Assembly: GCA_902582755.1 (NCBI GenBank)
Contig: CACHSZ010000003.1
Coordinates: 124,001 to 188,000, forward strand
Length of the DNA stretch: 64,000 nucleotides
Direction: 5' to 3'
Source: an uncultured Alphaproteobacteria bacterium
Lineage (GTDB): Bacteria > Pseudomonadota > Alphaproteobacteria > HIMB59 > GCA-002718135
The position numbers and the translations under genes are program-made. The notes beneath the pieces are model-generated. The model was not told the DNA's origin. It saw nothing but the letters and a program-made list of their open reading frames with translations, and ran no database searches. Within the stretch, counting starts at the first letter, position 1. Every line of letters starts with the position of its first letter. This document shows, in pieces, positions 1 to 64,000 of this stretch.

Positions 1-112
1 GAAGTAAAGGAAAAACTAGAAGAAAAGCTCGAAGTTTATTTCTTCTTTCAGCTTTGCGAAGACTTTGTTTAAGTGGGATACCGTCAGTAGTTAATAATTC
101 AGCTGTAGAAAT
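1..112 (-). CDS. ABC transporter permease (PotB-like), N-terminal fragment
   Basis: This is the beginning of an inner-membrane permease that runs off the left edge of the window. The 37 visible codons encode a polar N-terminus with the basic stretch KAERRNKLRAF followed by the hydrophobic FLLVFPLL, which is how PotB-type permeases of spermidine/putrescine-like importers enter their first membrane helix. It lies downstream of the ATPase and binding-protein genes on the same strand, so the importer is complete in gene order. No ATG fits. A strong Shine-Dalgarno (GGAGG, 118-122) sits five bases before an ATT codon at 110-112, which I take as the start. An in-frame TTG at 122-124 is the alternative, but it overlaps the ribosome-binding site. 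The permease identity is fairly safe and the start is not. Confidence 0.7.
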   Translation of the reverse strand, partial: MSTAELLTTDGIPLKQSLRKAERRNKLRAFLLVFPLL

Positions 113-126
113 AGTAACCTCCAAAT

Positions 127-152
127 AAAAAGGCGAGATAATTCTCGCCTTT
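127..152 (-). terminator. Intercistronic hairpin between binding protein and permease
   Basis: A perfect 10-bp stem (129-138 with 143-152, four-base loop) reads on the minus strand as a GC-containing hairpin followed by a T-rich run. It sits between the stop codon of the binding-protein gene and the ribosome-binding site of the permease. Such a structure can terminate most transcripts or protect the upstream message, so that the binding protein is made in excess over the membrane subunits. It has the form of an intrinsic terminator. The read-through role is inferred from its position inside the operon. Confidence 0.75.
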
Positions 153-183
153 AGATTAAATTACAAATTTTAATTTATCAAGC

Positions 184-1287
184 TTAGTTACCCATCCATG
201 CAGCATAACGCTCGTTAATTTCTGCACCGTAATCTGACCACCATTGTGGATCACTCACGATTGAAACTTTTAAACGTTCTGGTGTGTTGGGCATATGAGG
301 CATAATATCAACACCTCCTGGTCCCCAAGGCTCATTGTTTTCAATGATTGGAATACCAGATGCTCTCATTGGTCCATATGTAATATATTTAGCTTGTTCA
401 GCTTGAGCTTCAGGAGTTGAAGCATGCATCATAAAGTCAATAGCTGCATCTCTATTAGGAGCTCCAGCAGTTAGACAAAGATACTCTTGGTCTAAAACCT
501 GACCTTCCCAAATATACTCAAAGTTTTCACCTTCAGCTAAGTTTGCTGCACCTACACGACCGTTATATGCAATAGCCATAATAACTTCACCACTTTTTAC
601 TAACTCAAGTGGTTGTGAACCAGCAGACCAGAAAACAACATCGTCCTTAATTCTGTCCATAACTTCAAATGCTCTATCAATAGCACCTGTTTGGTTAGCT
701 AAAACTGTAGGAACTGCATTTGGACTTACTCCATCTGCTACCATTGCTTTTTCGATTATACCTGTTGCCCAAGTATGAATACCTCTTTTGCCAGGAAATT
801 TTTCTGTATCAAAAAAGTCTGCCATACTGTCAGGCTTCTCTCCAGGGAATGCATCTGGGTCATAAAATACAACGTATGTCCAAAAGATTTGTGGTACACA
901 ACAGTCCCAACCAGAGTGGTATTCAAGACCATTATTTTCCATATCTTCTAACATTGATTCACCGTCAGGACCTGGAGTTGATAATTCAGCAATTTCAGAA
1001 GAAATATCTTCAAATAGACCTTCATCACAACCTGTGATTGCATCAGATGGTAATACATCTACTAAATCCCAAGTAACACTTCCACTTTCTACTTGAGCTC
1101 TTACTTCACCTAAACCTCCGTTGTAGTTTTCAAAGACAATTGAGCTAGGATCAGAATATGTATCAGCATAAGCTTTTTGTTGACTTTCTGTATAAGCACC
1201 ACCCCATGAAGCAACCGTTACAGCGCTAGCTGCAAAAGGAGCAAATACAAGTGACACAAATAAGAAGGCTTTTAAAAATTTAGACAT
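184..1287 (-). CDS. ABC transporter substrate-binding protein (PotD-like)
   Basis: Periplasmic solute-binding protein of a spermidine/putrescine-type importer. The 367-residue product opens with a clear signal peptide (basic MSKFLK, hydrophobic core, probable cleavage after AASA at residue 22). The mature protein starts with a VASWGGAYTE strand typical of family 1/PotD-like binding proteins. Later segments such as FWSAGSQPLELVKSGEV and the C-terminal MPHMPNTPERL fit this family. The start is supported by an AGGAGG Shine-Dalgarno at 1294-1299. It lies between the ATPase gene and the permease and is followed by a hairpin. The substrate is open: polyamines, amino acids or other cationic or zwitterionic compounds are all possible for this family. 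Confidence 0.85.
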   Translation of the reverse strand: MSKFLKAFLFVSLVFAPFAASAVTVASWGGAYTESQQKAYADTYSDPSSIVFENYNGGLGEVRAQVESGSVTWDLVDVLPSDAITGCDEGLFEDISSEIAELSTPGPDGESMLEDMENNGLEYHSGWDCCVPQIFWTYVVFYDPDAFPGEKPDSMADFFDTEKFPGKRGIHTWATGIIEKAMVADGVSPNAVPTVLANQTGAIDRAFEVMDRIKDDVVFWSAGSQPLELVKSGEVIMAIAYNGRVGAANLAEGENFEYIWEGQVLDQEYLCLTAGAPNRDAAIDFMMHASTPEAQAEQAKYITYGPMRASGIPIIENNEPWGPGGVDIMPHMPNTPERLKVSIVSDPQWWSDYGAEINERYAAWMGN

Positions 1288-1419
1288 ATATATCCTCCTA
1301 TTTTTTAATTATTTAATCTTAAGATTATGTCTGTAATGCGAGTGTAATAACATGTCGTTAAATGAAAAAAAAGGGGTAAAAGTAAAAAATTTTGGCTAAA
1401 TATAAAGAAAAAAGTATAA

Positions 1420-2508
1420 TTACAGATCTAATGCTCGAACATCTTCAGAATTCCAGCTTAATTTAAGTTCATCACCCTCTTTATGATTAAAACTTCCCTC
1501 ATTTGGAACCTTGACTATAAACTCTTTATTACCACAAACATCAAGCCTAGCTCTAATGTGATCGCCTAGGTAAATTAGTTCTTCAATTTTACCTGAAAAA
1601 TTGTTGGAGTCAGATGTTGTTTTATCAATTGAAACACGTTCTGGTCTAATAGATAGTTGGGTTTTTTCTCCAACTTCATTCACATTAATTTTTAATGCTT
1701 TCACCATTCCAAAACCTCCATCCAATTCAACAGTACATGATGATCCATTCACTTCCCTTACAACACCATTAAGTGTATTATTTTCACCTATAAATTTTGC
1801 AACAAAAGAATTTTCAGGTTTTTCATACAAGATATCAGGTGTAGACAATTGTTGTACAACTCCATCATTGAATACTGCAATTCTATTGGACATTGTTAAT
1901 GCTTCACTTTGATCATGAGTAACATAGACAACTGTTATACCAATCCTATCATGAATATGTTTTATTTCGTATTGCATCTGTTCGCGTAAATTCTTATCGA
2001 GTGCACCTAAAGGCTCATCCATTAATACTAGACGTGGTTCAAATACCAGTGCTCTAGCCAAAGCGACTCTTTGCTGTTGTCCACCAGATAATTGAGCTGG
2101 AAATCTTGTACCAAAATTACCTAACTCAACCATATCAAGTGCTTTCTGCACTTTTTCTTTAATGTCTGGTTTTGAAATTTTTCTCACTTCTAGCGGAAAT
2201 GACAAATTTTCCGCAACAGTCATGTGAGGAAATAAAGCATAGTTTTGAAAAACCATTCCAATTTCTCTTTCATAGGGTGGTATTTTACTTATTGGTTTAG
2301 TATCTAAAAATATTTCACCGTTTGTAGGTGTTTCAAAACCAGCTAACATCATCAAAGTTGTTGTTTTACCTGATCCTGATGGACCCAACATTGTTACAAA
2401 CTCACCCTTAGCAATATCCAAGTTTAAGTTTTTTACTACTAGTACTTCTCCATCATAACTTTTATCGATCTTTTCAAATTTAACGAAACTTTGAGATGTG
2501 TCATTCAT
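1420..2508 (-). CDS. ABC transporter ATP-binding protein (PotA-like)
   Basis: Cytoplasmic ATPase that energises the importer encoded downstream. From the chosen start it has Walker A (GPSGSGKTT, about residues 42-50), a Q-loop at about 88, the signature LSGGQQQ at about 140 and Walker B (LVLMDEP, about 160-166). A C-terminal TOBE-like regulatory domain containing LSIRPERVSI follows, as in PotA/FbpC/MalK proteins. The frame remains open to an ATG at 2556, but that codon lies inside a good -35 hexamer. The ATG at 2508 gives the usual MNDTSQSFVKF N-terminus and a leader of about 13 bases. The order ATPase, binding protein, permease suggests one operon. Confidence 0.88.
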   Translation of the reverse strand: MNDTSQSFVKFEKIDKSYDGEVLVVKNLNLDIAKGEFVTMLGPSGSGKTTTLMMLAGFETPTNGEIFLDTKPISKIPPYEREIGMVFQNYALFPHMTVAENLSFPLEVRKISKPDIKEKVQKALDMVELGNFGTRFPAQLSGGQQQRVALARALVFEPRLVLMDEPLGALDKNLREQMQYEIKHIHDRIGITVVYVTHDQSEALTMSNRIAVFNDGVVQQLSTPDILYEKPENSFVAKFIGENNTLNGVVREVNGSSCTVELDGGFGMVKALKINVNEVGEKTQLSIRPERVSIDKTTSDSNNFSGKIEELIYLGDHIRARLDVCGNKEFIVKVPNEGSFNHKEGDELKLSWNSEDVRALDL

Positions 2509-2527
2509 AATATATTGTAATGAAGCT

Positions 2528-2556
2528 TGAATAACTGCATGAAAACAAATAGTCAA
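2528..2556 (-). promoter_or_regulatory. Candidate sigma-70 promoter for the ABC importer
   Basis: On the minus strand TTGACT (2551-2556) is followed after 17 bases by TATTCA (2528-2533). Transcription would begin near 2521 and reach the ATPase ATG at 2508. The -35 differs from consensus at one base and the -10 at two. This is a motif call only. Confidence 0.45.
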
Positions 2557-2571
2557 AAGTTAATTTAAAAA

Positions 2572-3435
2572 ATGTTCATATTTGGAGTAATTTTTGCTTT
2601 AGTTGCTGGAATTTTGTTTGGCTTAATTGGTCCTACTACAAAAATAGCATATAATTCTGGTGCTTCTGTAGCATTAACTATTTTTTTACGTTACGCAGTT
2701 GCCTCGATAATTATATTACCTTTTATCCCTTATCAAAATAATCTATTAGAAATTTTTAAAAAGAACCTAAAATATTTTTTATCTATATCAGCGGGCTCAA
2801 TATTATTAACGCTTGGATTATTGACTTCAGTTATATTTATTGAAGTTAGTTTAACAATTCTTATTTTTTGCCTCTATCCAATATATGTTCTTTTATTTTC
2901 TATTATTGTCGATAAAGAAAAAATTTCATTAACTGTAAAGATTCTCTTTTTTGTTACATTTCTAGGAATTATTTTAGTTATAGGACCGTCTTTTAAAGTC
3001 ATAAATATAGTAGGTATTCTTTTAGCTTTTCTTGCCTCACTGGGATCAACTAGTATGATTATAGTAAATCAAAAAATGTCTATTAAAGGTATTTCACCAA
3101 TACCAATTAATATCTTTATAAATGTTTTTAATACTTTTTTCTTCTTTGTAATATTAAAAATATTTTTTTCTTTAAATTTTAATTTTGATATCAGTATTTA
3201 TCTTTTAATTTTAATTCCTTCGGTATGTTATAGCTTTGCACTTTTATCACAATTAATTGCTATCCCAAAGATTGGACAATCATATACTGCTTTATTTTTG
3301 TATTTAGAACCAGTGGTAGGTGTTCTTGGGGCTGTTTTTTTATTAAAAGAAAATTTAGAAACTTATCAAATGATTGGTGCTTCGATTGTAATAATAAGTT
3401 TGCTATCAGCTTCTTTTATTAGTCGTAGAAACTAA
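2572..3435 (+). CDS. DMT/EamA family transporter
   Basis: Inner-membrane transporter of the drug/metabolite superfamily. The 287 residues form about ten hydrophobic helices in two EamA-like halves: the first opens with the glycine-rich GILFGLIGPTTK and the second ends with YLEPVVGVLGAVFLLKENL, a typical signature before the last helix. Family members export amino acids or metabolites, or import small solutes. The substrate cannot be predicted here. The gene is divergent from the ABC importer, and its last four bases overlap the end of the convergent M19 gene. A weak ribosome-binding site precedes the ATG. Confidence 0.85.
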   Translation: MFIFGVIFALVAGILFGLIGPTTKIAYNSGASVALTIFLRYAVASIIILPFIPYQNNLLEIFKKNLKYFLSISAGSILLTLGLLTSVIFIEVSLTILIFCLYPIYVLLFSIIVDKEKISLTVKILFFVTFLGIILVIGPSFKVINIVGILLAFLASLGSTSMIIVNQKMSIKGISPIPINIFINVFNTFFFFVILKIFFSLNFNFDISIYLLILIPSVCYSFALLSQLIAIPKIGQSYTALFLYLEPVVGVLGAVFLLKENLETYQMIGASIVIISLLSASFISRRN

Positions 3436-4418
3436 AATTGATTTTGCATGAAGTTAAACCAATTCTGACCTATTATTTTTGTAGAAACTTTTTCTGAAAT
3501 ATTATTTTCACACATTAAAAAAAATAAATTATTTAAGTCACTTGGTTGCTTATACCAACTTGGTAACTTAGGCCATTTTGGATTTTTATCTTTAGATTCT
3601 CCATAGTCGATATTTTTTGTCCACTTTCCATTTCTCATCCACATAACTACATCATCAGGCCAATTTAAACAAAGATCAGAACCTATTCCAATATTGTCTT
3701 CACCAATTAGGTTTACTAGTTCCTTAATCATTTCACAAAAATCTTCTATTGTACAATCACCTAAATTTTTAAGATGGTAAGGATATAAACTTAACCCAAT
3801 AAAACCATTTTTTTTAACAAGTTTTTGTAAAATATCAGTATCAATGTTTCTTTTAGATTTATGAAAGAAATTTGGATTAGCATGAGAAATTGCCACAGGT
3901 TTATTTGAGACTTCAATAGCATCAAGACAAGTTTGCTTTCCTGCATGACTTAAATCTACAATCATGCCAAGTCTATTCATTTCTTCAATAACAGCTTTTC
4001 CAAATCGTGAAACACCAGAGTCTTTAGGTTCAAAGCATCCTCCAGCAAGCGGAGTTTGATTATTATAGGTGAGTTGCATAAATCTCACACCTGCGTCAAA
4101 AAATTTTTCAATTAAAAATATATCGTTGGCAATTGGAGCAGAATTTTGAAAACCAAAAATAATTGCAACTTTATTATTTTTTTTTGCATCCAAAATATCC
4201 TCTGAAGTTTTTGCGTGAGCAATAATGTCATGATGATCTTTAAAAAGACGTTGCCAATCATTTATTTTTTCGAAAGACTCTTCAGTATTTTCCCAATACA
4301 CTAATGTCGCATGGATTGCAGTTAATCCAGCTTGGTGGGCATTTTCAAATAATTCCCTATTCCAGTTACAATATTCCAATCCATCAATTAGAAGTATATC
4401 TTCACTTATTTTTGACAT
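3432..4418 (-). CDS. M19 (renal dipeptidase-like) amidohydrolase with altered metal site
   Basis: A 328-residue protein of the M19 membrane-dipeptidase family, a TIM-barrel of the amidohydrolase class. Family landmarks are MQLTYNNQTPLAGGC, the zinc-ligand histidine in VDLSH (about H158), the second in ISHANP (about H179) and IGIGSD near residue 250. The usual N-terminal HxD zinc ligands are absent: the strand reads IDGLEYCNWNRE instead. The bridging glutamate position appears to be glutamine (FGFQN, about Q91). The protein may therefore bind one metal or none and act on something other than dipeptides. No signal peptide is seen. It converges with the DMT gene and diverges from the unknown gene pair. 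Confidence 0.8.
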   Translation of the reverse strand: MSKISEDILLIDGLEYCNWNRELFENAHQAGLTAIHATLVYWENTEESFEKINDWQRLFKDHHDIIAHAKTSEDILDAKKNNKVAIIFGFQNSAPIANDIFLIEKFFDAGVRFMQLTYNNQTPLAGGCFEPKDSGVSRFGKAVIEEMNRLGMIVDLSHAGKQTCLDAIEVSNKPVAISHANPNFFHKSKRNIDTDILQKLVKKNGFIGLSLYPYHLKNLGDCTIEDFCEMIKELVNLIGEDNIGIGSDLCLNWPDDVVMWMRNGKWTKNIDYGESKDKNPKWPKLPSWYKQPSDLNNLFFLMCENNISEKVSTKIIGQNWFNFMQNQF

Positions 4419-4472
4419 AGATTAATACTTCTATTAATGAAAAAACCAAAATTAACTATAGATATTTAATAA

Positions 4473-6137
4473 ATGTTACAAAAAGTAAGAGAAAACGATA
4501 GCTACATGAAACTATCAAGAATGGGTTCACGCTACCCTTCTCGTCTTAGTTTTTCCAGAAGTATGTTAAGAAGATTAATTAACGACAACTGGGCAATACA
4601 TAAATCAAAATTTGATTTAGATAAAGATGGTTTCGGTACGGTTGTTTATGAAGTAATTATTAATAAACAAACTTATTCACTTGTATGTTTCTCTGCTTTT
4701 CTAGATGATAAGGATAGAAGTGATAGAGTTATCGCTAGTAAATGGGATACAGCCTATACGTTACATGTAGGTAAATTATCTGATCAAGATCTAAATAGAT
4801 TAAAAAAAACAATTCCCCTTCAAGAATCAGGTCGTAATTCTCCAAATGAATTAATTCTTAGCAGAGCAAATAAAAGTGTAAGATTGTTTCAGTATGTTGT
4901 CGATTGTCTTTCAAATGGTAATCAGCCAGATATTTATGAAATAAATAAAGTTGGATATTTACTAAGAACTACTGCTGTTTATGGTAGTGGTAAATTTGGA
5001 TTATCAGATTTTACTAACACAAAAAATACAACTGTTTTCAATCAGCCCTTTAGAGCAGAAATGTTATCAGTTTATTTAATTAGAGAATTCAGTATTGAAT
5101 TAGTTGAACATGTTGCAAGGCAAATTAATCCAAAAAAAGCAGTAAAGTTAGATAGAAAAATTAAACAACATTTAGGTATTGGTAATTCAACAGGTTTAGG
5201 TATGGCACCTTTTATCATTAAACATCCAAAGTTGATTAATAAGTGGATGAAACAGTACTCAAAAACATTAGAAGAAATTTCTCAAATTGAGTTAGATAAT
5301 ATAGTTTTCGAAAAATATAAAAAACTTTTGAATAAAGCCCTAAATTATCTTGAAGAAGTTAACACAAGTGATGAATTCCAAATTAATAAAAATAAATTAA
5401 CTACTGAAGATTTAAAAAAATATATTTCCTACATTAATGACCTAGATCTTTCTCAAAAATTTAAATGGTTAGATATTCTAAATTATTGTGATTCGAATTT
5501 TAATAATGATACTAAGGAAATTGCAAGAGTACAACTAATTGAATTATATCCTCAAATATCAGAAGAGTTAGCAGAAGATATGGCAGATGAGGAGATAATG
5601 GATATTGATGGAAATCAATCTATTGGAGATTTGAAAAAAATAATCAATGATAAATATTCTTGGATAAAAAATATTGATTTTAATAATAAAGATAGCAATT
5701 ATTTATTTTGGTATGTTTCAGCAGCTAAGTTAGAACCTAGATTAGGTGAAAGATATAATGAACAAGGAAGTGAATTGGAGCAAAATTTAGGAATTGCAAA
5801 AATGGTTAATGATTTATTTAAGCAAATTAAAAATGTAGATGAAAATCAATTAATTTGTGAATTTTTGTTAATGCATCCAGAATACAGAGGAATTGTTAAG
5901 AGAATTCAATCTTTAAAAAATTATCCCTTTTCAGAAGTTCAAGATAATGTTCTTGATAAAAAAACAATGCCAATTGATATGTTAAGATTTAAGTTATCTT
6001 TTTTTGGTGCCAATCGTTATGATCCTAAGTCAGATAGATGGTTAAGAGTAAGTTTTTTTTCTGGAGCCCCTTATTTATCAGATCTGAATAATAAAAATGT
6101 TGATGAATGGGGTTTTGCAACAATGAGTACATATTAA
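4473..6137 (+). CDS. Unrecognised 554-residue protein
   Basis: I do not recognise a named domain. The protein is soluble-looking, with no signal peptide or membrane helix. The N-terminal 250 residues look most conserved-like, with arginine- and glycine-rich segments (MGSRYPSRLSFSRSMLRR, LLRTTAVYGSGKFGL, HLGIGNSTGLGMAPF) and a tryptophan-containing β-rich stretch near 90. The middle is helical and charged. The end (LGERYNEQGSELE, GANRYDPKSDRW) again holds glycine and aromatic residues. It is followed six bases later by a DUF3726-like gene, so the two probably form a two-gene unit. The start could also be the ATG at 4506 or 4521. Codon use matches the neighbours, so transfer is not evident. Confidence 0.7.
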   Translation: MLQKVRENDSYMKLSRMGSRYPSRLSFSRSMLRRLINDNWAIHKSKFDLDKDGFGTVVYEVIINKQTYSLVCFSAFLDDKDRSDRVIASKWDTAYTLHVGKLSDQDLNRLKKTIPLQESGRNSPNELILSRANKSVRLFQYVVDCLSNGNQPDIYEINKVGYLLRTTAVYGSGKFGLSDFTNTKNTTVFNQPFRAEMLSVYLIREFSIELVEHVARQINPKKAVKLDRKIKQHLGIGNSTGLGMAPFIIKHPKLINKWMKQYSKTLEEISQIELDNIVFEKYKKLLNKALNYLEEVNTSDEFQINKNKLTTEDLKKYISYINDLDLSQKFKWLDILNYCDSNFNNDTKEIARVQLIELYPQISEELAEDMADEEIMDIDGNQSIGDLKKIINDKYSWIKNIDFNNKDSNYLFWYVSAAKLEPRLGERYNEQGSELEQNLGIAKMVNDLFKQIKNVDENQLICEFLLMHPEYRGIVKRIQSLKNYPFSEVQDNVLDKKTMPIDMLRFKLSFFGANRYDPKSDRWLRVSFFSGAPYLSDLNNKNVDEWGFATMSTY

Positions 6138-6142
6138 TATCT

Positions 6143-6823
6143 GTGAGTTATTCTTACTATGAAGTCTACACTAATACACAACGAGCTTTTTCAGGATTAG
6201 GGTTCACTTATGGATCAGATGAGGATGCTGCATTTATTACAACATGGCTTGAAATATTTGGTTTGGATGGGATCAAATTATTAAAATTAAAAATTGAAGA
6301 ATTAGATAACACTTTCAATGCCAGTATAGATCCGTCAAAAATAAATGATGAGTTTGATTGTGAAAATAAATCTTTTTTGGTGATAGGCCCGGGATTGATT
6401 GATTATTTAGTATCAAAAATAGATAAAAGGGATGATTTTAAATTAACTTTAAAAAATTGTAGTGACCCTATATTCCTAATACCTTTACTTTATAAGTATG
6501 CCAAAAAAAATATCTATTCACAGTTTTTGTTAGATCAAAAAATCGATGTACAAATAACAAATGAAAATATTAGGGTTAATAGAGAAATTATCTCTACAAA
6601 TTATAAAAGAAATTTTGATCTTTTACTGACAAAGAAAATTTTTAATGAACAAAAATTAGATATTAATATTTCATCATCAAATATAAATAATATGCTCTCT
6701 AAGGGTATCAATCCTGATAAAAAATCTTGGGATCAAATATCTAAAATAGCTTTTAGAACTTTTGTTCCTGAGTCAGAGGAGTCTAGAGCAAAAGGTGCCG
6801 GGGGTGGGGATGCAAATGATTAA
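6143..6823 (+). CDS. DUF3726-like protein of unknown function
   Basis: A protein of about 226 residues if started at GTG 6143. An ATG at 6107 in the same frame would overlap the upstream gene by 31 bases and add a non-conserved-looking leader. The N-terminal pattern YYEVYTNTQRAFSGLG, then YGSDEDAAFITTWLE and GLDG resembles the DUF3726 family as I remember it (RA..G.G..Y...EDAA..W...GLDG). The C-terminus is polar and glycine-rich (AKGAGGGDAND). There is no membrane segment. Tight coupling to the 554-residue protein suggests a shared, still unassigned function. The family assignment is from pattern memory and needs a profile search. Confidence 0.6.
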   Translation: MSYSYYEVYTNTQRAFSGLGFTYGSDEDAAFITTWLEIFGLDGIKLLKLKIEELDNTFNASIDPSKINDEFDCENKSFLVIGPGLIDYLVSKIDKRDDFKLTLKNCSDPIFLIPLLYKYAKKNIYSQFLLDQKIDVQITNENIRVNREIISTNYKRNFDLLLTKKIFNEQKLDINISSSNINNMLSKGINPDKKSWDQISKIAFRTFVPESEESRAKGAGGGDAND

Positions 6824-6897
6824 TTTACTATATTCAAATCGCTAAATACATTAGTAATTAGTTTATAACCAATTTCTGTTACCCTAAGATAATCTAT

Positions 6898-7461
6898 CTA
6901 TCTCTCTAATACTTCGTATCCAAACTGATCCGCTGTTTCAAGAAGGATCTCCCAAATTGATAAAGCGAAACCTCTTGGTATATATAGAAAGTAGTTATTG
7001 GAAGTTATTTTAAATAGCTTAACACTTACATGATGAATAGCTGTGCTAGCAGAGGATAGATCTGGAAAATTCCTAGCTCTTAAATCAATTGGAAGATGTC
7101 TATTTAAAAATAATGATGAATTATCTCCTGTAATTTCAATACCTGTGAAAGCATGAGACATGTCTAAAATTGTTGCTATTTCCTCACTTATTTCAATTTC
7201 TTTATTAAATAGCCACCATTTCAAAGGTTCCATTCTCCATAATGATTTATTTTCAAAAATTATCCCTTTATTAAAACTAGGAATATTTTTAATTTTTAGT
7301 TCTTTTGATAGTAAATTATCCATTTCATCAATTTTGTCAGGCCAACAAGCAAGTTGCAAAATTTCTAAACTTTTTAATTCTCTAAATGTTAGGGTTTGTT
7401 TCTCGCTTGATGAGTATTTTCCAACCTTATAAATTGTTTCTAGTGCAGAATGTCTATGCAT
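6898..7461 (-). CDS. soxG: Sarcosine oxidase gamma subunit
   Basis: Smallest flavin-free structural subunit but one of heterotetrameric sarcosine oxidase, which oxidatively demethylates sarcosine in the cytoplasm. The start at 7461 (MHRHSALE) overlaps the soxA stop by eight bases. An upstream ATG at 7485 is less likely because it lies deeper inside soxA. The 187-residue product is weakly conserved, as expected of SoxG, but ends with the RGFALSIWEILLETADQFG pattern seen in gamma subunits and the GcvT-like fold. It is last in the soxBDAG operon and converges with the DUF3726-like gene. No terminator hairpin was found in the 74 bases between them. Confidence 0.85.
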   Translation of the reverse strand: MHRHSALETIYKVGKYSSSEKQTLTFRELKSLEILQLACWPDKIDEMDNLLSKELKIKNIPSFNKGIIFENKSLWRMEPLKWWLFNKEIEISEEIATILDMSHAFTGIEITGDNSSLFLNRHLPIDLRARNFPDLSSASTAIHHVSVKLFKITSNNYFLYIPRGFALSIWEILLETADQFGYEVLER

Positions 7462-10411
7462 ACATTCGTTCTCCTTTAGGATCAATCATATGTGGTGAAA
7501 CAACTTTTAAATTCATTTGTTTATTTCTTACAGGATCAGCCCCAACTAAATTGGTATCTTTCCATTTATCTAAACCACCTTTGACAAAACCTAATCCAAT
7601 CCAATGTCCAAGTTCAGGAGAATAAGTAACTGAGGTAATTCTTCCGATACCCTGTCCTTTAATATTATTTTTTTCACAGACAATAGTTCCAGCATTAAAA
7701 GTTTCCTTTAAGTTTGTAGGAAAGAAACCTACTAGAATTTCTCGATCATTATTTTTTAATACTCCTCGTTTTCTCATTGCGCTTCCAATATATGATTTTT
7801 TTGTAGAAGCCATTTTGCTTAAACCTGCATCATCAATTGTTACCCTTCCATCAAGCTCAGCGGCTGCTACATGACCTTTTTCAACTCTAAGTGCACCTAA
7901 AGCTTCTAATCCATATAAACATCCATCATATTTTTTTGCATTTGCCCAAAGTAGATCCATCATTGTATTAGCAAAATCTGATTTGACATAAACTTCAAAA
8001 GCTAATTCACCTGAAAAACTAATTCTTGCAATTCTACAAGGAATATTACCTTTAAGAAATGTTGAAGTAACACCCATAAAAGGTAAGTTATTATTAGTTA
8101 TAACCAAATAATCATCGACACAATTATTTAGAACTTCTCTAGATTTAGGTCCTGCAACTGATACGCCTGCCCATTGTTCAGAAACACTAGTCACATTAAC
8201 ATTAAGATTTGTCCATCTAGTTTGAAGTAATTCTTCTAACCATGACATCACTTTTGCAGCTTCACCTGTAGACGTCGTCATAAAATATTCATTTTCTGCT
8301 AATCTCCAAGATGTGCCATCATCCATTACAATACCGTCATCACGCAACATGATACCGTATCTAGCTTTTCCAACTTGTAGTTTTGAAAAACCATTCGAAT
8401 AAATTCTATTTAAAAATTCGGTAGAGTCTGGTCCTTGAATAGCTATTTTGCCTAATGATGTTACATCACATATTCCAACTGTTTTTCTTACTGTTGATGC
8501 TTCTCTTATATAAGAGTCACTTAAAGTTTCATTTTCTTTGGGATAATACCAAGGTCTTTGATACAATCCAACTTCAATCATTTTTGCACCATGATCAATA
8601 TTCCATTGATGCATTGGTGTTACTCTTAACGGCCTAAAATGCTTTCCAACATTTCTTCCGCTTAAGGCGCCTATAGATACAGGAGTATAAGGAGGTCTGA
8701 AAACAGTAGTTCCAACTTCTGGAATTTCTTTATTTAAAAGTTCAGCCATTAAAGATAATCCAATGATATTTCCCATTTTTCCTTGATCGTTTGCCATACC
8801 TAAAGTTGTGTATCTTTTAAGATGCTCTACCGAAATGAAACCTTCACGATATGCGAGTCTTACGTCATCTGTCGTTACATCATGTTGATAATCTACAAAA
8901 CTTTTTGATCTAGATTTTTTATATTTTACTTCATAAAGTGGTTGTATGGGATTTTTCCATCCACCAGGTTTTGGGAAAAAATAATTTGTTTTAGAAATAC
9001 CTAAACGGTTCAATGCATCTGTAGTTCCTGCTATGCCAGAAGCAATACAATCATTTTTATTCCATAAACCTCTAGAAGAACCTACCATTGTAATATTTTC
9101 TTTTGAGTCACTCGGTAAAAAACAAGCATTGCTATAATCCCATTTAGGCCTTACACCCCTGTGAGATAACAAATGTACAGCAGGCGACCAACCGCCTGAT
9201 AATAGAACCTGATCACAATTTATAGTTTCAGATTTATTCATATTTTCACTTTTTGATACATCTAAACTATGAATTTTTTTTGAACCATTAATATTATAAG
9301 GAACATACCCTTTTCTAATTTCAAAACTTTTATTTGTTTCAATTTCAAAATTAGTTCGTGAGTCAAGAACAGTTACATTGGCTCCAGCTTCCGATAATTG
9401 TTGTGCTGTTTCATAAACAGAATCATTATTTGTAGCTATCGCAATTCTTTTTCCTGTTAGTACACCATATCTATTTAAATAATGCTTTGATGCATTTACA
9501 GTCATTACACCAGGAATATCATTATTATTAAATGCAATATGTCTTTCAATTGCTCCAGCGCCAACAATTATATGCTTTGCTCTAATAGTCCAAAATCTTT
9601 GACGTGGAATGTTTACATTTGGTGTTGATATATGATCTGTTACTCTCTCTAATAAACCAACAACACAATTATCATATAGTCCGAACGCAGTAGTTCTAGT
9701 CATTATTTTTATTCCTAGATTTTCAAGTTGATTTTTAATCTGTGAGTTATCAAAATTATTTTCTGCAAGTTGATCTCCTCCAACAAGACTATCTTGCTCA
9801 ACTAAAATAACATCTAATTTTTTTTCTGCTGCCTCTATTGCAGCTGCAACACCAGCAGGTCCTGATCCTACAACAATTAAATCACAAAAATCATGAGCAT
9901 GTTCATAAGAATCTGGATCAGGTAACTCAGAAGCACTTCCCATTCCCGCCGCTTTTCTAATAAACTTTTCGAAAAACATCCATATGGTTGTCCCTCTACC
10001 CCATTCAAATGGAGGTATTCCCATAAAAGTTTTATAATAAAAACCAGCTGCAAAAAATCTACCTAAGTAATTATTTATTCCCGCTAGATCAAAATTTACA
10101 TTTGGGAATGCATTTTGACCACTTGCTTCCAAACCATTATATAATTCTTGTGTTGTTGCTCTTACATTTGGATCTCTTCTATCTTTTGAACCAATAGTAA
10201 CTAAGGCGCCAGATTCCTCGACTCCACTAGAAAATATTCCTCTTGGCCTATGATATTTAAAACTTCTACCAACTATACCAATATTATTTGCAAGTAATGC
10301 TGATGCTAGAGTATCTCCTTCAAAACCTTTGTAATTCTTTTTATCCCAACTAAAGGATAGAATTTTATCTCTATTAATTTTTCCATAATTATCTAATCTT
10401 CTTGTTTTCAT
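7454..10411 (-). CDS. soxA: Sarcosine oxidase alpha subunit
   Basis: The 985-residue large subunit of heterotetrameric sarcosine oxidase. It carries an N-terminal ferredoxin-like fold (about 1-110), an NAD-binding Rossmann motif (VGSGPAGVAAA, about 181-191) and a C-terminal aminomethyltransferase (GcvT)-like domain from about residue 600 that binds tetrahydrofolate (EGFISVEHLKRYTTLGM, TSLGKIAIQGPDS, LGALRVEKGH). The folate domain traps the formaldehyde made from the methyl group as 5,10-methylene-THF. Length is normal. The start overlaps the soxD stop by four bases. The operon order B-D-A-G is the standard one, so the complex should be complete. Confidence 0.95.
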   Translation of the reverse strand: MKTRRLDNYGKINRDKILSFSWDKKNYKGFEGDTLASALLANNIGIVGRSFKYHRPRGIFSSGVEESGALVTIGSKDRRDPNVRATTQELYNGLEASGQNAFPNVNFDLAGINNYLGRFFAAGFYYKTFMGIPPFEWGRGTTIWMFFEKFIRKAAGMGSASELPDPDSYEHAHDFCDLIVVGSGPAGVAAAIEAAEKKLDVILVEQDSLVGGDQLAENNFDNSQIKNQLENLGIKIMTRTTAFGLYDNCVVGLLERVTDHISTPNVNIPRQRFWTIRAKHIIVGAGAIERHIAFNNNDIPGVMTVNASKHYLNRYGVLTGKRIAIATNNDSVYETAQQLSEAGANVTVLDSRTNFEIETNKSFEIRKGYVPYNINGSKKIHSLDVSKSENMNKSETINCDQVLLSGGWSPAVHLLSHRGVRPKWDYSNACFLPSDSKENITMVGSSRGLWNKNDCIASGIAGTTDALNRLGISKTNYFFPKPGGWKNPIQPLYEVKYKKSRSKSFVDYQHDVTTDDVRLAYREGFISVEHLKRYTTLGMANDQGKMGNIIGLSLMAELLNKEIPEVGTTVFRPPYTPVSIGALSGRNVGKHFRPLRVTPMHQWNIDHGAKMIEVGLYQRPWYYPKENETLSDSYIREASTVRKTVGICDVTSLGKIAIQGPDSTEFLNRIYSNGFSKLQVGKARYGIMLRDDGIVMDDGTSWRLAENEYFMTTSTGEAAKVMSWLEELLQTRWTNLNVNVTSVSEQWAGVSVAGPKSREVLNNCVDDYLVITNNNLPFMGVTSTFLKGNIPCRIARISFSGELAFEVYVKSDFANTMMDLLWANAKKYDGCLYGLEALGALRVEKGHVAAAELDGRVTIDDAGLSKMASTKKSYIGSAMRKRGVLKNNDREILVGFFPTNLKETFNAGTIVCEKNNIKGQGIGRITSVTYSPELGHWIGLGFVKGGLDKWKDTNLVGADPVRNKQMNLKVVSPHMIDPKGERMYA

Positions 10412-10692
10412 TTATTATTTTCTACAACCTTCTGTAAATTCGGATGACATGGTTTGACACTTTTTATTTCATGAGTGACTGTAGAACGTTCAACTACCAA
10501 CCACATTCTACATCCATTAGAATGATGCCATGTTTCAAATTGAAAACCTTTTATATTCTTTCTGAAAAATATAGCTTCAGTCCATTCTTTCTCTGATGAA
10601 TCTAACGAAGGATAATTGATTGTTGCATCTCCTCCATAACTAAATTCACTATGATCTCTTTCACCACAATAAGGACAATTGATTCTAATCAT
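10408..10692 (-). CDS. soxD: Sarcosine oxidase delta subunit
   Basis: A 94-residue zinc-binding subunit of sarcosine oxidase. Cysteines 6 and 9 (INCPYCGERDHSEF) plus His/Cys in WHHSNGCRMW (about H57 and C61) form the zinc site of the family. The SYGGDATINYP segment is also characteristic. The gene abuts the soxB stop and overlaps soxA by four bases, which implies translational coupling and balanced subunit production. Confidence 0.95.
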   Translation of the reverse strand: MIRINCPYCGERDHSEFSYGGDATINYPSLDSSEKEWTEAIFFRKNIKGFQFETWHHSNGCRMWLVVERSTVTHEIKSVKPCHPNLQKVVENNK

Positions 10693-11958
10693 TTAACCGT
10701 GCAATTTCGGATCAGGTCCTGCGCCACGTTCATCAATATTGATACCTTTTTCAAATCTTTCTAAATTATGATTTTGCACGTAGCTATGCGGGCTTTCATT
10801 TGCAATTAAGTCAGCAAAATACCAACCTGATGCTGGACTTGCTTTAAAACCCCCATAGTTCCAGCCAGCATTTAAATAGAGATTAGATATTGGTGTTTTA
10901 CAAATAAAAAATGATCCGTCCATTGTCATGTCCATAACACCTGCCCAATGACGAAGTAATCTTATTCTTCCAAGTGAAGGAAATATTGCCATGGCCGCTT
11001 CGGCAACATCTTGAACCATAGGAAGATTTCCTCTTTGCGCATATGATTTATACCAGTCAAGATCACCACCAAATACCATGCTTCCTTTATCAGACTGCGA
11101 TATATAGAAATGTGCACCGCCTACGCCATACACAACAACCTGATCTAGAAGTGGTTTAACTGCCTCAGATACAAATGCCTGTAGTTTATGAGACTCAATT
11201 GGCAGATTGCCTAATTCTGCCATTTGCCATAATACTGAAGTATTGCCTGCAACAGCAAATCCTATTTTCTTTCCTTTTATAATTCCTCTTGAAGTTTGAA
11301 TACTTTCAATATTTCCATTCTTTCTTGTAAAACCTGTAACTTCACAATTTTGCAGAATGTCTACACCTAATGTATCTGCAGCCCTTGCATAACCCCATGC
11401 AACTGCATCGTGTCTTGCATTGCCTGCTCTTTTTTGAACTGCAGCTCCAAGTATTGGAAATCTAGAATTATGATAATTTAAATGCGGAATTTTTTTCTTT
11501 AAAGTTTTTAAATCCCAAAGTTCTGCATCAGTTCCGTGGAGTCGCATAATATTATAAATCCGTGAAACTGAATCTTTAGCACCAGGGCTATGAAATAATG
11601 AGACATGAGCTCGTTGGCTAAACATTACGTTATAATTTAATTCGTGACTTAAATTTTCCCATAACTTTAAAGAATGTTCATAAAATTCGTGGTTGCCTGG
11701 CATCATATAATTTGATCTTACAATAGTTGTATTACGTCCGGCGTTTCCTCCACCAATCCAGCCTTTTTCTAAGACAGCTACATTTTTTATATTATGATTC
11801 TTTGCTAGATAATATGCTGTGGCAAGACCGTGTAAACCTCCCCCAATTATAACAACATCATAACTACTTTTTGGTTCTGGATCACGCCATTGTCTAGTCC
11901 AATAAGATTGACCATTTAAACCGTTTTTAATTACATTCCAGGCATTAAATTTTGTCAT
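10693..11958 (-). CDS. soxB: Sarcosine oxidase beta subunit
   Basis: The catalytic flavoprotein of heterotetrameric sarcosine oxidase, 421 residues. It holds an N-terminal dinucleotide motif for FAD (VVIIGGGLHGLATAYY, about 35-50). The histidine in ARHDAVAWG (about H183) matches the residue that carries covalent FMN in characterised beta subunits. It oxidises sarcosine to glycine plus a methylene unit and passes electrons to FMN and oxygen. Its ATG at 11958 follows a 76-base gap after the proline-racemase-like gene, the widest gap in the twelve-gene array, so an internal promoter is possible, though no good hexamers were seen. Confidence 0.95.
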   Translation of the reverse strand: MTKFNAWNVIKNGLNGQSYWTRQWRDPEPKSSYDVVIIGGGLHGLATAYYLAKNHNIKNVAVLEKGWIGGGNAGRNTTIVRSNYMMPGNHEFYEHSLKLWENLSHELNYNVMFSQRAHVSLFHSPGAKDSVSRIYNIMRLHGTDAELWDLKTLKKKIPHLNYHNSRFPILGAAVQKRAGNARHDAVAWGYARAADTLGVDILQNCEVTGFTRKNGNIESIQTSRGIIKGKKIGFAVAGNTSVLWQMAELGNLPIESHKLQAFVSEAVKPLLDQVVVYGVGGAHFYISQSDKGSMVFGGDLDWYKSYAQRGNLPMVQDVAEAAMAIFPSLGRIRLLRHWAGVMDMTMDGSFFICKTPISNLYLNAGWNYGGFKASPASGWYFADLIANESPHSYVQNHNLERFEKGINIDERGAGPDPKLHG

Positions 11959-12034
11959 TTGTTTTATTAATTATTAGAATAGTTGATGAAAGTAAAATGA
12001 ATTAACTTGCTATGCTAATATTATTTAATCCCAG

Positions 12035-13060
12035 TTAACTTGATGAATCTGGCCATGTGTCATTTAATCTATAACCTTCTGGAAAAGGATCATCCTTATC
12101 GATATATAAACTTTGTTTTCCCGTGATAAATGCACTACCTGTTATTTTTGGAATAATACAATTTTTGTTATTAATTGTAATTTCCTTTTCAATACTGGCT
12201 TTAAATGAAGATCCTATAATAGACTTTGATACAAATTCTTCATTTATTTGTATTTCATTTTTTTCTTTCATCACTGCTAATCTTGCTGAAGTACCTGTAC
12301 CACAAGGTGAGCGATCAAGTTTCCCAGGTCGTATAACAACTGTATTTAATCCTGTAAGTAATAATTGTTTATTTTTTTTTAAAGGTTCAATAAATTGGCA
12401 AAAGGAAAGATAGTCTAATCCTTTAATAGTAGGATGTTCAAATCCTATAGATGCGTTTGCTTCTTTCAATAATTCTTTAGCAACATTTACAAATTTATTT
12501 GCATTCTTTGGTTCAATTTTAAGATTAAAATCACTAGCATTACAAATTAAAAAACTGTCACCTCCAAAAGCAGTACTTACTTTAATTGTACCATAATTTT
12601 TAGTCTTTAAATCTACATCTATTTTATCTGCAAAGCAGGCAAGATTAGTTAAAGTGACACTTTTAACTTTCTTATTTTCACAATCAGCAACAACTTTTAT
12701 TAAACCACCGGGAGCTTCAAGTGTAAGCATGGTTTTAGGATATTTCATTTGAACAATATTTTTTTCTAATAAGACTGTTGTTACACAAATTGCATTTGAT
12801 CCGCTCATTGGAGGATTATCTTCTGGTTCCATGATTACAAATCCAGCATCTGCATTTTTATTTGAAGGTTCTAAAATAATATTACAATGTTTAAAGACCC
12901 CTCCCCGAGGTTCATTTAAAAAAAAATTTCTCCATTTTTTATCTAAAAAAAGTTTTTTAGAAGCTTCCTCAGGTGAATTAAACTTCAAGCCTTTAATTCC
13001 AGTTACGACATCCCCAACTTCACCACAGCAATGTGTGTTAAATACTGTGATTTCATCCAT
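12035..13060 (-). CDS. Proline racemase family enzyme, Ser/Cys type
   Basis: A 341-residue member of the proline racemase superfamily (proline racemase, 4-hydroxyproline 2-epimerase, trans-3-hydroxyproline dehydratase). The C-terminal catalytic cysteine is present in DRSPCGTGTSA (about C253). The N-terminal one is replaced: MSGSN at about 85-89 stands where racemases have MCGHG, so Cys is Ser86 and the adjacent His is Ser88. Ser/Cys members are known to include hydroxyproline epimerases and 3-hydroxyproline dehydratases, so a dehydratase or epimerase on a cyclic imino acid is more likely than proline racemisation. It overlaps the M24 gene by eight bases (ATGGATGA). The OCD-family gene upstream could reduce its product. 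Confidence 0.85.
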   Translation of the reverse strand: MDEITVFNTHCCGEVGDVVTGIKGLKFNSPEEASKKLFLDKKWRNFFLNEPRGGVFKHCNIILEPSNKNADAGFVIMEPEDNPPMSGSNAICVTTVLLEKNIVQMKYPKTMLTLEAPGGLIKVVADCENKKVKSVTLTNLACFADKIDVDLKTKNYGTIKVSTAFGGDSFLICNASDFNLKIEPKNANKFVNVAKELLKEANASIGFEHPTIKGLDYLSFCQFIEPLKKNKQLLLTGLNTVVIRPGKLDRSPCGTGTSARLAVMKEKNEIQINEEFVSKSIIGSSFKASIEKEITINNKNCIIPKITGSAFITGKQSLYIDKDDPFPEGYRLNDTWPDSSS

Positions 13061-14210
13061 GTGTAATTATTAGGTCATCAATATTTTTAGAATGATGTGT
13101 AATTTGTTCATATCCATCTTTTGTTATAATAAAACTATCACCAACTTGTGATCTAAAATTATTTGCACTTGCCCCACCATCTACTGCAAATACCATTCCA
13201 GGCTCCAGTACTGTTTTATTACCAACTACTAATTGTGGTTCCTCTAAAAAGCTAAAGCCTGTACCTCTTCCACATCGAAATGTAGGATAAGGGTATCCCT
13301 CAGACTGTATAGTATCTGCATAAGCAGCATGAACTTCTTCAGCTGTTACTCCAGGGCCAAGAATTTCAAGAGCAGCTTTTTGAGATTTAACTGCAGTCTC
13401 AAAAGCTTTTATTTGTTCATCGGATTGAATTTCTTCTACCCAAAATATTCTGTCAAAACCTAATTTAAACCTATGGAAATTTGTAGAACCACAATAACAT
13501 ACGAATACGGGATCACCTTTTTTTATAATTTTGGTTGAAGCACGATGGTGAGTTTTAGGTAAATCATGACCCGATGTCATAACAGGTAAAAAGTGAATAT
13601 TTGGAGACATATTGATATTATCAGGATAAAATTCTTTTAAAAGATCTGCAGCTTTTCTTGTTCCAGCTTGTGATTGTGCAAGTGCAACCTCATACTCAGG
13701 AACATTATGGCCAATTGTTTTTTTTGCTGCCTCCATCATAGCCATACCAACTTCACCGGCATGACGAGCTATATTCAATTCATGATTAGATTTAATCATT
13801 CTTATATTATCTATTAATTTGGTTAAATCCCCAGGATGGTCTTGAAGTAATTCGTCTAAATAAGTCTTAACCATTGGGTTAATTTTAAATTTTTCAATAA
13901 AAATATTTTTATGCTGATTGATGATTTGAGGTAATAATTCTCTCCATTCATTTCCAATACCATCATTCCATGTTTCAACCATATCTACAGGACAAGATTC
14001 TGGTACTAATAAAACATCAAGAAGAGGTGTAATTAAATAAGTTTTATGATCATTTGAAACAACTAATAATGTTGGTCGATAAAAATCCATATGAAGGAAG
14101 TCATGGTATCCTGTGAAATAATATATCGAGTCATCATCAGTTATAATTGAGAGATCAATATTGTTCTCAGACATTTTTTTCTTTAGTTTATTTAAGTTTT
14201 CAGAAAACAT
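13053..14210 (-). CDS. M24 creatinase-fold hydrolase lacking metal ligands
   Basis: A 385-residue protein of the M24 'pita-bread' family. The N-terminal domain contains YYFTGYHDFLHMDFYRPTLL, close to the creatinase pattern (YY.DFLY..F.RP..LVV), and MIKSNHELNIARHAGE followed by NVPEYEVALAQSQA, again creatinase-like. The conserved His of THHRASTKIIKKGD aligns with the catalytic His of creatinase. The two metal-binding aspartates of metallopeptidases are absent (GDPVFVCYCG, KLGFDRIF), as are the later His (GRGTGFSF) and the EPG glutamate (VDGG). Creatinase (creatine to sarcosine plus urea) and ectoine hydrolase are both metal-free M24 enzymes. The creatinase catalytic Glu and Arg positions are not clearly kept, so the substrate is open. 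Confidence 0.8.
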   Translation of the reverse strand: MFSENLNKLKKKMSENNIDLSIITDDDSIYYFTGYHDFLHMDFYRPTLLVVSNDHKTYLITPLLDVLLVPESCPVDMVETWNDGIGNEWRELLPQIINQHKNIFIEKFKINPMVKTYLDELLQDHPGDLTKLIDNIRMIKSNHELNIARHAGEVGMAMMEAAKKTIGHNVPEYEVALAQSQAGTRKAADLLKEFYPDNINMSPNIHFLPVMTSGHDLPKTHHRASTKIIKKGDPVFVCYCGSTNFHRFKLGFDRIFWVEEIQSDEQIKAFETAVKSQKAALEILGPGVTAEEVHAAYADTIQSEGYPYPTFRCGRGTGFSFLEEPQLVVGNKTVLEPGMVFAVDGGASANNFRSQVGDSFIITKDGYEQITHHSKNIDDLIITHG

Positions 14211-15365
14211 TTATTTTAATTGTTGTTCTACTAATTCAGTCCAATATGAAGAACCTATGACTAATAATTCATCATTAAAATCATAATTATCAGCATGTAA
14301 AGGTCTGGAATGCTGCTCTGATGTTCCGTTACCCATTAAAACAAAGCAACCAGGTTTTTCATTTGCCATAACAGAAAAATCTTCTGAGAATAAACGTGGT
14401 TCTATATTAACATTACATTTATCACTACCAAGTAAAGAAACTGCAGCTTTTGTTGCAGACTCAGTTTGATTTTTTGAATTAAAAGTTACAGGACAGGCTG
14501 TTTCATATTTAACACTACCATTAACACCATGTGCATTGCAAATCCCTTCGACAATTTGTAACATTTTTGAAGCAATTTTTTCATTTGTTTCTTTTGATAA
14601 AGCTCTCGCGTCACCAGTCATTTTTACCATACCTGGCAGAATATTTTTTTTACCATCGGTTATAAATTCGGTAATAGACACTATACCATTGTCTGCTGGA
14701 TTTAATTTCCTAGACACTATCGATTGAAGTGCTACAGCTATTTGAGAACCAACAGTTATTGCATCTACCCCCATATGAGGTAATGCAGCGTGCCCACCTT
14801 TAGTTTTTATCTCAATTTCAAATAAATTTTCGCTGGCTGTAATAGCTCCATTTCTTGTACCAAATGTTCCAATTTCCATGTTTGGAATATTGTGCATAGC
14901 GTAAACTTCATCAATATTAAATTTATCAAACAATCCTTCATCAATCATTGTTCTTGCACCGAATGTATTCTCTTCATCAGGTTGAAAAATAAAATATACC
15001 GTACCGTTAAAGTTACCTTTTTCTGATAAATATTTTGCTGCACCTAATAACATTGTTGTGTGACCGTCATGTCCACACGCATGCATTCTGTTATCAAACT
15101 TGGACTTATAACTAAACTTATTAGTTTCATGTATAGGAAGAGCATCCATGTCAGCTCTTATACCTATTGATTTTGAACTATTTCCTTTTTTTAAAATTCC
15201 AACTACTCCAGTTCTGGCAATACCAGAATGAACTTCTATTCCAAACTCTTTTAGAAGTGTTGACACTTTTGCTGCAGCATACTCTTCTTCAAAACTTAAT
15301 TGTGGGTGCATATGAAGATCATGACGCCATTCTACTAATTGATTATGTAATGACTGAGTTTTCAT
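14211..15365 (-). CDS. M20 family amidohydrolase (N-acyl amino acid deacylase type)
   Basis: A 384-residue M20D metallohydrolase related to hippurate hydrolase and IAA-amino-acid hydrolases. It has the metal-site blocks IGIRADMDALPI, MHACGHDGHTTMLLG, FQPDEEN and the dimer/active-site GGHAALPH. The final metal ligand histidine is in SRPLHADNYDFND. It should cleave an amide bond of an N-acylated amino acid or similar small molecule in the cytoplasm, as no signal peptide is seen. It directly abuts the creatinase-fold gene, so the pair may act in sequence, hydrolase then deacylase. It is not an AstE/DoeB-type deacetylase. Confidence 0.85.
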   Translation of the reverse strand: MKTQSLHNQLVEWRHDLHMHPQLSFEEEYAAAKVSTLLKEFGIEVHSGIARTGVVGILKKGNSSKSIGIRADMDALPIHETNKFSYKSKFDNRMHACGHDGHTTMLLGAAKYLSEKGNFNGTVYFIFQPDEENTFGARTMIDEGLFDKFNIDEVYAMHNIPNMEIGTFGTRNGAITASENLFEIEIKTKGGHAALPHMGVDAITVGSQIAVALQSIVSRKLNPADNGIVSITEFITDGKKNILPGMVKMTGDARALSKETNEKIASKMLQIVEGICNAHGVNGSVKYETACPVTFNSKNQTESATKAAVSLLGSDKCNVNIEPRLFSEDFSVMANEKPGCFVLMGNGTSEQHSRPLHADNYDFNDELLVIGSSYWTELVEQQLK

Positions 15366-15368
15366 AAC

Positions 15369-16811
15369 CTACATATTATTAAATTCTTTAATCTTATTGT
15401 CTAGAGAAAGCATATATTCATAATGTGAATTCCAAAATTTTTGATCTTTTCTTTTTTCAAATTCTTCAAGACTTACACCTTGTTGCTCTACCCAAGTAAA
15501 GTACCCTAAATTAAATATTCTTTTCTTATCCATGTAAGAAAGTTCTAGCATATTATCAGTAGATATTCCTGATAAGTGTTTTCCAAATAGTTCAGCACAA
15601 ACTATTTCATCATAATTATTTTTAAAATCAGCAATGGTCTTGTTCAACTCTGACATGTATAAATCTGCACCATCTGTAGCGACAGTTATAATTGCGTCAT
15701 CACTATTTAAATCCATATATTTAGCTAGTTTTATTGATGCCAATATATTTGCTATTGCTGAAAAGCCAAATTCAGGAAGTCGTGAAACAAAATCAGGCTC
15801 AAAATTTTTTTTCTCAATTAGAAACTTCTTTCCTATTTCAGTATTAAAAATCATATTTAGATTATTGGTCGCTTGATCAGAAACATCTACGACAAAATCT
15901 GTATTCATTACATTATGAATAAGGGGGACATGTTTGTCACCAATTCCTTGTATATTATGTTCACCATAACCTCCATGAAGCAAAGTTGGGCACTCCAAAG
16001 CTTCAACAACTGCAATCTTCGTCTGTAATTTATCTTTAAGATAATCTCCTGCTGCTAGAGTACCACTTGATCCTGAAGCACTTACGTAAAACCTAGGAGT
16101 TAAATTACTGTTACCTTTAACTTTAAGAAATGATTTTTCAAAAGATGGACCCGTTATAGAACGATGAATACTATAATTATAATACTCATCAAATTGATTT
16201 ATGATATCATTTTGATTATCTTTTTTTAATTCATTACAAGCATCGTAAATTTCTTTAACATTACTTTCTGTGCCTTTTGTCTTTATGATATTTTTTTTAT
16301 CTTCAACCCAATTATTCAACCATTCAAATCTCTCATTACTCATTCCTTCAGGAAGTATTGCAATACTATTAAGACCCATTATCCTAGATATTGCTACTCC
16401 GCCCCTACAATAATTTCCTGTAGAAGGCCAAACTGCTTTATGTTTTTCATAATCAAAAGTGCCATTTAATATTCTTGGAAGCAAACAACCATAAGCTGCC
16501 AAAACTTTATGAGCTGTTATTAAGGGAAAATATCGTCCCATATTTACAATTATCTTTGCCTTAACACCTGTGAATTCTGTTGGAAGCACAATATATTCAG
16601 GCTCATTTCCAAAACCTGATTGATCTCTTTTATTAAACCAATGAACTCTAAAGAGGTTAAGAGGATTGATATCATTATTATTAATTTTTTTTAGAGAATT
16701 TTTAATATCATCATTTATAATTTGAGGGTCTTGAAGTTCACTAATACTTGGCAAGACAACTCCTTTTGATTTGAAGTAATCAGACGTTTTTTTTATTATT
16801 GCTTGACTCAT
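15369..16811 (-). CDS. Fold-type II PLP-dependent enzyme (480 residues)
   Basis: A pyridoxal-phosphate enzyme of the tryptophan-synthase-beta/threonine-dehydratase fold. The likely PLP lysine is K102 in PLITAHKVLAAYG, and the substrate/phosphate loop is STGNYCRGG at about 130-138. A glycine-rich cofactor-phosphate loop follows (SASGSSGTLAAGD, about 247-259). It is longer than a typical dehydratase (about 320-400 residues) and has a large C-terminal part with AELFGKHLSGIST and FNLGYFTWVEQQGV. A beta- or gamma-elimination or ammonia-lyase activity is plausible. I cannot name the reaction. It is embedded between eutC-like and M20 genes with three-base gaps on either side. Confidence 0.8.
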   Translation of the reverse strand: MSQAIIKKTSDYFKSKGVVLPSISELQDPQIINDDIKNSLKKINNNDINPLNLFRVHWFNKRDQSGFGNEPEYIVLPTEFTGVKAKIIVNMGRYFPLITAHKVLAAYGCLLPRILNGTFDYEKHKAVWPSTGNYCRGGVAISRIMGLNSIAILPEGMSNERFEWLNNWVEDKKNIIKTKGTESNVKEIYDACNELKKDNQNDIINQFDEYYNYSIHRSITGPSFEKSFLKVKGNSNLTPRFYVSASGSSGTLAAGDYLKDKLQTKIAVVEALECPTLLHGGYGEHNIQGIGDKHVPLIHNVMNTDFVVDVSDQATNNLNMIFNTEIGKKFLIEKKNFEPDFVSRLPEFGFSAIANILASIKLAKYMDLNSDDAIITVATDGADLYMSELNKTIADFKNNYDEIVCAELFGKHLSGISTDNMLELSYMDKKRIFNLGYFTWVEQQGVSLEEFEKRKDQKFWNSHYEYMLSLDNKIKEFNNM

Positions 16812-16814
16812 AAA

Positions 16815-17789
16815 TTAAATATTGATGCCTAAATTATATGTTTTACAAAGATTATAAGCAAATCTTGCTATTGCAGTATCTTGTACTCCAGTTCCTGTCA
16901 AATCACATATTGTTATATCTTCTCTATTTTTTCTTCCTAAGCTTGGATCGTTAATAATATCGCCAAGTTCATTAAATTTTTCTTTAGAAGAAATTATATT
17001 TTGTTTTAAAGCATGATGTAATTCACCCAAAACACTTGTTTGTAATTGATTATCAGGTACATATTGATCGCAATGTTTTAACATCTGAGGATCTAATTCG
17101 TTTTTTTGTTCTGCATCTGATCCCATAGCTGTTATGTGAGTTCCTTTAATTATCCAATCAAATTCCAAAAGCGGTTTTTTACTAGGAGTCGTTGTAACGA
17201 TTATTTCTGATAAGCTTGCCAACTCCTTGCAAGAAGAAGCTACATGCAAATCTAAATCTAAATCTTTAAAACCTTCGATAAATTGGTTTGCTTTTGTCTC
17301 ATCTCTTGTCCAGACTATTATTTTTTTTATTTTTCTAACTAACATTATTGCTTGAAGTTGTAATTTAGCTTGAATTCCAGCTCCAATAATACCAACAGAT
17401 TTAGCATTTTGATTTGATAAATATTTTGTAGCTATTGCTCCTGCTATAGCTGTTCTAGTATCTGTAAGATAACCTTCATCCAATAGAACAGATTTTACAA
17501 CACCAGTCTTTGAATCTAATAAAACCATAAGTCCATTACTAGATGGCAGACCAAGTTTTGGATTATCGAAAAAACCTGAAGCGATTTTTATTGCAAAACT
17601 ATCAAGACCCTCAACGTATGCAGCTTTAACATCAGATTCACCATGATATTTTTCAATATCAATTCTCATTATAGGTGGCATCATTACCAATCCTTTTGAT
17701 AAACTTATAAAAGCCTCCTCTATTATTGGTATGAGATTTTTATTCAAATCTACATGTTGAATAATATCATTTTTATTAAGGATGAGCAT
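16815..17789 (-). CDS. eutC: Ornithine cyclodeaminase/mu-crystallin family protein, EutC-like
   Basis: A 324-residue NAD(P)-binding protein of the OCD/mu-crystallin family. The substrate-binding region holds VKAAYVEGLDSFAIKIASGF and the Rossmann motif is VGIIGAGIQAKLQL (about 137-150). IWTRDE-like and DLTGTGVQDTAIA segments are typical of EutC of (hydroxy)ectoine utilisation. It overlaps the eutB-like gene by 14 bases and lies two genes after eutA, which reproduces the eutABC order. Family relatives reduce cyclic imines (pyrroline-2-carboxylate) or iminosuccinate, so a reductase acting after the neighbouring proline-racemase-type enzyme is a real alternative. Confidence 0.78.
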   Translation of the reverse strand: MLILNKNDIIQHVDLNKNLIPIIEEAFISLSKGLVMMPPIMRIDIEKYHGESDVKAAYVEGLDSFAIKIASGFFDNPKLGLPSSNGLMVLLDSKTGVVKSVLLDEGYLTDTRTAIAGAIATKYLSNQNAKSVGIIGAGIQAKLQLQAIMLVRKIKKIIVWTRDETKANQFIEGFKDLDLDLHVASSCKELASLSEIIVTTTPSKKPLLEFDWIIKGTHITAMGSDAEQKNELDPQMLKHCDQYVPDNQLQTSVLGELHHALKQNIISSKEKFNELGDIINDPSLGRKNREDITICDLTGTGVQDTAIARFAYNLCKTYNLGINI

Positions 17790-18738
17790 GACTTAAAACT
17801 TTGTTAAACAATTCCGAGTCAATATTTCCACCACAAATTAAACAGATTATATTTTTTCCTAAGTGCGATGTTAGTTTTTCTTTAACAACCATAACACTTG
17901 TTGCTGCAGCACCTTCAGATACAATTTTATGTTCTAAAAAATTTATTCTAATCCCCTCAGCTATTTTTTCTTCACTTACTAAAACAAAGTCATCAATATA
18001 TTGTTGTACAATATTAAATGTAAATTTATTATCTAAACCAATACTACCCCCTAAACAATCAGCTAAAGTTTCAGTTTCCTCTACATCAACAGGTCTGCCT
18101 TCTTTTAGACTTTCATACATTGAAGGGCCTCTTTCCATAGATACGGCGATAATTTTTGTGTCAGGTTTTTGAAGTTTAATAGCCTGAGCAATTCCAGATA
18201 TAAGACCACCTCCAGATGTTGGTATTATTACAGTATCAACTTCAGGAAACTCATTAAGCATTTCAAGACCAACTGTGCCTTGACCAATAATAATATCTTC
18301 ATCATCAAAAGGATGAATTAATGGGATATTTTTTTCTTTCGCAATTTGTTTAGCATACAAATCTGCTTCATCACTATTCTTTCCAATAATTTCTACTTTT
18401 GCTCCTAATTTTTCAATAGCCTCTCTTCTATATTCTGGAACCATTGAAGACATATATATTGTTGATTGAATGCCCAATACCTTTGAAGCATAAGCAACGC
18501 CTTTGCCGTGATTGCCTGTAGAAACTGCAATGACGCCTTTGCTTTTGTCATCTTCATTTAAAGAAAGAAGCTTATTAACCGCACCTCTTAACTTAAATGA
18601 ACCAGTGATTTGAAAATTTTCTAACTTTAGTTTTACTGTATTACTTTTTGATAAGAAATTAGAATTAATTAATGGTGTATAATTAACATAAGGTAAAATT
18701 TTCTTATGTGCATTTTGTATTTGTTGAAGCGTAATCAA
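17776..18738 (-). CDS. eutB: Threonine dehydratase-like PLP enzyme, EutB-like
   Basis: A 320-residue fold-type II PLP enzyme of the serine/threonine dehydratase group. The PLP lysine is K49 in GSFKLRGA, followed by STGNHGKGVAYA (about 73-84). A glycine-rich phosphate loop SGGGL lies at about 175-179, and a small C-terminal part holds ICGGNID. There is no ACT regulatory domain, as in catabolic forms. Relatives include EutB of hydroxyectoine use, beta-hydroxyaspartate dehydratase (BhcB) and serine racemase. The flanking eutA and eutC homologues make EutB the best match, but the BhcB/BhcD pair is built from the same families. Confidence 0.78.
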   Translation of the reverse strand: MITLQQIQNAHKKILPYVNYTPLINSNFLSKSNTVKLKLENFQITGSFKLRGAVNKLLSLNEDDKSKGVIAVSTGNHGKGVAYASKVLGIQSTIYMSSMVPEYRREAIEKLGAKVEIIGKNSDEADLYAKQIAKEKNIPLIHPFDDEDIIIGQGTVGLEMLNEFPEVDTVIIPTSGGGLISGIAQAIKLQKPDTKIIAVSMERGPSMYESLKEGRPVDVEETETLADCLGGSIGLDNKFTFNIVQQYIDDFVLVSEEKIAEGIRINFLEHKIVSEGAAATSVMVVKEKLTSHLGKNIICLICGGNIDSELFNKVLSHAHP

Positions 18739-18750
18739 TTTAAACCCTAT

Positions 18751-19506
18751 TTAATGTAATTTAAATAGGTTACCAAAACCATCAATTTTTTGATTAATAT
18801 TAGATAATCTTAATGAATCCCAAATAATAGCTTGATTACTTGAAATAATATCTATGCTTAATTTTGACTCTAATGTTTCGATAATATCAATTACTTTTAA
18901 TGCAGTACAAGAAACAAAAATACTATCAACATCTGTTAAATCAATTGAGGAAATTGTTTGCATTAAACTGTCGTGAGTAACTTTGGCAATTTCTGAATCA
19001 TAATTTAAATTAAAAGAACTAAATGATTTAATTTTAAATCCACTATCAATTAAATATTCGTAAACTTTAATATTAACATCTTTTGGATAAGGGGTAAGAA
19101 CAGCAATTTTTTTATGATTAAGCAATTTAAGTGCTTTGACAGCTGCTGTAATAGGTGTCGTAATTAAAGCATCAGGTTTAGCTTTGAAAATTTCAGATCT
19201 TATTCTTTTTTCACCAATTTCAATAGTACCCGAAGTACATCCATACGCTACAACTTGTATTTTTTCATTGGGTAATATTTGGTTTGTTGTTTCAGTAAGA
19301 TGATCAGCCATCCTCATATAATTTTCATGAGTTAGAGGATTTAAAAAAGGTATCCTATTAAAAAACAGATCAACTGGTAAATTATGGCAAATTTTTCTAA
19401 AATCCTGCTCTATGGTAAAATCAGTTGATAATGTAATTATACCAATTCTAGAAAAGTTTGTATCATGTAAATTGGCTTTAATATTATTTTGATTAAAACT
19501 ATCCAT
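18751..19506 (-). CDS. eutA: Asp/Glu racemase superfamily protein, EutA-like
   Basis: A 251-residue member of the Asp/Glu/hydantoin racemase and arylmalonate decarboxylase superfamily. It has the two symmetric catalytic cysteines, C90 in AYGCTSGT and C200 in VSCTALK, and the EutA-like opening LSTDFTIEQDFR. SNQAIIWDSLRL close to the end is also a EutA-like block. In hydroxyectoine users, EutA works with EutB and EutC to convert hydroxyectoine so that it can enter ectoine catabolism. The ATG overlaps the amidinotransferase stop by one base. Twelve bases separate it from eutB. Confidence 0.8.
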   Translation of the reverse strand: MDSFNQNNIKANLHDTNFSRIGIITLSTDFTIEQDFRKICHNLPVDLFFNRIPFLNPLTHENYMRMADHLTETTNQILPNEKIQVVAYGCTSGTIEIGEKRIRSEIFKAKPDALITTPITAAVKALKLLNHKKIAVLTPYPKDVNIKVYEYLIDSGFKIKSFSSFNLNYDSEIAKVTHDSLMQTISSIDLTDVDSIFVSCTALKVIDIIETLESKLSIDIISSNQAIIWDSLRLSNINQKIDGFGNLFKLH

Positions 19507-20609
19507 TATTGATTTGGAAAATAATCCTCACACTCACCTTCTCTGTAAACATCAGTAGTGGCACAATGTAAACTACCACCAAACGCATAAACGTCTCTAA
19601 AAGGAACTGGGATAACCTCCAATCCAAAACTTTCCATTTGTTTAATCATTTTTTCTTCCGTTGCCTCAACACATATAGTTTTAGGATCAATTATCAAAAC
19701 GTTCATTGATAACCAGATTGATGAATAACACATAGGTGGTGGACTATTATGGATGGAAGGAGCTGCCTCATAAATTTCCCATTTATTATCATCGAAAATT
19801 TTTCTTTGCTCTGATGATATTTTTCTATTCGGATTAATAATTATAACTCCTGGTTTAATAGGAGTAAAACATGCATCAATGTGAGTTGGAATTAGATCAC
19901 CTGGTAAATTAATTTGATGAACGCGATGATTGGGATAATGTCTTCTTAACCAATCTAAACCTCTTAAATTTGATGTAAAATTGTTATGATAAAAGAGATC
20001 TTTTCCAAAGCGTAAAATTTCTGCTGCATCAAAAAGTGGTTCTTTTTCTGTTAATATCATGTCTCTATTTTCAATTTTTTTATAACGTTCTTCTTCCGTT
20101 ATGCCTTCAGGAAGATAATTAGACTTATAAGATTGATTTGTTAATCTTGGTTTAGGTGCGGACTCCCATCTCATATTTTTATCTTCTGAATAATATTTTT
20201 CAAGTAGTGGTCTATAAGCAAGGTATTCAAACCATCTACACCTATAAGACATTGGCGCCTCCAGCATTTCATTTCCTACAGTAAGAATAACATCTCTAGG
20301 AGGCATACAACCAAACATACCATCATTAGACCAATCAGGTGTCTCGATACTCTGAGAAAAATCTATAGGTGTTGGTCTATCAACTTTTATATTTAGAGAA
20401 TTTAAAATTTTAACAAAGTTTTCTAATTGTATATTTGCTTTATCAATTGATTCTTTTGAACGTGGTCCATGAGATCCTGCCATACCATTATCTTTACTAA
20501 TTTTTGGTTCAAGCGCTGGTTCCATTGGAGGAATGTTGGCATTTTCAACTGCTCCAACTATTACATGTTTTAATGGATCCCATTCATTCCAAGAATTAAC
20601 TATTGTCAT
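19506..20609 (-). CDS. Glycine amidinotransferase-like protein
   Basis: A 367-residue amidinotransferase of the guanidine-modifying superfamily, related to arginine:glycine amidinotransferase. The catalytic cysteine is C349 in GGSLHCATTDV, matching the GGGFHCWTCDV-like motif of AGAT. The histidine block is THIDACFTPI. The N-terminus VNSWNEWDPLKHVIVGA is diagnostic. The family moves an amidino group from arginine to an amine, giving ornithine and a guanidino compound such as guanidinoacetate. It is the first gene of the twelve-gene array, with an AAGGGA ribosome-binding site, and lies 43 bases from the divergent dehydrogenase gene. Its presence with a creatinase-fold enzyme points to guanidino metabolism. 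Confidence 0.85.
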   Translation of the reverse strand: MTIVNSWNEWDPLKHVIVGAVENANIPPMEPALEPKISKDNGMAGSHGPRSKESIDKANIQLENFVKILNSLNIKVDRPTPIDFSQSIETPDWSNDGMFGCMPPRDVILTVGNEMLEAPMSYRCRWFEYLAYRPLLEKYYSEDKNMRWESAPKPRLTNQSYKSNYLPEGITEEERYKKIENRDMILTEKEPLFDAAEILRFGKDLFYHNNFTSNLRGLDWLRRHYPNHRVHQINLPGDLIPTHIDACFTPIKPGVIIINPNRKISSEQRKIFDDNKWEIYEAAPSIHNSPPPMCYSSIWLSMNVLIIDPKTICVEATEEKMIKQMESFGLEVIPVPFRDVYAFGGSLHCATTDVYREGECEDYFPNQ

Positions 20610-20652
20610 TATATTTCCCTTAATTTAAAACTATGCATTATAATTAAAACAT

Positions 20653-22104
20653 ATGGAATTAAATAACAAATCTCTCTTTAAACAAAAATGTTTCATAAAT
20701 GGTGAATGGGTTGGCAGTTCTTCAGGTGAAACTCTTGAAGTAAATAATCCAGCATCTCTTGAAATTATTGGCAACATCCCAAAATGCTCAGTTTCAGAAA
20801 CTAAAAAAGCTGTAGATGATGCAAATACTGCTTTCCAAACTTGGAAAGAAACTACTGCTAAAGAAAGATCGGTTATTCTTAAAAAATGGGGGGAGCTGAT
20901 CACAGAAAATGTAGATGATTTAGCTAAAATAATGACTATTGAGCAAGGTAAACCTCTGGCTGAAGCAAAGGGCGAAATATTAATGGGTGCTTCTTATATT
21001 GAGTTCTATGCTGAAGAAGCAAAAAGAGTGTATGGTGATGTAGTTCCTGATCCAAGACCTGGAAAAAGAATTGTAATAATTAAACAACCTGTTGGTGTTG
21101 TGGGAGCAATAACTCCATGGAATTTTCCAAATTCAATGATCACAAGAAAATGTGCAGCCGCTCTAGCTGTTGGTTGTACTACTGTTGTTAAACCAGCAAG
21201 CCAAACACCCTATTCAGCATTGGCTGTAGCAGTGCTCGCTAAAGAAGCTGGTTTTCCAGACGGCGTATTTAATGTAATCACTGGATCGGCAAGTGAGATT
21301 GGTAAAGAGCTAACAAGTAACCCAATTGTAAGAAAAATTTCTTTTACAGGATCTACGGAGGTTGGAAAAATACTTTTAGAGCAAAGTGCTTCAACAGTAA
21401 AAAAAGTTTCTATGGAACTTGGTGGTCATGCACCCTTTATTGTTTTTGATGATGCAGATATGGATGAAGCTGTTGCAGGCGCACTTCAAAGTAAATTTAG
21501 AAATAGTGGTCAAACATGTATTTGTTCAAATAGAATTTTTGTCCATGAAAATATTTATGATGAATTCCTAGAAAAATTTACAAATGAAGTCAGTAAAATA
21601 ACAGTAGGCAATGGACTTGAAGATGGAATTGTATCTGGTCCTTTAATTGATCAATCCTCTTTAGAAAAAGTAATTGATCATGTTCAAGATGCAGTAAATA
21701 CAGGAGCTAAAATAGCAATTGGTGGAGATGTGCATTCGCTTGGTGGAAATTTCTATCAACCAACTGTTCTCTCAAATGTATCTACAAAGGCAAAAATAAC
21801 TTTTGAAGAAACATTTGGACCTGTTGCACCTCTTTATAAATTTTCTAGTGATGATGAGGTGATTAAAATGGCTAATGATACACCATATGGATTAGCTTCA
21901 TATTTCTATTCAAGAGACATAGGAAGAATTTGGAGAGTTGCTGAAGCACTTGAATATGGGATTGTATCTATCAATAATGGACTACCAACAATTGCGGAAG
22001 TTCCTTTTGGAGGTGTAAAAGAATCAGGAATGGGAAGAGAAGGTTCTCGTTATGGTCTTGATGACTATTTAACTATAAAATATATTTCAATGGGTGGTAT
22101 TTAA
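20653..22104 (+). CDS. gabD: Succinate-semialdehyde dehydrogenase-type aldehyde dehydrogenase
   Basis: A 483-residue NAD(P)-dependent aldehyde dehydrogenase closest in pattern to GabD. Landmarks are the cofactor block ITPWNFPNSM (153-162), FTGSTEVGK (231-239), the general-base Glu255 in MELGGHAP and nucleophile Cys289 in SGQTCICSNR. Full-length and intact. GabD oxidises succinate semialdehyde to succinate, but close relatives in ectoine clusters oxidise aspartate semialdehyde. Its divergent placement beside the eut-like array fits such a role. No ribosome-binding site precedes the ATG, and a TATAAT at 20639-20644 ends only eight bases before it, so the mRNA may be leaderless. It shares four bases with the convergent ROK gene. 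Confidence 0.85.
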   Translation: MELNNKSLFKQKCFINGEWVGSSSGETLEVNNPASLEIIGNIPKCSVSETKKAVDDANTAFQTWKETTAKERSVILKKWGELITENVDDLAKIMTIEQGKPLAEAKGEILMGASYIEFYAEEAKRVYGDVVPDPRPGKRIVIIKQPVGVVGAITPWNFPNSMITRKCAAALAVGCTTVVKPASQTPYSALAVAVLAKEAGFPDGVFNVITGSASEIGKELTSNPIVRKISFTGSTEVGKILLEQSASTVKKVSMELGGHAPFIVFDDADMDEAVAGALQSKFRNSGQTCICSNRIFVHENIYDEFLEKFTNEVSKITVGNGLEDGIVSGPLIDQSSLEKVIDHVQDAVNTGAKIAIGGDVHSLGGNFYQPTVLSNVSTKAKITFEETFGPVAPLYKFSSDDEVIKMANDTPYGLASYFYSRDIGRIWRVAEALEYGIVSINNGLPTIAEVPFGGVKESGMGREGSRYGLDDYLTIKYISMGGI

Positions 22105-22991
22105 GAAAGCCAAGCAGCACCTCTTACACCACTTGAATCACCATGAATATTTTTTACAACTTTTGTGTGAAGTGTATCTGTAAAAACATATTTTTTTAGA
22201 GCATCATTTATATTTTCGTAAATAAAATCGATGTTTGACATACCTCCACCCAAAACAATTACATCTGGATCAAGAATATTACAAACTAAAGATAAGCCTC
22301 TTGCTAAATGATCGACATATTGATTTAGTGCAAAGATACTATCTTTTTCTTTATTATTAAAACCATCTAATATTTGATGTGAATTATAATTTTTATTGCA
22401 ACGTAAATTATAGACAGATGAAAAGCCTGGTCCAGATATATAGGTCTCTAAGCACCCATCTTTTCCACAATAACATTTTTTAACATATTTTTTTTCATCT
22501 TCTGTTCTACTGGGTAAAACTATGTGCCCCCACTCTCCACTTATGCTATTACGACCTCTTATTACTTTTTGATTGATACTGATACCACCGCCTACACCAG
22601 TTCCTATTATGACTCCGAAAACAATTTCAAACCCTTTACCAGCTCCATCTACCGCTTCAGAAAGAGTAAAACAATTAGCATCATTTTCCAAATTCACATT
22701 TCTACTTAAAATTTTATCTAAATCTTGCTTAAAAGGTTTGCCATTTAACCATATAGAATTAGCGTTTTTGATTAGAGCTGTATCATTTGATATGGCTCCT
22801 GGCATTCCCATACCAACAGATTCTGCTTTGCCGTGTTTATCTTCAAAATGATTTATAATGGATAGTATTCCCTTAATTGTTCCATCATAACTTTTTTCAG
22901 TATTAATTCTTTTTCTATCTATTTCAGTTCCATTTGGATCTAGAAGAATACCCTCAGTTTTGGTACCGCCTACATCAATACCGATTTTCAT
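22101..22991 (-). CDS. ROK family sugar kinase
   Basis: A 296-residue ROK-fold kinase. The N-terminal phosphate loop is MKIGIDVGGTKTEG, the sugar/catalytic block is LENDANCFTLSEA (Asp general base), and the ROK zinc site is CYCGKDGCLETYISGPG. A second glycine-rich loop GVIIGTGVGGG lies at about 130. It would phosphorylate a hexose such as fructose, glucose or N-acetylglucosamine. NagK and fructokinase are the closest types I can suggest. It is last in the mgtE-gshA-gshB-bioY-ROK run, seven bases downstream of bioY, and its end overlaps gabD. Confidence 0.85.
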   Translation of the reverse strand: MKIGIDVGGTKTEGILLDPNGTEIDRKRINTEKSYDGTIKGILSIINHFEDKHGKAESVGMGMPGAISNDTALIKNANSIWLNGKPFKQDLDKILSRNVNLENDANCFTLSEAVDGAGKGFEIVFGVIIGTGVGGGISINQKVIRGRNSISGEWGHIVLPSRTEDEKKYVKKCYCGKDGCLETYISGPGFSSVYNLRCNKNYNSHQILDGFNNKEKDSIFALNQYVDHLARGLSLVCNILDPDVIVLGGGMSNIDFIYENINDALKKYVFTDTLHTKVVKNIHGDSSGVRGAAWLS

Positions 22992-22997
22992 TAATTA

Positions 22998-23564
22998 TTA
23001 TTTTGTAATAATTTTGTGTAAAGTTGGGATCAAAGCAACTGCTAATGCAATTTTGAACAATTCACTTGGAATAAATGGTAAAAGACCAGCGGCTACTGCT
23101 TTTTCGAAACCAATAATATAACCAAGATAGATGATGCCAAATGAAAAAATAATAGCGGAACCAATTAAGAGAGATACTGCAGCTTTAAAATATGTTTTAC
23201 TAAAACCTAAATTTGCTAAATAACTTATAACGATAGATGCAAATAACATGCCATAAAGATATCCTGCTGTTGGCCCAACTAAATAAGCAACTCCACCACC
23301 GGCTGCAAAAACAGGGAGTCCTATAGCTCCTTGAAAAAGGTAAAATGCAACTGTGGCAAAAGATAATCTTACACTATATGTCATTCCTATTAAGAATATA
23401 ACAAAAGTCTGCATTGTCATTGGAACTGGCCAAAATGGTACTTGAACTTTAGCGGAAATCGCTAGTAAAATTGAACCAAATAACATCAAAGTTATTATAA
23501 GAAAATTTGAATTTATATTTTCAAAGTTTTTTAGTTTGTGTATTAAAATTCTATTTTCGTGCAT
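22998..23564 (-). CDS. bioY: Biotin transporter substrate-binding subunit BioY
   Basis: Integral-membrane S-component of an ECF-type biotin importer, 188 residues from the chosen start. The start is set by AAAGGAAAAC ahead of the ATG at 23564. An ATG seven codons upstream would put this ribosome-binding site inside the gene. The family blocks are QVPFWPVPMTMQTFVIFLIG, GVAYLVGPTAGYLYG and the C-terminal PFIPSELFKIALAVAL. Six hydrophobic segments are visible. No bioM/bioN genes occur in the window, so it may work alone, as reported for some solitary BioY proteins, or with energising subunits encoded elsewhere. No biotin biosynthesis genes are present here. Confidence 0.93.
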   Translation of the reverse strand: MHENRILIHKLKNFENINSNFLIITLMLFGSILLAISAKVQVPFWPVPMTMQTFVIFLIGMTYSVRLSFATVAFYLFQGAIGLPVFAAGGGVAYLVGPTAGYLYGMLFASIVISYLANLGFSKTYFKAAVSLLIGSAIIFSFGIIYLGYIIGFEKAVAAGLLPFIPSELFKIALAVALIPTLHKIITK

Positions 23565-23587
23565 ATGTTTTCCTTTAAATAACATAA

Positions 23588-24526
23588 TTAAACTAATTTA
23601 TATTTTGCTTCAAGCTTATCCCAAAAATCTTTCTCTAATTTTACGTTGTTTAATGCATTAATTTGCTTCAATCCTGTAGGTGACGTTACGTTTATTTCTG
23701 TTAGATAATTTCCAATTATATCAATTCCAACAAAAAACAGATTGTGCTCTTTTAGCTTTGGTCCCAAATTTTTGACGATTTCTTTGTCTCTATAAACTAA
23801 GTCAGTTTTACTTGCCTTTCCACCAGCATGAAAATTTGCCTTTAAATTACCTTCTTGGGGTATTCTAGCAACCGAACCAAAATATTCACCATCAAAAAAA
23901 ACGATCCTCCTGTCACCATGCTGTATCTCATTGATAAATTTTTGGACCATTATAGGCAAGTGTAAATATTCCTCTAATATTTTAGAATTGAAATTACTTT
24001 TATCAAATCTATGTATCCCCTCCCCTCCATTGCCATAAAGAGGTTTGGTTATGATATCTTCTTCTTTGTCTAAAAATTCTTCAATAATTTTTAAATCTTT
24101 TGTTACTAAAGTAGGTGGCATAAATTCTTTAAAATTAAATGTAAATAATTTTTCAGTAGAATTTCTAACTGCTGTTGGATCATTCACAACAATTGTTGAA
24201 GATGGAAGTAAGTCCAAAATATAAGTCGATGTAATATAATTCATATCAAAAGGAGGATCTTGTCTTAAAAAGACAAATTGAAAATCTTCTAATCTGGCAA
24301 TTATTTTATTAGATTTAAAATTGAAATAATTTTTTTCATCTAGCAATAACTCTAAATAATATCCAGAAGCTTGAATAGTATTCTCTTTTATGAATAAATC
24401 TTTTGGATTGTAATAAAAAATATCGTAATCTCTTTCTTGCGCCTCATAACCTATTAAAAAAGATGTATCGAATTCATAATCAATTTTTTCAATATTATCC
24501 ATTTGAATTGCTATACTTTTTTTCAT
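23588..24526 (-). CDS. gshB: Glutathione synthetase
   Basis: A 312-residue ATP-grasp ligase that joins gamma-glutamylcysteine and glycine in the last step of glutathione synthesis. The N-terminal IAIQMDNIEKIDYEFDTSF is the family opening. The ATP loop is KPLYGNGGEGI, followed by QKFINEIQHGDRRI and the metal/substrate region ANFHAGGKASKT and EINVTSPTGL. The size is typical. Its ATG overlaps the gshA stop by one base (24526), so both biosynthetic enzymes are translationally coupled. Confidence 0.95.
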   Translation of the reverse strand: MKKSIAIQMDNIEKIDYEFDTSFLIGYEAQERDYDIFYYNPKDLFIKENTIQASGYYLELLLDEKNYFNFKSNKIIARLEDFQFVFLRQDPPFDMNYITSTYILDLLPSSTIVVNDPTAVRNSTEKLFTFNFKEFMPPTLVTKDLKIIEEFLDKEEDIITKPLYGNGGEGIHRFDKSNFNSKILEEYLHLPIMVQKFINEIQHGDRRIVFFDGEYFGSVARIPQEGNLKANFHAGGKASKTDLVYRDKEIVKNLGPKLKEHNLFFVGIDIIGNYLTEINVTSPTGLKQINALNNVKLEKDFWDKLEAKYKLV

Positions 24527-25866
24527 TAGAAAATTTCTTCCTCATATATTTTATTAATATTTTTTTTCCATTCACCATTATATTTGCGGATTAATAAATC
24601 AGCCGGTGAATGGCCATTTGATAGATTTTGTTCTAAATCTTTAAGATAAAATGTTTCATTATATTTTTCATTTTTTACTAGAATATTTCTTTTTTCTAAA
24701 CCTGATTTTGAAATTTCAAATAATTTTTCTGCAATATCTAACAAAATGCCATTTTTGAATTTGGTTTGTAGACCTTCTTTTGGCACTAAACTATTTATTA
24801 AATTTCTATCATTTTGCGTCCAGCTCTCAACGATTTCATTAGTTTTGTCAATACCATCATCATTATATAAAATGCCAATCCAAAAAGCAGGTTGAGAACA
24901 TATTAAATCCCAAGAACATGCATCCATGGAACGTATTTCTAAGAATTGTTTTAATCTAACTTGAGGAAATAAAGTTGATAAGTGGTTTATCCAATCTTCA
25001 ATAGTAGGTTCAATGTGTAAATCTTTAGAAATGTTATTTTTCATAAAATCTCTAAATGTATAATTAGTCATATCTATATATTTATGATTTCTAATTATAA
25101 AATACATTGGCACGTCAAGCGCATGCTCCGCATATTTTTCAAAATTAAAATCTTTATCAAAAACAAATGGTAATAAACCTGTTCTGTCTTTGTCTGTGTG
25201 ATGCCAAAAATGAGATCTTAAACTCTTATATTTAGAAACTTCTTTTTGATCAAAAGGTGAGTTAGCAAATATTGCAGTTGCAATACCTTCAAGATTTAAC
25301 ATTAATCTAAACTTAGCAATCATGTCTTCTTCAGAATGATAATCCAAATTTACTTGGTTAGTGCAAGTACGTTTCATCATATGATGTCCCAGAGTACCAA
25401 CTTTAGGCATGTATTTTTTCATTATGGAGTATCTTTGTTTTGGCATCCAAGGTAATTCATCTAGGGATAAGCTAGGTTCCACGCCTAAGCCCAATAATAT
25501 AAAATTAAATTCTTCACCAATTTCTTTTAACTCTTTTAAATGCCTATTTGTTTCTGTGCAGGTTTGATGAATATTTTTTAATTGTGCTCCAGATAATTCT
25601 ATTTGACCACCTGGTTCTAAAGTTATGCTTTCACCAAATCTTTCTAGAGCAATTATTGTAGTATTTTTATCATCATACTTTGGTTTCCATCCCTTATTTA
25701 CAAATTTTAAAAGAATATCTTTTATACCATTTGTCTCTTGATAAGATAATTGTTTTAAAGTGTCTTTTTTTAGAACAAATTTCTCGTGTTCTACACCTAT
25801 GCGTAAATCATTCTTATCTTTAATTCCTTTATAAAAGTAATCTATTAAATCATTTTTTTTTAACAT
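24526..25866 (-). CDS. gshA: Glutamate-cysteine ligase (alphaproteobacterial/plant type)
   Basis: A 446-residue ligase that makes gamma-glutamylcysteine from glutamate, cysteine and ATP. It belongs to the class-3 group typical of Alphaproteobacteria and plants, shown by LRIGVEHEKFVL near the start, ITLEPGGQIELSGA, MPKVGTLGHHMMKRTCTNQVNLDY and FLEIRSMDACSWD. The protein is full length and cytoplasmic. It precedes gshB with a one-base overlap and follows mgtE with a 23-base gap, so its transcription may begin at the tRNA-Leu promoter or from within mgtE. Confidence 0.93.
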   Translation of the reverse strand: MLKKNDLIDYFYKGIKDKNDLRIGVEHEKFVLKKDTLKQLSYQETNGIKDILLKFVNKGWKPKYDDKNTTIIALERFGESITLEPGGQIELSGAQLKNIHQTCTETNRHLKELKEIGEEFNFILLGLGVEPSLSLDELPWMPKQRYSIMKKYMPKVGTLGHHMMKRTCTNQVNLDYHSEEDMIAKFRLMLNLEGIATAIFANSPFDQKEVSKYKSLRSHFWHHTDKDRTGLLPFVFDKDFNFEKYAEHALDVPMYFIIRNHKYIDMTNYTFRDFMKNNISKDLHIEPTIEDWINHLSTLFPQVRLKQFLEIRSMDACSWDLICSQPAFWIGILYNDDGIDKTNEIVESWTQNDRNLINSLVPKEGLQTKFKNGILLDIAEKLFEISKSGLEKRNILVKNEKYNETFYLKDLEQNLSNGHSPADLLIRKYNGEWKKNINKIYEEEIF

Positions 25867-25889
25867 TGCTTTATCTCAAATAAGCCAGA

Positions 25890-27257
25890 TTAGATTAAAA
25901 ATAAAGTTGCTAATCCAAGGAAAGATAAAAAGCCAAAAACATCTGTTATTGTAGTCAAAATTACTGCAGATGCTAAAGCAGGATCAATTTTCAGCTTATC
26001 TAAAACTAGTGGAATTACAATTCCTGAAAAACCAGCAATTAGTAAGTTTAGTATCATGGCAAGACCTATTATTAAACCCAACATCAAATTATCAAACCAA
26101 TAGATAGAAATTAAAGATATTATAATAGCAAATATGATACCATTTACACCACCAATTAGGGTTTCTTTGGTTATTATTTTTAACGCATTACTTGTTGTTA
26201 GTTCTTTCACAGCAATTGCTCGGACTGCAACTGTTAAAGTTTGAGTGCCAGCATTAGCACCCATAGAAGCTACTATTGGCATTAAAATAGCTAAGGCCAC
26301 TACTTTTTCTATTGCAGCTTCGAACAAACCTATTACTATAGAAGCTACGACTGCCGTCATTAAATTTACAATTAACCATGAAATTCTTGATTTTGTTGTA
26401 GTAATAACAGACTCGTATAAATCTGTATGGTCTACACCTCCAAGCTTTAAAATATCTTCTTCTCTTTCTTCTTCAATAACTTCAACAACATCATCAACTG
26501 TAATGGATCCAATAATTTTTTTATGACTATCAATTACAGGGGCACTGACTAATCCATATTTATTAAATAATAAAGCTACATCTTCTTGATCAGCATTTAC
26601 ATCAATTAATCGTAACTCTTTATTTGATATTGAATTTAATTTAATTTCTCTTTTTGAACCCATCAATCTTCCTAATGGGACTACACCTTTTGCTTCTTCA
26701 TTTTTATTTATTAAATAAATATCATAGAAATCTTCTGGTAAAGTCTCTTTATTATTTCGTAAATAATCAATTGTCTGTCCGACATTCCATGTTTGGTTAA
26801 TGGCAACAAATTGTCTTTGCATTAATCTACCAGCAGAGTCTTCTGGATAATTCAAACCTTCTTCAACTAAGGTTCTTTCTTCTTTATCTAAATTTTCTAA
26901 AAATATATTTTTATCTTTTTCTTCTAAATCCTCAGCTAAGTCTACCGCATCATCAATATCTAAACTTTTTGCATTATTTGCTAATTGTTTTATATCTAAA
27001 GTTTCTATTATTTCCTCTCGAACACTATCATTTAGATAAGTTAGTATTTCAGGATCAAAATTTTTATCAATTATATTTAAAAGGCTTAATCTTAAAACAG
27101 GATCTAAATTTTGAAGAATATCTGCAATATCTGCATTATGAATTTCTTTAAGATAAGAAAGAATTTTATTATATTTGTAATTTTCTAAATAATCAGTAAT
27201 TAATTCAACAGGTTTAATTGAGGAATCTTGATCTTTTTTAATAATAATTTCTTCCAT
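25890..27257 (-). CDS. mgtE: Magnesium transporter MgtE
   Basis: Mg2+ channel/transporter of the inner membrane, 455 residues from the chosen ATG. It has the order expected for MgtE: a helical N-domain (about 25-130), a CBS pair with DFYDIYLIN and VVEVIEEEREEDILKLGGV, and a C-terminal pore of five helices with NLMTAVVASIVIGLFE, MPIVASMGANAGTQTLTV and TTITDVFGFLSFLG. An ATG at 27293 would lie within the tRNA-Leu gene and was rejected. The chosen ATG begins six bases after the encoded CCA of the tRNA and has no Shine-Dalgarno, so tRNA 3' processing would leave an almost leaderless mgtE mRNA. Confidence 0.92.
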   Translation of the reverse strand: MEEIIIKKDQDSSIKPVELITDYLENYKYNKILSYLKEIHNADIADILQNLDPVLRLSLLNIIDKNFDPEILTYLNDSVREEIIETLDIKQLANNAKSLDIDDAVDLAEDLEEKDKNIFLENLDKEERTLVEEGLNYPEDSAGRLMQRQFVAINQTWNVGQTIDYLRNNKETLPEDFYDIYLINKNEEAKGVVPLGRLMGSKREIKLNSISNKELRLIDVNADQEDVALLFNKYGLVSAPVIDSHKKIIGSITVDDVVEVIEEEREEDILKLGGVDHTDLYESVITTTKSRISWLIVNLMTAVVASIVIGLFEAAIEKVVALAILMPIVASMGANAGTQTLTVAVRAIAVKELTTSNALKIITKETLIGGVNGIIFAIIISLISIYWFDNLMLGLIIGLAMILNLLIAGFSGIVIPLVLDKLKIDPALASAVILTTITDVFGFLSFLGLATLFLI

Positions 27258-27263
27258 ATAAAT

Positions 27264-27350
27264 TGGTGCGGCTGAGAAGACTTGAACTTCCACAGGATAA
27301 ATCCCACAGCGACCTCAACGCTGCGCGTATACCAATTCCGCCACAGCCGC
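27264..27350 (-). tRNA. tRNA-Leu (anticodon GAG)
   Basis: The minus strand folds into a type-II tRNA: acceptor GCGGCTG pairing with CAGCCGC, discriminator A and encoded CCA, a long variable arm, a T-arm with GTTCAAGTC and the anticodon stem-loop CAGCG-TTGAGGT-CGCTG, giving GAG. It reads CUC/CUU leucine codons. It has a good promoter of its own and leads directly into mgtE. Confidence 0.95.
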
Positions 27351-27364
27351 ATATTTAGTAGAAT

Positions 27365-27393
27365 TAAATATCAGATAGGATATTAACTATCAA
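27365..27393 (-). promoter_or_regulatory. Candidate promoter of tRNA-Leu and mgtE
   Basis: TTGATA (27388-27393) and TATTTA (27365-27370) on the minus strand are 17 bases apart. The -10 ends 14 bases before the tRNA 5' end, a normal distance. It would drive tRNA-Leu and, by read-through, mgtE and the gsh genes. Confidence 0.5.
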
Positions 27394-27409
27394 TAAAGTT
27401 AAATATAAT

Positions 27410-28057
27410 ATGAAACAGATTGAAATAAAAATATCTAATGATGAAATAGATTATGAAAATGCATTGATGTATATGGAGTCTAGAGTTAATGATATAAGCA
27501 ATAATCAATCTCAAGAATTATTGTGGTTTCTAAGTCATAATCATATTTTTACTCAGGGAACAAGTGCTTCAAAAGAAGAAATATTAAATTCAAATGTTAT
27601 TGATGTTATAAAATCTAATCGTGGAGGAAAAACAACATACCATGGTCCTGGGCAAAGAGTTGTTTATTTTATGTTAAATTTAAATAATAAAAAAAAAGAT
27701 ATAAGAAGGTTTATTACTATAATTGAAAATTCTCTTATATCTTTTCTATCTAATTATAATGTTGAAGCGCAAGCATTTAAAGATAGAGTTGGTATTTGGG
27801 TAACTAAAAGTAATAAAATTACATTTGATAAAGAAAAAAAAATTGGCGCAATTGGATTACGGATTAAAAAATGGATCACATACCATGGCTTGAGTTTTAA
27901 TATTAATCCTGATTTAAAATATTACAATTACATTCACTCATGTGGTTTAAAAGAATATCAAAATACTTCAATGGAAGAATTAGGTATTAAATTAGAGCAA
28001 TCTGAATTTGATAATAAATTTAAAAAAATTTTTATTGAAAAATTACAAAATATTTAA
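27410..28057 (+). CDS. lipB: Octanoyltransferase LipB
   Basis: Transfers octanoyl groups from acyl carrier protein to lipoyl domains of 2-oxoacid dehydrogenases and GcvH, the first step of lipoate synthesis. The 215-residue protein has the LipB blocks SNRGGKTTYHGPGQ, the catalytic lysine region GAIGLRIKKWITYHG and the catalytic cysteine in HSCGL. It lies alone on the plus strand, divergent from tRNA-Leu. Its last 15 bases overlap the end of the convergent pseudouridine synthase gene, which leaves no room for a terminator between them. Confidence 0.93.
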   Translation: MKQIEIKISNDEIDYENALMYMESRVNDISNNQSQELLWFLSHNHIFTQGTSASKEEILNSNVIDVIKSNRGGKTTYHGPGQRVVYFMLNLNNKKKDIRRFITIIENSLISFLSNYNVEAQAFKDRVGIWVTKSNKITFDKEKKIGAIGLRIKKWITYHGLSFNINPDLKYYNYIHSCGLKEYQNTSMEELGIKLEQSEFDNKFKKIFIEKLQNI

Positions 28058-28957
28058 ATAATTTTTTAAATCTTTGTTAATTTTTAAATTATTTATTTTT
28101 ATAAAGTTTAGAAAATAATCTGGAAAATTTGAAATGAATTCAAATTTCTGTTTATTTATTGTAAATTTTAAAGCAAATGCATGTAACATTAAACTCTCTT
28201 TTGCATATTTTGAATGAATATTATATTTATTATCACCAACTATTGGACATCCAAGATTCTTAGATACTATTCTAAGTTGATGAGTTTTACCTGTTTTAGG
28301 ACTAAATAATATTGAAGAAATACTTTTATTTTTATTGATTACTTTATAATTAGTTAAAGTATTTTCAGTTTTAAGTTTTTTATTTCTAATTTCTAATTTA
28401 ACTTGAGAAGAATAATTTTTAGGACTGCCTTCACATATAGCAATATATAATTTGGTAATTTCTTTTTTTTTGAAAAGAGAAGATAATTTTTTTGCATAAT
28501 TAAGATTTTTAGCTATTAAAAGTAATCCTGATGTTTCCTTATCAAGTCTATGAACTAACCTATATTGCGAACTTATATTTTTAATTATGTGATCTACCGA
28601 AATTTTTATTTTACTTCCTCCTTGAGTAGCTATTTGTGACCATTTATTTAATACAATAAAATCATTGTTTTCAAATATTGATGATCTTTTAAACTTAGCT
28701 AAAATTTCTTTGGATATTTTTATATTTTTTTTAAAAATTATCTTATTTTTATAAAGTGTTTCATGAAAATTTAATATTTTAAGTTCGTCATTAAGCCTAA
28801 CTTTATAGTTTGCTTTAGTACTTGAATTATTAATTAGAATATTTTTTTTTCTAATATTTTTTTCAATAAATCCTTGTGTTAATGAGGTGTATTCTAGCTT
28901 TAGATATTTATCTAATCTTTGATTAAAATTTTTAATAATTTTAATGTTCTTAATCAA
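28043..28957 (-). CDS. Pseudouridine synthase, RluC/RluD family
   Basis: A 304-residue RNA pseudouridine synthase. An S4-like RNA-binding domain occupies about residues 10-75 (RLDKYLKLEY, ILINNS), and the catalytic domain has the RluA-family motif HRLDKETSGLLL with the nucleophilic aspartate. KTGKTHQLRI and PIVGDNKY are further family blocks. It probably modifies 23S rRNA as RluC (positions 955, 2504, 2580 in E. coli numbering), the usual type with this N-terminus in Alphaproteobacteria, but RluD cannot be excluded. It follows crcB/fluC by one base and closes the ribosomal supercluster. The sequence is unusually lysine- and asparagine-rich. Confidence 0.88.
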   Translation of the reverse strand: MIKNIKIIKNFNQRLDKYLKLEYTSLTQGFIEKNIRKKNILINNSSTKANYKVRLNDELKILNFHETLYKNKIIFKKNIKISKEILAKFKRSSIFENNDFIVLNKWSQIATQGGSKIKISVDHIIKNISSQYRLVHRLDKETSGLLLIAKNLNYAKKLSSLFKKKEITKLYIAICEGSPKNYSSQVKLEIRNKKLKTENTLTNYKVINKNKSISSILFSPKTGKTHQLRIVSKNLGCPIVGDNKYNIHSKYAKESLMLHAFALKFTINKQKFEFISNFPDYFLNFIKINNLKINKDLKNYLNIL

Positions 28958-28958
28958 A

Positions 28959-29327
28959 TCAAAACTTATTTAATAAAGTTCCTAGATACGCAGATAATAT
29001 GCATATAAAAATAGAAATAAAAATATAAGCAAATGAAATAATATATTTTTTTGAGTTAATTAGATCTACAACTTCATAGGAAAATGCTGAAAAGGTAGTA
29101 AAAGATCCTAAAACACCAATTATTAAAAAAAACTTAATAAAATTTTCAGATAAGTTGGTTCCAAAATCAGATGTTATAAAATACCCTATTAAAAAAGAGC
29201 CTACTATATTGACAGAAAAAGTGCCATAAATACCAGATAGAAATAATGACTTGCTGATATTTGTTAAAAAAAATCTTAGTACCGCTCCTAATGCACCACC
29301 AGCGGCGACTAACATTAAGTTAAACAA
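28959..29327 (-). CDS. crcB: Fluoride channel FluC/CrcB
   Basis: A 122-residue dual-topology fluoride exporter with four hydrophobic helices. The family blocks are GGALGAVLRFFLTN, the pore asparagine in GTFSVNIVGSFLIG and the central-sodium/pore region GVLGSFTTFSAFSYE with the phenylalanine-box residues. It relieves fluoride toxicity at the inner membrane. It begins four bases after the rplQ stop, so it should be co-transcribed with the alpha operon rather than with a fluoride riboswitch, of which there is no room or trace. Confidence 0.93.
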   Translation of the reverse strand: MFNLMLVAAGGALGAVLRFFLTNISKSLFLSGIYGTFSVNIVGSFLIGYFITSDFGTNLSENFIKFFLIIGVLGSFTTFSAFSYEVVDLINSKKYIISFAYIFISIFICILSAYLGTLLNKF

Positions 29328-29331
29328 TATA

Positions 29332-29769
29332 TTAAACTGTAGGTTGATCTTCTACTTGATCAGTAGATTTTTTTTCAATGATTGGGCCGCTATCTAGTCC
29401 TTTAGCATTTTCATCTCTTTCAACAAGTTCTATTACTGCCATGGGTGCGTTATCACCAAATCTGTTTCCAAGTTTTACAATACGAGTGTATCCACCAGAT
29501 CTTTTCTTGTATCTATCAGCTAAGATTTCAAATACTTTTTTTGTCATTTTTTGATCTTGTAAAATAGAAACTGTTTTTCTTCTTGAAAACAAGTCACCTT
29601 TTTTACCAAAAGTAATTATTTTTTCTATAAATCTTCTTAGTTCTTTAGCTTTAGGTAAGGTTGTTGTTATTTGCTCATGTTTGATAAGCGCGTTAGACAT
29701 ATTCATAAACATGGCTTTTCTATGAGAAGAATTCTTATTAAGCTTTTTATTTTTTATATTATGTTTCAT
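29332..29769 (-). CDS. rplQ: 50S ribosomal protein L17
   Basis: Large-subunit protein near the peptide exit tunnel. The 145 residues contain the family opening HNIKNKKLNKNSSHRKAM, the block HEQITTTLPKAKELR and the core RSGGYTRIVKLGNRFGDNAPMA. The C-terminal tail of about 25 residues (ending in DQVEDQPTV) is acidic and longer than in E. coli, as in other Alphaproteobacteria. It is last of the alpha-operon ribosomal genes, three bases after rpoA, and is followed directly by crcB. Confidence 0.96.
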   Translation of the reverse strand: MKHNIKNKKLNKNSSHRKAMFMNMSNALIKHEQITTTLPKAKELRRFIEKIITFGKKGDLFSRRKTVSILQDQKMTKKVFEILADRYKKRSGGYTRIVKLGNRFGDNAPMAVIELVERDENAKGLDSGPIIEKKSTDQVEDQPTV

Positions 29770-29772
29770 ATT

Positions 29773-30795
29773 TTATTTGTTGAATGGATCCTCATATTTC
29801 TTAGCTAAATCATCGATATTTTCTGGCGGCCAATCAGGAACGGACATTCCCAAGTTAAGTTCCATTTGTTGAAGAACCTCCTTAATTTCATTTAATGATT
29901 TTCTTCCAAAATTGGGCGTTCTTAACATCTCCGATTCAGATTTTTGAACTAAATCTCCAATATATATAATATTGTCGTTTTTAAGACAGTTTGCAGATCT
30001 AACTGATAATTCTAACTCTTCAACTTTCTTTAATAAATTTGAATTAAATGAAAGTGATTCAACTTTAGATTGATCCGGTAAAACTTCAGGTTCATCAAAA
30101 TTAATAAATGGTTGTAATTGATCTTGGAGTATTCTAGCAGCTAATGCAATTGCATCATCAGGTGTTATCGCTCCATTGGTTTCAACCTCAAGAACAAGTT
30201 TATCAAAATCTGTTACTTGACCAACTCTACTATTTTCAACTTTGTATGTAGCTTTAACAACAGGACTAAACATTGCATCTAATTTTATTTCTCCAATAAC
30301 TTTGTTTTCATCCTCTGCTACCTCTGCAGATACATACCCCTTACCAGTTTCTATATTTGCTTCAATTTCGACATCAGCATTAGCATCTAGTGTCATAATT
30401 AATTGATCAGGATTCATTATTTCTGTTTCAGAATCAGTTTCAAAATTACCTGCTCTTAATTCACCTGAGCCATTTGATTTTATGTACATTTTTTTTAAGC
30501 CTGGAGAATGTACTTTTACAGCAACAGATTTTAAATTTAAAAGTATGTCTGTTAAATCTTCCTTTACACCTGGTATTGTTGAGAATTCATGAACAACACC
30601 CTTTATCTTTATTGATGTTATTGCAGCACCTTGTAAAGATGATAACAAGATTCTTCTTATAGAGTTTCCTAATGTTAATCCAAAGCCCCTTTCAAGTGGT
30701 TCAGCAATAAGTCTTCCAATTTTTCCGTTACTTTCATCAACATTAACTTCCATTTTTGTTGGTTTTATTAATTCACTCCAGTTTTTTTGTAACAC
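29773..30795 (-). CDS. rpoA: RNA polymerase alpha subunit
   Basis: The 340-residue assembly platform of RNA polymerase. The N-terminal dimerisation domain covers about 1-235 ([20 protein letters not shown]). A linker leads to the C-terminal domain at about 255-325 with [12 protein letters not shown], which includes the arginine that contacts UP-element DNA, and the helix-hairpin-helix [12 protein letters not shown]. Length and domains are normal. The gene lies between rpsK and rplQ as in nearly all bacteria. Confidence 0.97.
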
Positions 30796-30811
30796 TTATA
30801 CGCTCCTTGTT

Positions 30812-31192
30812 TTAAACTCTTCTTCTTTTTCTTGGTCTACAACCATTATGTGGTATTGGCGTAACATCTTTAATAGAAGAAATTACATAACCAATGGACT
30901 GTAATGATCTCAATGCTGACTCTCTTCCAGAACCAGGTCCTGAAACTTCTACTTTTAGATTTTTTAATCCAAACTCTTTTGCTTTATTTCCAACATCTTC
31001 AGCTGCAATTTGAGCGGCATAAGGAGTTGATTTTCTTGATCCTTTAAAACCTTTATGACCTGATGATGACCAAGCTATAGCATTACCTTTTTCATCAGTA
31101 ATTGTAATAATTGTATTATTAAAAGAGGATACAATATGAGCTACACCAGATGTAAATTTTTTTTTAACTTTAGATTTTTTTTTATCTACCAT
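30812..31192 (-). CDS. rpsK: 30S ribosomal protein S11
   Basis: Platform protein of the small subunit that contacts mRNA near the E site. It has the S11 blocks [41 protein letters not shown] and the basic end [11 protein letters not shown]. The ATG at 31192 is preceded by AAGGA and lies just past the rpsM stop, giving 126 residues. A longer frame to 31225 would intrude into rpsM and was rejected. Confidence 0.96.
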
Positions 31193-31193
31193 A

Positions 31194-31574
31194 TTATCCT
31201 TTTGTAACTTTTTTCTTACCAGCAATTGCTACTGCTTTACCTTTTCGTGTTCTAGCATTAGTATGAGTTCTTTGACCTCTTACTGGTAATTTTTTTCGAT
31301 GCCTTAAGCCACGGTAACAACCAAGATCGTTTAATCTTTTTATATCTAAAGATATTTTTCTTCTTAAGTCACCTTCGACTGAGTAATTTTTTTCAATTAA
31401 ATCTCTTATTTTATTTACTTCATCTTCATTAAGTTCGTTTACACGTTTTGATATATCGATAGACGCATCCTTACAAATATCTAAAGCATACTTTTTACCA
31501 ATGCCGAATATGTAAGTTAGGGCTATATTTATTTTTTTATTAGTTGGAATGTTAACACCTGAAATTCTAGCCAT
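31194..31574 (-). CDS. rpsM: 30S ribosomal protein S13
   Basis: Head protein of the small subunit that contacts the P-site tRNA and helps form bridges with the 50S subunit. The 126-residue protein opens with [14 protein letters not shown] and has the helix-turn-helix region and the basic C-terminus [20 protein letters not shown]. It is the first gene of the alpha operon, after an 87-base gap from adk that contains a candidate promoter. Confidence 0.96.
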
Positions 31575-31602
31575 AAAATAATCCGAAAAAAATGAATGAG
31601 GG

Positions 31603-31632
31603 TGAATACATGATAATTGTGCAGCTAGTCAA
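31603..31632 (-). promoter_or_regulatory. Candidate internal promoter for the alpha operon
   Basis: TTGACT (31627-31632) and TATTCA (31603-31608) on the minus strand are 18 bases apart in the only sizeable gap of this section. Transcription would begin near 31597, about 23 bases before rpsM. The same hexamer pair occurs upstream of the ABC importer ATPase. Confidence 0.4.
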
Positions 31633-31661
31633 GAAAAGATATATGAAATTTTGGCTGTTTT

Positions 31662-32234
31662 TCATGTTTTTTTAAAATTTTTTTTGATTTTTTGAGTTAT
31701 TTCATCAATTTGTAATGATCCATCAATTTCAAAGAAGATCTCAGAATAATTTTCCTTATAATAATTTGATACTTTTTGTGTAGAATTAAGATACTCATTA
31801 TATCTAGTTTCTATAACATCAATATTATCGTCATCTCTACTCTCTTCTGAAGATCTTTTTAATATTCTTTCTTTCAAAATTTCAAAATTTATTTGAATAT
31901 TAAAAATATAATTTATAGAATTTGATGTTTCTAAAAGAAAATTATTAAGAAATTCTGATTGATTCAAGGTTCTAGGATATCCATCCAAAATAAAACCATT
32001 CTTCACCTCGTTTATTAATCTTGAGGAAACAATTGAATTAAGTATATCATCAGATACTAAATTACCTGAGGACATAATTTCTTTTAATTTTTTTGCTAAG
32101 TTATCATTATCTTTTAGTTTATTTCTTAGTATATCACCTGTAGAGAGATGTGATATTTTTAGATAGTTTGATATTATTTTGGCTTGAGTACCCTTTCCTG
32201 CCCCAGGAGGGCCAAAGAAAATTATATTGTACAA
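31662..32234 (-). CDS. adk: Adenylate kinase, short form
   Basis: Converts ATP and AMP to two ADP. The P-loop is GPPGAGKGTQ (about 7-16), the AMP-binding part has HLSTGDILR and the conserved GYPRT. The LID region near residues 120-135 is reduced to RSSEESRDDD, so this is the short, zinc-free form of 190 residues rather than the 214-residue long form. It starts right behind secY without spacing, the common secY-adk arrangement, and rpmJ is not between them or before rpsM. Confidence 0.94.
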   Translation of the reverse strand: MYNIIFFGPPGAGKGTQAKIISNYLKISHLSTGDILRNKLKDNDNLAKKLKEIMSSGNLVSDDILNSIVSSRLINEVKNGFILDGYPRTLNQSEFLNNFLLETSNSINYIFNIQINFEILKERILKRSSEESRDDDNIDVIETRYNEYLNSTQKVSNYYKENYSEIFFEIDGSLQIDEITQKIKKNFKKT

Positions 32235-33575
32235 TTATCTTCTACCTTTTAACTTTGTTTTTTTAAGCAATCCCTCGTATTGATGTTGAAAAAGATGTGA
32301 CTGAACTTGAGTAATAAAGTCGATCATTACAACAACTACAATCAATAGTGCTGTTCCGCCAAGATAAAATGGAATTGATGTTCTTGACAATAAAAATTCA
32401 GGAAGCAATGCAACAAAAGTTAAGTATATAGCACCTATTGTAGTTAATCTTACTAATACAAACTCAATATATTTAGCAGTATTTTCTCCTGGTCTTATTC
32501 CAGGAATAAATCCTCCATATTTTCTTAAATTTTCAGCTTGTTCATCTGGATTAAATACTATTGAAGTATAGAAAAATCCAAAAAATATTATCATGAAAGC
32601 ATATAAAGCTAGATAAAGTGGTTGTCCTCTTCCAAGATAACTAGAAATTAAAATGAATATATCACTTGATGACCCTGCTCCAAATCCTGACATTGTGTTT
32701 GGTAAAAGTAGAATAGATGAGGCAAAAATTACTGGTATAACTCCTGCTGTATTTATTTTTAATGGTAAATGTGAACTCTGCCCACCATAAATTTTATTTC
32801 CAACTTGTCTTTTAGGATATTGTACCGGAAGCCTTCTCTGAGCTTTTTCGACAAAGACTATAAATATTACTAACAACAATATTAAAATAAGTATACCTAA
32901 GATAAATGCTATGCTTAATTCTCCAGTTCTGCCTAATTGTAGAGTGCTTACAAAAGCGCTTGGTAAATTTGCTATTATACCTGCAGTAATAATCAAAGAT
33001 ATACCATTACCAACTCCTCTTGAAGATATTTGTTCACCCAACCACATTAAAAACACAGTCCCCCCAACAAGAGTTATTACAGTTGTTAATCTAAAGAAAA
33101 AACCAGGTTCAAACACTATATTGCCATATGTAGTTTGCATCGATTCCAAACCTATGGAAACTCCATATCCTTGAACAGCAGCTATAATTACCGTAAAATA
33201 TCTAGTGTATTGTAGTAATTGTCTTCTTCCTTTTGTGCCTTGTTCTTTAAGAGATTTTAAATATGGAATTGCAGACTGCATTAATGTCATGATGATTGAT
33301 GAAGATATATATGGCATAACACCTAGCGCAAAAATTCCCATTCTGCCCAAAGCACCTCCCGAAAATGTATCAAAAATACCTAAAATGCCTGAGGATTGTT
33401 GTTCGAAAAACTGCTGAAGAGCTAAAGGATTAATGCCAGGAATTGGTAAAAAAGTCCCTAACCTAAAGACAATAAGTGCTCCTAGTGTGAATAAAAGTCT
33501 TTGTCTAAGTTCAGTAGCTTTTCCTAAAGCTCCAAAGTTTAAATTATTTGCTAATCTATCTGCTGCTGTTGCCAT
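32235..33575 (-). CDS. secY: Protein translocase subunit SecY
   Basis: The central channel of the Sec translocon in the inner membrane, 446 residues with ten predicted membrane helices. It has the first-helix block ALIVFRLGTFLPIPGI, the plug region LGIFDTFSGGALGRM and the cytoplasmic loop KAQRRLPVQYPKRQVG that contacts ribosome and SecA. The last helix precedes HLFQHQYEGLLKK. It follows rplO without a gap. The partner secE lies 23 kb upstream in the same supercluster. Confidence 0.97.
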   Translation of the reverse strand: MATAADRLANNLNFGALGKATELRQRLLFTLGALIVFRLGTFLPIPGINPLALQQFFEQQSSGILGIFDTFSGGALGRMGIFALGVMPYISSSIIMTLMQSAIPYLKSLKEQGTKGRRQLLQYTRYFTVIIAAVQGYGVSIGLESMQTTYGNIVFEPGFFFRLTTVITLVGGTVFLMWLGEQISSRGVGNGISLIITAGIIANLPSAFVSTLQLGRTGELSIAFILGILILILLLVIFIVFVEKAQRRLPVQYPKRQVGNKIYGGQSSHLPLKINTAGVIPVIFASSILLLPNTMSGFGAGSSSDIFILISSYLGRGQPLYLALYAFMIIFFGFFYTSIVFNPDEQAENLRKYGGFIPGIRPGENTAKYIEFVLVRLTTIGAIYLTFVALLPEFLLSRTSIPFYLGGTALLIVVVVMIDFITQVQSHLFQHQYEGLLKKTKLKGRR

Positions 33576-34034
33576 TTATTTTTTTGTTAATTTAATTTTT
33601 CCACCCTGTTTTTCTAGAGCTTCAATTGCTTTTTTTGAGGCATAAGAAATCTCTATATTAGTAGAATTATTTAATTTTCCAACATTAAGAAGTTTTAAAT
33701 ATCCTTTATTTTTTTTAAAAATCTTTTTTTCAAAAAACTGTTTTTCACTTAATTCTGATGAATTGAGATTGTACTTAACGACAAGTTTATTGATCATGTC
33801 AAAACTTAAATTTTGTATTTTAATTTTAAATGGGTTTTTAAATCCTCTTTTTGGTAAACGACGATATAATGGCATTTGACCGCCCTCAAATCCATTAATT
33901 GAAACTCCAGATCTTGATTTTTGACCCTTAACACCCCTTCCTGATGTTTTGCCAAGCCCAGAGCCTGAACCTCTCCCTCTTCTTTTTCTATTTTTATTTG
34001 ATGTCAAATTAGATTTTAAATCATTAATTTTCAT
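33576..34034 (-). CDS. rplO: 50S ribosomal protein L15
   Basis: Late-assembly large-subunit protein, 152 residues. The N-terminal third is the extended basic glycine-rich tail ([44 protein letters not shown] interrupted here), and the globular C-terminal domain ends with [16 protein letters not shown]. The gene lies one base after rpsE. In most bacteria rpmD (L30) separates rpsE and rplO, and it is missing here. Confidence 0.96.
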
Positions 34035-34035
34035 A

Positions 34036-34545
34036 TTAACTATTCTTGCTATTGTTTATTTCGTTGATTTTTTTTGAACGTTTAGAAGCAACAGATTTTG
34101 GTGATTCAGACATCTTAAATGCATTTAGTGTTGCTTTAAGCATATTGTGAGGATTAGATGTTCCAGTTGATTTTGCTACAACATCTTTGATTCCAAGTGA
34201 CTCAAATAATGCACGCATAGGACCTCCAGCTATAATTCCAGTACCAGGTGCAGCAGATCTAAGTATAACCTTACCCGCTCCAAAACGACCTATTATGTCA
34301 TGATGAATGGTTCTATTTTCTTTTAAATGAACTCTTATCATCTTTGTTTTAGCATTCTCAGTAGCTTTCCTTACTGCTTCTGGAACTTCTTTTGCTTTAC
34401 CTGTTCCTATTCCAACTCTTCCTTTATTATCCCCAACTATCATAATAGCAGCAAAACCAAATCTTCTTCCACCTTTAACAACCTTGGCTACCCTATTAAT
34501 TGTAACAAGATGTTCAGTTAATTCACTTTTTTCATTATCAAACAT
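34036..34545 (-). CDS. rpsE: 30S ribosomal protein S5
   Basis: Small-subunit protein important for decoding fidelity and helicase activity at the mRNA entry. The 169 residues show the double-stranded-RNA-binding fold ([39 protein letters not shown]) and the C-terminal block [17 protein letters not shown]. It ends with a lysine- and serine-rich tail longer than in E. coli. It is eight bases after rplR and preceded by an AGAGG-like ribosome-binding site. Confidence 0.96.
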
Positions 34546-34553
34546 ATATACCT

Positions 34554-34886
34554 CTAAAATTTAAGTCCCTCTACTCTAGCAGCTTCAGCGATTATTTTTA
34601 TTAAACCATGATATTTGTATTTTCCTCTATCAAATGCAACTTTATCAATTCCTTTGGCTATTATTTTCTTTGCTATATTTTGACCAATCAGTTCTGCCAT
34701 TTCTTTTTTAGAAAGTTTTTTATCTCTAATTGATTTTTCTATTGAAGATGAACTAGCTAAAGTTACACCATTGATATCATCTATCAATTGTGCATAAAGA
34801 TTATTATTAGATCTGAAAACTGACAGTCTTTTTCTAGATGATACTTTTTTAGCTTTATATCTTACTCTTTGCTTTCTATCCTTCAT
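34554..34886 (-). CDS. rplR: 50S ribosomal protein L18
   Basis: 5S rRNA-binding protein of the central protuberance, 110 residues. Recognisable blocks are [29 protein letters not shown] and the end [20 protein letters not shown]. It lies between rplF (two-base gap) and rpsE in the standard spc order. Confidence 0.95.
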
Positions 34887-34888
34887 TT

Positions 34889-35419
34889 TTATTTCTTTTT
34901 TCCTTCTTTTCTAAATATAAATTCGTCACTATATTTTATACCTTTACCCTTAAAAGGTTCTGGCTTTCTAAAAGATCTTATTTTTGCTGCTGCGGCTCCT
35001 AATTTTTCTTTATTAATACTTGTAAGTTTAATTATATTTTGTTTTGGGCATTCAATTTTTATATCTTCTGGAATATCGAAATTAATATCATGACTATAAC
35101 CAAGCTCTAATTTTAATTTAGAACCTGAGATACTTGCTCTGTATCCAGTTCCATTTAACTCCAAAGTTTTACTGAAACCATTTGTTACTCCATTAATTGT
35201 ATTTGCTACTATAGCTCGAGTAGTTCCCCATTTTGGATCATTGCTAGCAGTATTTACGGGCAAAACTATTACTTCACCCTCATTTATATTAATATTGTAG
35301 TCTGAGTGAATATTTATGTGAGCTTGACCTAATTTTCCTTTAGCAGAAAATATTCCATCTTTAAAACTACATTCAACATCTTTTGAAATTCTAATAGGAT
35401 TTTTAGCAATTCTTGACAT
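34889..35419 (-). CDS. rplF: 50S ribosomal protein L6
   Basis: Large-subunit protein beside the sarcin-ricin region, where the elongation factors bind. From the ATG at 35419 it has 176 residues in two similar domains. Blocks include SRIAKNPIRI, the domain-2 motif GTGYRASISGSKLKLELGYSH and the end EPFKGKGIKYSDE. The start overlaps the rpsH stop by one base (TAATG). An ATG five codons upstream is inside rpsH and was rejected. Confidence 0.96.
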   Translation of the reverse strand: MSRIAKNPIRISKDVECSFKDGIFSAKGKLGQAHINIHSDYNININEGEVIVLPVNTASNDPKWGTTRAIVANTINGVTNGFSKTLELNGTGYRASISGSKLKLELGYSHDINFDIPEDIKIECPKQNIIKLTSINKEKLGAAAAKIRSFRKPEPFKGKGIKYSDEFIFRKEGKKK

Positions 35420-35817
35420 TAAAAAACCTCGCAAAGTATTTCACCACCAACATTTTTTTTCTTAGCTTGATGATCAGACATGACACCTTTTGGTGTTGAA
35501 AGAATAGAGATTCCTAAACCTCCATAAGGTTTAGAAAGTTCACTTATCTTTGAATATTTTCTAATACCAGGTTTAGATATTCGTTTAATTTTTTTTATTA
35601 CTGGTGTTCCATTGTAGTATTTTAGATCTATTTTAATTGAGTTTACACCTTTTCTTTCTTCAATATTTGTAAAGTCTCTTATGTATCCTTCATCCTTTAA
35701 GACAGTAAGAACATTCATGTTAAGCTTTGAATTCAGGCACAAAGTTGATACCTTATTAGCTTGGTGAGCGTTCTTTATCCTTGCGAGCATGTCAGAGAGT
35801 GAATCGTTAAAAGCCAT
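35419..35817 (-). CDS. rpsH: 30S ribosomal protein S8
   Basis: Primary 16S rRNA-binding protein and, in E. coli, translational repressor of the spc operon. The 132 residues show DSLSDMLARIKNAHQA at the N-terminus and the C-terminal RNA-binding part SKPYGGLGISILSTPKGVMSD interrupted by species-specific residues. It is coupled to rplF by a one-base overlap and preceded by a clear AGGAGG-type ribosome-binding site. Confidence 0.96.
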   Translation of the reverse strand: MAFNDSLSDMLARIKNAHQANKVSTLCLNSKLNMNVLTVLKDEGYIRDFTNIEERKGVNSIKIDLKYYNGTPVIKKIKRISKPGIRKYSKISELSKPYGGLGISILSTPKGVMSDHQAKKKNVGGEILCEVF

Positions 35818-35826
35818 AAAATCCTC

Positions 35827-36132
35827 CTACCAACTTGACTTAACAACACCCGGTAAATCACCAGACATTGATAGTTCTCTTAGTTTAATTCTAGATAAGC
35901 CAAACTTCCTATAATTTCCTCTTGGCCTTCCCGTTATTTCACATCTATTTCTATATCTAATAGATGAAGCATTTCTAGGAAGTTCATTTAATTTATTTTG
36001 ATATGAAATTCTTTCTTCTAAAGATAGTTTTTTATCTTTAATTTTAGCTTTAAGAAGTTCTCTTTTAGACTTGTATTTTTTTATTAATTTTTCTCTAAAT
36101 AGGTTTTTTTGAATTGAACTTAGTTTTGCCAT
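35827..36132 (-). CDS. rpsN: 30S ribosomal protein S14
   Basis: Small-subunit head protein, 101 residues. This is the long, zinc-free form: there is no CxxC pair, and the C-terminal block reads [21 protein letters not shown] followed by [18 protein letters not shown]. It lies between rplE and rpsH with nine or fewer bases on each side. Confidence 0.96.
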
Positions 36133-36140
36133 TTTACTCC

Positions 36141-36692
36141 TTAGTTTGCCTGACTCACTCTGAAAGGCATGTTAAAACTCATTAATAATTCCTTTGCATC
36201 ATTATTATTTTTTGCAGTTGTGCAAATAATGATATCCAAACCTGTTGTCTTATCTACTTTATCAAAATTAATTTCTGGAAATATAACATGTTCTTTTATT
36301 CCCATAGAAAAATTTCCATTACCATCAAAACTTTTTTCATTTAATCCTCTAAAATCTCTTATCCTTGGCATAGCAATGTTTACTAACCTATCAAGAAATT
36401 CATACATTATTTTATTTCTTAAAGTTACTTTTACACCTAAAGGCATACCTTCTCTAATTTTAAATCCAGAAATTGCCTTTTTGGATTTTGTTTTAACAGC
36501 CTTTTGGCCTGCAATAAGAGTTAGATCTTCAAGGGCCTTATCAATTAATTTTGAATCATCCTTGCCTTCTCCAATACCCATGTTTAATATAATTTTTTTT
36601 AGTTTTGGAACTTCAAATAAATTTTTTAGACCTAATTTAGTTTTCAAATTTTGTTTTATTTGATTATTGTATTCTTCTAGTAACCTACTCAT
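36141..36692 (-). CDS. rplE: 50S ribosomal protein L5
   Basis: 5S rRNA-binding protein that contacts the P-site tRNA elbow. The 183 residues include [38 protein letters not shown] and [19 protein letters not shown], all standard. It begins directly at the rplX stop. Confidence 0.96.
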
Positions 36693-37007
36693 TTAAATTT
36701 CCTTACCTGAGGTCTTGTTAATTCTAACTTTTTTATTTTTTTCAAATTTATATCCAATTTTTACTCCTTTTTTTAATTCGGGATCATAAAGAGAAATATT
36801 TGAGATGTGCAATGGCATTTCTTTTTCAATAATTCCACCTGGCTGATCATTATCAGGTTTTTTATTTTTTTTTACTTTGTTTATTTCGGAAACAATTGCC
36901 TTCATTTTTTTTGGTAAAACTTTTACTATTTTTCCAGTTTTTCCTCTGTCTTTTCCAGCTAAAATTATTACTTCATCACCTTTTTTTAACTTAATTTTAA
37001 TATTCAT
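36693..37007 (-). CDS. rplX: 50S ribosomal protein L24
   Basis: Assembly-initiating large-subunit protein at the tunnel exit, 104 residues. The KOW motif is in GDEVIILAGKDRGKTGKIVKV (first 20 residues of the SH3-like barrel). PGGIIEKEMPLHISNISL is the second block. It overlaps the rplN stop by one base. Confidence 0.95.
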   Translation of the reverse strand: MNIKIKLKKGDEVIILAGKDRGKTGKIVKVLPKKMKAIVSEINKVKKNKKPDNDQPGGIIEKEMPLHISNISLYDPELKKGVKIGYKFEKNKKVRINKTSGKEI

Positions 37008-37375
37008 TATATTACCTCAGGTGCTAAGCTTATGATTTTCATAAATTTTTTACTTCTTAACTCTCTTGTTACAGGACCAAAAATTCTAGTGGCGATTGGT
37101 TCTTCTTGTTTATCAAGTAAAACAGCAGCATTTTTATCAAATCTAATTGCAGTTCCATCAGATCTTTTAAAATCTTTCGATGTTCTAACCACAACGGCTT
37201 TATAAACATCACCTTTCTTAACCTTAGCTCTAGGTAAAGCATCTTTTATTGAAACAACAATGATATCTCCTATCGAAGCTGATCTTCTTTTTGAACCACC
37301 TAAAACTTTTATACATTGTATTTTTCTAGCACCAGAATTATCAGCAACAAAAAGATTTGATTGCATTTGGATCAT
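37007..37375 (-). CDS. rplN: 50S ribosomal protein L14
   Basis: Large-subunit protein that forms intersubunit bridges, 122 residues. It opens with [19 protein letters not shown] and contains [20 protein letters not shown] and the C-terminal ARIFGPV-type block, here [12 protein letters not shown]. It overlaps rpsQ by four bases (ATGA) and rplX by one. Confidence 0.96.
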
Positions 37376-37617
37376 GACTTTTCTCCTGAATTAGATATTA
37401 CTTTCCATTTTTTGAGTTTTGAAATGGGTTTTGATTCAATTATTGAAACTACATCTCCGACATTAAACTCGTTATTTTCATCATGAGCATGATATTTTTT
37501 AGTTTGTCTGATAATTTTCTTATATAATTTATGTTTTATTCTTCTTGTAACATTTACAGTAATAGTTTTATTAGAGTTGGATGATATTACAACACCAGAT
37601 AGAACTCTTTTAGGCAT
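37372..37617 (-). CDS. rpsQ: 30S ribosomal protein S17
   Basis: Primary 16S rRNA-binding protein of the small-subunit body, 81 residues from the ATG at 37617 ([12 protein letters not shown]). The OB-fold blocks are [18 protein letters not shown] and [22 protein letters not shown] (split here by typical residues). The start overlaps the rpmC stop by eight bases. An ATG at 37629 would lengthen the overlap and the N-terminus beyond the family norm. Confidence 0.95.
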
Positions 37618-37801
37618 CTTTAACTCCATTTACATTTGATAGTTTACTTTTTAATCTGGCGATTTGTTTTTTGGCAGTTTTAATTTGAGAAGTTTTTTCA
37701 AGTTGGCCAGTAGATTTCTGAAAGTTTAAGTTTAAAATTGTTTTTTTTAAATTTATAATTTCTTCTTTTACTTTTGTAACTTCTATATTTTTTTTATTCA
37801 T
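37610..37801 (-). CDS. rpmC: 50S ribosomal protein L29
   Basis: Short helical protein at the tunnel exit, where trigger factor and the signal recognition particle dock. It has 63 residues with the family pattern LNLNFQKSTGQLEKTSQIK and KKQIARLKSKL. It starts on the rplP stop (TAATG) and overlaps rpsQ by eight bases. Confidence 0.94.
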   Translation of the reverse strand: MNKKNIEVTKVKEEIINLKKTILNLNFQKSTGQLEKTSQIKTAKKQIARLKSKLSNVNGVKDA

Positions 37802-38217
37802 TATATATTTCTTTCAACAAATTTACATTTAATTGGTAATTTAGCAGCAGCTAGAGTCATGGCTTTTCTTGCATCATTAATATTAACTCCATCTACTTCA
37901 AACATAATTCTGCCAGGCTTAACTCTACAAGCCCAGAATTCAATTGAACCTTTTCCTTTACCCATTCTAACTTCTGCGGGTTTTTTTGATACTGGAACAT
38001 CAGGAAATATTCTAATCCACATTCTACCAGCTCTTTTAAGATATCTTGTTATTGCTTTTCTAGCAGCTTCAATCTGTCTAGAAGTAACTCTTTCAGGCTC
38101 AAGAGCTTTCAATCCAAAGCTACCATAATTAAGCTCATAATTACCCTTGGCATTACCGTGAATTCTACCTTTGAATTGTTTTCTATATTTAGTTTTTTTA
38201 GGGGATAACATGTTCAT
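37801..38217 (-). CDS. rplP: 50S ribosomal protein L16
   Basis: Large-subunit protein near the A-site tRNA. The sequence contains [57 protein letters not shown] and the end KLPIKCKFV. Two starts are possible: ATG 38217, which overlaps the rpsC stop by one base, and ATG 38211, which gives the classic MLSPKKTK beginning. The family length favours the second and coupling favours the first; the difference is two residues. Confidence 0.95.
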
Positions 38218-38894
38218 TATCTTACACCACCCTGATCAATTTGTTTTTTTTCACTTGCATACGGATCTTTCATAAGGATCTCTCCCTTATTAATCCAAAC
38301 TTTTATGCCACATATTCCATATGTAGTTTCAGCCTCTGCCGTTGAGTAATCAATATCACCTCGTAAAGTATGTAAAGGAACACTACCTTCATGATATTTT
38401 TCAGTTCTAGCAATTTCTGCACCACCTAGCCTGCCACTACAAACAACCTTTACTCCTTTAGCGCCTAGTCTCATAGCAGATTGAACTGCCTTTTTCATTG
38501 CTCTTCTAAAAGATATACGTTTTTCAAGTTGCGATGCTATATTTTCAGCAACTAACTTTGCTTCAACTTCAGGTTTTCTTACTTCTTTTATATCAAGAAA
38601 TACTTCCAGATTAGACAACTTAGATAAATCTTGTTTGAGAGTTTCAATATCTGCTCCCTTTTTTCCAATTATAATACCTGGTCTAGAACTATAGATTGAA
38701 AGTCTTAGTTTTTTTGCAGCTCTTTCAATATTAATTTTAGAAATACTTGCATTTTTTAATTTTTTTTCAACATAATTTTTAATTTTTAAATCTTGATGCA
38801 ATAATTTTGTGTATTCTTTTTTAGAGAACCATCTAGATGACCATGTTTTGTTAATGCCAAGTCTGATACCGTATGGATTTACTTTTTGTCCCAT
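38217..38894 (-). CDS. rpsC: 30S ribosomal protein S3
   Basis: Small-subunit protein at the mRNA entry tunnel, 225 residues. It opens [17 protein letters not shown], has a KH domain with the loop [13 protein letters not shown] (about residues 74-86) and the C-terminal domain [20 protein letters not shown]. Its ATG overlaps the rplV stop by one base. Confidence 0.96.
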
Positions 38895-39262
38895 TATTTG
38901 TTATCCTTTTTTATTTCTGATCTTTCTTCTACAATAATAGTCACTTTACTAAATGGTTTTATTATTGATCCAGCTCTTCCCTTTGCTCTAGGTCTCCATC
39001 TTTTCATTCTTAAGCTTTTACCGACAAAAACTTCTTTAACAAAAAGTTTATCAATATCTAATTGTTTGTTATTCTCTGCATTAGCAACTGCAGCATTTAA
39101 AATTTTTAAAATTGTTTTAGATATTCTTTTAGAAGAAAATTGTAATTGATTTATAGCCGAACTGACTTTTAAATTTACAATACTATTAACCATAATTGAT
39201 AGTTTTGTTGGGCTAATTCTAACCATATTATCTTTTGCTATTGCTATGAGGTTTTGGTTCAT
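38894..39262 (-). CDS. rplV: 50S ribosomal protein L22
   Basis: Large-subunit protein whose loop lines the exit tunnel, 122 residues. The C-terminal block [19 protein letters not shown] is the tunnel loop, where macrolide-resistance changes occur in other species; no unusual insertion is seen. It overlaps the rpsS stop by four bases. Confidence 0.95.
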
Positions 39263-39540
39263 TTTTGTTCAGCCTTTTTATCAGCAGCAGTGTGCCCTTT
39301 AAATGTTCTTGTTGGTGAAAATTCACCTAATTTATGACCAACCATTTGTTCATTTACAGTAACAGGTACAAATTTTTGTCCATTATAAACACCAAACGTT
39401 AAACCAACAAACTCTGGTAAAATAGTTGATCTTCTTGACCAAGTTTTTATAATCTCTTTTCTTCCAGATTGAGAGAGTTTTTCAGCTTTCTTCATAAGAG
39501 TTATATCAACAAATGGCCCTTTCCAAACTGATCTTGTCAT
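39259..39540 (-). CDS. rpsS: 30S ribosomal protein S19
   Basis: Small-subunit head protein, 93 residues. Typical blocks are [39 protein letters not shown] and [20 protein letters not shown]. It overlaps the rplB stop by one base and rplV by four. Confidence 0.96.
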
Positions 39541-40361
39541 TATTTTTTCTTCCTTTTTATTATAAATATGTCTGTTTTTTTATTATTTCTTGTTTTCTTT
39601 CCTTTAGTAGATACACCCCAAGGAGTTACAGGATCTCTACCACCTGAAGTTCTTCCTTCACCACCACCATGAGGATGATCAACGGGGTTCATTACTACAC
39701 CTCTGACTTTTGGTCTGAATCCTAAATATCTTTTTCTACCAGCTTTACCTAATTTAATATTTTTTTGATCAGCATTTGAAACTTCGCCTACTGTAGCTTT
39801 ACAATTTTTATTTATGTGTCTTATTTCACCTGAAATTAATTTAATTTGAACATAAGGTTGCTCTTTTGATACAATTTGAGCAGAGGATCCTGCAGATCTT
39901 ATTAATTGACCTCCAGCACCAGGTTTAAGTTCTATATTATGAATGTTGGTTCCAACTGGGATATTAATAATAGGTAAGCAGTTTCCATTTTTAATAGCAA
40001 CATTATCTCCAGATTCAATTTTTTCACCTATTTTTATATTTTTAGGTGAGATGATATATTTAAGTTCTCCATCATCATATTTAACCAATGAAATAAATGC
40101 AGACCTATTCGGATCATATTCATTCCTAACAATTTCTGCTGAAATATTTGTTTTTGTTCTTTTAAAATCAATGATTCTATATTTTCTTTTAACTCCTCCA
40201 CCCATTCTTCTAGATGTAATTCTACCCTGATTATTTCTGCCACCAGTTGAGTTTAGTTTTCTAGTAAGTGATTTATGTGGTTTTTGTTTAGATAATTCTT
40301 TTTTTGAAACTAAAACTGTACCTCTTAAGCCTGGTGTGGTTGGTTTAAATTTGATAAGCAT
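39540..40361 (-). CDS. rplB: 50S ribosomal protein L2
   Basis: Peptidyl-transferase-associated protein, 273 residues, one of the most conserved in the ribosome. It has the block [40 protein letters not shown] and the universally conserved [20 protein letters not shown], whose histidine is needed for activity. Full length. It overlaps both neighbours by one base. Confidence 0.97.
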
Positions 40362-40678
40362 TATTTAATCTCCAAAGATGTATCAATAGTGTTACCTTCA
40401 TCTAATGTTACAATCGCTTTTTTTATATCTTTTCTAAAACCATACTGACCCTTGAAAGTTTTACCTTTACCTCTTAATATTGAAGTATTAACCTTGTTGA
40501 CTTTGACTTTAAAAATCATTTCTATTGCATTTTTAATTTCAGACGAATTTGAGTTTTTTGAAACAACAAATGAATACTGATTAAATTGTTGTAGGTTGGT
40601 TGATTTCTCTGTAGTAATAGGTTTTTTGATAATATCATAAGCATGCTCTGTTGAGATTATTTTTTGTTTGTTTTTCAT
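40361..40678 (-). CDS. rplW: 50S ribosomal protein L23
   Basis: Tunnel-exit protein and docking site for trigger factor and SRP, 105 residues. The family blocks are [38 protein letters not shown] and [21 protein letters not shown] (last 20 residues conserved). It overlaps rplD by four bases and rplB by one. Confidence 0.94.
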
Positions 40679-41298
40679 AATAACCTCTTTGATATTTCAC
40701 TTATAGATTTTTGCTCAATAAATATTTTATCATATGTTATTAAATCTTTAACGTTTATTCCTTTTTGATTCAAAATTGATATTTTTGGTATGTTTGATGA
40801 TGCTAATTTAAAATTGTTATTTAATCCTGCATCAGAATGAATGAACAAAGCAGAATAGTAATCAAACTGTTTTAAATCTGAATGTAACTCTTTTGTTTTA
40901 AAACTTTTTATTTCAAAAGAGTCAATTATTATAATTTTGTCCTCATCTAATTTTACAGATAAAGCAGATTTTAACGCAAGTTTTTTTTCTTTTTTATTTA
41001 AGTTAAATGAATAATCTCTGTTTTTAGGACCCATTGCAGTTGCACCACCACGAAAATTTGGTGCTTTGTTACTTCCTTGTCTTGCATTACCAGTGCCTTT
41101 CTGTGAAAAAGGTTTTTTACTTCTGCCTTTTACTTCAGATCTAGATTTAGTTTTATGAGATCCTTGTCTAGATTTTGCATTTTGATATCTGATATATTGA
41201 TGTATCAGATCAGGGAATTTTTTTACACAAAAGACTTTTTCATCTAGGTCGATATCACCTACGGTTTTATTTTTAAGGTTTAAAACTGACTTCTTCAT
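40675..41298 (-). CDS. rplD: 50S ribosomal protein L4
   Basis: Tunnel-wall protein and, in E. coli, regulator of the S10 operon, 207 residues. The extended loop is seen in RQGSHKTKSRSEVKGRSKKP and GTGNARQGSNKAPNFRGGAT. The globular part is standard and lysine-rich. No S10 leader structure was recognised, as rpsJ follows fusA without a gap, so L4 autoregulation of the E. coli kind is unlikely here. Confidence 0.94.
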   Translation of the reverse strand: MKKSVLNLKNKTVGDIDLDEKVFCVKKFPDLIHQYIRYQNAKSRQGSHKTKSRSEVKGRSKKPFSQKGTGNARQGSNKAPNFRGGATAMGPKNRDYSFNLNKKEKKLALKSALSVKLDEDKIIIIDSFEIKSFKTKELHSDLKQFDYYSALFIHSDAGLNNNFKLASSNIPKISILNQKGINVKDLITYDKIFIEQKSISEISKRLL

Positions 41299-41943
41299 TT
41301 ACGACCTTTTGACTGAGTCCTTGAGATAAATAGTTGAATTTTTTTTCCCTGGAACTGAACCCTTTACAATTAAAAGATTATTAGTTTCATCTATTTCAAT
41401 TATCTTTAGATTTTGTTTTGTTACTTTCCTGTTACCCATTCTTCCAGCCATTTTCTTCCCTTTAAAAACTCTTCCCGGATCTTGGTTTTGACCTGTAGAA
41501 CCATGTGAACGATGGGAAATAGAAACTCCATGAGACGCTCTTAAACCACCAAAATTATGCCTTTTCATAACTCCAGCAAAGCCTTTTCCTATAGAGAAAC
41601 TGCTAACATCAATAAACTGATCAACTTTAAAATGATTAACATTTAATTTTGTTCCAATTTCTAAAATATTTTGATTATCGACTCTGAATTCTTTCAAGAT
41701 TTTTTTTGGTTTAATATTAGCTGTAGAAAATATTTTTCTTTGAGCTTTGTTTAAATTATTAATATCTTTATTTGTATCAATAGAAGCAAGTTGTACTGCG
41801 TTATATCCATCTTTTTGTTCTGTTTTAATATTAGATACAATGCATTCATCAACCTTTAAAATTGTAATATGCATATTATTCCCTTCTTTATTATAAAAGG
41901 AACTATTTCCAATTTTAGTAGCAATTAAACCAGGTCTTAACAT
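41299..41943 (-). CDS. rplC: 50S ribosomal protein L3
   Basis: Early-assembly large-subunit protein reaching the peptidyl-transferase centre. From the ATG at 41943 (MLRPGLIATKIG) it has 214 residues. The conserved loop is RASHGVSISHRSHGSTGQNQ with DPGRVFKGKKMAGRMG. An ATG nine codons upstream would overlap rpsJ and was rejected. The chosen start is one base after the rpsJ stop. Confidence 0.95.
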   Translation of the reverse strand: MLRPGLIATKIGNSSFYNKEGNNMHITILKVDECIVSNIKTEQKDGYNAVQLASIDTNKDINNLNKAQRKIFSTANIKPKKILKEFRVDNQNILEIGTKLNVNHFKVDQFIDVSSFSIGKGFAGVMKRHNFGGLRASHGVSISHRSHGSTGQNQDPGRVFKGKKMAGRMGNRKVTKQNLKIIEIDETNNLLIVKGSVPGKKNSTIYLKDSVKRS

Positions 41944-41944
41944 A

Positions 41945-42253
41945 TTAAATTTTAATATCCACTTCAACACCAGCAGATAAATCTAGCTTCATTAAGGCAT
42001 CAACTGTTTGAGGTGTTGGATCAATTATATCTAAGAGTCGATTGTGAGTTCTTATTTCAAGTTGATCTCTACTTTTTTTATCAATATGCGGTGATTTGTT
42101 TACAGTAAATCTCTCAAATCTAGTTGGTAAAGGAATTGGTCCTTTTACTTTTGCACCAGTCCTTTTTGCAGTATTAATTATATCTTGAGTGCTAGTGTCT
42201 AAAAGTGAGTTATCAAATCCTCTGAGTCTAATCCTTATATTTTGATTTTCCAT
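41945..42253 (-). CDS. rpsJ: 30S ribosomal protein S10
   Basis: Small-subunit head protein and NusE transcription-antitermination partner, 102 residues. It contains [41 protein letters not shown] and ELDIRTHNRL-type [15 protein letters not shown]. It overlaps the fusA stop by one base, which joins the str and S10 operons with no tuf gene between them. Confidence 0.96.
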
Positions 42254-44331
42254 TAAGCTAACTTTGCCTTTACTTCTTCTGCTACATTTGAAGGTACTTC
42301 TTCATAGTGATCAAATTGCATTGTGTAATTTGCTCTTCCTTGAGATAAAGATCTAAGATTATTTACGTATCCAAACATATTAGCGAGTGGAACCATAGCG
42401 TCTACTACGTTTGCGTTACCTCTTGTAGACATTTCTTGTACCTGCCCTCTTCTACTGTTAAGATCACCTATTACATCTCCCATATACTCTTCAGGAGTAA
42501 CAACTTCTACTTTCATCATTGGTTCCAATAATACAGGTGTTGCTTTAGATATTCCCTCTCTAAAAGCAGCTCTAGCAGCAATTTCAAATGCTAGAACACT
42601 AGAGTCAACATCATGGTAAGCACCATCGTATAAAGTGGCTTTGAAGTCTATACAAGGGAAACCTGCTATTACTCCTGTTTGCTGTTGTGCAATTAAGCCT
42701 TTTTCAACTCCAGGTATGTGTTCGGTTGGTATGTTTCCACCTTTAATTTGATTTACAAATTCATAACCACTTCCAGGTTCTCCTGGATCAAATTTTATCT
42801 TAACTCTAGCAAATTGACCCGCTCCACCAGATTGTTTTTTGTGTGTATAATCTACGTCATACGATTTGGATATTGTCTCTCTGTAAGCTACTTGAGGGGC
42901 ACCTACATTTGCCTCAACTTTAAATTCTCTTTTCATTCTATCTACAAGAATTTCTAAATGAAGTTCTCCCATTCCTTTAATAATTGTTTGTCCACTCTCA
43001 TGATCAGTGGTTACTCTAAAACTAGGATCTTCTTGTGCTAACCTACCAAGTGCCTGACCCATTTTTTCATGATCAACTTTGGTTTTAGGTTCCACAGCAA
43101 CTTCAATAACAGGATCTGGGAAATCCATTTTTTCCAGAACAATTGGTCTATCAGATGCACATAAAGTTTCCCCTGTAGTAACATCTTTCAAACCCACGAG
43201 TGCTACAATATCCCCGGCATTCGCAGTCTTTATTTCTTCTCTATTATTAGCGTGCATCAATAACATTCTTCCTATGTTTTCTTTTTTTCCAGAATTTGAG
43301 TTTAAAACTGAGTCTTTAGTGTTAATTGAGCCTGAATATATTCTTGCAAATGTTAAACTTCCTACAAAAGGGTCAGTCATAATTTTAAAGGCGAGAGCAC
43401 TAAATGGCTCGTTATCATCACATTTTCTTGTTAATTCTTTTGTATCATCATTGATATCAACCCCTTTAACGTTTGCTACATCTGTTGGAGAAGGCATATA
43501 GTCAATGACAGCATCCAATAAAGGTTGAACACCTTTATTTTTAAAAGCAGATCCAGTTAAAACTGGAACAAAAGATCCATTTAAAGTACCTTTTCTAATG
43601 CATTCCTTTAACTCCTCTGTTGTTGGTTCGTTACCTTCAAGATATTTTTCCATAATTAAATCATCTTCCTCAACAGCTTTTTCGATCAATTTTAATCTGT
43701 ATTCAGAAACTTTATCTTTCATATCTTCAGGAATTTCTACAATATCGAATTTTGCTCCTAGACTTTCATCCTGCCAAATTATTGCTTTATTCGAGACCAA
43801 ATCAACAACACCTTTTAAATTACTCTCTATTCCTATTGGGAGCTGAGTAACTAAAGGGTATGAACCTAATCTTTCTGAAATCATATCGACACACATAAAA
43901 AAATTAGCCCCAGTTCTATCTAGTTTATTTACAAAACACATTCGTGGAACTTTATATTTATCAGCCTGTCTCCAAACTGTCTCAGATTGAGGTTCAACTC
44001 CAGCAACACCATCAAAAACTGCGACGGCACCATCTAAGACTTTAAGTGATCTTTCAACCTCTATTGTAAAATCTACATGCCCAGGTGTATCAATTATATT
44101 AATTCGATGATCTTTCCAAAAGCATGTTGTAGCTGCTGAGGTAATCGTAATACCTCTTTCTTGTTCTTGCTCCATCCAGTCCATTGTTGCTGCACCATCA
44201 TGAACTTCTCCAATTTTATGGGATTTTCCAGTATAATAAAGTATTCTTTCAGTGGTTGTTGTTTTACCAGCATCGATATGGGCCATAATCCCTATGTTTC
44301 TATATTTTGAAAGTGGATGAGATCTTGTCAT
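42253..44331 (-). CDS. fusA: Elongation factor G
   Basis: Translocation GTPase, 692 residues. The GTP-binding motifs are [15 protein letters not shown] (G1), [15 protein letters not shown] (G3) and [10 protein letters not shown] (G4). Domain II, domain III ([18 protein letters not shown]), domain IV with the tip region near [11 protein letters not shown]-like [15 protein letters not shown], and domain V follow. Length and order are normal for EF-G1. It is six bases downstream of rpsG. Confidence 0.97.
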
Positions 44332-44337
44332 AATTAA

Positions 44338-44808
44338 TTACCACCTAAAGTGTGAAAAAGCTCTATTAGCATCAGCCATTTTATGAGTTTCTTCTCTTTT
44401 TTTTACTGCATTTCCCTTGTTGTTAAATGCATCAATAATTTCATTTGCAACTCTTTCTCTCATTGTTTTCTCATTACGTTTGATTGCCGAGTCAACAATC
44501 CATTTCATTGCTAAAGTTTGTGCTCTTTTTGGTCTTACTTCCATTGGTACTTGGTAAGTAGCACCTCCTACTCTACGTGATCTCACCTCTAAAGCTGGTT
44601 TTACATTATTAAGAGCTTCATGAAAAAAGTCTATCGGTGTCTTGTCGGTTTTTTTTGAAACAATATCAAATGCTCCATAAACTATTTTTTCTGAAGTTGA
44701 TTTTTTTCCATCAAGCATAATTCTGTTCATAAATTTTGCTAATACTAGATCTTTATATTTATGATCAGGTAATATTGTTCTTTTTTCTGCTGCTCTTCTT
44801 CGTGACAT
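44338..44808 (-). CDS. rpsG: 30S ribosomal protein S7
   Basis: Primary assembly protein of the small-subunit head, 156 residues. Landmarks are [38 protein letters not shown] and the C-terminal [15 protein letters not shown]. It lies two bases after rpsL in the str operon and, in E. coli, binds the rpsL-rpsG spacer as a translational repressor; that spacer is absent here. Confidence 0.97.
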
Positions 44809-44810
44809 AT

Positions 44811-45182
44811 TTATTTAGGTCGTTTTGCCCCATAAAGAGATCTTCTTTGTTTTCTTGATGATACCCCCTGAGTATCCAGAGTACCTCTTAGGATATGATA
44901 TCTTACTCCAGGAAGATCTTTTACTCGACCTCCTCTAATTAAAACTACTGAATGCTCTTGAAGATTATGTCCTTCACCAGGAATATAAGCTGAAACTTCT
45001 TGTCCATTTGTTAGTTTTACTCTTGCTACTTTTCGAAGAGCAGAATTTGGTTTCTTTGGAGTTGTTGTATAAACTCTTGTACAGACGCCTCTTTTTTGAG
45101 GACTTTTGTCTAATGCAGGGACTTTATTTCTCTTCCTAACGGCAGATCTACCTTTTCTAACAAGTTGGTTTATAGTTGGCAT
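44811..45182 (-). CDS. rpsL: 30S ribosomal protein S12
   Basis: Decoding-centre protein, 123 residues. It has [18 protein letters not shown] with the lysine at E. coli position 43 and [17 protein letters not shown] with that at position 88, so the usual streptomycin-resistance positions are wild type. The C-terminus is [11 protein letters not shown]. It is the first gene of the str operon after a 107-base gap with a candidate promoter. Confidence 0.97.
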
Positions 45183-45242
45183 ATTATCCTCAAGTTAAGT
45201 GTTTGGAAATTAATCCACGACCTTTAACAAATCGTAGGGGTC

Positions 45243-45269
45243 TTTATAAATTGATTACAATAAAGTCAA
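45243..45269 (-). promoter_or_regulatory. Candidate promoter of the str operon
   Basis: On the minus strand TTGACT (45264-45269) and TATAAA (45243-45248) face rpsL with a short 15-base spacer. It lies in the 107-base gap between rpoC and rpsL, where a start would give a leader of about 54 bases. No terminator hairpin for rpoC was seen in the gap. Confidence 0.38.
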
Positions 45270-45289
45270 GCAGATATCCTAAGAATTTG

Positions 45290-48200
45290 CTAATTTTCTA
45301 TATTTTCTGTCTGATTTTTCTCAGATATTTCTCTATCTCTTTCAAATGCTATATTTTCGTAATCTGTAGTCATTTTTCCTGTCCCAGCAGGTATTAATCT
45401 ACCAACAATAACGTTTTCCTTCAATCCACTTAAAGTATCAATTTTACCTAGTGTGGCTGCGTCGGTTAATACCTTTGTCGTTTCTTGGAATGATGCAGCT
45501 GAAATGAATGAACCCGTTTGTAGACTAGCTTTTGTTATACCAAGTAATACTGGTTCAAAAACAACTTCATTTTTCCCCTCTTTATTTAAAATTTTATTCA
45601 GTTTTAAGACATCTCTTCTTTGAATTTGTTCTCCAGTTATTAGGTTTGAATCACCTGGATCTTTGATTAATACTTTCTGAAGCATTTGTCTTGCTATAGT
45701 TTCTATATGCTTATCGTTTATGTAGACACCCTGAAGTTTATAAACTGATTGAACTTCTCTAACAAGATATCTAGCTAATTCTTCTATACCTAAAATTCTT
45801 AATATATCATGTGGAACTGGTGTTCCCTCAACAAGTATATCACCTTTTTTTACGTAATCTCCCTCTTGAACATTTAAATATTTTGATCTTGGTATTAGTG
45901 TCTCAAATGAGTCTTTTTCATCTAGAGAAGTAATTATAACTCTTCTTTTATTCTTATAGTCTTTACCAAATGAAATCTTACCATCTATTTCACACATAAT
46001 TGCAGGGTCTTTAGGTTTTCTTGCTTCAAAAAGCTCAGCTACGCGAGGTAATCCACCAGTGATATCTTTTGTTTTTGATGACTCTTTTGGAATTCTTGCA
46101 ATAACTTGTCCTGCAGAAACCTCTTGGCCGTCTTCAACACTTAAGATAGAATCAATAGACATAGGATAATTTGAAAAACTAGAACCTTCATCTTGATCTG
46201 CTGTCAAATTATCTAATATATTAATTGCAGGTTTAAAGTTTTTACTTTTCTGATTCTGACTCCAATCAATTACAATTTTACTGGAAATCCCAGTGGTATC
46301 ATCAATTGATTCTCTAAACGAAATTCCTTGCTTTAGATCGACATATTTTACAAAGCCTTTTTTTTCAGCAATTATTGGAAGTGTATAAGGATCCCATTCA
46401 GCAAGAATAAAACTACTATCGACTTTATCTCCATCCTTCACAAAAATCTTGGATCCAAATGGAATATTTGAAGTATATTTTTCTTCATTTTGATCGATAA
46501 TTTTTATTTTACCATTCCTACTTAATACAATCTTATTTTTATATCGATCCTCAATTATGTTTATATTTTCTAGTTTTACTGTTCCATTTAAAGGCGCAAT
46601 AGCGTTGGATTGCTCAACTGAAGAACTTGCTGCACCACCTATATGAAAAGTTCTCATTGTTAATTGTGTGCCAGGCTCGCCAATTGATTGAGCTGCTATT
46701 ATTCCAACTGCCTCTCCAATATTTACCGGTGTGCCTCTTGCAAGATCTCTTCCATAACAAGTTGAACAAATTCCATCTTCAGTTTCACAAGTTAAAACAG
46801 ATCTTATTTTCAAAGATCTAATCCCGAGATTTGTAATTGGATCTAAATGTTTTTCAGATATTATTTCTCCAGAATGTAAAATAATTTGATTATTTTCATC
46901 AAATAAATCCTCAACAGGTGTTCTTCCTAAAATTCTCTCTGTTAATGGTGATGTTATATTTCCGGATTCAACAACCTCTTCAACTATAACTCCTTTTTTA
47001 GTTTTACAATCTAATTCTCGTATAACAGCGTCTTGAGCAACATCAACTAATCTTCTTGTTAAATAACCACTACTCGCAGTTTTTAATGCGGTATCTGCTA
47101 ATCCTTTTCTTGCACCATGAGTAGAAGTAAAATATTCAAGGACAGATAAACCTTCTTTAAAATTTGATTTGATTGGATTTTCAATAATTTCTCCAGAAGG
47201 TTTTGCCATTAGACCTCTCATACCCGAAAGTTGTTTTAATTGAGCAGCAGACCCTCTTGCTCCTGAATGTGCCATCATATATACTGAGTTAATTGGTTTA
47301 TTTTCGCTTGGGTTTGAAATTACATCAAGCATTTTGTCTGCAACTTTATTTGTACAATCAGACCAAGCGTCGACAACTTTATTGTATTTTTCACCTTGAG
47401 TAATTAAACCATCTTGATATTGATTTTCATATTCTTGAACTTTTTGTTGTGTTTCATTTAAAAGAGCATCCTTATCAGATGGTATTATGAGATCATCTTT
47501 ACCAAATGAGATGCCTGCAATTGCTGCATATTTAAAGCCTATTTGCATAATATGATCAGCAAATAAGACAGTTTCTTTTTGACCACAAAATCTGTAAACG
47601 GCATCAATAATATTACTAACTTCTTTTTTTGTAAGAATTTTATTAATCATTTCATAATTTATATTCTTATTTTTGGGTAAGATATCACCTAAAATCATTC
47701 TACCAGGGGTAGTATCAACTTTAATAGTTTCATTATTAAAGTTTTTAATCCTCGCTTTTATTTTTGAGTGAAGACTGACATCTCCATTTTCTAATGCCTT
47801 TTGAATTTCATTTAAATCAACAAAATATCTTCCTTGGCCAATTTGATTGTCTCTTATTATTGATAAATAATAAATACCAAGGACAATATCTTGTGAAGGA
47901 ACAATAATGGGTTTACCACTTGAAGGGGATAAAATATTGTTAGTACTCATCATTAGAACTCTAGCCTCTAGCTGAGCCTCTAAACTCAAAGGTACGTGAA
48001 CAGCCATTTGATCACCATCAAAATCTGCATTAAAAGCAGTGCATACTAATGGGTGTAATTGGATAGACTTGCCCTCAATAAGTATTGGTTCAAAAGCCTG
48101 AATTCCAAGCCTATGAAGAGTTGGAGCTCTATTTAGAAGAACTGGGTGCTCCCTTATAACTTCTTCTAAAATATCCCATACTCTTGGGTCTTCCTTTTCA

Positions 48201-49408
48201 ACTAGTTTTTTTGCTGCTTTAATTGTATTTGCCCAACCATAAATGTCTAATTTATGGAAAATAAAAGGTTTAAATAATTCAAGAGCCATTTTTTTTGGAA
48301 TTCCACATTGATGTAATTTTAGATTTGGTCCTACAACTATTACCGATCTTCCTGAATAATCAACTCTTTTACCTAGTAAATTTTGCCTAAATCTTCCCTG
48401 TTTGCCTTTCAGCATATCTGAAAGTGATTTTAAAGGTCTTTTGTTGGTTGAAGTTATAACCCTGCCTCTTCTTCCATTGTCAAATAGGGCATCAACTGAT
48501 TCTTGGAGCATTCTTTTTTCATTTCTTACAATAATATCTGGAGCTCTTAAATCTATAAGTCTTTTTAATCTATTGTTTCTATTTATGACTCTTCGATAAA
48601 GATCATTTAGATCACTTGTAGCAAATCTACCACCATCTAGTGGAACTAATGGTCTTAATTCTGGAGGTATAACTGGTAAAACTCGCATTATCATCCATTC
48701 TGGTTTATTTTTTGATAAAATAAATGACTCAATCAGCTTCAATCTTTTAGTTATTTTAGTTTTTTTTAGTTCTGATTTTGTTTCACTCAATTCTATTTTT
48801 AATTGATTATAATCGTTTTCTAAATCAATACTTAACAACATTTGCTCAATTGCTTCTGCTCCAATTGCAGCACTGAATGAATCTTCTCCATACTGATCTT
48901 GGTATTCAATAAATTGTTCTTCTGAAATAATATCACCCTTTTTAAGATCAGTAAGACCTGGTTCCACTACTATAAACTGCTCAAAATATAAAACTTTTTC
49001 AAGGTTTTTAATTGTCATATCTAATAGCGTTGCGATTCTACTTGGTAAAGATTTCATAAACCAAATATGAGATACTGGGGCAGCTAATTCTATATGTCCC
49101 ATTCTATCTCTTCTAACTTTAGAGAGTGTTACTTCAACGCCACATTTTTCACAAATTATGCCTCTGAACTTCATTCTCTTATATTTTCCACAGAGACACT
49201 CATAATCCTTAACTGGACCAAAGATCCTTGAACAGAATAGTCCATCTTTTTCTGGTTTAAATGTTCTATAGTTGATAGTTTCTGGTTTTTTTATTTCACC
49301 AAAGGACCAGGATCTAATATCTTCTGGACTTGCTATAGAAATTTTAAGGCTATTAAAATTTTGAATTCCAAGGTTTTGGTTAAAAATATTTGTAAGTTCT
49401 TTATTCAT
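45290..49408 (-). CDS. rpoC: RNA polymerase beta' subunit
   Basis: The 1372-residue catalytic subunit. It has the N-terminal zinc ribbon [20 protein letters not shown] (about residues 70-90), the rudder/lid region, the active-site loop [16 protein letters not shown] with three magnesium-binding aspartates, the bridge helix and trigger loop ([15 protein letters not shown]), and the second zinc site [13 protein letters not shown]. No intein or insertion was seen. The start overlaps the rpoB stop by eight bases (ATGAATAA). Confidence 0.97.
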
Positions 49409-52400
49409 TTGTACCTATTAGGTTGGTTAAGTTATTTTCTTTTAAATTTTCTTTAAAGTCTAAATTTAAACCAAGTGATCTCAGTTCTTTAACCATTACA
49501 TTAAATGACTCTGGAGTACCTGATTCAAAATTATTATCTCCTTTAACTATTGACTCATAAACTTTTGTTCTTCCAGCCACATCATCAGACTTTATTGTTA
49601 GTATCTCTTGAAGAGTATATGCTGCACCATAAGCCTCTAATGCCCATACTTCCATTTCACCGAACCTTTGTCCTCCAAACTGAGCTTTACCACCAAGTGG
49701 TTGTTGAGTAACTAAACTATAAGGTCCAATTGATCTTGCGTGAATTTTTTCATCTACTAGATGATGTAACTTTAACATATACATATAACCAACTGTTACG
49801 GGTCTTTCAAATTTTTGACCCGTTACTCCGTCGTAAAGTATTTCTTGTCCAGTACTTGAAACACCAGATTGTGATAGAAGATTTGTTATATCTTTTTCTT
49901 TAGCACCATCAAATACTGGAGTAGCAAAGGGAACTCCTTCCTTTAAATTGTCGCCAAGCTCTAATATTTCATCATCGTTCATATTTTTTATAATTTTTTG
50001 GTGTTTATCGAGATCGTAAATCTCAAGAAGCTTTTCTCTAAGATTGTTGGTTTGACCTTCTGTTTGAATATTTTTTATCATATTATTTACTTGTCTTCCA
50101 AGTGAAGCTGAAGCCCATCCTAAATGTGTCTCTAAAATTTGACCTATATTCATTCTGCTTGGCACACCCAAAGGATTGAGAACGATGTCAACTGGAGTTC
50201 CATCCTCTAGATAGGGCATATCTTCAACTGGACATATTTTTGAAATAACTCCTTTATTACCATGTCTTCCAGCCATTTTATCGCCTGGTTGTAGTTTTCG
50301 TTTCACTGATATGAATACTTTTATTAATTTCAACACACCTGGTAGTAGCTCATCACCACTTTGAATCTTATCAATTTTATTTTCAAATTTTTGATTAATA
50401 TTACCTAATTGGTTTTCATAATTTTTAACTAAAGCTTCAATCTGGTCTGTTTTTTTTACATCTTTGATATTAATCTTTAGCAAATCATTTAATGTTAAAT
50501 TTTCTAGTTGTTCAAATTTAATTACAGAATTTTTAGAAAAATTATCATTGCCAGATATAAATGTCTGATTGATTAGTAATTCTCTAAGGTGGTTTCCAAA
50601 ACTTTTTTCAAGAATATCCAATTCATCATCCCTATCTCGAGCTACAACTTCTATTTGATGATTCTCTATACTTATTGCACGTTCATCTTTTTCAACTCCT
50701 CTTCTTGAAAAAACTCTTATTTCTACAATAGTACCTTTAACACCAGGAGGAACTCTTAAGCTAGTATCTTTTACATCTGCTGCCTTTTCTCCAAATATTG
50801 CTCTTAATAATTTTTCTTCAGGCGTCATTGGAGATTCTCCCTTTGGTGTTACTTTACCAACTAAAATATCACCTGAGTTTACTTCAGCGCCGACATATAC
50901 AATTCCTGTTTCATCTAAGTTAACTAACATTTCCTCACTCGCATTAGGAATATCTCTAGTTATTTCTTCAGGTCCTAATTTAGTGTCTCTTGACATTACT
51001 TCAAACTCTTCAACATGTATTGAAGTGAATACATCATCTTGAACAACTTTTTCAGATATCAAAATTGAGTCCTCAAAGTTATATCCATTCCAAGGCATAA
51101 ATGCTGCAAGTACATTTCTTCCTAGTGCCAATTCTCCTAAATCAGTTGCCGGTCCATCTGCAATAACTTGATTTTTATGAACTTTATCTCCAACATTAAC
51201 CAATGGACGTTGTGTTATACAAGTATTTTGATTTGATCTTTGAAATTTTGATAAATTATATATGTCTATTTTATTAAGTGTTTTATCATTTTTATCAGTT
51301 ATCCTAATTACTATTCTATTTGCATCAAGTTGATCTACAATACCTTCTCTCTTTGCAACAACAGTGGAACCACTATCGATAGCTACAGTATATTCCATTC
51401 CTGTTCCAACCAAAGGAGCTTTAGGTTTAATTAAAGGAACAGCTTGCCTCATCATATTTGACCCCATTAAAGCTCTATTTGCATCATCATTTTCTAAAAA
51501 AGGGATTAGTGAAGAAGCTACAGATACCAGTTGTTGAGGAGATACATCCATTAAATCAATAGCATCAATATCAACATTAATAAATTCTCCATTTTTTCTA
51601 CAACTTACAACTTGATTTGCAAATTTACCTTTTGAGTCAATTTCAGCATTAGCTTGCGCAATAACAAAATCCTCCTCATCTATGGCGCTTAAATAAATAA
51701 CTTTGTCTGAGACCTTTCCTGAATTAACAATTCTATAAGGTGTCTCAATAAAACCATATTTGTTTATTCTTGAATAAGATGCTAGACTGTTTATTAATCC
51801 AATATTCGCTCCTTCAGGAGTCTCAATTGGACATATTCTTCCATAGTGTGTTTGATGTACATCTCTTACCTCAAATCCGGCTCTTTCTCTGTTCAATCCT
51901 CCAGGACCTAAAGCAGATACTCTCCTTTTGTGAGTAATCTCGCTTAATGGATTAGTTTGATCCATGAACTGACTTAATTGACTTAAACCAAAGAACTCTT
52001 TAATCGAGGCTACAACTGGTTTTGCATTAACAATATCTTGAGGCATAATATTATCTACTTCTAATGAACTTAATCTTTCTTTGATTGCCCTATCCATTTT
52101 TAATAGACCAATACGGTATTGATTTTCTAGAAGTTCTCCTACTGATCTCACTCTTCTATTAGCCAAGTGATCAATATCATCTATTTCTCCTTTACCATCA
52201 ATAAGGTTATGCATGTGATTTACGACATCTAAAATATCACTTTTGTCTAATTTTCTTTGATCAATTGAAGTTGTTTTTTTAAATTTTGCATTAATTTTTA
52301 GTCTTCCAACTGAAGAAAGATCATATCTATCTTCGTTAAAAAACAGATTATTAAATAAATTTTCAGCAGTTTCAATGGTGGGTGGTTCACCGGGTCTTAA

Positions 52401-53606
52401 GATTTTAAAAACTTCAAAAAGCGCTTCTTCTCTTGATCTTGCTTTATCTAATTGTAAGGTGTTTCTAATATAAGATCCTATCTCAATATTATCAGCCTTT
52501 AGGATATCAATTTTACTTATTTTATTAGTATTAATAAATTCTATAAATATTTCATCAATTTCGTACCCAGCTTCAAAAAATATTTTTCCAGTCTTTTCAT
52601 CAATAATATCTGAAGATAAATAAAATCCTAACAGGGAGTCCTCGCTGATTGATAAATTAGTTAAACTCTTCTTTTTTAAATCATTAATAATTCTTTGATT
52701 TACTTTTGTGCCTTTTGTGACAAGTGTTTTACCATTTTTTGAGTCTAATAAATCATAATTCAGTATTTTACCTTTAAAGAAAGACAGATCTTGTTTAAAT
52801 GACCAGCCGTAATCATTTTTTTTGTAGATTGTATTATCGTAAAATAAAGATAGTATTTCTTCTCCAGTCATACCTAAAATTCTTTTAGTATCTGGCTCTA
52901 TTTTATTATCTTCACATTCTTTAATATATTTTTCAGATAATTCACTAATCAAGCATTTAAATAAAGTTGTGACAGGGAATTTTCTCTTTCTATCAATTCT
53001 AGCATGAATATTATTTTTTGCATCATGTTCAAAATCAAGCCATGAACCTCTATAAGGAATGATCCTAGCATTAAATAAATATTTTCCACTGGTATGAGTT
53101 TTTCCAAAATCATGGTCAAAGAATACTCCTGGTGAGCGATGCATTTGACTAACAACAACTCTTTCTGTCCCATTAATTACAAAAGTAGCATTTTTCGTCA
53201 TAAGAGGGATATCTCCCATATAAACTTCTTGCTCCTTAATATCTCTGACCGACTTTGTTCCAGCAATCTCATCTATATCCCAAATTATTAGTCGAAAATT
53301 CACTAATAAAGGAGTTCCATAAGTCATTCCTCTTTGAGAACATTCATTAACGTCGTACTTAGGTACGCCAAGCTTATAACTTACATAATCAACAGTTGCC
53401 CTTTCTGTATAATCATGAATTGGAAAAACAGATTTAAAAATAGAGTGGAGTCCAATATTCTCTCTTTTGTCAGGATCAATTCTTAATTGTAAAAAATTAT
53501 CAAATGATCTTTTTTGAACTTCAACTAAATTAGGTAGTGAAGTAACAAGAGGAATTTTACCAAAAGATTTTCTTATCTTTTTAATATTTGTATGATCCAA
53601 ACTCAC
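49401..53606 (-). CDS. rpoB: RNA polymerase beta subunit
   Basis: The 1401-residue second large subunit of RNA polymerase. The rifampicin pocket [20 protein letters not shown] and [20 protein letters not shown] carries the usual drug-sensitive residues. [39 protein letters not shown] and [20 protein letters not shown] are hallmark blocks. It is preceded by an attenuator hairpin after rplL and a good ribosome-binding site (AGAAGGAG). Confidence 0.97.
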
Positions 53607-53629
53607 ATTTTCTCCTTCTATAAATATAT

Positions 53630-53659
53630 AAAAATTGTAGGCCTGTTTTAGACCTACAA
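53630..53659 (-). terminator. rplL-rpoB attenuator hairpin
   Basis: A 9-bp stem (53651-53659 with 53635-53643, one G-T pair) with a seven-base loop is followed on the minus strand by five T (53630-53634). It lies in the 56-base gap between rplL and rpoB. Partial termination here is the known way to make L7/L12 in large excess over RNA polymerase subunits. It has full intrinsic-terminator form. Confidence 0.85.
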
Positions 53660-53662
53660 TAT

Positions 53663-54040
53663 TTATTTAAGCGCAACTTTTGCACCAGCTGCTTCTAATG
53701 CTTTTTTCATTTCTTCAGCTTCTTCTTTTTTAACACCCTGCTTTAATGGCTTTGGTGCTCCTTCTACTAAATCTTTAGCTTCTTTTAAGCCAAGTCCGGT
53801 GATGGTTCTAACTTCTTTAATAACTGCAATTTTATTTGATCCAGATTCAGATAATTCAATATCAAATTCTGTTTTCTCTTCTGCAGCAGCTTCTCCTCCA
53901 CCTGCGGCAGGTGCTGCAGCAACAGCAACTGGAGCAGCTGCAGAAACACCCCATTTATCTTCAAGAAGTTTACTTAATTCAGCTGCCTCAAGAACAGTTA
54001 GTGAAGATAGATCCTCAACAATTTTATTTAAATCAGCCAT
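53663..54040 (-). CDS. rplL: 50S ribosomal protein L7/L12
   Basis: Stalk protein, present in several copies per ribosome, that recruits translational GTPases. The 125 residues comprise an N-terminal dimerisation helix (about 1-35), an alanine-rich hinge ([19 protein letters not shown]) and a C-terminal domain with [20 protein letters not shown]. It follows rplJ by 18 bases and is followed by the attenuator hairpin. Confidence 0.97.
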
Positions 54041-54058
54041 TTATTTCTCCTTATTTAC

Positions 54059-54580
54059 CTAGTTCGACTCTTGTTTATTGCTACTGTTAGAACTAATTAA
54101 TCTTGCAATCTGTGCTCCAGGTTCAGCTGTAATTGAAGCTATCTTTTGAGCAGGCGCAGAAATTAATCCTAAAATTTTACCTCTTAACTCATCTAAAGAA
54201 GGTAATTTTGCAAGAAAATCAATTTTATCTTTATCAATTTTCTCACCATTATAACCTCCACCAATAATTTTAAACTTTTCAAATTTTTTCTCAAAACTAA
54301 CTGCTACTTTTGCTGGTGCTACTGCATCATCAGAGTAAGCAATTGCTGTTGGACCTTTAAAAAGTTCTGAAATATCTTTAAATTGAGTTTCAGATATAGC
54401 AAGTTTAGTGAGCCTGTTCTTAGTTACTTTAAATTTTGCTCCATTATCTCTCATTTCTTTTCTAAGTTGCTCTGTCTCATTAACTGTTAGCCCAGAATAT
54501 TCGGCAACAATCACAGATGTAGCATTTGAAAAGTCTTCTTTGAGATTACTTACAAAATCTTTTTTTTCAGAACGTTTCAC
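54059..54580 (-). CDS. rplJ: 50S ribosomal protein L10
   Basis: Stalk-base protein that carries the L7/L12 dimers and represses its own operon. The start is a GTG at 54580 (KRSEKKDFVSNLKEDF), preceded by GAGG at a spacing of five bases. An ATG 12 codons upstream lies in the leader and gives an N-terminus unlike the family. The 173-residue protein has VIVAEYSGLTVNETEQLRKE and KVTKNRLTKLAI, and a C-terminal helix that binds L12. The GTG may help keep translation of L10 under leader control. Confidence 0.93.
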   Translation of the reverse strand: MKRSEKKDFVSNLKEDFSNATSVIVAEYSGLTVNETEQLRKEMRDNGAKFKVTKNRLTKLAISETQFKDISELFKGPTAIAYSDDAVAPAKVAVSFEKKFEKFKIIGGGYNGEKIDKDKIDFLAKLPSLDELRGKILGLISAPAQKIASITAEPGAQIARLISSNSSNKQESN

Positions 54581-54625
54581 GTCAACCTCGGTTTTAATTA
54601 GACCCAAAGGGCCCAATATTAGCTA

Positions 54626-54652
54626 AAATTAGTTTGACCACCAAACTAATTT
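54626..54652 (-). promoter_or_regulatory. Second leader hairpin upstream of rplJ
   Basis: An 11-bp AT-rich stem (54626-54636 with 54642-54652, five-base loop) lies between the L10-leader core and the rplJ ribosome-binding site. It is not followed by a long T run, so a processing or attenuation site is more likely than a terminator. Confidence 0.5.
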
Positions 54653-54656
54653 AAAG

Positions 54657-54734
54657 CCTGTCAAGAAGCAAATCAATGACTCGCTTCAGTCTATGCAGGA
54701 TATTAAGCTAAAAGCCCCTGCAGTCTTTGACAGG
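54657..54734 (-). ncRNA. Ribosomal L10 leader (autoregulatory mRNA structure)
   Basis: In the 183-base gap between rplA and rplJ a long-range stem pairs CCTGTCAA (RNA sense, 54727-54734) with TTGACAGG (54657-54664). Inside it are CTGCAGG/CCTGCAT pairing and a GAAGC...GCTTC hairpin flanked by GACTG/GAGTC elements. This is the general layout of the L10 leader, which binds L10(L12)4 to repress rplJL translation. The structure was folded by eye. Confidence 0.72.
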
Positions 54735-54763
54735 TGATGATCAAAGATCATCTTTTGGATTAA

Positions 54764-55453
54764 TTAACGCAAGCTAGCTTGGTTAATATTTAATCCAACT
54801 CCCATAGTTGAAGCTATGGTAACCTTTTTTATAAAAGAACCCTTAACAGCATCGGGTTTACTTCTACTAACTGAAGAATAAAATGTTTTAATATTTTCTA
54901 ACAAATCTTCTTCACTAAAATCTACTTTTCCAATTCCAGCATGGACAATACCTGATTTATCATTTTTAAATTTAACTTGACCTGATTTAGCGTCTTTTAC
55001 TGATTGAGAAATTTCATTAGTCACAGTACCAAGTTTAGGATTTGGCATTAATCCTTTTGGGCCTAGTATTTTTGCTACTTTACCTAATTTAGGCATCATA
55101 TCTGGAGTAGCAATAAGAATGTCAAATTCTATTTTTGATTTAGAAATTGTTTCAATCAAATCATCGCTTCCAACTAAATCTGCACCATTGCTTTTTGCAT
55201 CATTTTGTTTTTCGTCATTTGCAATTACTGCGACCTTCAGAGTTTTTCCTGTTCCATTAGGAAGATTTACAACACCTTTTATATTTTGATCTGTTTTGTT
55301 ACTGTCAATTCCAAGATTAATTGAAATATCAATTGTTTCTTTAAACTTTACATAAGATTTCTCTTTTAAAATTTTTATTGCTTCTAATGGCTCGTAAACC
55401 TTTGTAGTGTCAAAATTATTTAACATTTGTTTTCTATTTTTTGTTATTTTCAT
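54764..55453 (-). CDS. rplA: 50S ribosomal protein L1
   Basis: Mobile L1-stalk protein that moves with E-site tRNA and can repress its own operon. The 229 residues have YEPLEAIKILKEKSYVKFKE, VNLPNGTGKTLKVAVIA, ATPDMMPKLGKVAKILGPKG and LMPNPKLGTVT. It overlaps the rplK stop by one base and is followed by the 183-base L10 leader gap. Confidence 0.96.
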   Translation of the reverse strand: MKITKNRKQMLNNFDTTKVYEPLEAIKILKEKSYVKFKETIDISINLGIDSNKTDQNIKGVVNLPNGTGKTLKVAVIANDEKQNDAKSNGADLVGSDDLIETISKSKIEFDILIATPDMMPKLGKVAKILGPKGLMPNPKLGTVTNEISQSVKDAKSGQVKFKNDKSGIVHAGIGKVDFSEEDLLENIKTFYSSVSRSKPDAVKGSFIKKVTIASTMGVGLNINQASLR

Positions 55454-55881
55454 TAACCAACTACCTCCATACCCATTGAAACAGCAGATCCTTTAACCAT
55501 GTTCATCGCTCCATTTAGATCAATAGCATTTAAATCTTGCATTTTTTCTTTAGCAATTTTTTCAATATCTTGCATTGTGACTTTACCCACTAAAGATCTT
55601 CCAGGAGTTGAGTTTCCTTTTTTTATTTTTGCTGCTTTTTTAAGATAAAAACTTACTGGTGGTAATTTTGTAGTAAAGTCGAAACTTCTATCTTTGTATG
55701 CAGTTATTATAACTGGAATTGGGGCACCTTTTTCTAAATCTTTTGTTTTATCATTAAATGCTTTACAAAAATCCATTATGTTCAGTCCTCTTTGTCCAAG
55801 CGCAGGTCCTACAGGAGGTGATGGGTTTGCTCCTCCAGCAGGAATTTGTAATTTAATTAAACCTAAAATTTCTTTAGCCAT
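55453..55881 (-). CDS. rplK: 50S ribosomal protein L11
   Basis: GTPase-centre protein, 142 residues, needed for release-factor function and stringent-response activation by RelA. It has [35 protein letters not shown] and the C-terminal RNA-binding domain [20 protein letters not shown]-type, here [20 protein letters not shown]. It lies three bases after nusG. Confidence 0.96.
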
Positions 55882-55884
55882 AGT

Positions 55885-56418
55885 TTATACCTTTTCTACC
55901 TGCGAATATTCTAAATCAACAGGTGTTGATCTTCCAAAAATTGAAACAGCCACCCTTAATCTTGCTTTATCTTCATCTATTTGCTCAACTTCTCCATTAA
56001 ATGATGCAAAAGGTCCATCAATTACTTTTACTTGTTCCCCAACATCATACATTATTGCAGGTCTAGATTTTTCTACACCATCAATAACTTGTTCAGATAT
56101 TCTTTTTGCTTCAGCATTACTGATTGGAACTGGTTTACCTTTGTTACCTAAAAAACCACTTAACTTTGGAGTTGTTTTAATAATATGCCAAGTATCGTCA
56201 TTTAAGCTCATTTTAATAAGTATATAGCCAGGAAATATTTTCCTTTCTGTATTTACCCTTACACCTCTTTTTACTTCAACAATGTTTTGAACTGGAACAG
56301 ATATTTCTTCGATATGTTCTTTGACACCAAGTTTTGTTGCTTGGTCCAAAATACTGTCAGCAACTTTTTTTTCATAACCTGAATAGGCATGAAGAACATA
56401 CCATCTTGCTTTATTCAT
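55885..56418 (-). CDS. nusG: Transcription termination/antitermination protein NusG
   Basis: Elongation factor that links RNA polymerase to Rho and the ribosome, 177 residues. The NGN domain starts ARWYVLHAYSGYEKKVADSI and contains FPGYILIKMSLNDDTWHIIK. The KOW domain is at the C-terminus (VGEQVKVIDGPFASFNGEVEQ, first 20 residues). The ATG overlaps the secE stop by one base. Confidence 0.96.
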   Translation of the reverse strand: MNKARWYVLHAYSGYEKKVADSILDQATKLGVKEHIEEISVPVQNIVEVKRGVRVNTERKIFPGYILIKMSLNDDTWHIIKTTPKLSGFLGNKGKPVPISNAEAKRISEQVIDGVEKSRPAIMYDVGEQVKVIDGPFASFNGEVEQIDEDKARLRVAVSIFGRSTPVDLEYSQVEKV

Positions 56419-56633
56419 TAAAAACCTGATCCTATTTCAATTATTTTTCTTATTGAAAAAGACCATATTTGATCAGTTAGAAGAAAAAATAATGAGAATA
56501 ATATTATTAATAATATGACTATTGCAGAAGAAATAAAAGTATCTCTTCTTTGAGGCCAAGTTACTTTTTGTAATTCTTGTCTAACCTGTCTTACAAAAAG
56601 AGCTGGTGATGTTTTCTTTTTTTCAATATTCAT
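56418..56633 (-). CDS. secE: Protein translocase subunit SecE
   Basis: Clamp subunit of the Sec translocon, a single-helix form of 71 residues. The cytoplasmic amphipathic helix VRQVRQELQKVTWPQRRDTF is the family hallmark, and one membrane helix follows (SSAIVILLIILFSLFFLL). It starts 14 bases after the encoded CCA of tRNA-Trp, with only a weak ribosome-binding site, so processing of the tRNA sets the 5' end of its mRNA. Confidence 0.95.
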   Translation of the reverse strand: MNIEKKKTSPALFVRQVRQELQKVTWPQRRDTFISSAIVILLIILFSLFFLLTDQIWSFSIRKIIEIGSGF

Positions 56634-56647
56634 ATTTTCATTTCTTT

Positions 56648-56723
56648 TGGCAGGAGTGGCAGGACTTGAACCCGCAGCCCCCGGTTTTGGAGACCGGTGC
56701 TCTACCAGTTGAGCTACACTCCT
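56648..56723 (-). tRNA. tRNA-Trp (anticodon CCA)
   Basis: Minus-strand cloverleaf with acceptor AGGAGTG pairing with CACTCCT, discriminator G, encoded CCA, anticodon loop CTCCAAA and T-arm GGGTTCAAGTCC. It sits between tuf and secE, as in many bacteria. Confidence 0.97.
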
Positions 56724-56760
56724 AATAAGTATTGGCTAACTGATAGAGCGGTCTCTAAAA

Positions 56761-57951
56761 CTATTCAATAATTTCAGCTACAACTCCAGCGCCAACTGTT
56801 CTTCCACCTTCTCTAATTGCAAATTTTAAACCTTTATCCATTGCAATTGGAGACAAAAGAGTAACTTCCATAGCAATATTATCACCAGGCATTACCATTT
56901 CGGTACCTTCGGGCAATTTAATTGTTCCGGTTACATCAGTTGTTCTAAAGTAGAATTGAGGTCTGTAGTTTGAAAAGAATGGGGTATGTCTTCCACCCTC
57001 TTCTTTTTTTAATACATATGCTTCTGCTTTAAATTTTGTATGGGGTTTTATTGAACCGGGTTTTGCTAATACTTGACCACGTTCAACTTCTTCTCTTTTT
57101 GTTCCACGAAGAAGAACACCAACGTTATCACCGGCCTCACCAGAATCTAGAAGTTTTCTAAACATCTCAACTCCAGTACAAGTAGTTTTTTGAGGATCTC
57201 TTATTCCTAGAATTTCAATTTCCTCTCCAACTTTTACTTGACCTTGTTCAATTCTTCCAGTTACGACTGTACCTCTACCAGAAATTGAAAATACATCTTC
57301 AACTGGCATTAGGAAAGGCTGATCTACAGGTCGGCTAGGTTGTGGTATATGTTCATCAACTGCTTTCATTAATTCCATAATTGAGTTTTTTCCAATTTCA
57401 TCGTCTCTACCTTCAAGAGCTGCTAAAGCTGAACCCTTAATGATTGGGATAGTATCACCTGGGAATTCATATGAAGTTAGAAGTTCTCTGATTTCCATCT
57501 CAACTAGATCAATTAGTTCTTTGTCATCTACTTGATCAACTTTGTTCATGTATACAACGAGAGCAGGTACACCTACCTGTCTAGCTAAAAGTATGTGTTC
57601 TCTAGTTTGAGGCATTGGTCCGTCGGCTGCATTAACAACTAAGATACCGCCATCCATTTGAGCTGCACCAGTAATCATGTTCTTAACATAATCTGCGTGT
57701 CCAGGACAATCTACGTGAGCATAATGTCTTGCTTCAGTTTCATATTCAACGTGTGCAGTAGAAATTGTAATACCACGTTCTCTTTCTTCAGGTGCTTTGT
57801 CAATGTTTGCGTAATCTGTAAATTCTGCTCCACCTGACTCTGCTAATATTTTTGTTATAGCAGCAGTTAATGTTGTTTTACCATGGTCAACGTGACCAAC
57901 AGTACCTATGTTACAATGCGGTTTGTTTCTTTCGAATTTTGCTTTAGCCAT
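56761..57951 (-). CDS. tuf: Elongation factor Tu
   Basis: GTPase that brings aminoacyl-tRNA to the ribosome, 396 residues. G1 is [16 protein letters not shown]2 is [16 protein letters not shown]3 is [15 protein letters not shown] and G4 is MNKVDQVDD. Domains II and III are complete to [11 protein letters not shown]. This is the only tuf copy in the window, because the str operon lacks one between fusA and rpsJ. It is preceded by GGGGT and co-transcribed with tRNA-Gly and tRNA-Tyr. Confidence 0.97.
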
Positions 57952-57976
57952 TTTTTACCCCAATAATAATTTGTTA

Positions 57977-58050
57977 TGGAGCGGGTGAAGGGAATCGAAC
58001 CCTCGTAGCCAGCTTGGAAGGCTGGAGCTTTACCACTAAGCTACACCCGC
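57977..58050 (-). tRNA. tRNA-Gly (anticodon TCC)
   Basis: Minus-strand cloverleaf with acceptor GCGGGTG pairing with CACCCGC, discriminator T, encoded CCA, anticodon loop CTTCCAA and T-arm GGGTTCGATTCCC. It lies 25 bases upstream of tuf. Confidence 0.97.
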
Positions 58051-58108
58051 AACTAAACTGACTGCTTCACACACTCACTTTAATGCTTTCATCCCATTAC
58101 CTCCATAA

Positions 58109-58194
58109 TGGTGGAGGGGGTAGGATTCGAACCTACGTACGCTCACGCGGGCGGATTTACAGTCCGCTGCCTTTAACCACTCGACCACCCCTCC
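58109..58194 (-). tRNA. tRNA-Tyr (anticodon GTA)
   Basis: Minus-strand type-II tRNA with a long variable arm, acceptor GGAGGGG pairing with CCCCTCC, discriminator A, encoded CCA, anticodon loop CTGTAAA and T-arm TAGGTTCGAATCCTA. It is the first gene of the run into tuf and the ribosomal supercluster. Confidence 0.97.
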
Positions 58195-58364
58195 GTTTGA
58201 AGAAATTGGCCAATACTAATAAATTAGTATATATGTCAATCTAAAACAGCAACTTCACCTTTGCAAAATACGTATACTCGTAAAAGCAACGGCCTTTTAG
58301 ACAAAAAATGCCATTTTGTACATATCTAGATTGTATTAATTAGACAAATCTGTGATATTAAACC
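58195..58364. other. 170-base divergent intergenic region
   Basis: This gap between tRNA-Tyr (minus) and rlmB (plus) is the longest non-coding stretch besides the L10 leader region. Beyond the tRNA-Tyr promoter I see no recognisable gene, repeat or clear hairpin. A promoter for rlmB should lie near its right end, but no confident hexamers were found. Confidence 0.5.
58210..58239 (-). promoter_or_regulatory. Candidate promoter of tRNA-Tyr/tRNA-Gly/tuf
   Basis: A consensus -35 TTGACA occupies 58234-58239 on the minus strand. The -10 is uncertain: TATTGG at 58210-58215 (18-base spacer) or TAGTAT at 58213-58218 (15-base spacer). It begins 15 bases before the tRNA-Tyr 5' end. Confidence 0.5.
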
Positions 58365-59126
58365 ATGAGTAAGTTTAGAAATAGTAAATCTAATAAAAAT
58401 CAAGGAATTCATACAATTTTTGGTCAACATTCTGTTAAAGCGGCTCTCCAAAATGATAAAAGGGAGCATATTGAGCTAATAATTAGTAAAAATCAGATTA
58501 ATTTTGCAAAAAAATATGAATCTAAAATGCAAAAAATTAGTATTCTTCCTCAAAATGAATTCACAAGAAGATTTGGAAACGAGAACGCAACTCAGGGGGT
58601 AGTTTTAAAAACAAAAGATTTTGCTAGGCCAGGTTTAGAAGAATTTATAAAAGTAGAAAGTAAAAAAACAAAATCAGTAATATTAATTTTAGATCACGTA
58701 ACTGATCCTCAAAATATTGGCTCAATAATGAGATCATGTGCATTATTTGATTGCGCAGGAATTATAGTTGGTAAAGATAATTCACCAGAATTGACTTCAT
58801 CACTTTATAAATCAGCTTCTGGTGCTGCAGAAATTGTAAATTATATTAGAGTGACAAATATAAGAAGAGCCATTTCTTTTCTTAAAAAAAATAATTATTG
58901 GATTTATGGCTTTGATAGTTCGAAAAATAAAAATTCAAAATTAAATTTTTCAAAAAAATCGGTATTAGTTTTTGGTTCTGAAGGAAAAGGTATTAGAGAA
59001 TTAATAAAAAAAGAATGTGATGAAATAATTCAGATAAACATGAAAAACAATTTAAAATTTGAAATTGATAGTTTGAATGTTTCTAACGCAACATCGATTG
59101 CTTTATATCAGTTTTACTCAACTTAA
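58365..59126 (+). CDS. rlmB: 23S rRNA (guanosine-2'-O)-methyltransferase RlmB/TrmH family
   Basis: A 253-residue SPOUT-class RNA methyltransferase. The N-terminal substrate-binding domain opens with GIHTIFGQHSVKAALQNDKR. The three SpoU motifs are ILDHVTDPQNIGSIMRSCAL, VFGSEGKGIREL and SLNVSNATSIALYQF, which form the trefoil-knot SAM site. RlmB (G2251 of 23S rRNA in E. coli) is the likely member given the N-terminal domain; related tRNA methylases are possible. It stands alone on the plus strand between two minus-strand tRNA genes. Confidence 0.88.
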   Translation: MSKFRNSKSNKNQGIHTIFGQHSVKAALQNDKREHIELIISKNQINFAKKYESKMQKISILPQNEFTRRFGNENATQGVVLKTKDFARPGLEEFIKVESKKTKSVILILDHVTDPQNIGSIMRSCALFDCAGIIVGKDNSPELTSSLYKSASGAAEIVNYIRVTNIRRAISFLKKNNYWIYGFDSSKNKNSKLNFSKKSVLVFGSEGKGIRELIKKECDEIIQINMKNNLKFEIDSLNVSNATSIALYQFYST

Positions 59127-59138
59127 ATGTTATCAGGG

Positions 59139-59214
<76 letters not shown>

Positions 59215-59264
59215 ATTAGTTTTGCATTTATATTAAATTATAAATTCGACAAGAATTTTATAAA

Positions 59265-59387
59265 TTAAATTCCAGGAATATAAGGAACTCCATCACCCTT
59301 TACTCTTTCGTTTAATTCGCCTAATGTAGAGCACGCTGTAATTGGACTAAATACAAGAAATAAAATTATTAAAGTTTTTTTAATCAT
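59265..59387 (-). CDS. Small predicted lipoprotein (40 residues)
   Basis: A short gene directly behind the formate dehydrogenase alpha gene, seven bases after its stop. The product has a lysine-containing n-region (MIKK), a hydrophobic stretch and a lipobox SPITAC with the acylated cysteine at 19. The mature part is only 22 residues (CSTLGELNERVKGDGVPYIP and two more). It should be a lipid-anchored periplasmic peptide. A frame extending to 59447 overlaps fdsA and was rejected. Co-transcription with formate dehydrogenase is likely, but no function can be inferred. Confidence 0.6.
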   Translation of the reverse strand: MIKKTLIILFLVFSPITACSTLGELNERVKGDGVPYIPGI

Positions 59388-59394
59388 AAAATAT

Positions 59395-62148
59395 TTATAA
59401 CTTCTCAATTTTTGCTGCACAATATTTAAATTCAGGAATTTTTCCATATGGATCTAAAGCTGGATTAGTTAAAAGATTAGCGGCAGACTCATTATAACAA
59501 AATGGAATAAAAATAACACCATCAGGAATTGCCCTGTCTTGCCTTACTCTAATATCTATTGAGCCTCTTCTAGTTGTGACTTTTATTTTATCACCAGCTT
59601 TCATATTATTTTTAATTATATCTTTAGGTGATATTGAAACTGAAGGTTCCGGTTCAATGGCATCTAAATTTGATGCCTTTCTGGTCATAGCTCCAGTATG
59701 CCAATGCTCTAATTGCCTTCCTGTCGTTAGTATCATAGCATATTCTTTATCAGGTACTTCATCTGGTGCAGTCACACTAGCTGGAACAAACTTACCTTTA
59801 CCATTTTCATTTGGAAATTTATCACCAAAAACAATTTCATCTCCTGGTGTAGTTGGAGATTTACTTGGATAGGTTACAGAGTTTTCATTTTCTAATCTTT
59901 CCCAAGATATATTGTTTAATGAAGGCATTGTTAGTGACATTTCTTCATAAATTTCCTTGGGATGTTTATATTTCCAATTTAAACCCATTCTTTTTCCAAG
60001 TTCGTTTGTTATCCACCAATCTTCTTTTGCTTCACCTGGGGAATCTAGAGCTTTTCTTCCCATTTGTACTTGTCTATTAGTATTAGTAACTGTTCCATTT
60101 TTTTCAGGCCATGCTGAAGCTGGGAAAATAACATCAGCATATGTTGCTGTTTCAGTTAAAAAAATATCTTGAACTACTAAATGCTCTAACATTTGTAGAG
60201 CTTCTCTTGCATGATTAAGATCAGGATCAGACATTGCTGGATTTTCACCAAGTATATACATTCCTTTAATTGTGTTCTCATGAATAGCGTCCATAATTTC
60301 AACAACAGTTAGACCTTTTTTATCATCTAAAGAAGTGTTCCAGAGTTTTTCAAAAAAATCTTTATTATTATCTTTATCAACTAATTGGTAATCAGGGTAC
60401 ATCATTGGTATAAGACCAGCATCAGATGCTCCTTGGACATTATTTTGTCCTCTTAAAGGATGTAAACCAGATCCTCTTTTTCCGACATTTCCTGTCATTA
60501 AAGCTAGTGAAATTAAACATCTAGCATTGTCGGTACCATGTGTATGTTGAGAAATGCCCATTCCCCAGAAAATAATTCCTTTATTTGTACTGGCATATAA
60601 GCGCGCTACTTCTCTTATTAATTCTGGATCAATACCTGTTTCGTTTTCCATTATATCGGGTGAATAATTCATTAAGTGTTTTCTTAATTTATCAAATCCC
60701 TCAGTTTGTTTTTTAATGTATTGCGAATTAAATAAATTTTCTTCAACAATAACATTCATTATTGAATTTAAGAGAGCAACATCAGATCCTGGTTTAAATT
60801 GTAACATATGAGTTGCATGTTTTTTTAAAGAATGACCTCTAGGATCCATTACAATTAATTTGGAACCTTTTTTTGCAGCATTTTTAAAAAAAGTTGCTGC
60901 TACTGGATGGTTTTCAGTCGGATTAGCACCAATGACTATTATCACATCAGAATGTTCAACTTCATAGAACGGAGCAGTAACAGCTCCTGAACCAATAGTT
61001 TCTAATAAGGCCGCAACTGAAGAAGCATGACAAAGCCTTGTACAATGATCAACATTGTTAGTATTAAAACCAGTTCGTATTAATTTTTGAAATAAATATG
61101 CTTCTTCATTTGAACATTTAGCTGATCCAAATCCTGCGAGATTACTTGTACCATTTCTTTGTTTTTTAAGTTTTAAGAATCCTTGTGCAGCATAATCTAA
61201 AGCTTCATCCCAAGATGCTTCTCTAAAATATTCATGAATATTAGAAAAATTAATGTTTGGATGCAAATCTTTTGCTTTGTCTTTAATTCTAATCAGTGGT
61301 TTTGTAAGTCTTTCTGGGTTATTTACATAATCAAAACCAAATCTTCCCTTTACACATAACCTATTCTTGTTTGCGGGACCGTCAACACCATTAACGTATT
61401 TAATTTTGTTATCTTTTACATTGTATTCTATCTGACAACCAACACCACAATAAGGACAAACACTATCAATTTTTTTATCTACCTTACTATGACCAACACC
61501 ATCCTTATCTACTATGGATGCCGGCATTAATGCTCCAGTTGGACAAGCTTGTACACATTCACCACATGCCACACATGTACTGTCACCCATTGGGTCATCA
61601 AAATCAAACACGATTTTAGAATTTTCTCCTCGATATGCCATTCCAATCACATCATTTACCTGGACTTCTCTACATGCTCTTACACAGAGATTGCATTGGA
61701 TGCATGCATCTAAATTTACAGCCATGCTTGGATGAGAAACGTCTGCCTGACATGAAGTTTTTTTTGGAAATCTACTTTCTTTAACTTCAACTTTGTCTAT
61801 CCATTTCCAAAAGTCAGAATTATTATCATGAGCAATTTCTTTTTTTGGCTGGTCTGCTAAAAGTAATTCAAAAACTAACTCTCTAGATTTTTTTGCCTTT
61901 TCTGAAGAAGTTTTTACTTTCATACTATCAGTTGGCTTTCTAATACAAGATGCTGCTAACACACGCTCTCCTTCAATTTCAACCATACATGCTCTACAAT
62001 TTCCATCTGCTCTATAGCCAGGTTTATCAGAATAACATAAATGTGGAATTTCTGTTCCAAGTCTATTTGCAACTTGCCAAATAGTTTCATCAGTATTTGC
62101 TTCAACTAACTTTTCGTTTAAATAAAATTTTGTTTTGTCTTTAGTCAT
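59395..62148 (-). CDS. fdsA: NAD-dependent formate dehydrogenase, alpha subunit
   Basis: A 917-residue cytoplasmic molybdenum- or tungsten-containing subunit that oxidises formate to CO2. An N-terminal [2Fe-2S] domain has C38, C51, C54 and C68. Two ferredoxin-like clusters follow (ACIQCNLCVRAC, CVACGECVQACP), then the [4Fe-4S] motif CPYCGVGCQIEY (231-242) and the bis-MGD catalytic domain. The metal ligand is Cys373 in RLCHAS, so this is a cysteine, not a selenocysteine, enzyme. The C-terminal dinucleotide-binding domain has TTGRQLEHWHTGAMTRK. It overlaps the beta-subunit stop by eight bases. Confidence 0.94.
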   Translation of the reverse strand: MTKDKTKFYLNEKLVEANTDETIWQVANRLGTEIPHLCYSDKPGYRADGNCRACMVEIEGERVLAASCIRKPTDSMKVKTSSEKAKKSRELVFELLLADQPKKEIAHDNNSDFWKWIDKVEVKESRFPKKTSCQADVSHPSMAVNLDACIQCNLCVRACREVQVNDVIGMAYRGENSKIVFDFDDPMGDSTCVACGECVQACPTGALMPASIVDKDGVGHSKVDKKIDSVCPYCGVGCQIEYNVKDNKIKYVNGVDGPANKNRLCVKGRFGFDYVNNPERLTKPLIRIKDKAKDLHPNINFSNIHEYFREASWDEALDYAAQGFLKLKKQRNGTSNLAGFGSAKCSNEEAYLFQKLIRTGFNTNNVDHCTRLCHASSVAALLETIGSGAVTAPFYEVEHSDVIIVIGANPTENHPVAATFFKNAAKKGSKLIVMDPRGHSLKKHATHMLQFKPGSDVALLNSIMNVIVEENLFNSQYIKKQTEGFDKLRKHLMNYSPDIMENETGIDPELIREVARLYASTNKGIIFWGMGISQHTHGTDNARCLISLALMTGNVGKRGSGLHPLRGQNNVQGASDAGLIPMMYPDYQLVDKDNNKDFFEKLWNTSLDDKKGLTVVEIMDAIHENTIKGMYILGENPAMSDPDLNHAREALQMLEHLVVQDIFLTETATYADVIFPASAWPEKNGTVTNTNRQVQMGRKALDSPGEAKEDWWITNELGKRMGLNWKYKHPKEIYEEMSLTMPSLNNISWERLENENSVTYPSKSPTTPGDEIVFGDKFPNENGKGKFVPASVTAPDEVPDKEYAMILTTGRQLEHWHTGAMTRKASNLDAIEPEPSVSISPKDIIKNNMKAGDKIKVTTRRGSIDIRVRQDRAIPDGVIFIPFCYNESAANLLTNPALDPYGKIPEFKYCAAKIEKL

Positions 62149-63844
62149 AAGTTATTTCATTGCTAAAATATTTTAAAACAGAATTTAATGGGTTTGTTGC
62201 AGCCTGTCCTAAACCACATATCGATGCTTGAGCCATAACTTCACTTAAATCTTTTAATTTTTCCTTGTTCCAATTTTTTTCTTGCATTAATTTTACAGTT
62301 TTCTCCGTACCAGAACGGCATGGTGTACATTGACCACAACTTTCCTCTTCAAAAAATTTTAGTAAATTGAGTGCAACATCTTTCATATTATCATGATCCG
62401 ACAATACAACTACTGCCGCTGAACCTAAAAAACATCCGGCATTCATTAATTCTTTCGATCCATAATCAAGTGGAATATCATTCATAGTAGCTGGTAGAAT
62501 ACCGCCAGATGCACCTCCAGGAAGATATCCTTTAAAAGTATGTCCATCTGCCATACCATCACAATACTCATCAATTAATTGTTGAATTGTTATACCGGCT
62601 GGGGCAACTTTTACTCCTGGGTTCTTTACTCTTCCAGATACTGAAAAACTATGAAAACCCTTATTTCCATTGGACCCCTTTTCAGCAAACCACTTTGCTC
62701 CTTTTTCAATTATATCTCTTACCCAAAAAAGAGTTTCTAAATTATTTGTTAAAGTAGGACATCCAAATAAACCAATTTCAGCCACATAAGGTGGTCTATG
62801 CCTTGGCAATCCTCTCTTGCCTTCAATACTTTCTATCATTGCTGACTCTTCTCCACAAATATAAGCTCCTGCCCCTCTTCTTACTATGAAAAAGTCTTTT
62901 GGAATTATTTCTTCATCTTCCATTTTATTTATTTCATCAAGTAAAATTTTTATAACTGTTGGATATTCATCTCTCATATAAATGTAAACTTTTTGAGCAT
63001 TTATAAAATAGGATGCAATTAAAGCTCCTTCCAAAAATCTATGTGGATCACTTTCTAAATATGACCTATCCTTAAATGTTCCTGGTTCACCTTCATCACC
63101 ATTAACAGCAACATATTTTTTACCATTGAAATTTGAAACAATTTCCCATTTTTTTCCTGTTGGAAATCCAGCGCCACCCTTACCTTTCAATCCACTTTCA
63201 TTTAATGAATCCAAAATTTGTTTTTTTGAGATAACACCATTTTTTATTTTGTTCGCAATTTCATAACCGCCATTTTTTTTATAAGAAGATAAATTTATAT
63301 AATCTGGAATGAAGGGGTTAAAATTTTTTTCATCGATTGTTTTTTTAACTTTATCAAAATTAGCCGCATCAACATAATTTTTTCCTACGCAAACAGTAGG
63401 AGCAACATTGCATCTTCCCATGCATGGCCCAGGTACGACTTTTATATTTTTATTTTCTAATTTTTTTATATCTTGAAGTAATTTGTGTGCGCCAAATAAT
63501 TCACAAGTCAAACTTTCACAAACCCTTACAACATTCACTGGGTTATAATCTTTACTATCTTTGACAATATTAAAGTGAGCATAAAAAGTTGCAACTTCAT
63601 AAATTTCAGAAAGTGGTAAGTTAATAATAGTTGATAAAGCTACAAGATGCTTATCGTATAAAACACCAAATTTATCCTGTAATATATGCAAATATTCTAT
63701 TAATTCATCTCGCTTAAATATTAATCCTGTAAACAATTTAGAAACTTCATCTAAATATTTATCTTCGACTTGTCTTCCTTTAGGAGTCCAACGTCTTTTC
63801 TTCTTTTTTAAAGAAGTTTCTGTTTGAGAAACAAATTTATCCAT
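62141..63844 (-). CDS. fdsB: Formate dehydrogenase FdsG-FdsB fusion (NuoE-NuoF-like)
   Basis: A 567-residue fusion of two subunits that pass electrons from FdsA to NAD+. Residues about 25-170 are a NuoE/FdsG-like [2Fe-2S] domain with C109, C114, C141 and C145 (CESLTCELFG, PGPCMGRCNVAPT). The rest is NuoF/FdsB-like: GLKGKGGAGFPTGKKW for FMN, GDEGEPGTFKDRSYLE for NADH, RRGAGAYICGEESAMIES and the [4Fe-4S] motif ESCGQCTPCRSGTEK. A near-consensus TATAAT (63855-63860, minus) lies so close to the ATG that the leader would be only a few bases. It is divergent from tusA. Confidence 0.93.
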   Translation of the reverse strand: MDKFVSQTETSLKKKKRRWTPKGRQVEDKYLDEVSKLFTGLIFKRDELIEYLHILQDKFGVLYDKHLVALSTIINLPLSEIYEVATFYAHFNIVKDSKDYNPVNVVRVCESLTCELFGAHKLLQDIKKLENKNIKVVPGPCMGRCNVAPTVCVGKNYVDAANFDKVKKTIDEKNFNPFIPDYINLSSYKKNGGYEIANKIKNGVISKKQILDSLNESGLKGKGGAGFPTGKKWEIVSNFNGKKYVAVNGDEGEPGTFKDRSYLESDPHRFLEGALIASYFINAQKVYIYMRDEYPTVIKILLDEINKMEDEEIIPKDFFIVRRGAGAYICGEESAMIESIEGKRGLPRHRPPYVAEIGLFGCPTLTNNLETLFWVRDIIEKGAKWFAEKGSNGNKGFHSFSVSGRVKNPGVKVAPAGITIQQLIDEYCDGMADGHTFKGYLPGGASGGILPATMNDIPLDYGSKELMNAGCFLGSAAVVVLSDHDNMKDVALNLLKFFEEESCGQCTPCRSGTEKTVKLMQEKNWNKEKLKDLSEVMAQASICGLGQAATNPLNSVLKYFSNEITYD

Positions 63845-63884
63845 TCCAATTAATATTATACTATATATTAAGTATCAGAAAACT

Positions 63885-64000
63885 ATGAAAGATTCAGTTG
63901 AAAATGAAGAATTAGTTCTTGATACTAGTGGTACAGAATGTCCTATACCAGTGCTTAAGGCTAGAAAACTTGCTTCAGAATTAAACAAAGATACAATTAT
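63885..64000 (+). CDS. TusA/SirA family sulfur-carrier protein, N-terminal fragment
   Basis: The first 38 codons of a small protein that continues past the right edge. The CPxP motif with the persulfide-carrying cysteine (C19 in TECPIPVLKARK) is diagnostic of the TusA family. TusA-type proteins deliver sulfur for tRNA thiolation and molybdenum-cofactor metabolism, including activation of formate dehydrogenase by FdhD in E. coli. Its divergent position 40 bases from the formate dehydrogenase operon suggests such a link, though this is inference. The start is the first ATG, and the length of the whole gene is unknown. Confidence 0.85.
   Translation, partial: MKDSVENEELVLDTSGTECPIPVLKARKLASELNKDTI

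Follow-up and report, generated by a model that had tools for sequence, protein, structure and literature searches.

The tRNA-Leu(GAG)-mgtE junction of a streamlined marine alphaproteobacterium: an old gene neighbourhood, its compaction and a possible near-leaderless message

The window analysed here, i.e. the whole stretch of 64,000 nucleotides from an uncultured alphaproteobacterium, carries on its minus strand a tRNA-Leu(GAG) gene directly followed by mgtE and by two gsh genes, with a lipB-like gene diverging on the other strand:

23588-24526, minus strand: gshB, glutathione synthetase (Pfam GSH-S_ATP, GSH-S_N)
24526-25866, minus strand: gshA-like glutamate-cysteine ligase gene, 23 nt 3' of mgtE (Pfam GCS2)
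25890-27257, minus strand: mgtE, Mg2+ transporter of 455 aa (Pfam MgtE, MgtE_N, CBS)
27258-27263, minus strand: six-base spacer ATTTAT from CCA to ATG, without Shine-Dalgarno (SD) motif (sequence; SD scan)
27264-27350, minus strand: tRNA-Leu(GAG), CCA encoded (ARAGORN; Rfam RF00005 at 27267-27350, 52.7 bits)
27363-27393, minus strand: promoter-like element, TTGATA (27393-27388), 17-nt spacer, TATTTA (27370-27365)
27410-28057, plus strand: lipB-like lipoyl transferase gene, divergent, 59 bp from the tRNA gene (Pfam LplA-B_cat)

Read along the minus strand, the junction is CAGCCGCACCA-ATTTAT-ATG, where the last base of the CCA is 27264 and the mgtE ATG occupies 27257-27255. A preliminary description of this DNA had placed this ATG six bases past the CCA and had found it devoid of an SD. 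Both statements hold, the former on the sequence, ARAGORN and Rfam, the latter on the SD scan, which found no motif before the ATG, and on an anti-SD duplex score of +1.2 kcal/mol; the 3' end of the 16S rRNA of the same genome has CACCTCC. Concerning known RNA families, the tRNA is the only Rfam match between 26900 and 27600 with E-values up to 1, and control of mgtE by a Mg2+ riboswitch (M-box) was rejected on this ground.

Neither a short gap nor a missing SD singles out mgtE, since both are usual in its own genome. Over 384 kb of this genome, the median gap between coding sequences (CDSs) on the same strand is 3 nt, and 187 out of 289 gaps are of 16 nt or less, overlaps included; in the same 384 kb, an SD-like motif precedes 49 of the 200 genes with an unambiguous ATG and is absent from the other 151. 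Among these 200, the first genes have it in 15 of 76 cases (vs. ca. 5% expected from shuffling). In the window, such a motif stands before 26 of 64 genes, many of which code for ribosomal proteins. At 49/200 in the genome and 26/64 in the window, the idea of a missing SD as a speciality of mgtE was discarded. The junction does differ from those between two CDSs: directly 5' of the start lies a stable tRNA, and coupling to a ribosome arriving from upstream is impossible. A leaderless-promoter signature was also sought in the 61 SD-less first genes, where TATAAT-like hexamers do not clearly peak at the distance that such promoters require.

The window belongs to the GTDB order HIMB59, which we take to be AEGEAN-169. 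This assignment fits PMC10308909, in which AEGEAN-169 is characterised as streamlined and averages a coding density of 96.2%. As a whole, mgtE was detected in 110 of the 162 genomes of the order, many of them partial single-cell genomes, and in 19 of the 20 that are at least 90% complete; the relatives carrying it include uncultured marine Alphaproteobacteria, often single-cell 'AG-' isolates, and MarineAlpha5 bins. Ninety of these 110 loci were examined, two fragment-only loci and 18 from the second family being omitted. All 90 possess a tRNA-Leu(GAG) gene with encoded CCA directly 5' of mgtE, at 4 to 22 nt, and all 90 have lipB divergent upstream. A shift of this gene order in close relatives, which the preliminary description had foreseen as a point against its reading, is thus not seen in any of the 90 loci. 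Among the 69 loci of the window's genus, the gap is 6 nt in 56 cases, 4 nt in three, 5 nt in one, 7 nt in two, 8 nt in two and 9 nt in four; the remaining locus, L024, is frame-shifted at the mgtE start. An SD motif was found in none of 68 gaps of this genus. As for the other genera of the family, the gaps are of 8 to 13 nt with an SD motif in five out of six loci, so that a leaderless reading is unneeded there; the gap of genus g4 contains AGGTGG. In the second family, gaps range from 7 to 22 nt, with an SD motif in one of 15 loci. Finally, gshA follows mgtE in 66 of the 69 loci of the window's genus vs. none of the six from other genera of the family and none of the 15 from the second family: the gsh linkage is limited to the window's genus.

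A class-wide search for mgtE matched 214 out of 288 genomes, and 88 loci outside the order were examined (the 28 best, and 60 picked as one per further family). A tRNA-Leu(GAG) gene on the same strand and at most 600 nt 5' of mgtE was found in 33 of the 88 (tblastn); the pair is absent from 54, and one locus gave no tblastn hit. In these outside pairs, the gap to the likely ATG is mostly of 40 to 200 nt, the shortest ones, judged by eye, being 24 nt (L173) and 27 nt (L154). An SD-like motif precedes the first suitable ATG, chosen automatically, in 19 of the 33 pairs, and under a strict rule a terminator stands immediately 3' of the tRNA in at least two. The lipB gene diverges upstream in at least 25 of the 88 loci, a lower bound since many of the stretches covered only about 1 kb upstream. 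With 33 outside loci keeping the pair, usually 40 to 200 nt apart, the neighbourhood is an old one compressed by streamlining; between tRNA-Leu(GAG) and mgtE, the spacer, any terminator and, in most cases, the SD have gone in the order.

The occurrence of such joints was then surveyed across the tRNA genes of five genomes, a joint counting as tight when a frame of 60 codons or more opens with an ATG no further than 16 nt 3' of a tRNA gene. Six of the 31 tRNA genes of the window's own genome (G000) have one, secE after tRNA-Trp (14 nt) being left out of this count:

mgtE, 6 nt after tRNA-Leu(GAG)
60-aa frame, an unproven gene, 6 nt after tRNA-Lys(TTT) (L120)
DUF4174 gene, 6 nt after tRNA-Thr(GGT) (L141)
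dapA, 8 nt after tRNA-Ser(GCT) (L144)
VTT-domain-like gene, below Pfam's cut-off, 12 nt after tRNA-Leu(CAA) (L145)
tig, 16 nt after tRNA-Leu(TAG) (L147)

Comparable numbers were obtained for three other streamlined genomes: for G070, from the window's genus (7 of 31), for G110, from the second family (7 of 32), and for G345, a 1.2 Mb genome from another family of the same class (7 of 30), where coding frames lie 2, 3, 4, 4 and 6 nt after tRNAs (L410-L439). The 3.9 Mb relative G309 has none in 30, the loci covering 30 of its 39 tRNA matches. Within this small sample of five genomes, tight tRNA-CDS joints follow genome compaction. The CCA is encoded in every tRNA gene examined for this survey. 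The 60-codon frame 6 nt after tRNA-Lys(TTT) is present in both the window's own genome and G070 (L224), with a nearly identical N-terminal sequence, and may encode a small protein.

Between lipB and the tRNA gene, the promoter-like element lies 14 nt from the latter (counted from TATTTA), and its spacer ends in TG plus one base. In the window's family, a TATCTG core is found in 75 of 75 loci and the 17-nt spacing from TTG.T. to the TATTTA-type hexamer in 67 of 75, while the position separating TG from TATTTA is variable (A in 61 loci, T in eight, C in three and G in three), as is the case in an extended -10. Allowing up to three mismatches, the element occurs once in its own genome. Its make-up suggests a -35/extended -10 promoter. 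Part of the spacer, CTATCTG, is conserved, and the element may hold a regulator site. No terminator was found in the six-base gap of the window between tRNA-Leu(GAG) and mgtE, and the gap is too short to hold a promoter. Given the conserved element 5' of the tRNA and a gap without room for a second one, tRNA-Leu(GAG) and mgtE are likely co-transcribed.

The reading that we consider rather probable is that of a single tRNA-Leu(GAG)-mgtE unit, streamlined from an old neighbourhood, whose mgtE part is read as a near-leaderless message once the tRNA has been cut away. Streamlining of the old block of divergent lipB, tRNA-Leu(GAG) and mgtE has deleted the spacer, along with any terminator of the tRNA and any separate mgtE leader; transcription would start at the conserved promoter just 5' of the tRNA; removal of the tRNA would leave mgtE with at most about six leader bases; and translation would begin, without an SD, at the ATG six bases past the CCA. 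Co-transcription, the processing step and the near-leaderless reading of mgtE are what we infer from this layout. With a folded tRNA right against the start codon and no translational coupling from upstream, mgtE would most likely become readable after tRNA removal.

How the 3' end of the tRNA is matured bears on what the message would look like. The RNase_Z model scored above its curated cut-off in none of 69 genomes of the order, with weaker matches in 64; the window's family has a weaker RNase Z-like protein, and in the window's own genome a 275-aa protein of the metallo-beta-lactamase fold scores under every cut-off of the RNase Z models that it matches. RNase E was found above the cut-off in 62 of the 69. 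In the second family, only weak RNase Z-type matches were seen, which fits the CCA being encoded in all the tRNA genes examined. If maturation proceeds by RNase E and trimming, the cut may fall in the gap or in the start codon. Where RNase E cuts downstream and exonucleases then work back to the tRNA, a given transcript may supply the tRNA or the mRNA, not both.

It is rather unlikely, on our estimate, that the unprocessed tRNA-mgtE transcript is what is translated, with the 30S subunit binding an A/U-rich, unstructured start while the tRNA is still attached and processing competing with the message. The start region is indeed unstructured when taken without the tRNA (39 nt folding at 0 kcal/mol), SD-less starts are the usual case among the 200 genes with an unambiguous ATG, and the AGGTGG of genus g4 would suit translation beside a tRNA. 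An initiating ribosome six bases from the tRNA would, however, overlap the folded acceptor stem, as follows from the general size of the ribosome footprint, and the 68 gaps of the window's genus lack any SD.

Less probable still is an mgtE promoter located inside the tRNA gene, which would yield an mRNA whose leader contains a stretch of the tRNA. A promoter would fit into the length of the tRNA gene, and the constraint on that gene would presumably hide it. Yet a consensus promoter scan of positions 27100-27500 gave no minus-strand site, a scan that likewise did not list the conserved upstream element, and it is 5' of the tRNA that this conserved element stands.

A wrongly annotated mgtE start, the true one being a non-canonical downstream codon or a GTG inside the tRNA, is very improbable. 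Conservation is lower over codons 1-38 of mgtE than in the domain core, which leaves some room for it, but the ATG is present in 68 of the 69 loci of the window's genus. Within the window, the next in-frame ATG, GTG or TTG is a TTG 408 nt beyond the CCA, at about codon 135 (elsewhere in the genus, such a codon may come as early as codon 13), so the alternative start inside mgtE that the preliminary description had named as a possible objection is not found nearby. The in-frame GTG within the tRNA (27293) was rejected as a conserved start: gaps differ by single bases and are not kept in multiples of three, which breaks the tRNA frame, and in L058 a TAA stop stands in frame immediately 5' of the ATG. 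As far as the sequence can tell, mgtE translation starts at the 27257 ATG.

Hardly credible is a dedicated Mg2+ link, in which tRNA processing would act as a Mg2+ sensor governing the output of mgtE, since tRNA folding and RNase P both require Mg2+. In its favour are the function of the transporter and the age and wide spread of its pairing with the tRNA (33 of the 88 loci outside the order), but dapA, tig, the DUF4174 gene and the VTT-domain gene are equally near tRNAs, gaps are long in most relatives outside the order, and Rfam has no Mg2+ riboswitch or other element here besides the tRNA. Since several other tRNA genes show this layout, it is better taken as a by-product of compaction than as such a switch. 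The preliminary description had also suggested that Mg2+ uptake and the following gsh genes are tied to tRNA synthesis. This part found no support in the comparison: gshA comes after mgtE in the window's genus alone, and the genes of the genome are as a rule SD-less and closely packed.

Extended from mgtE to the other tight joints, near-leaderless translation following tRNA processing is a plausible reading for the class as a whole. A wider proposal is made only tentatively, and we hold it to be possible but doubtful: about one fifth of the tRNA genes of streamlined marine Alphaproteobacteria would adjoin a protein gene, mostly SD-less, and tRNA maturation would make near-leaderless messages, so that the supply of MgtE, DapA, trigger factor and others would hang on tRNA transcription and processing, a partial bacterial tRNA punctuation. 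If tRNA removal does open start codons, some abundant ocean bacteria make messages in a mitochondria-like manner, and translation start in SD-poor streamlined genomes becomes directly testable at a few defined junctions. If it does not, the locus still illustrates clearly how streamlining strips away the terminator and leader that once separated a tRNA from the gene long next to it. No paper describing near-leaderless mRNAs generated by tRNA processing in bacteria was encountered in searches of one literature collection.

Operons that join tRNA and protein genes are known in bacteria, e.g. thrU-tyrU-glyT-thrT-tufB and tRNA-Trp-secE. As in these, mgtE is a protein gene following a tRNA on the same strand with little spacer, and neither a terminator nor a promoter was found between the two, as in tRNA-mRNA dicistronic operons. 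The window also contains, at 56500-59214, tRNA-Thr, tRNA-Tyr, tRNA-Gly, tuf, tRNA-Trp and secE, the classical tRNA-tuf-secE arrangement. There, tuf is preceded by a 25-nt spacer with an SD-like GGGG, whereas the mgtE spacer is of 6 nt and lacks an SD. From its layout, the tRNA-Leu-mgtE pair can be regarded as a variant of the tufB/secE kind of operon, with a spacer too short for an SD.

In animal mitochondria, tRNAs separate the protein genes and their excision releases the mRNAs (tRNA punctuation). The mgtE junction resembles this in that the start codon comes right after the tRNA and hardly any leader would remain if the tRNA were excised. It differs in that only some genes follow tRNAs, that promoters are of the ordinary kind and that the excision is one we infer. 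With most genes not beside tRNAs, and a CDS within 16 nt at 6 of the 31 tRNA genes of the genome, this is not punctuation of the mitochondrial type.

Leaderless and short-leader bacterial mRNAs, as described in PMC9031893, PMC4681348 and PMC3616915, carry their AUG at the 5' end or close to it and lack an SD; the mgtE message would likewise have an AUG start with no SD upstream. Leaders of less than 10 nt are classed as leaderless in bacteria in PMC4681348, and 171 leaderless starts are given for the alphaproteobacterium Sinorhizobium meliloti in PMC3616915. The leaderless mRNAs of these studies have mapped transcription starts, whereas the 5' end of the mgtE message would arise from tRNA processing. 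With leaders below 10 nt counting as leaderless, and leaderless transcripts occurring in Alphaproteobacteria, a near-leaderless reading of mgtE is possible.
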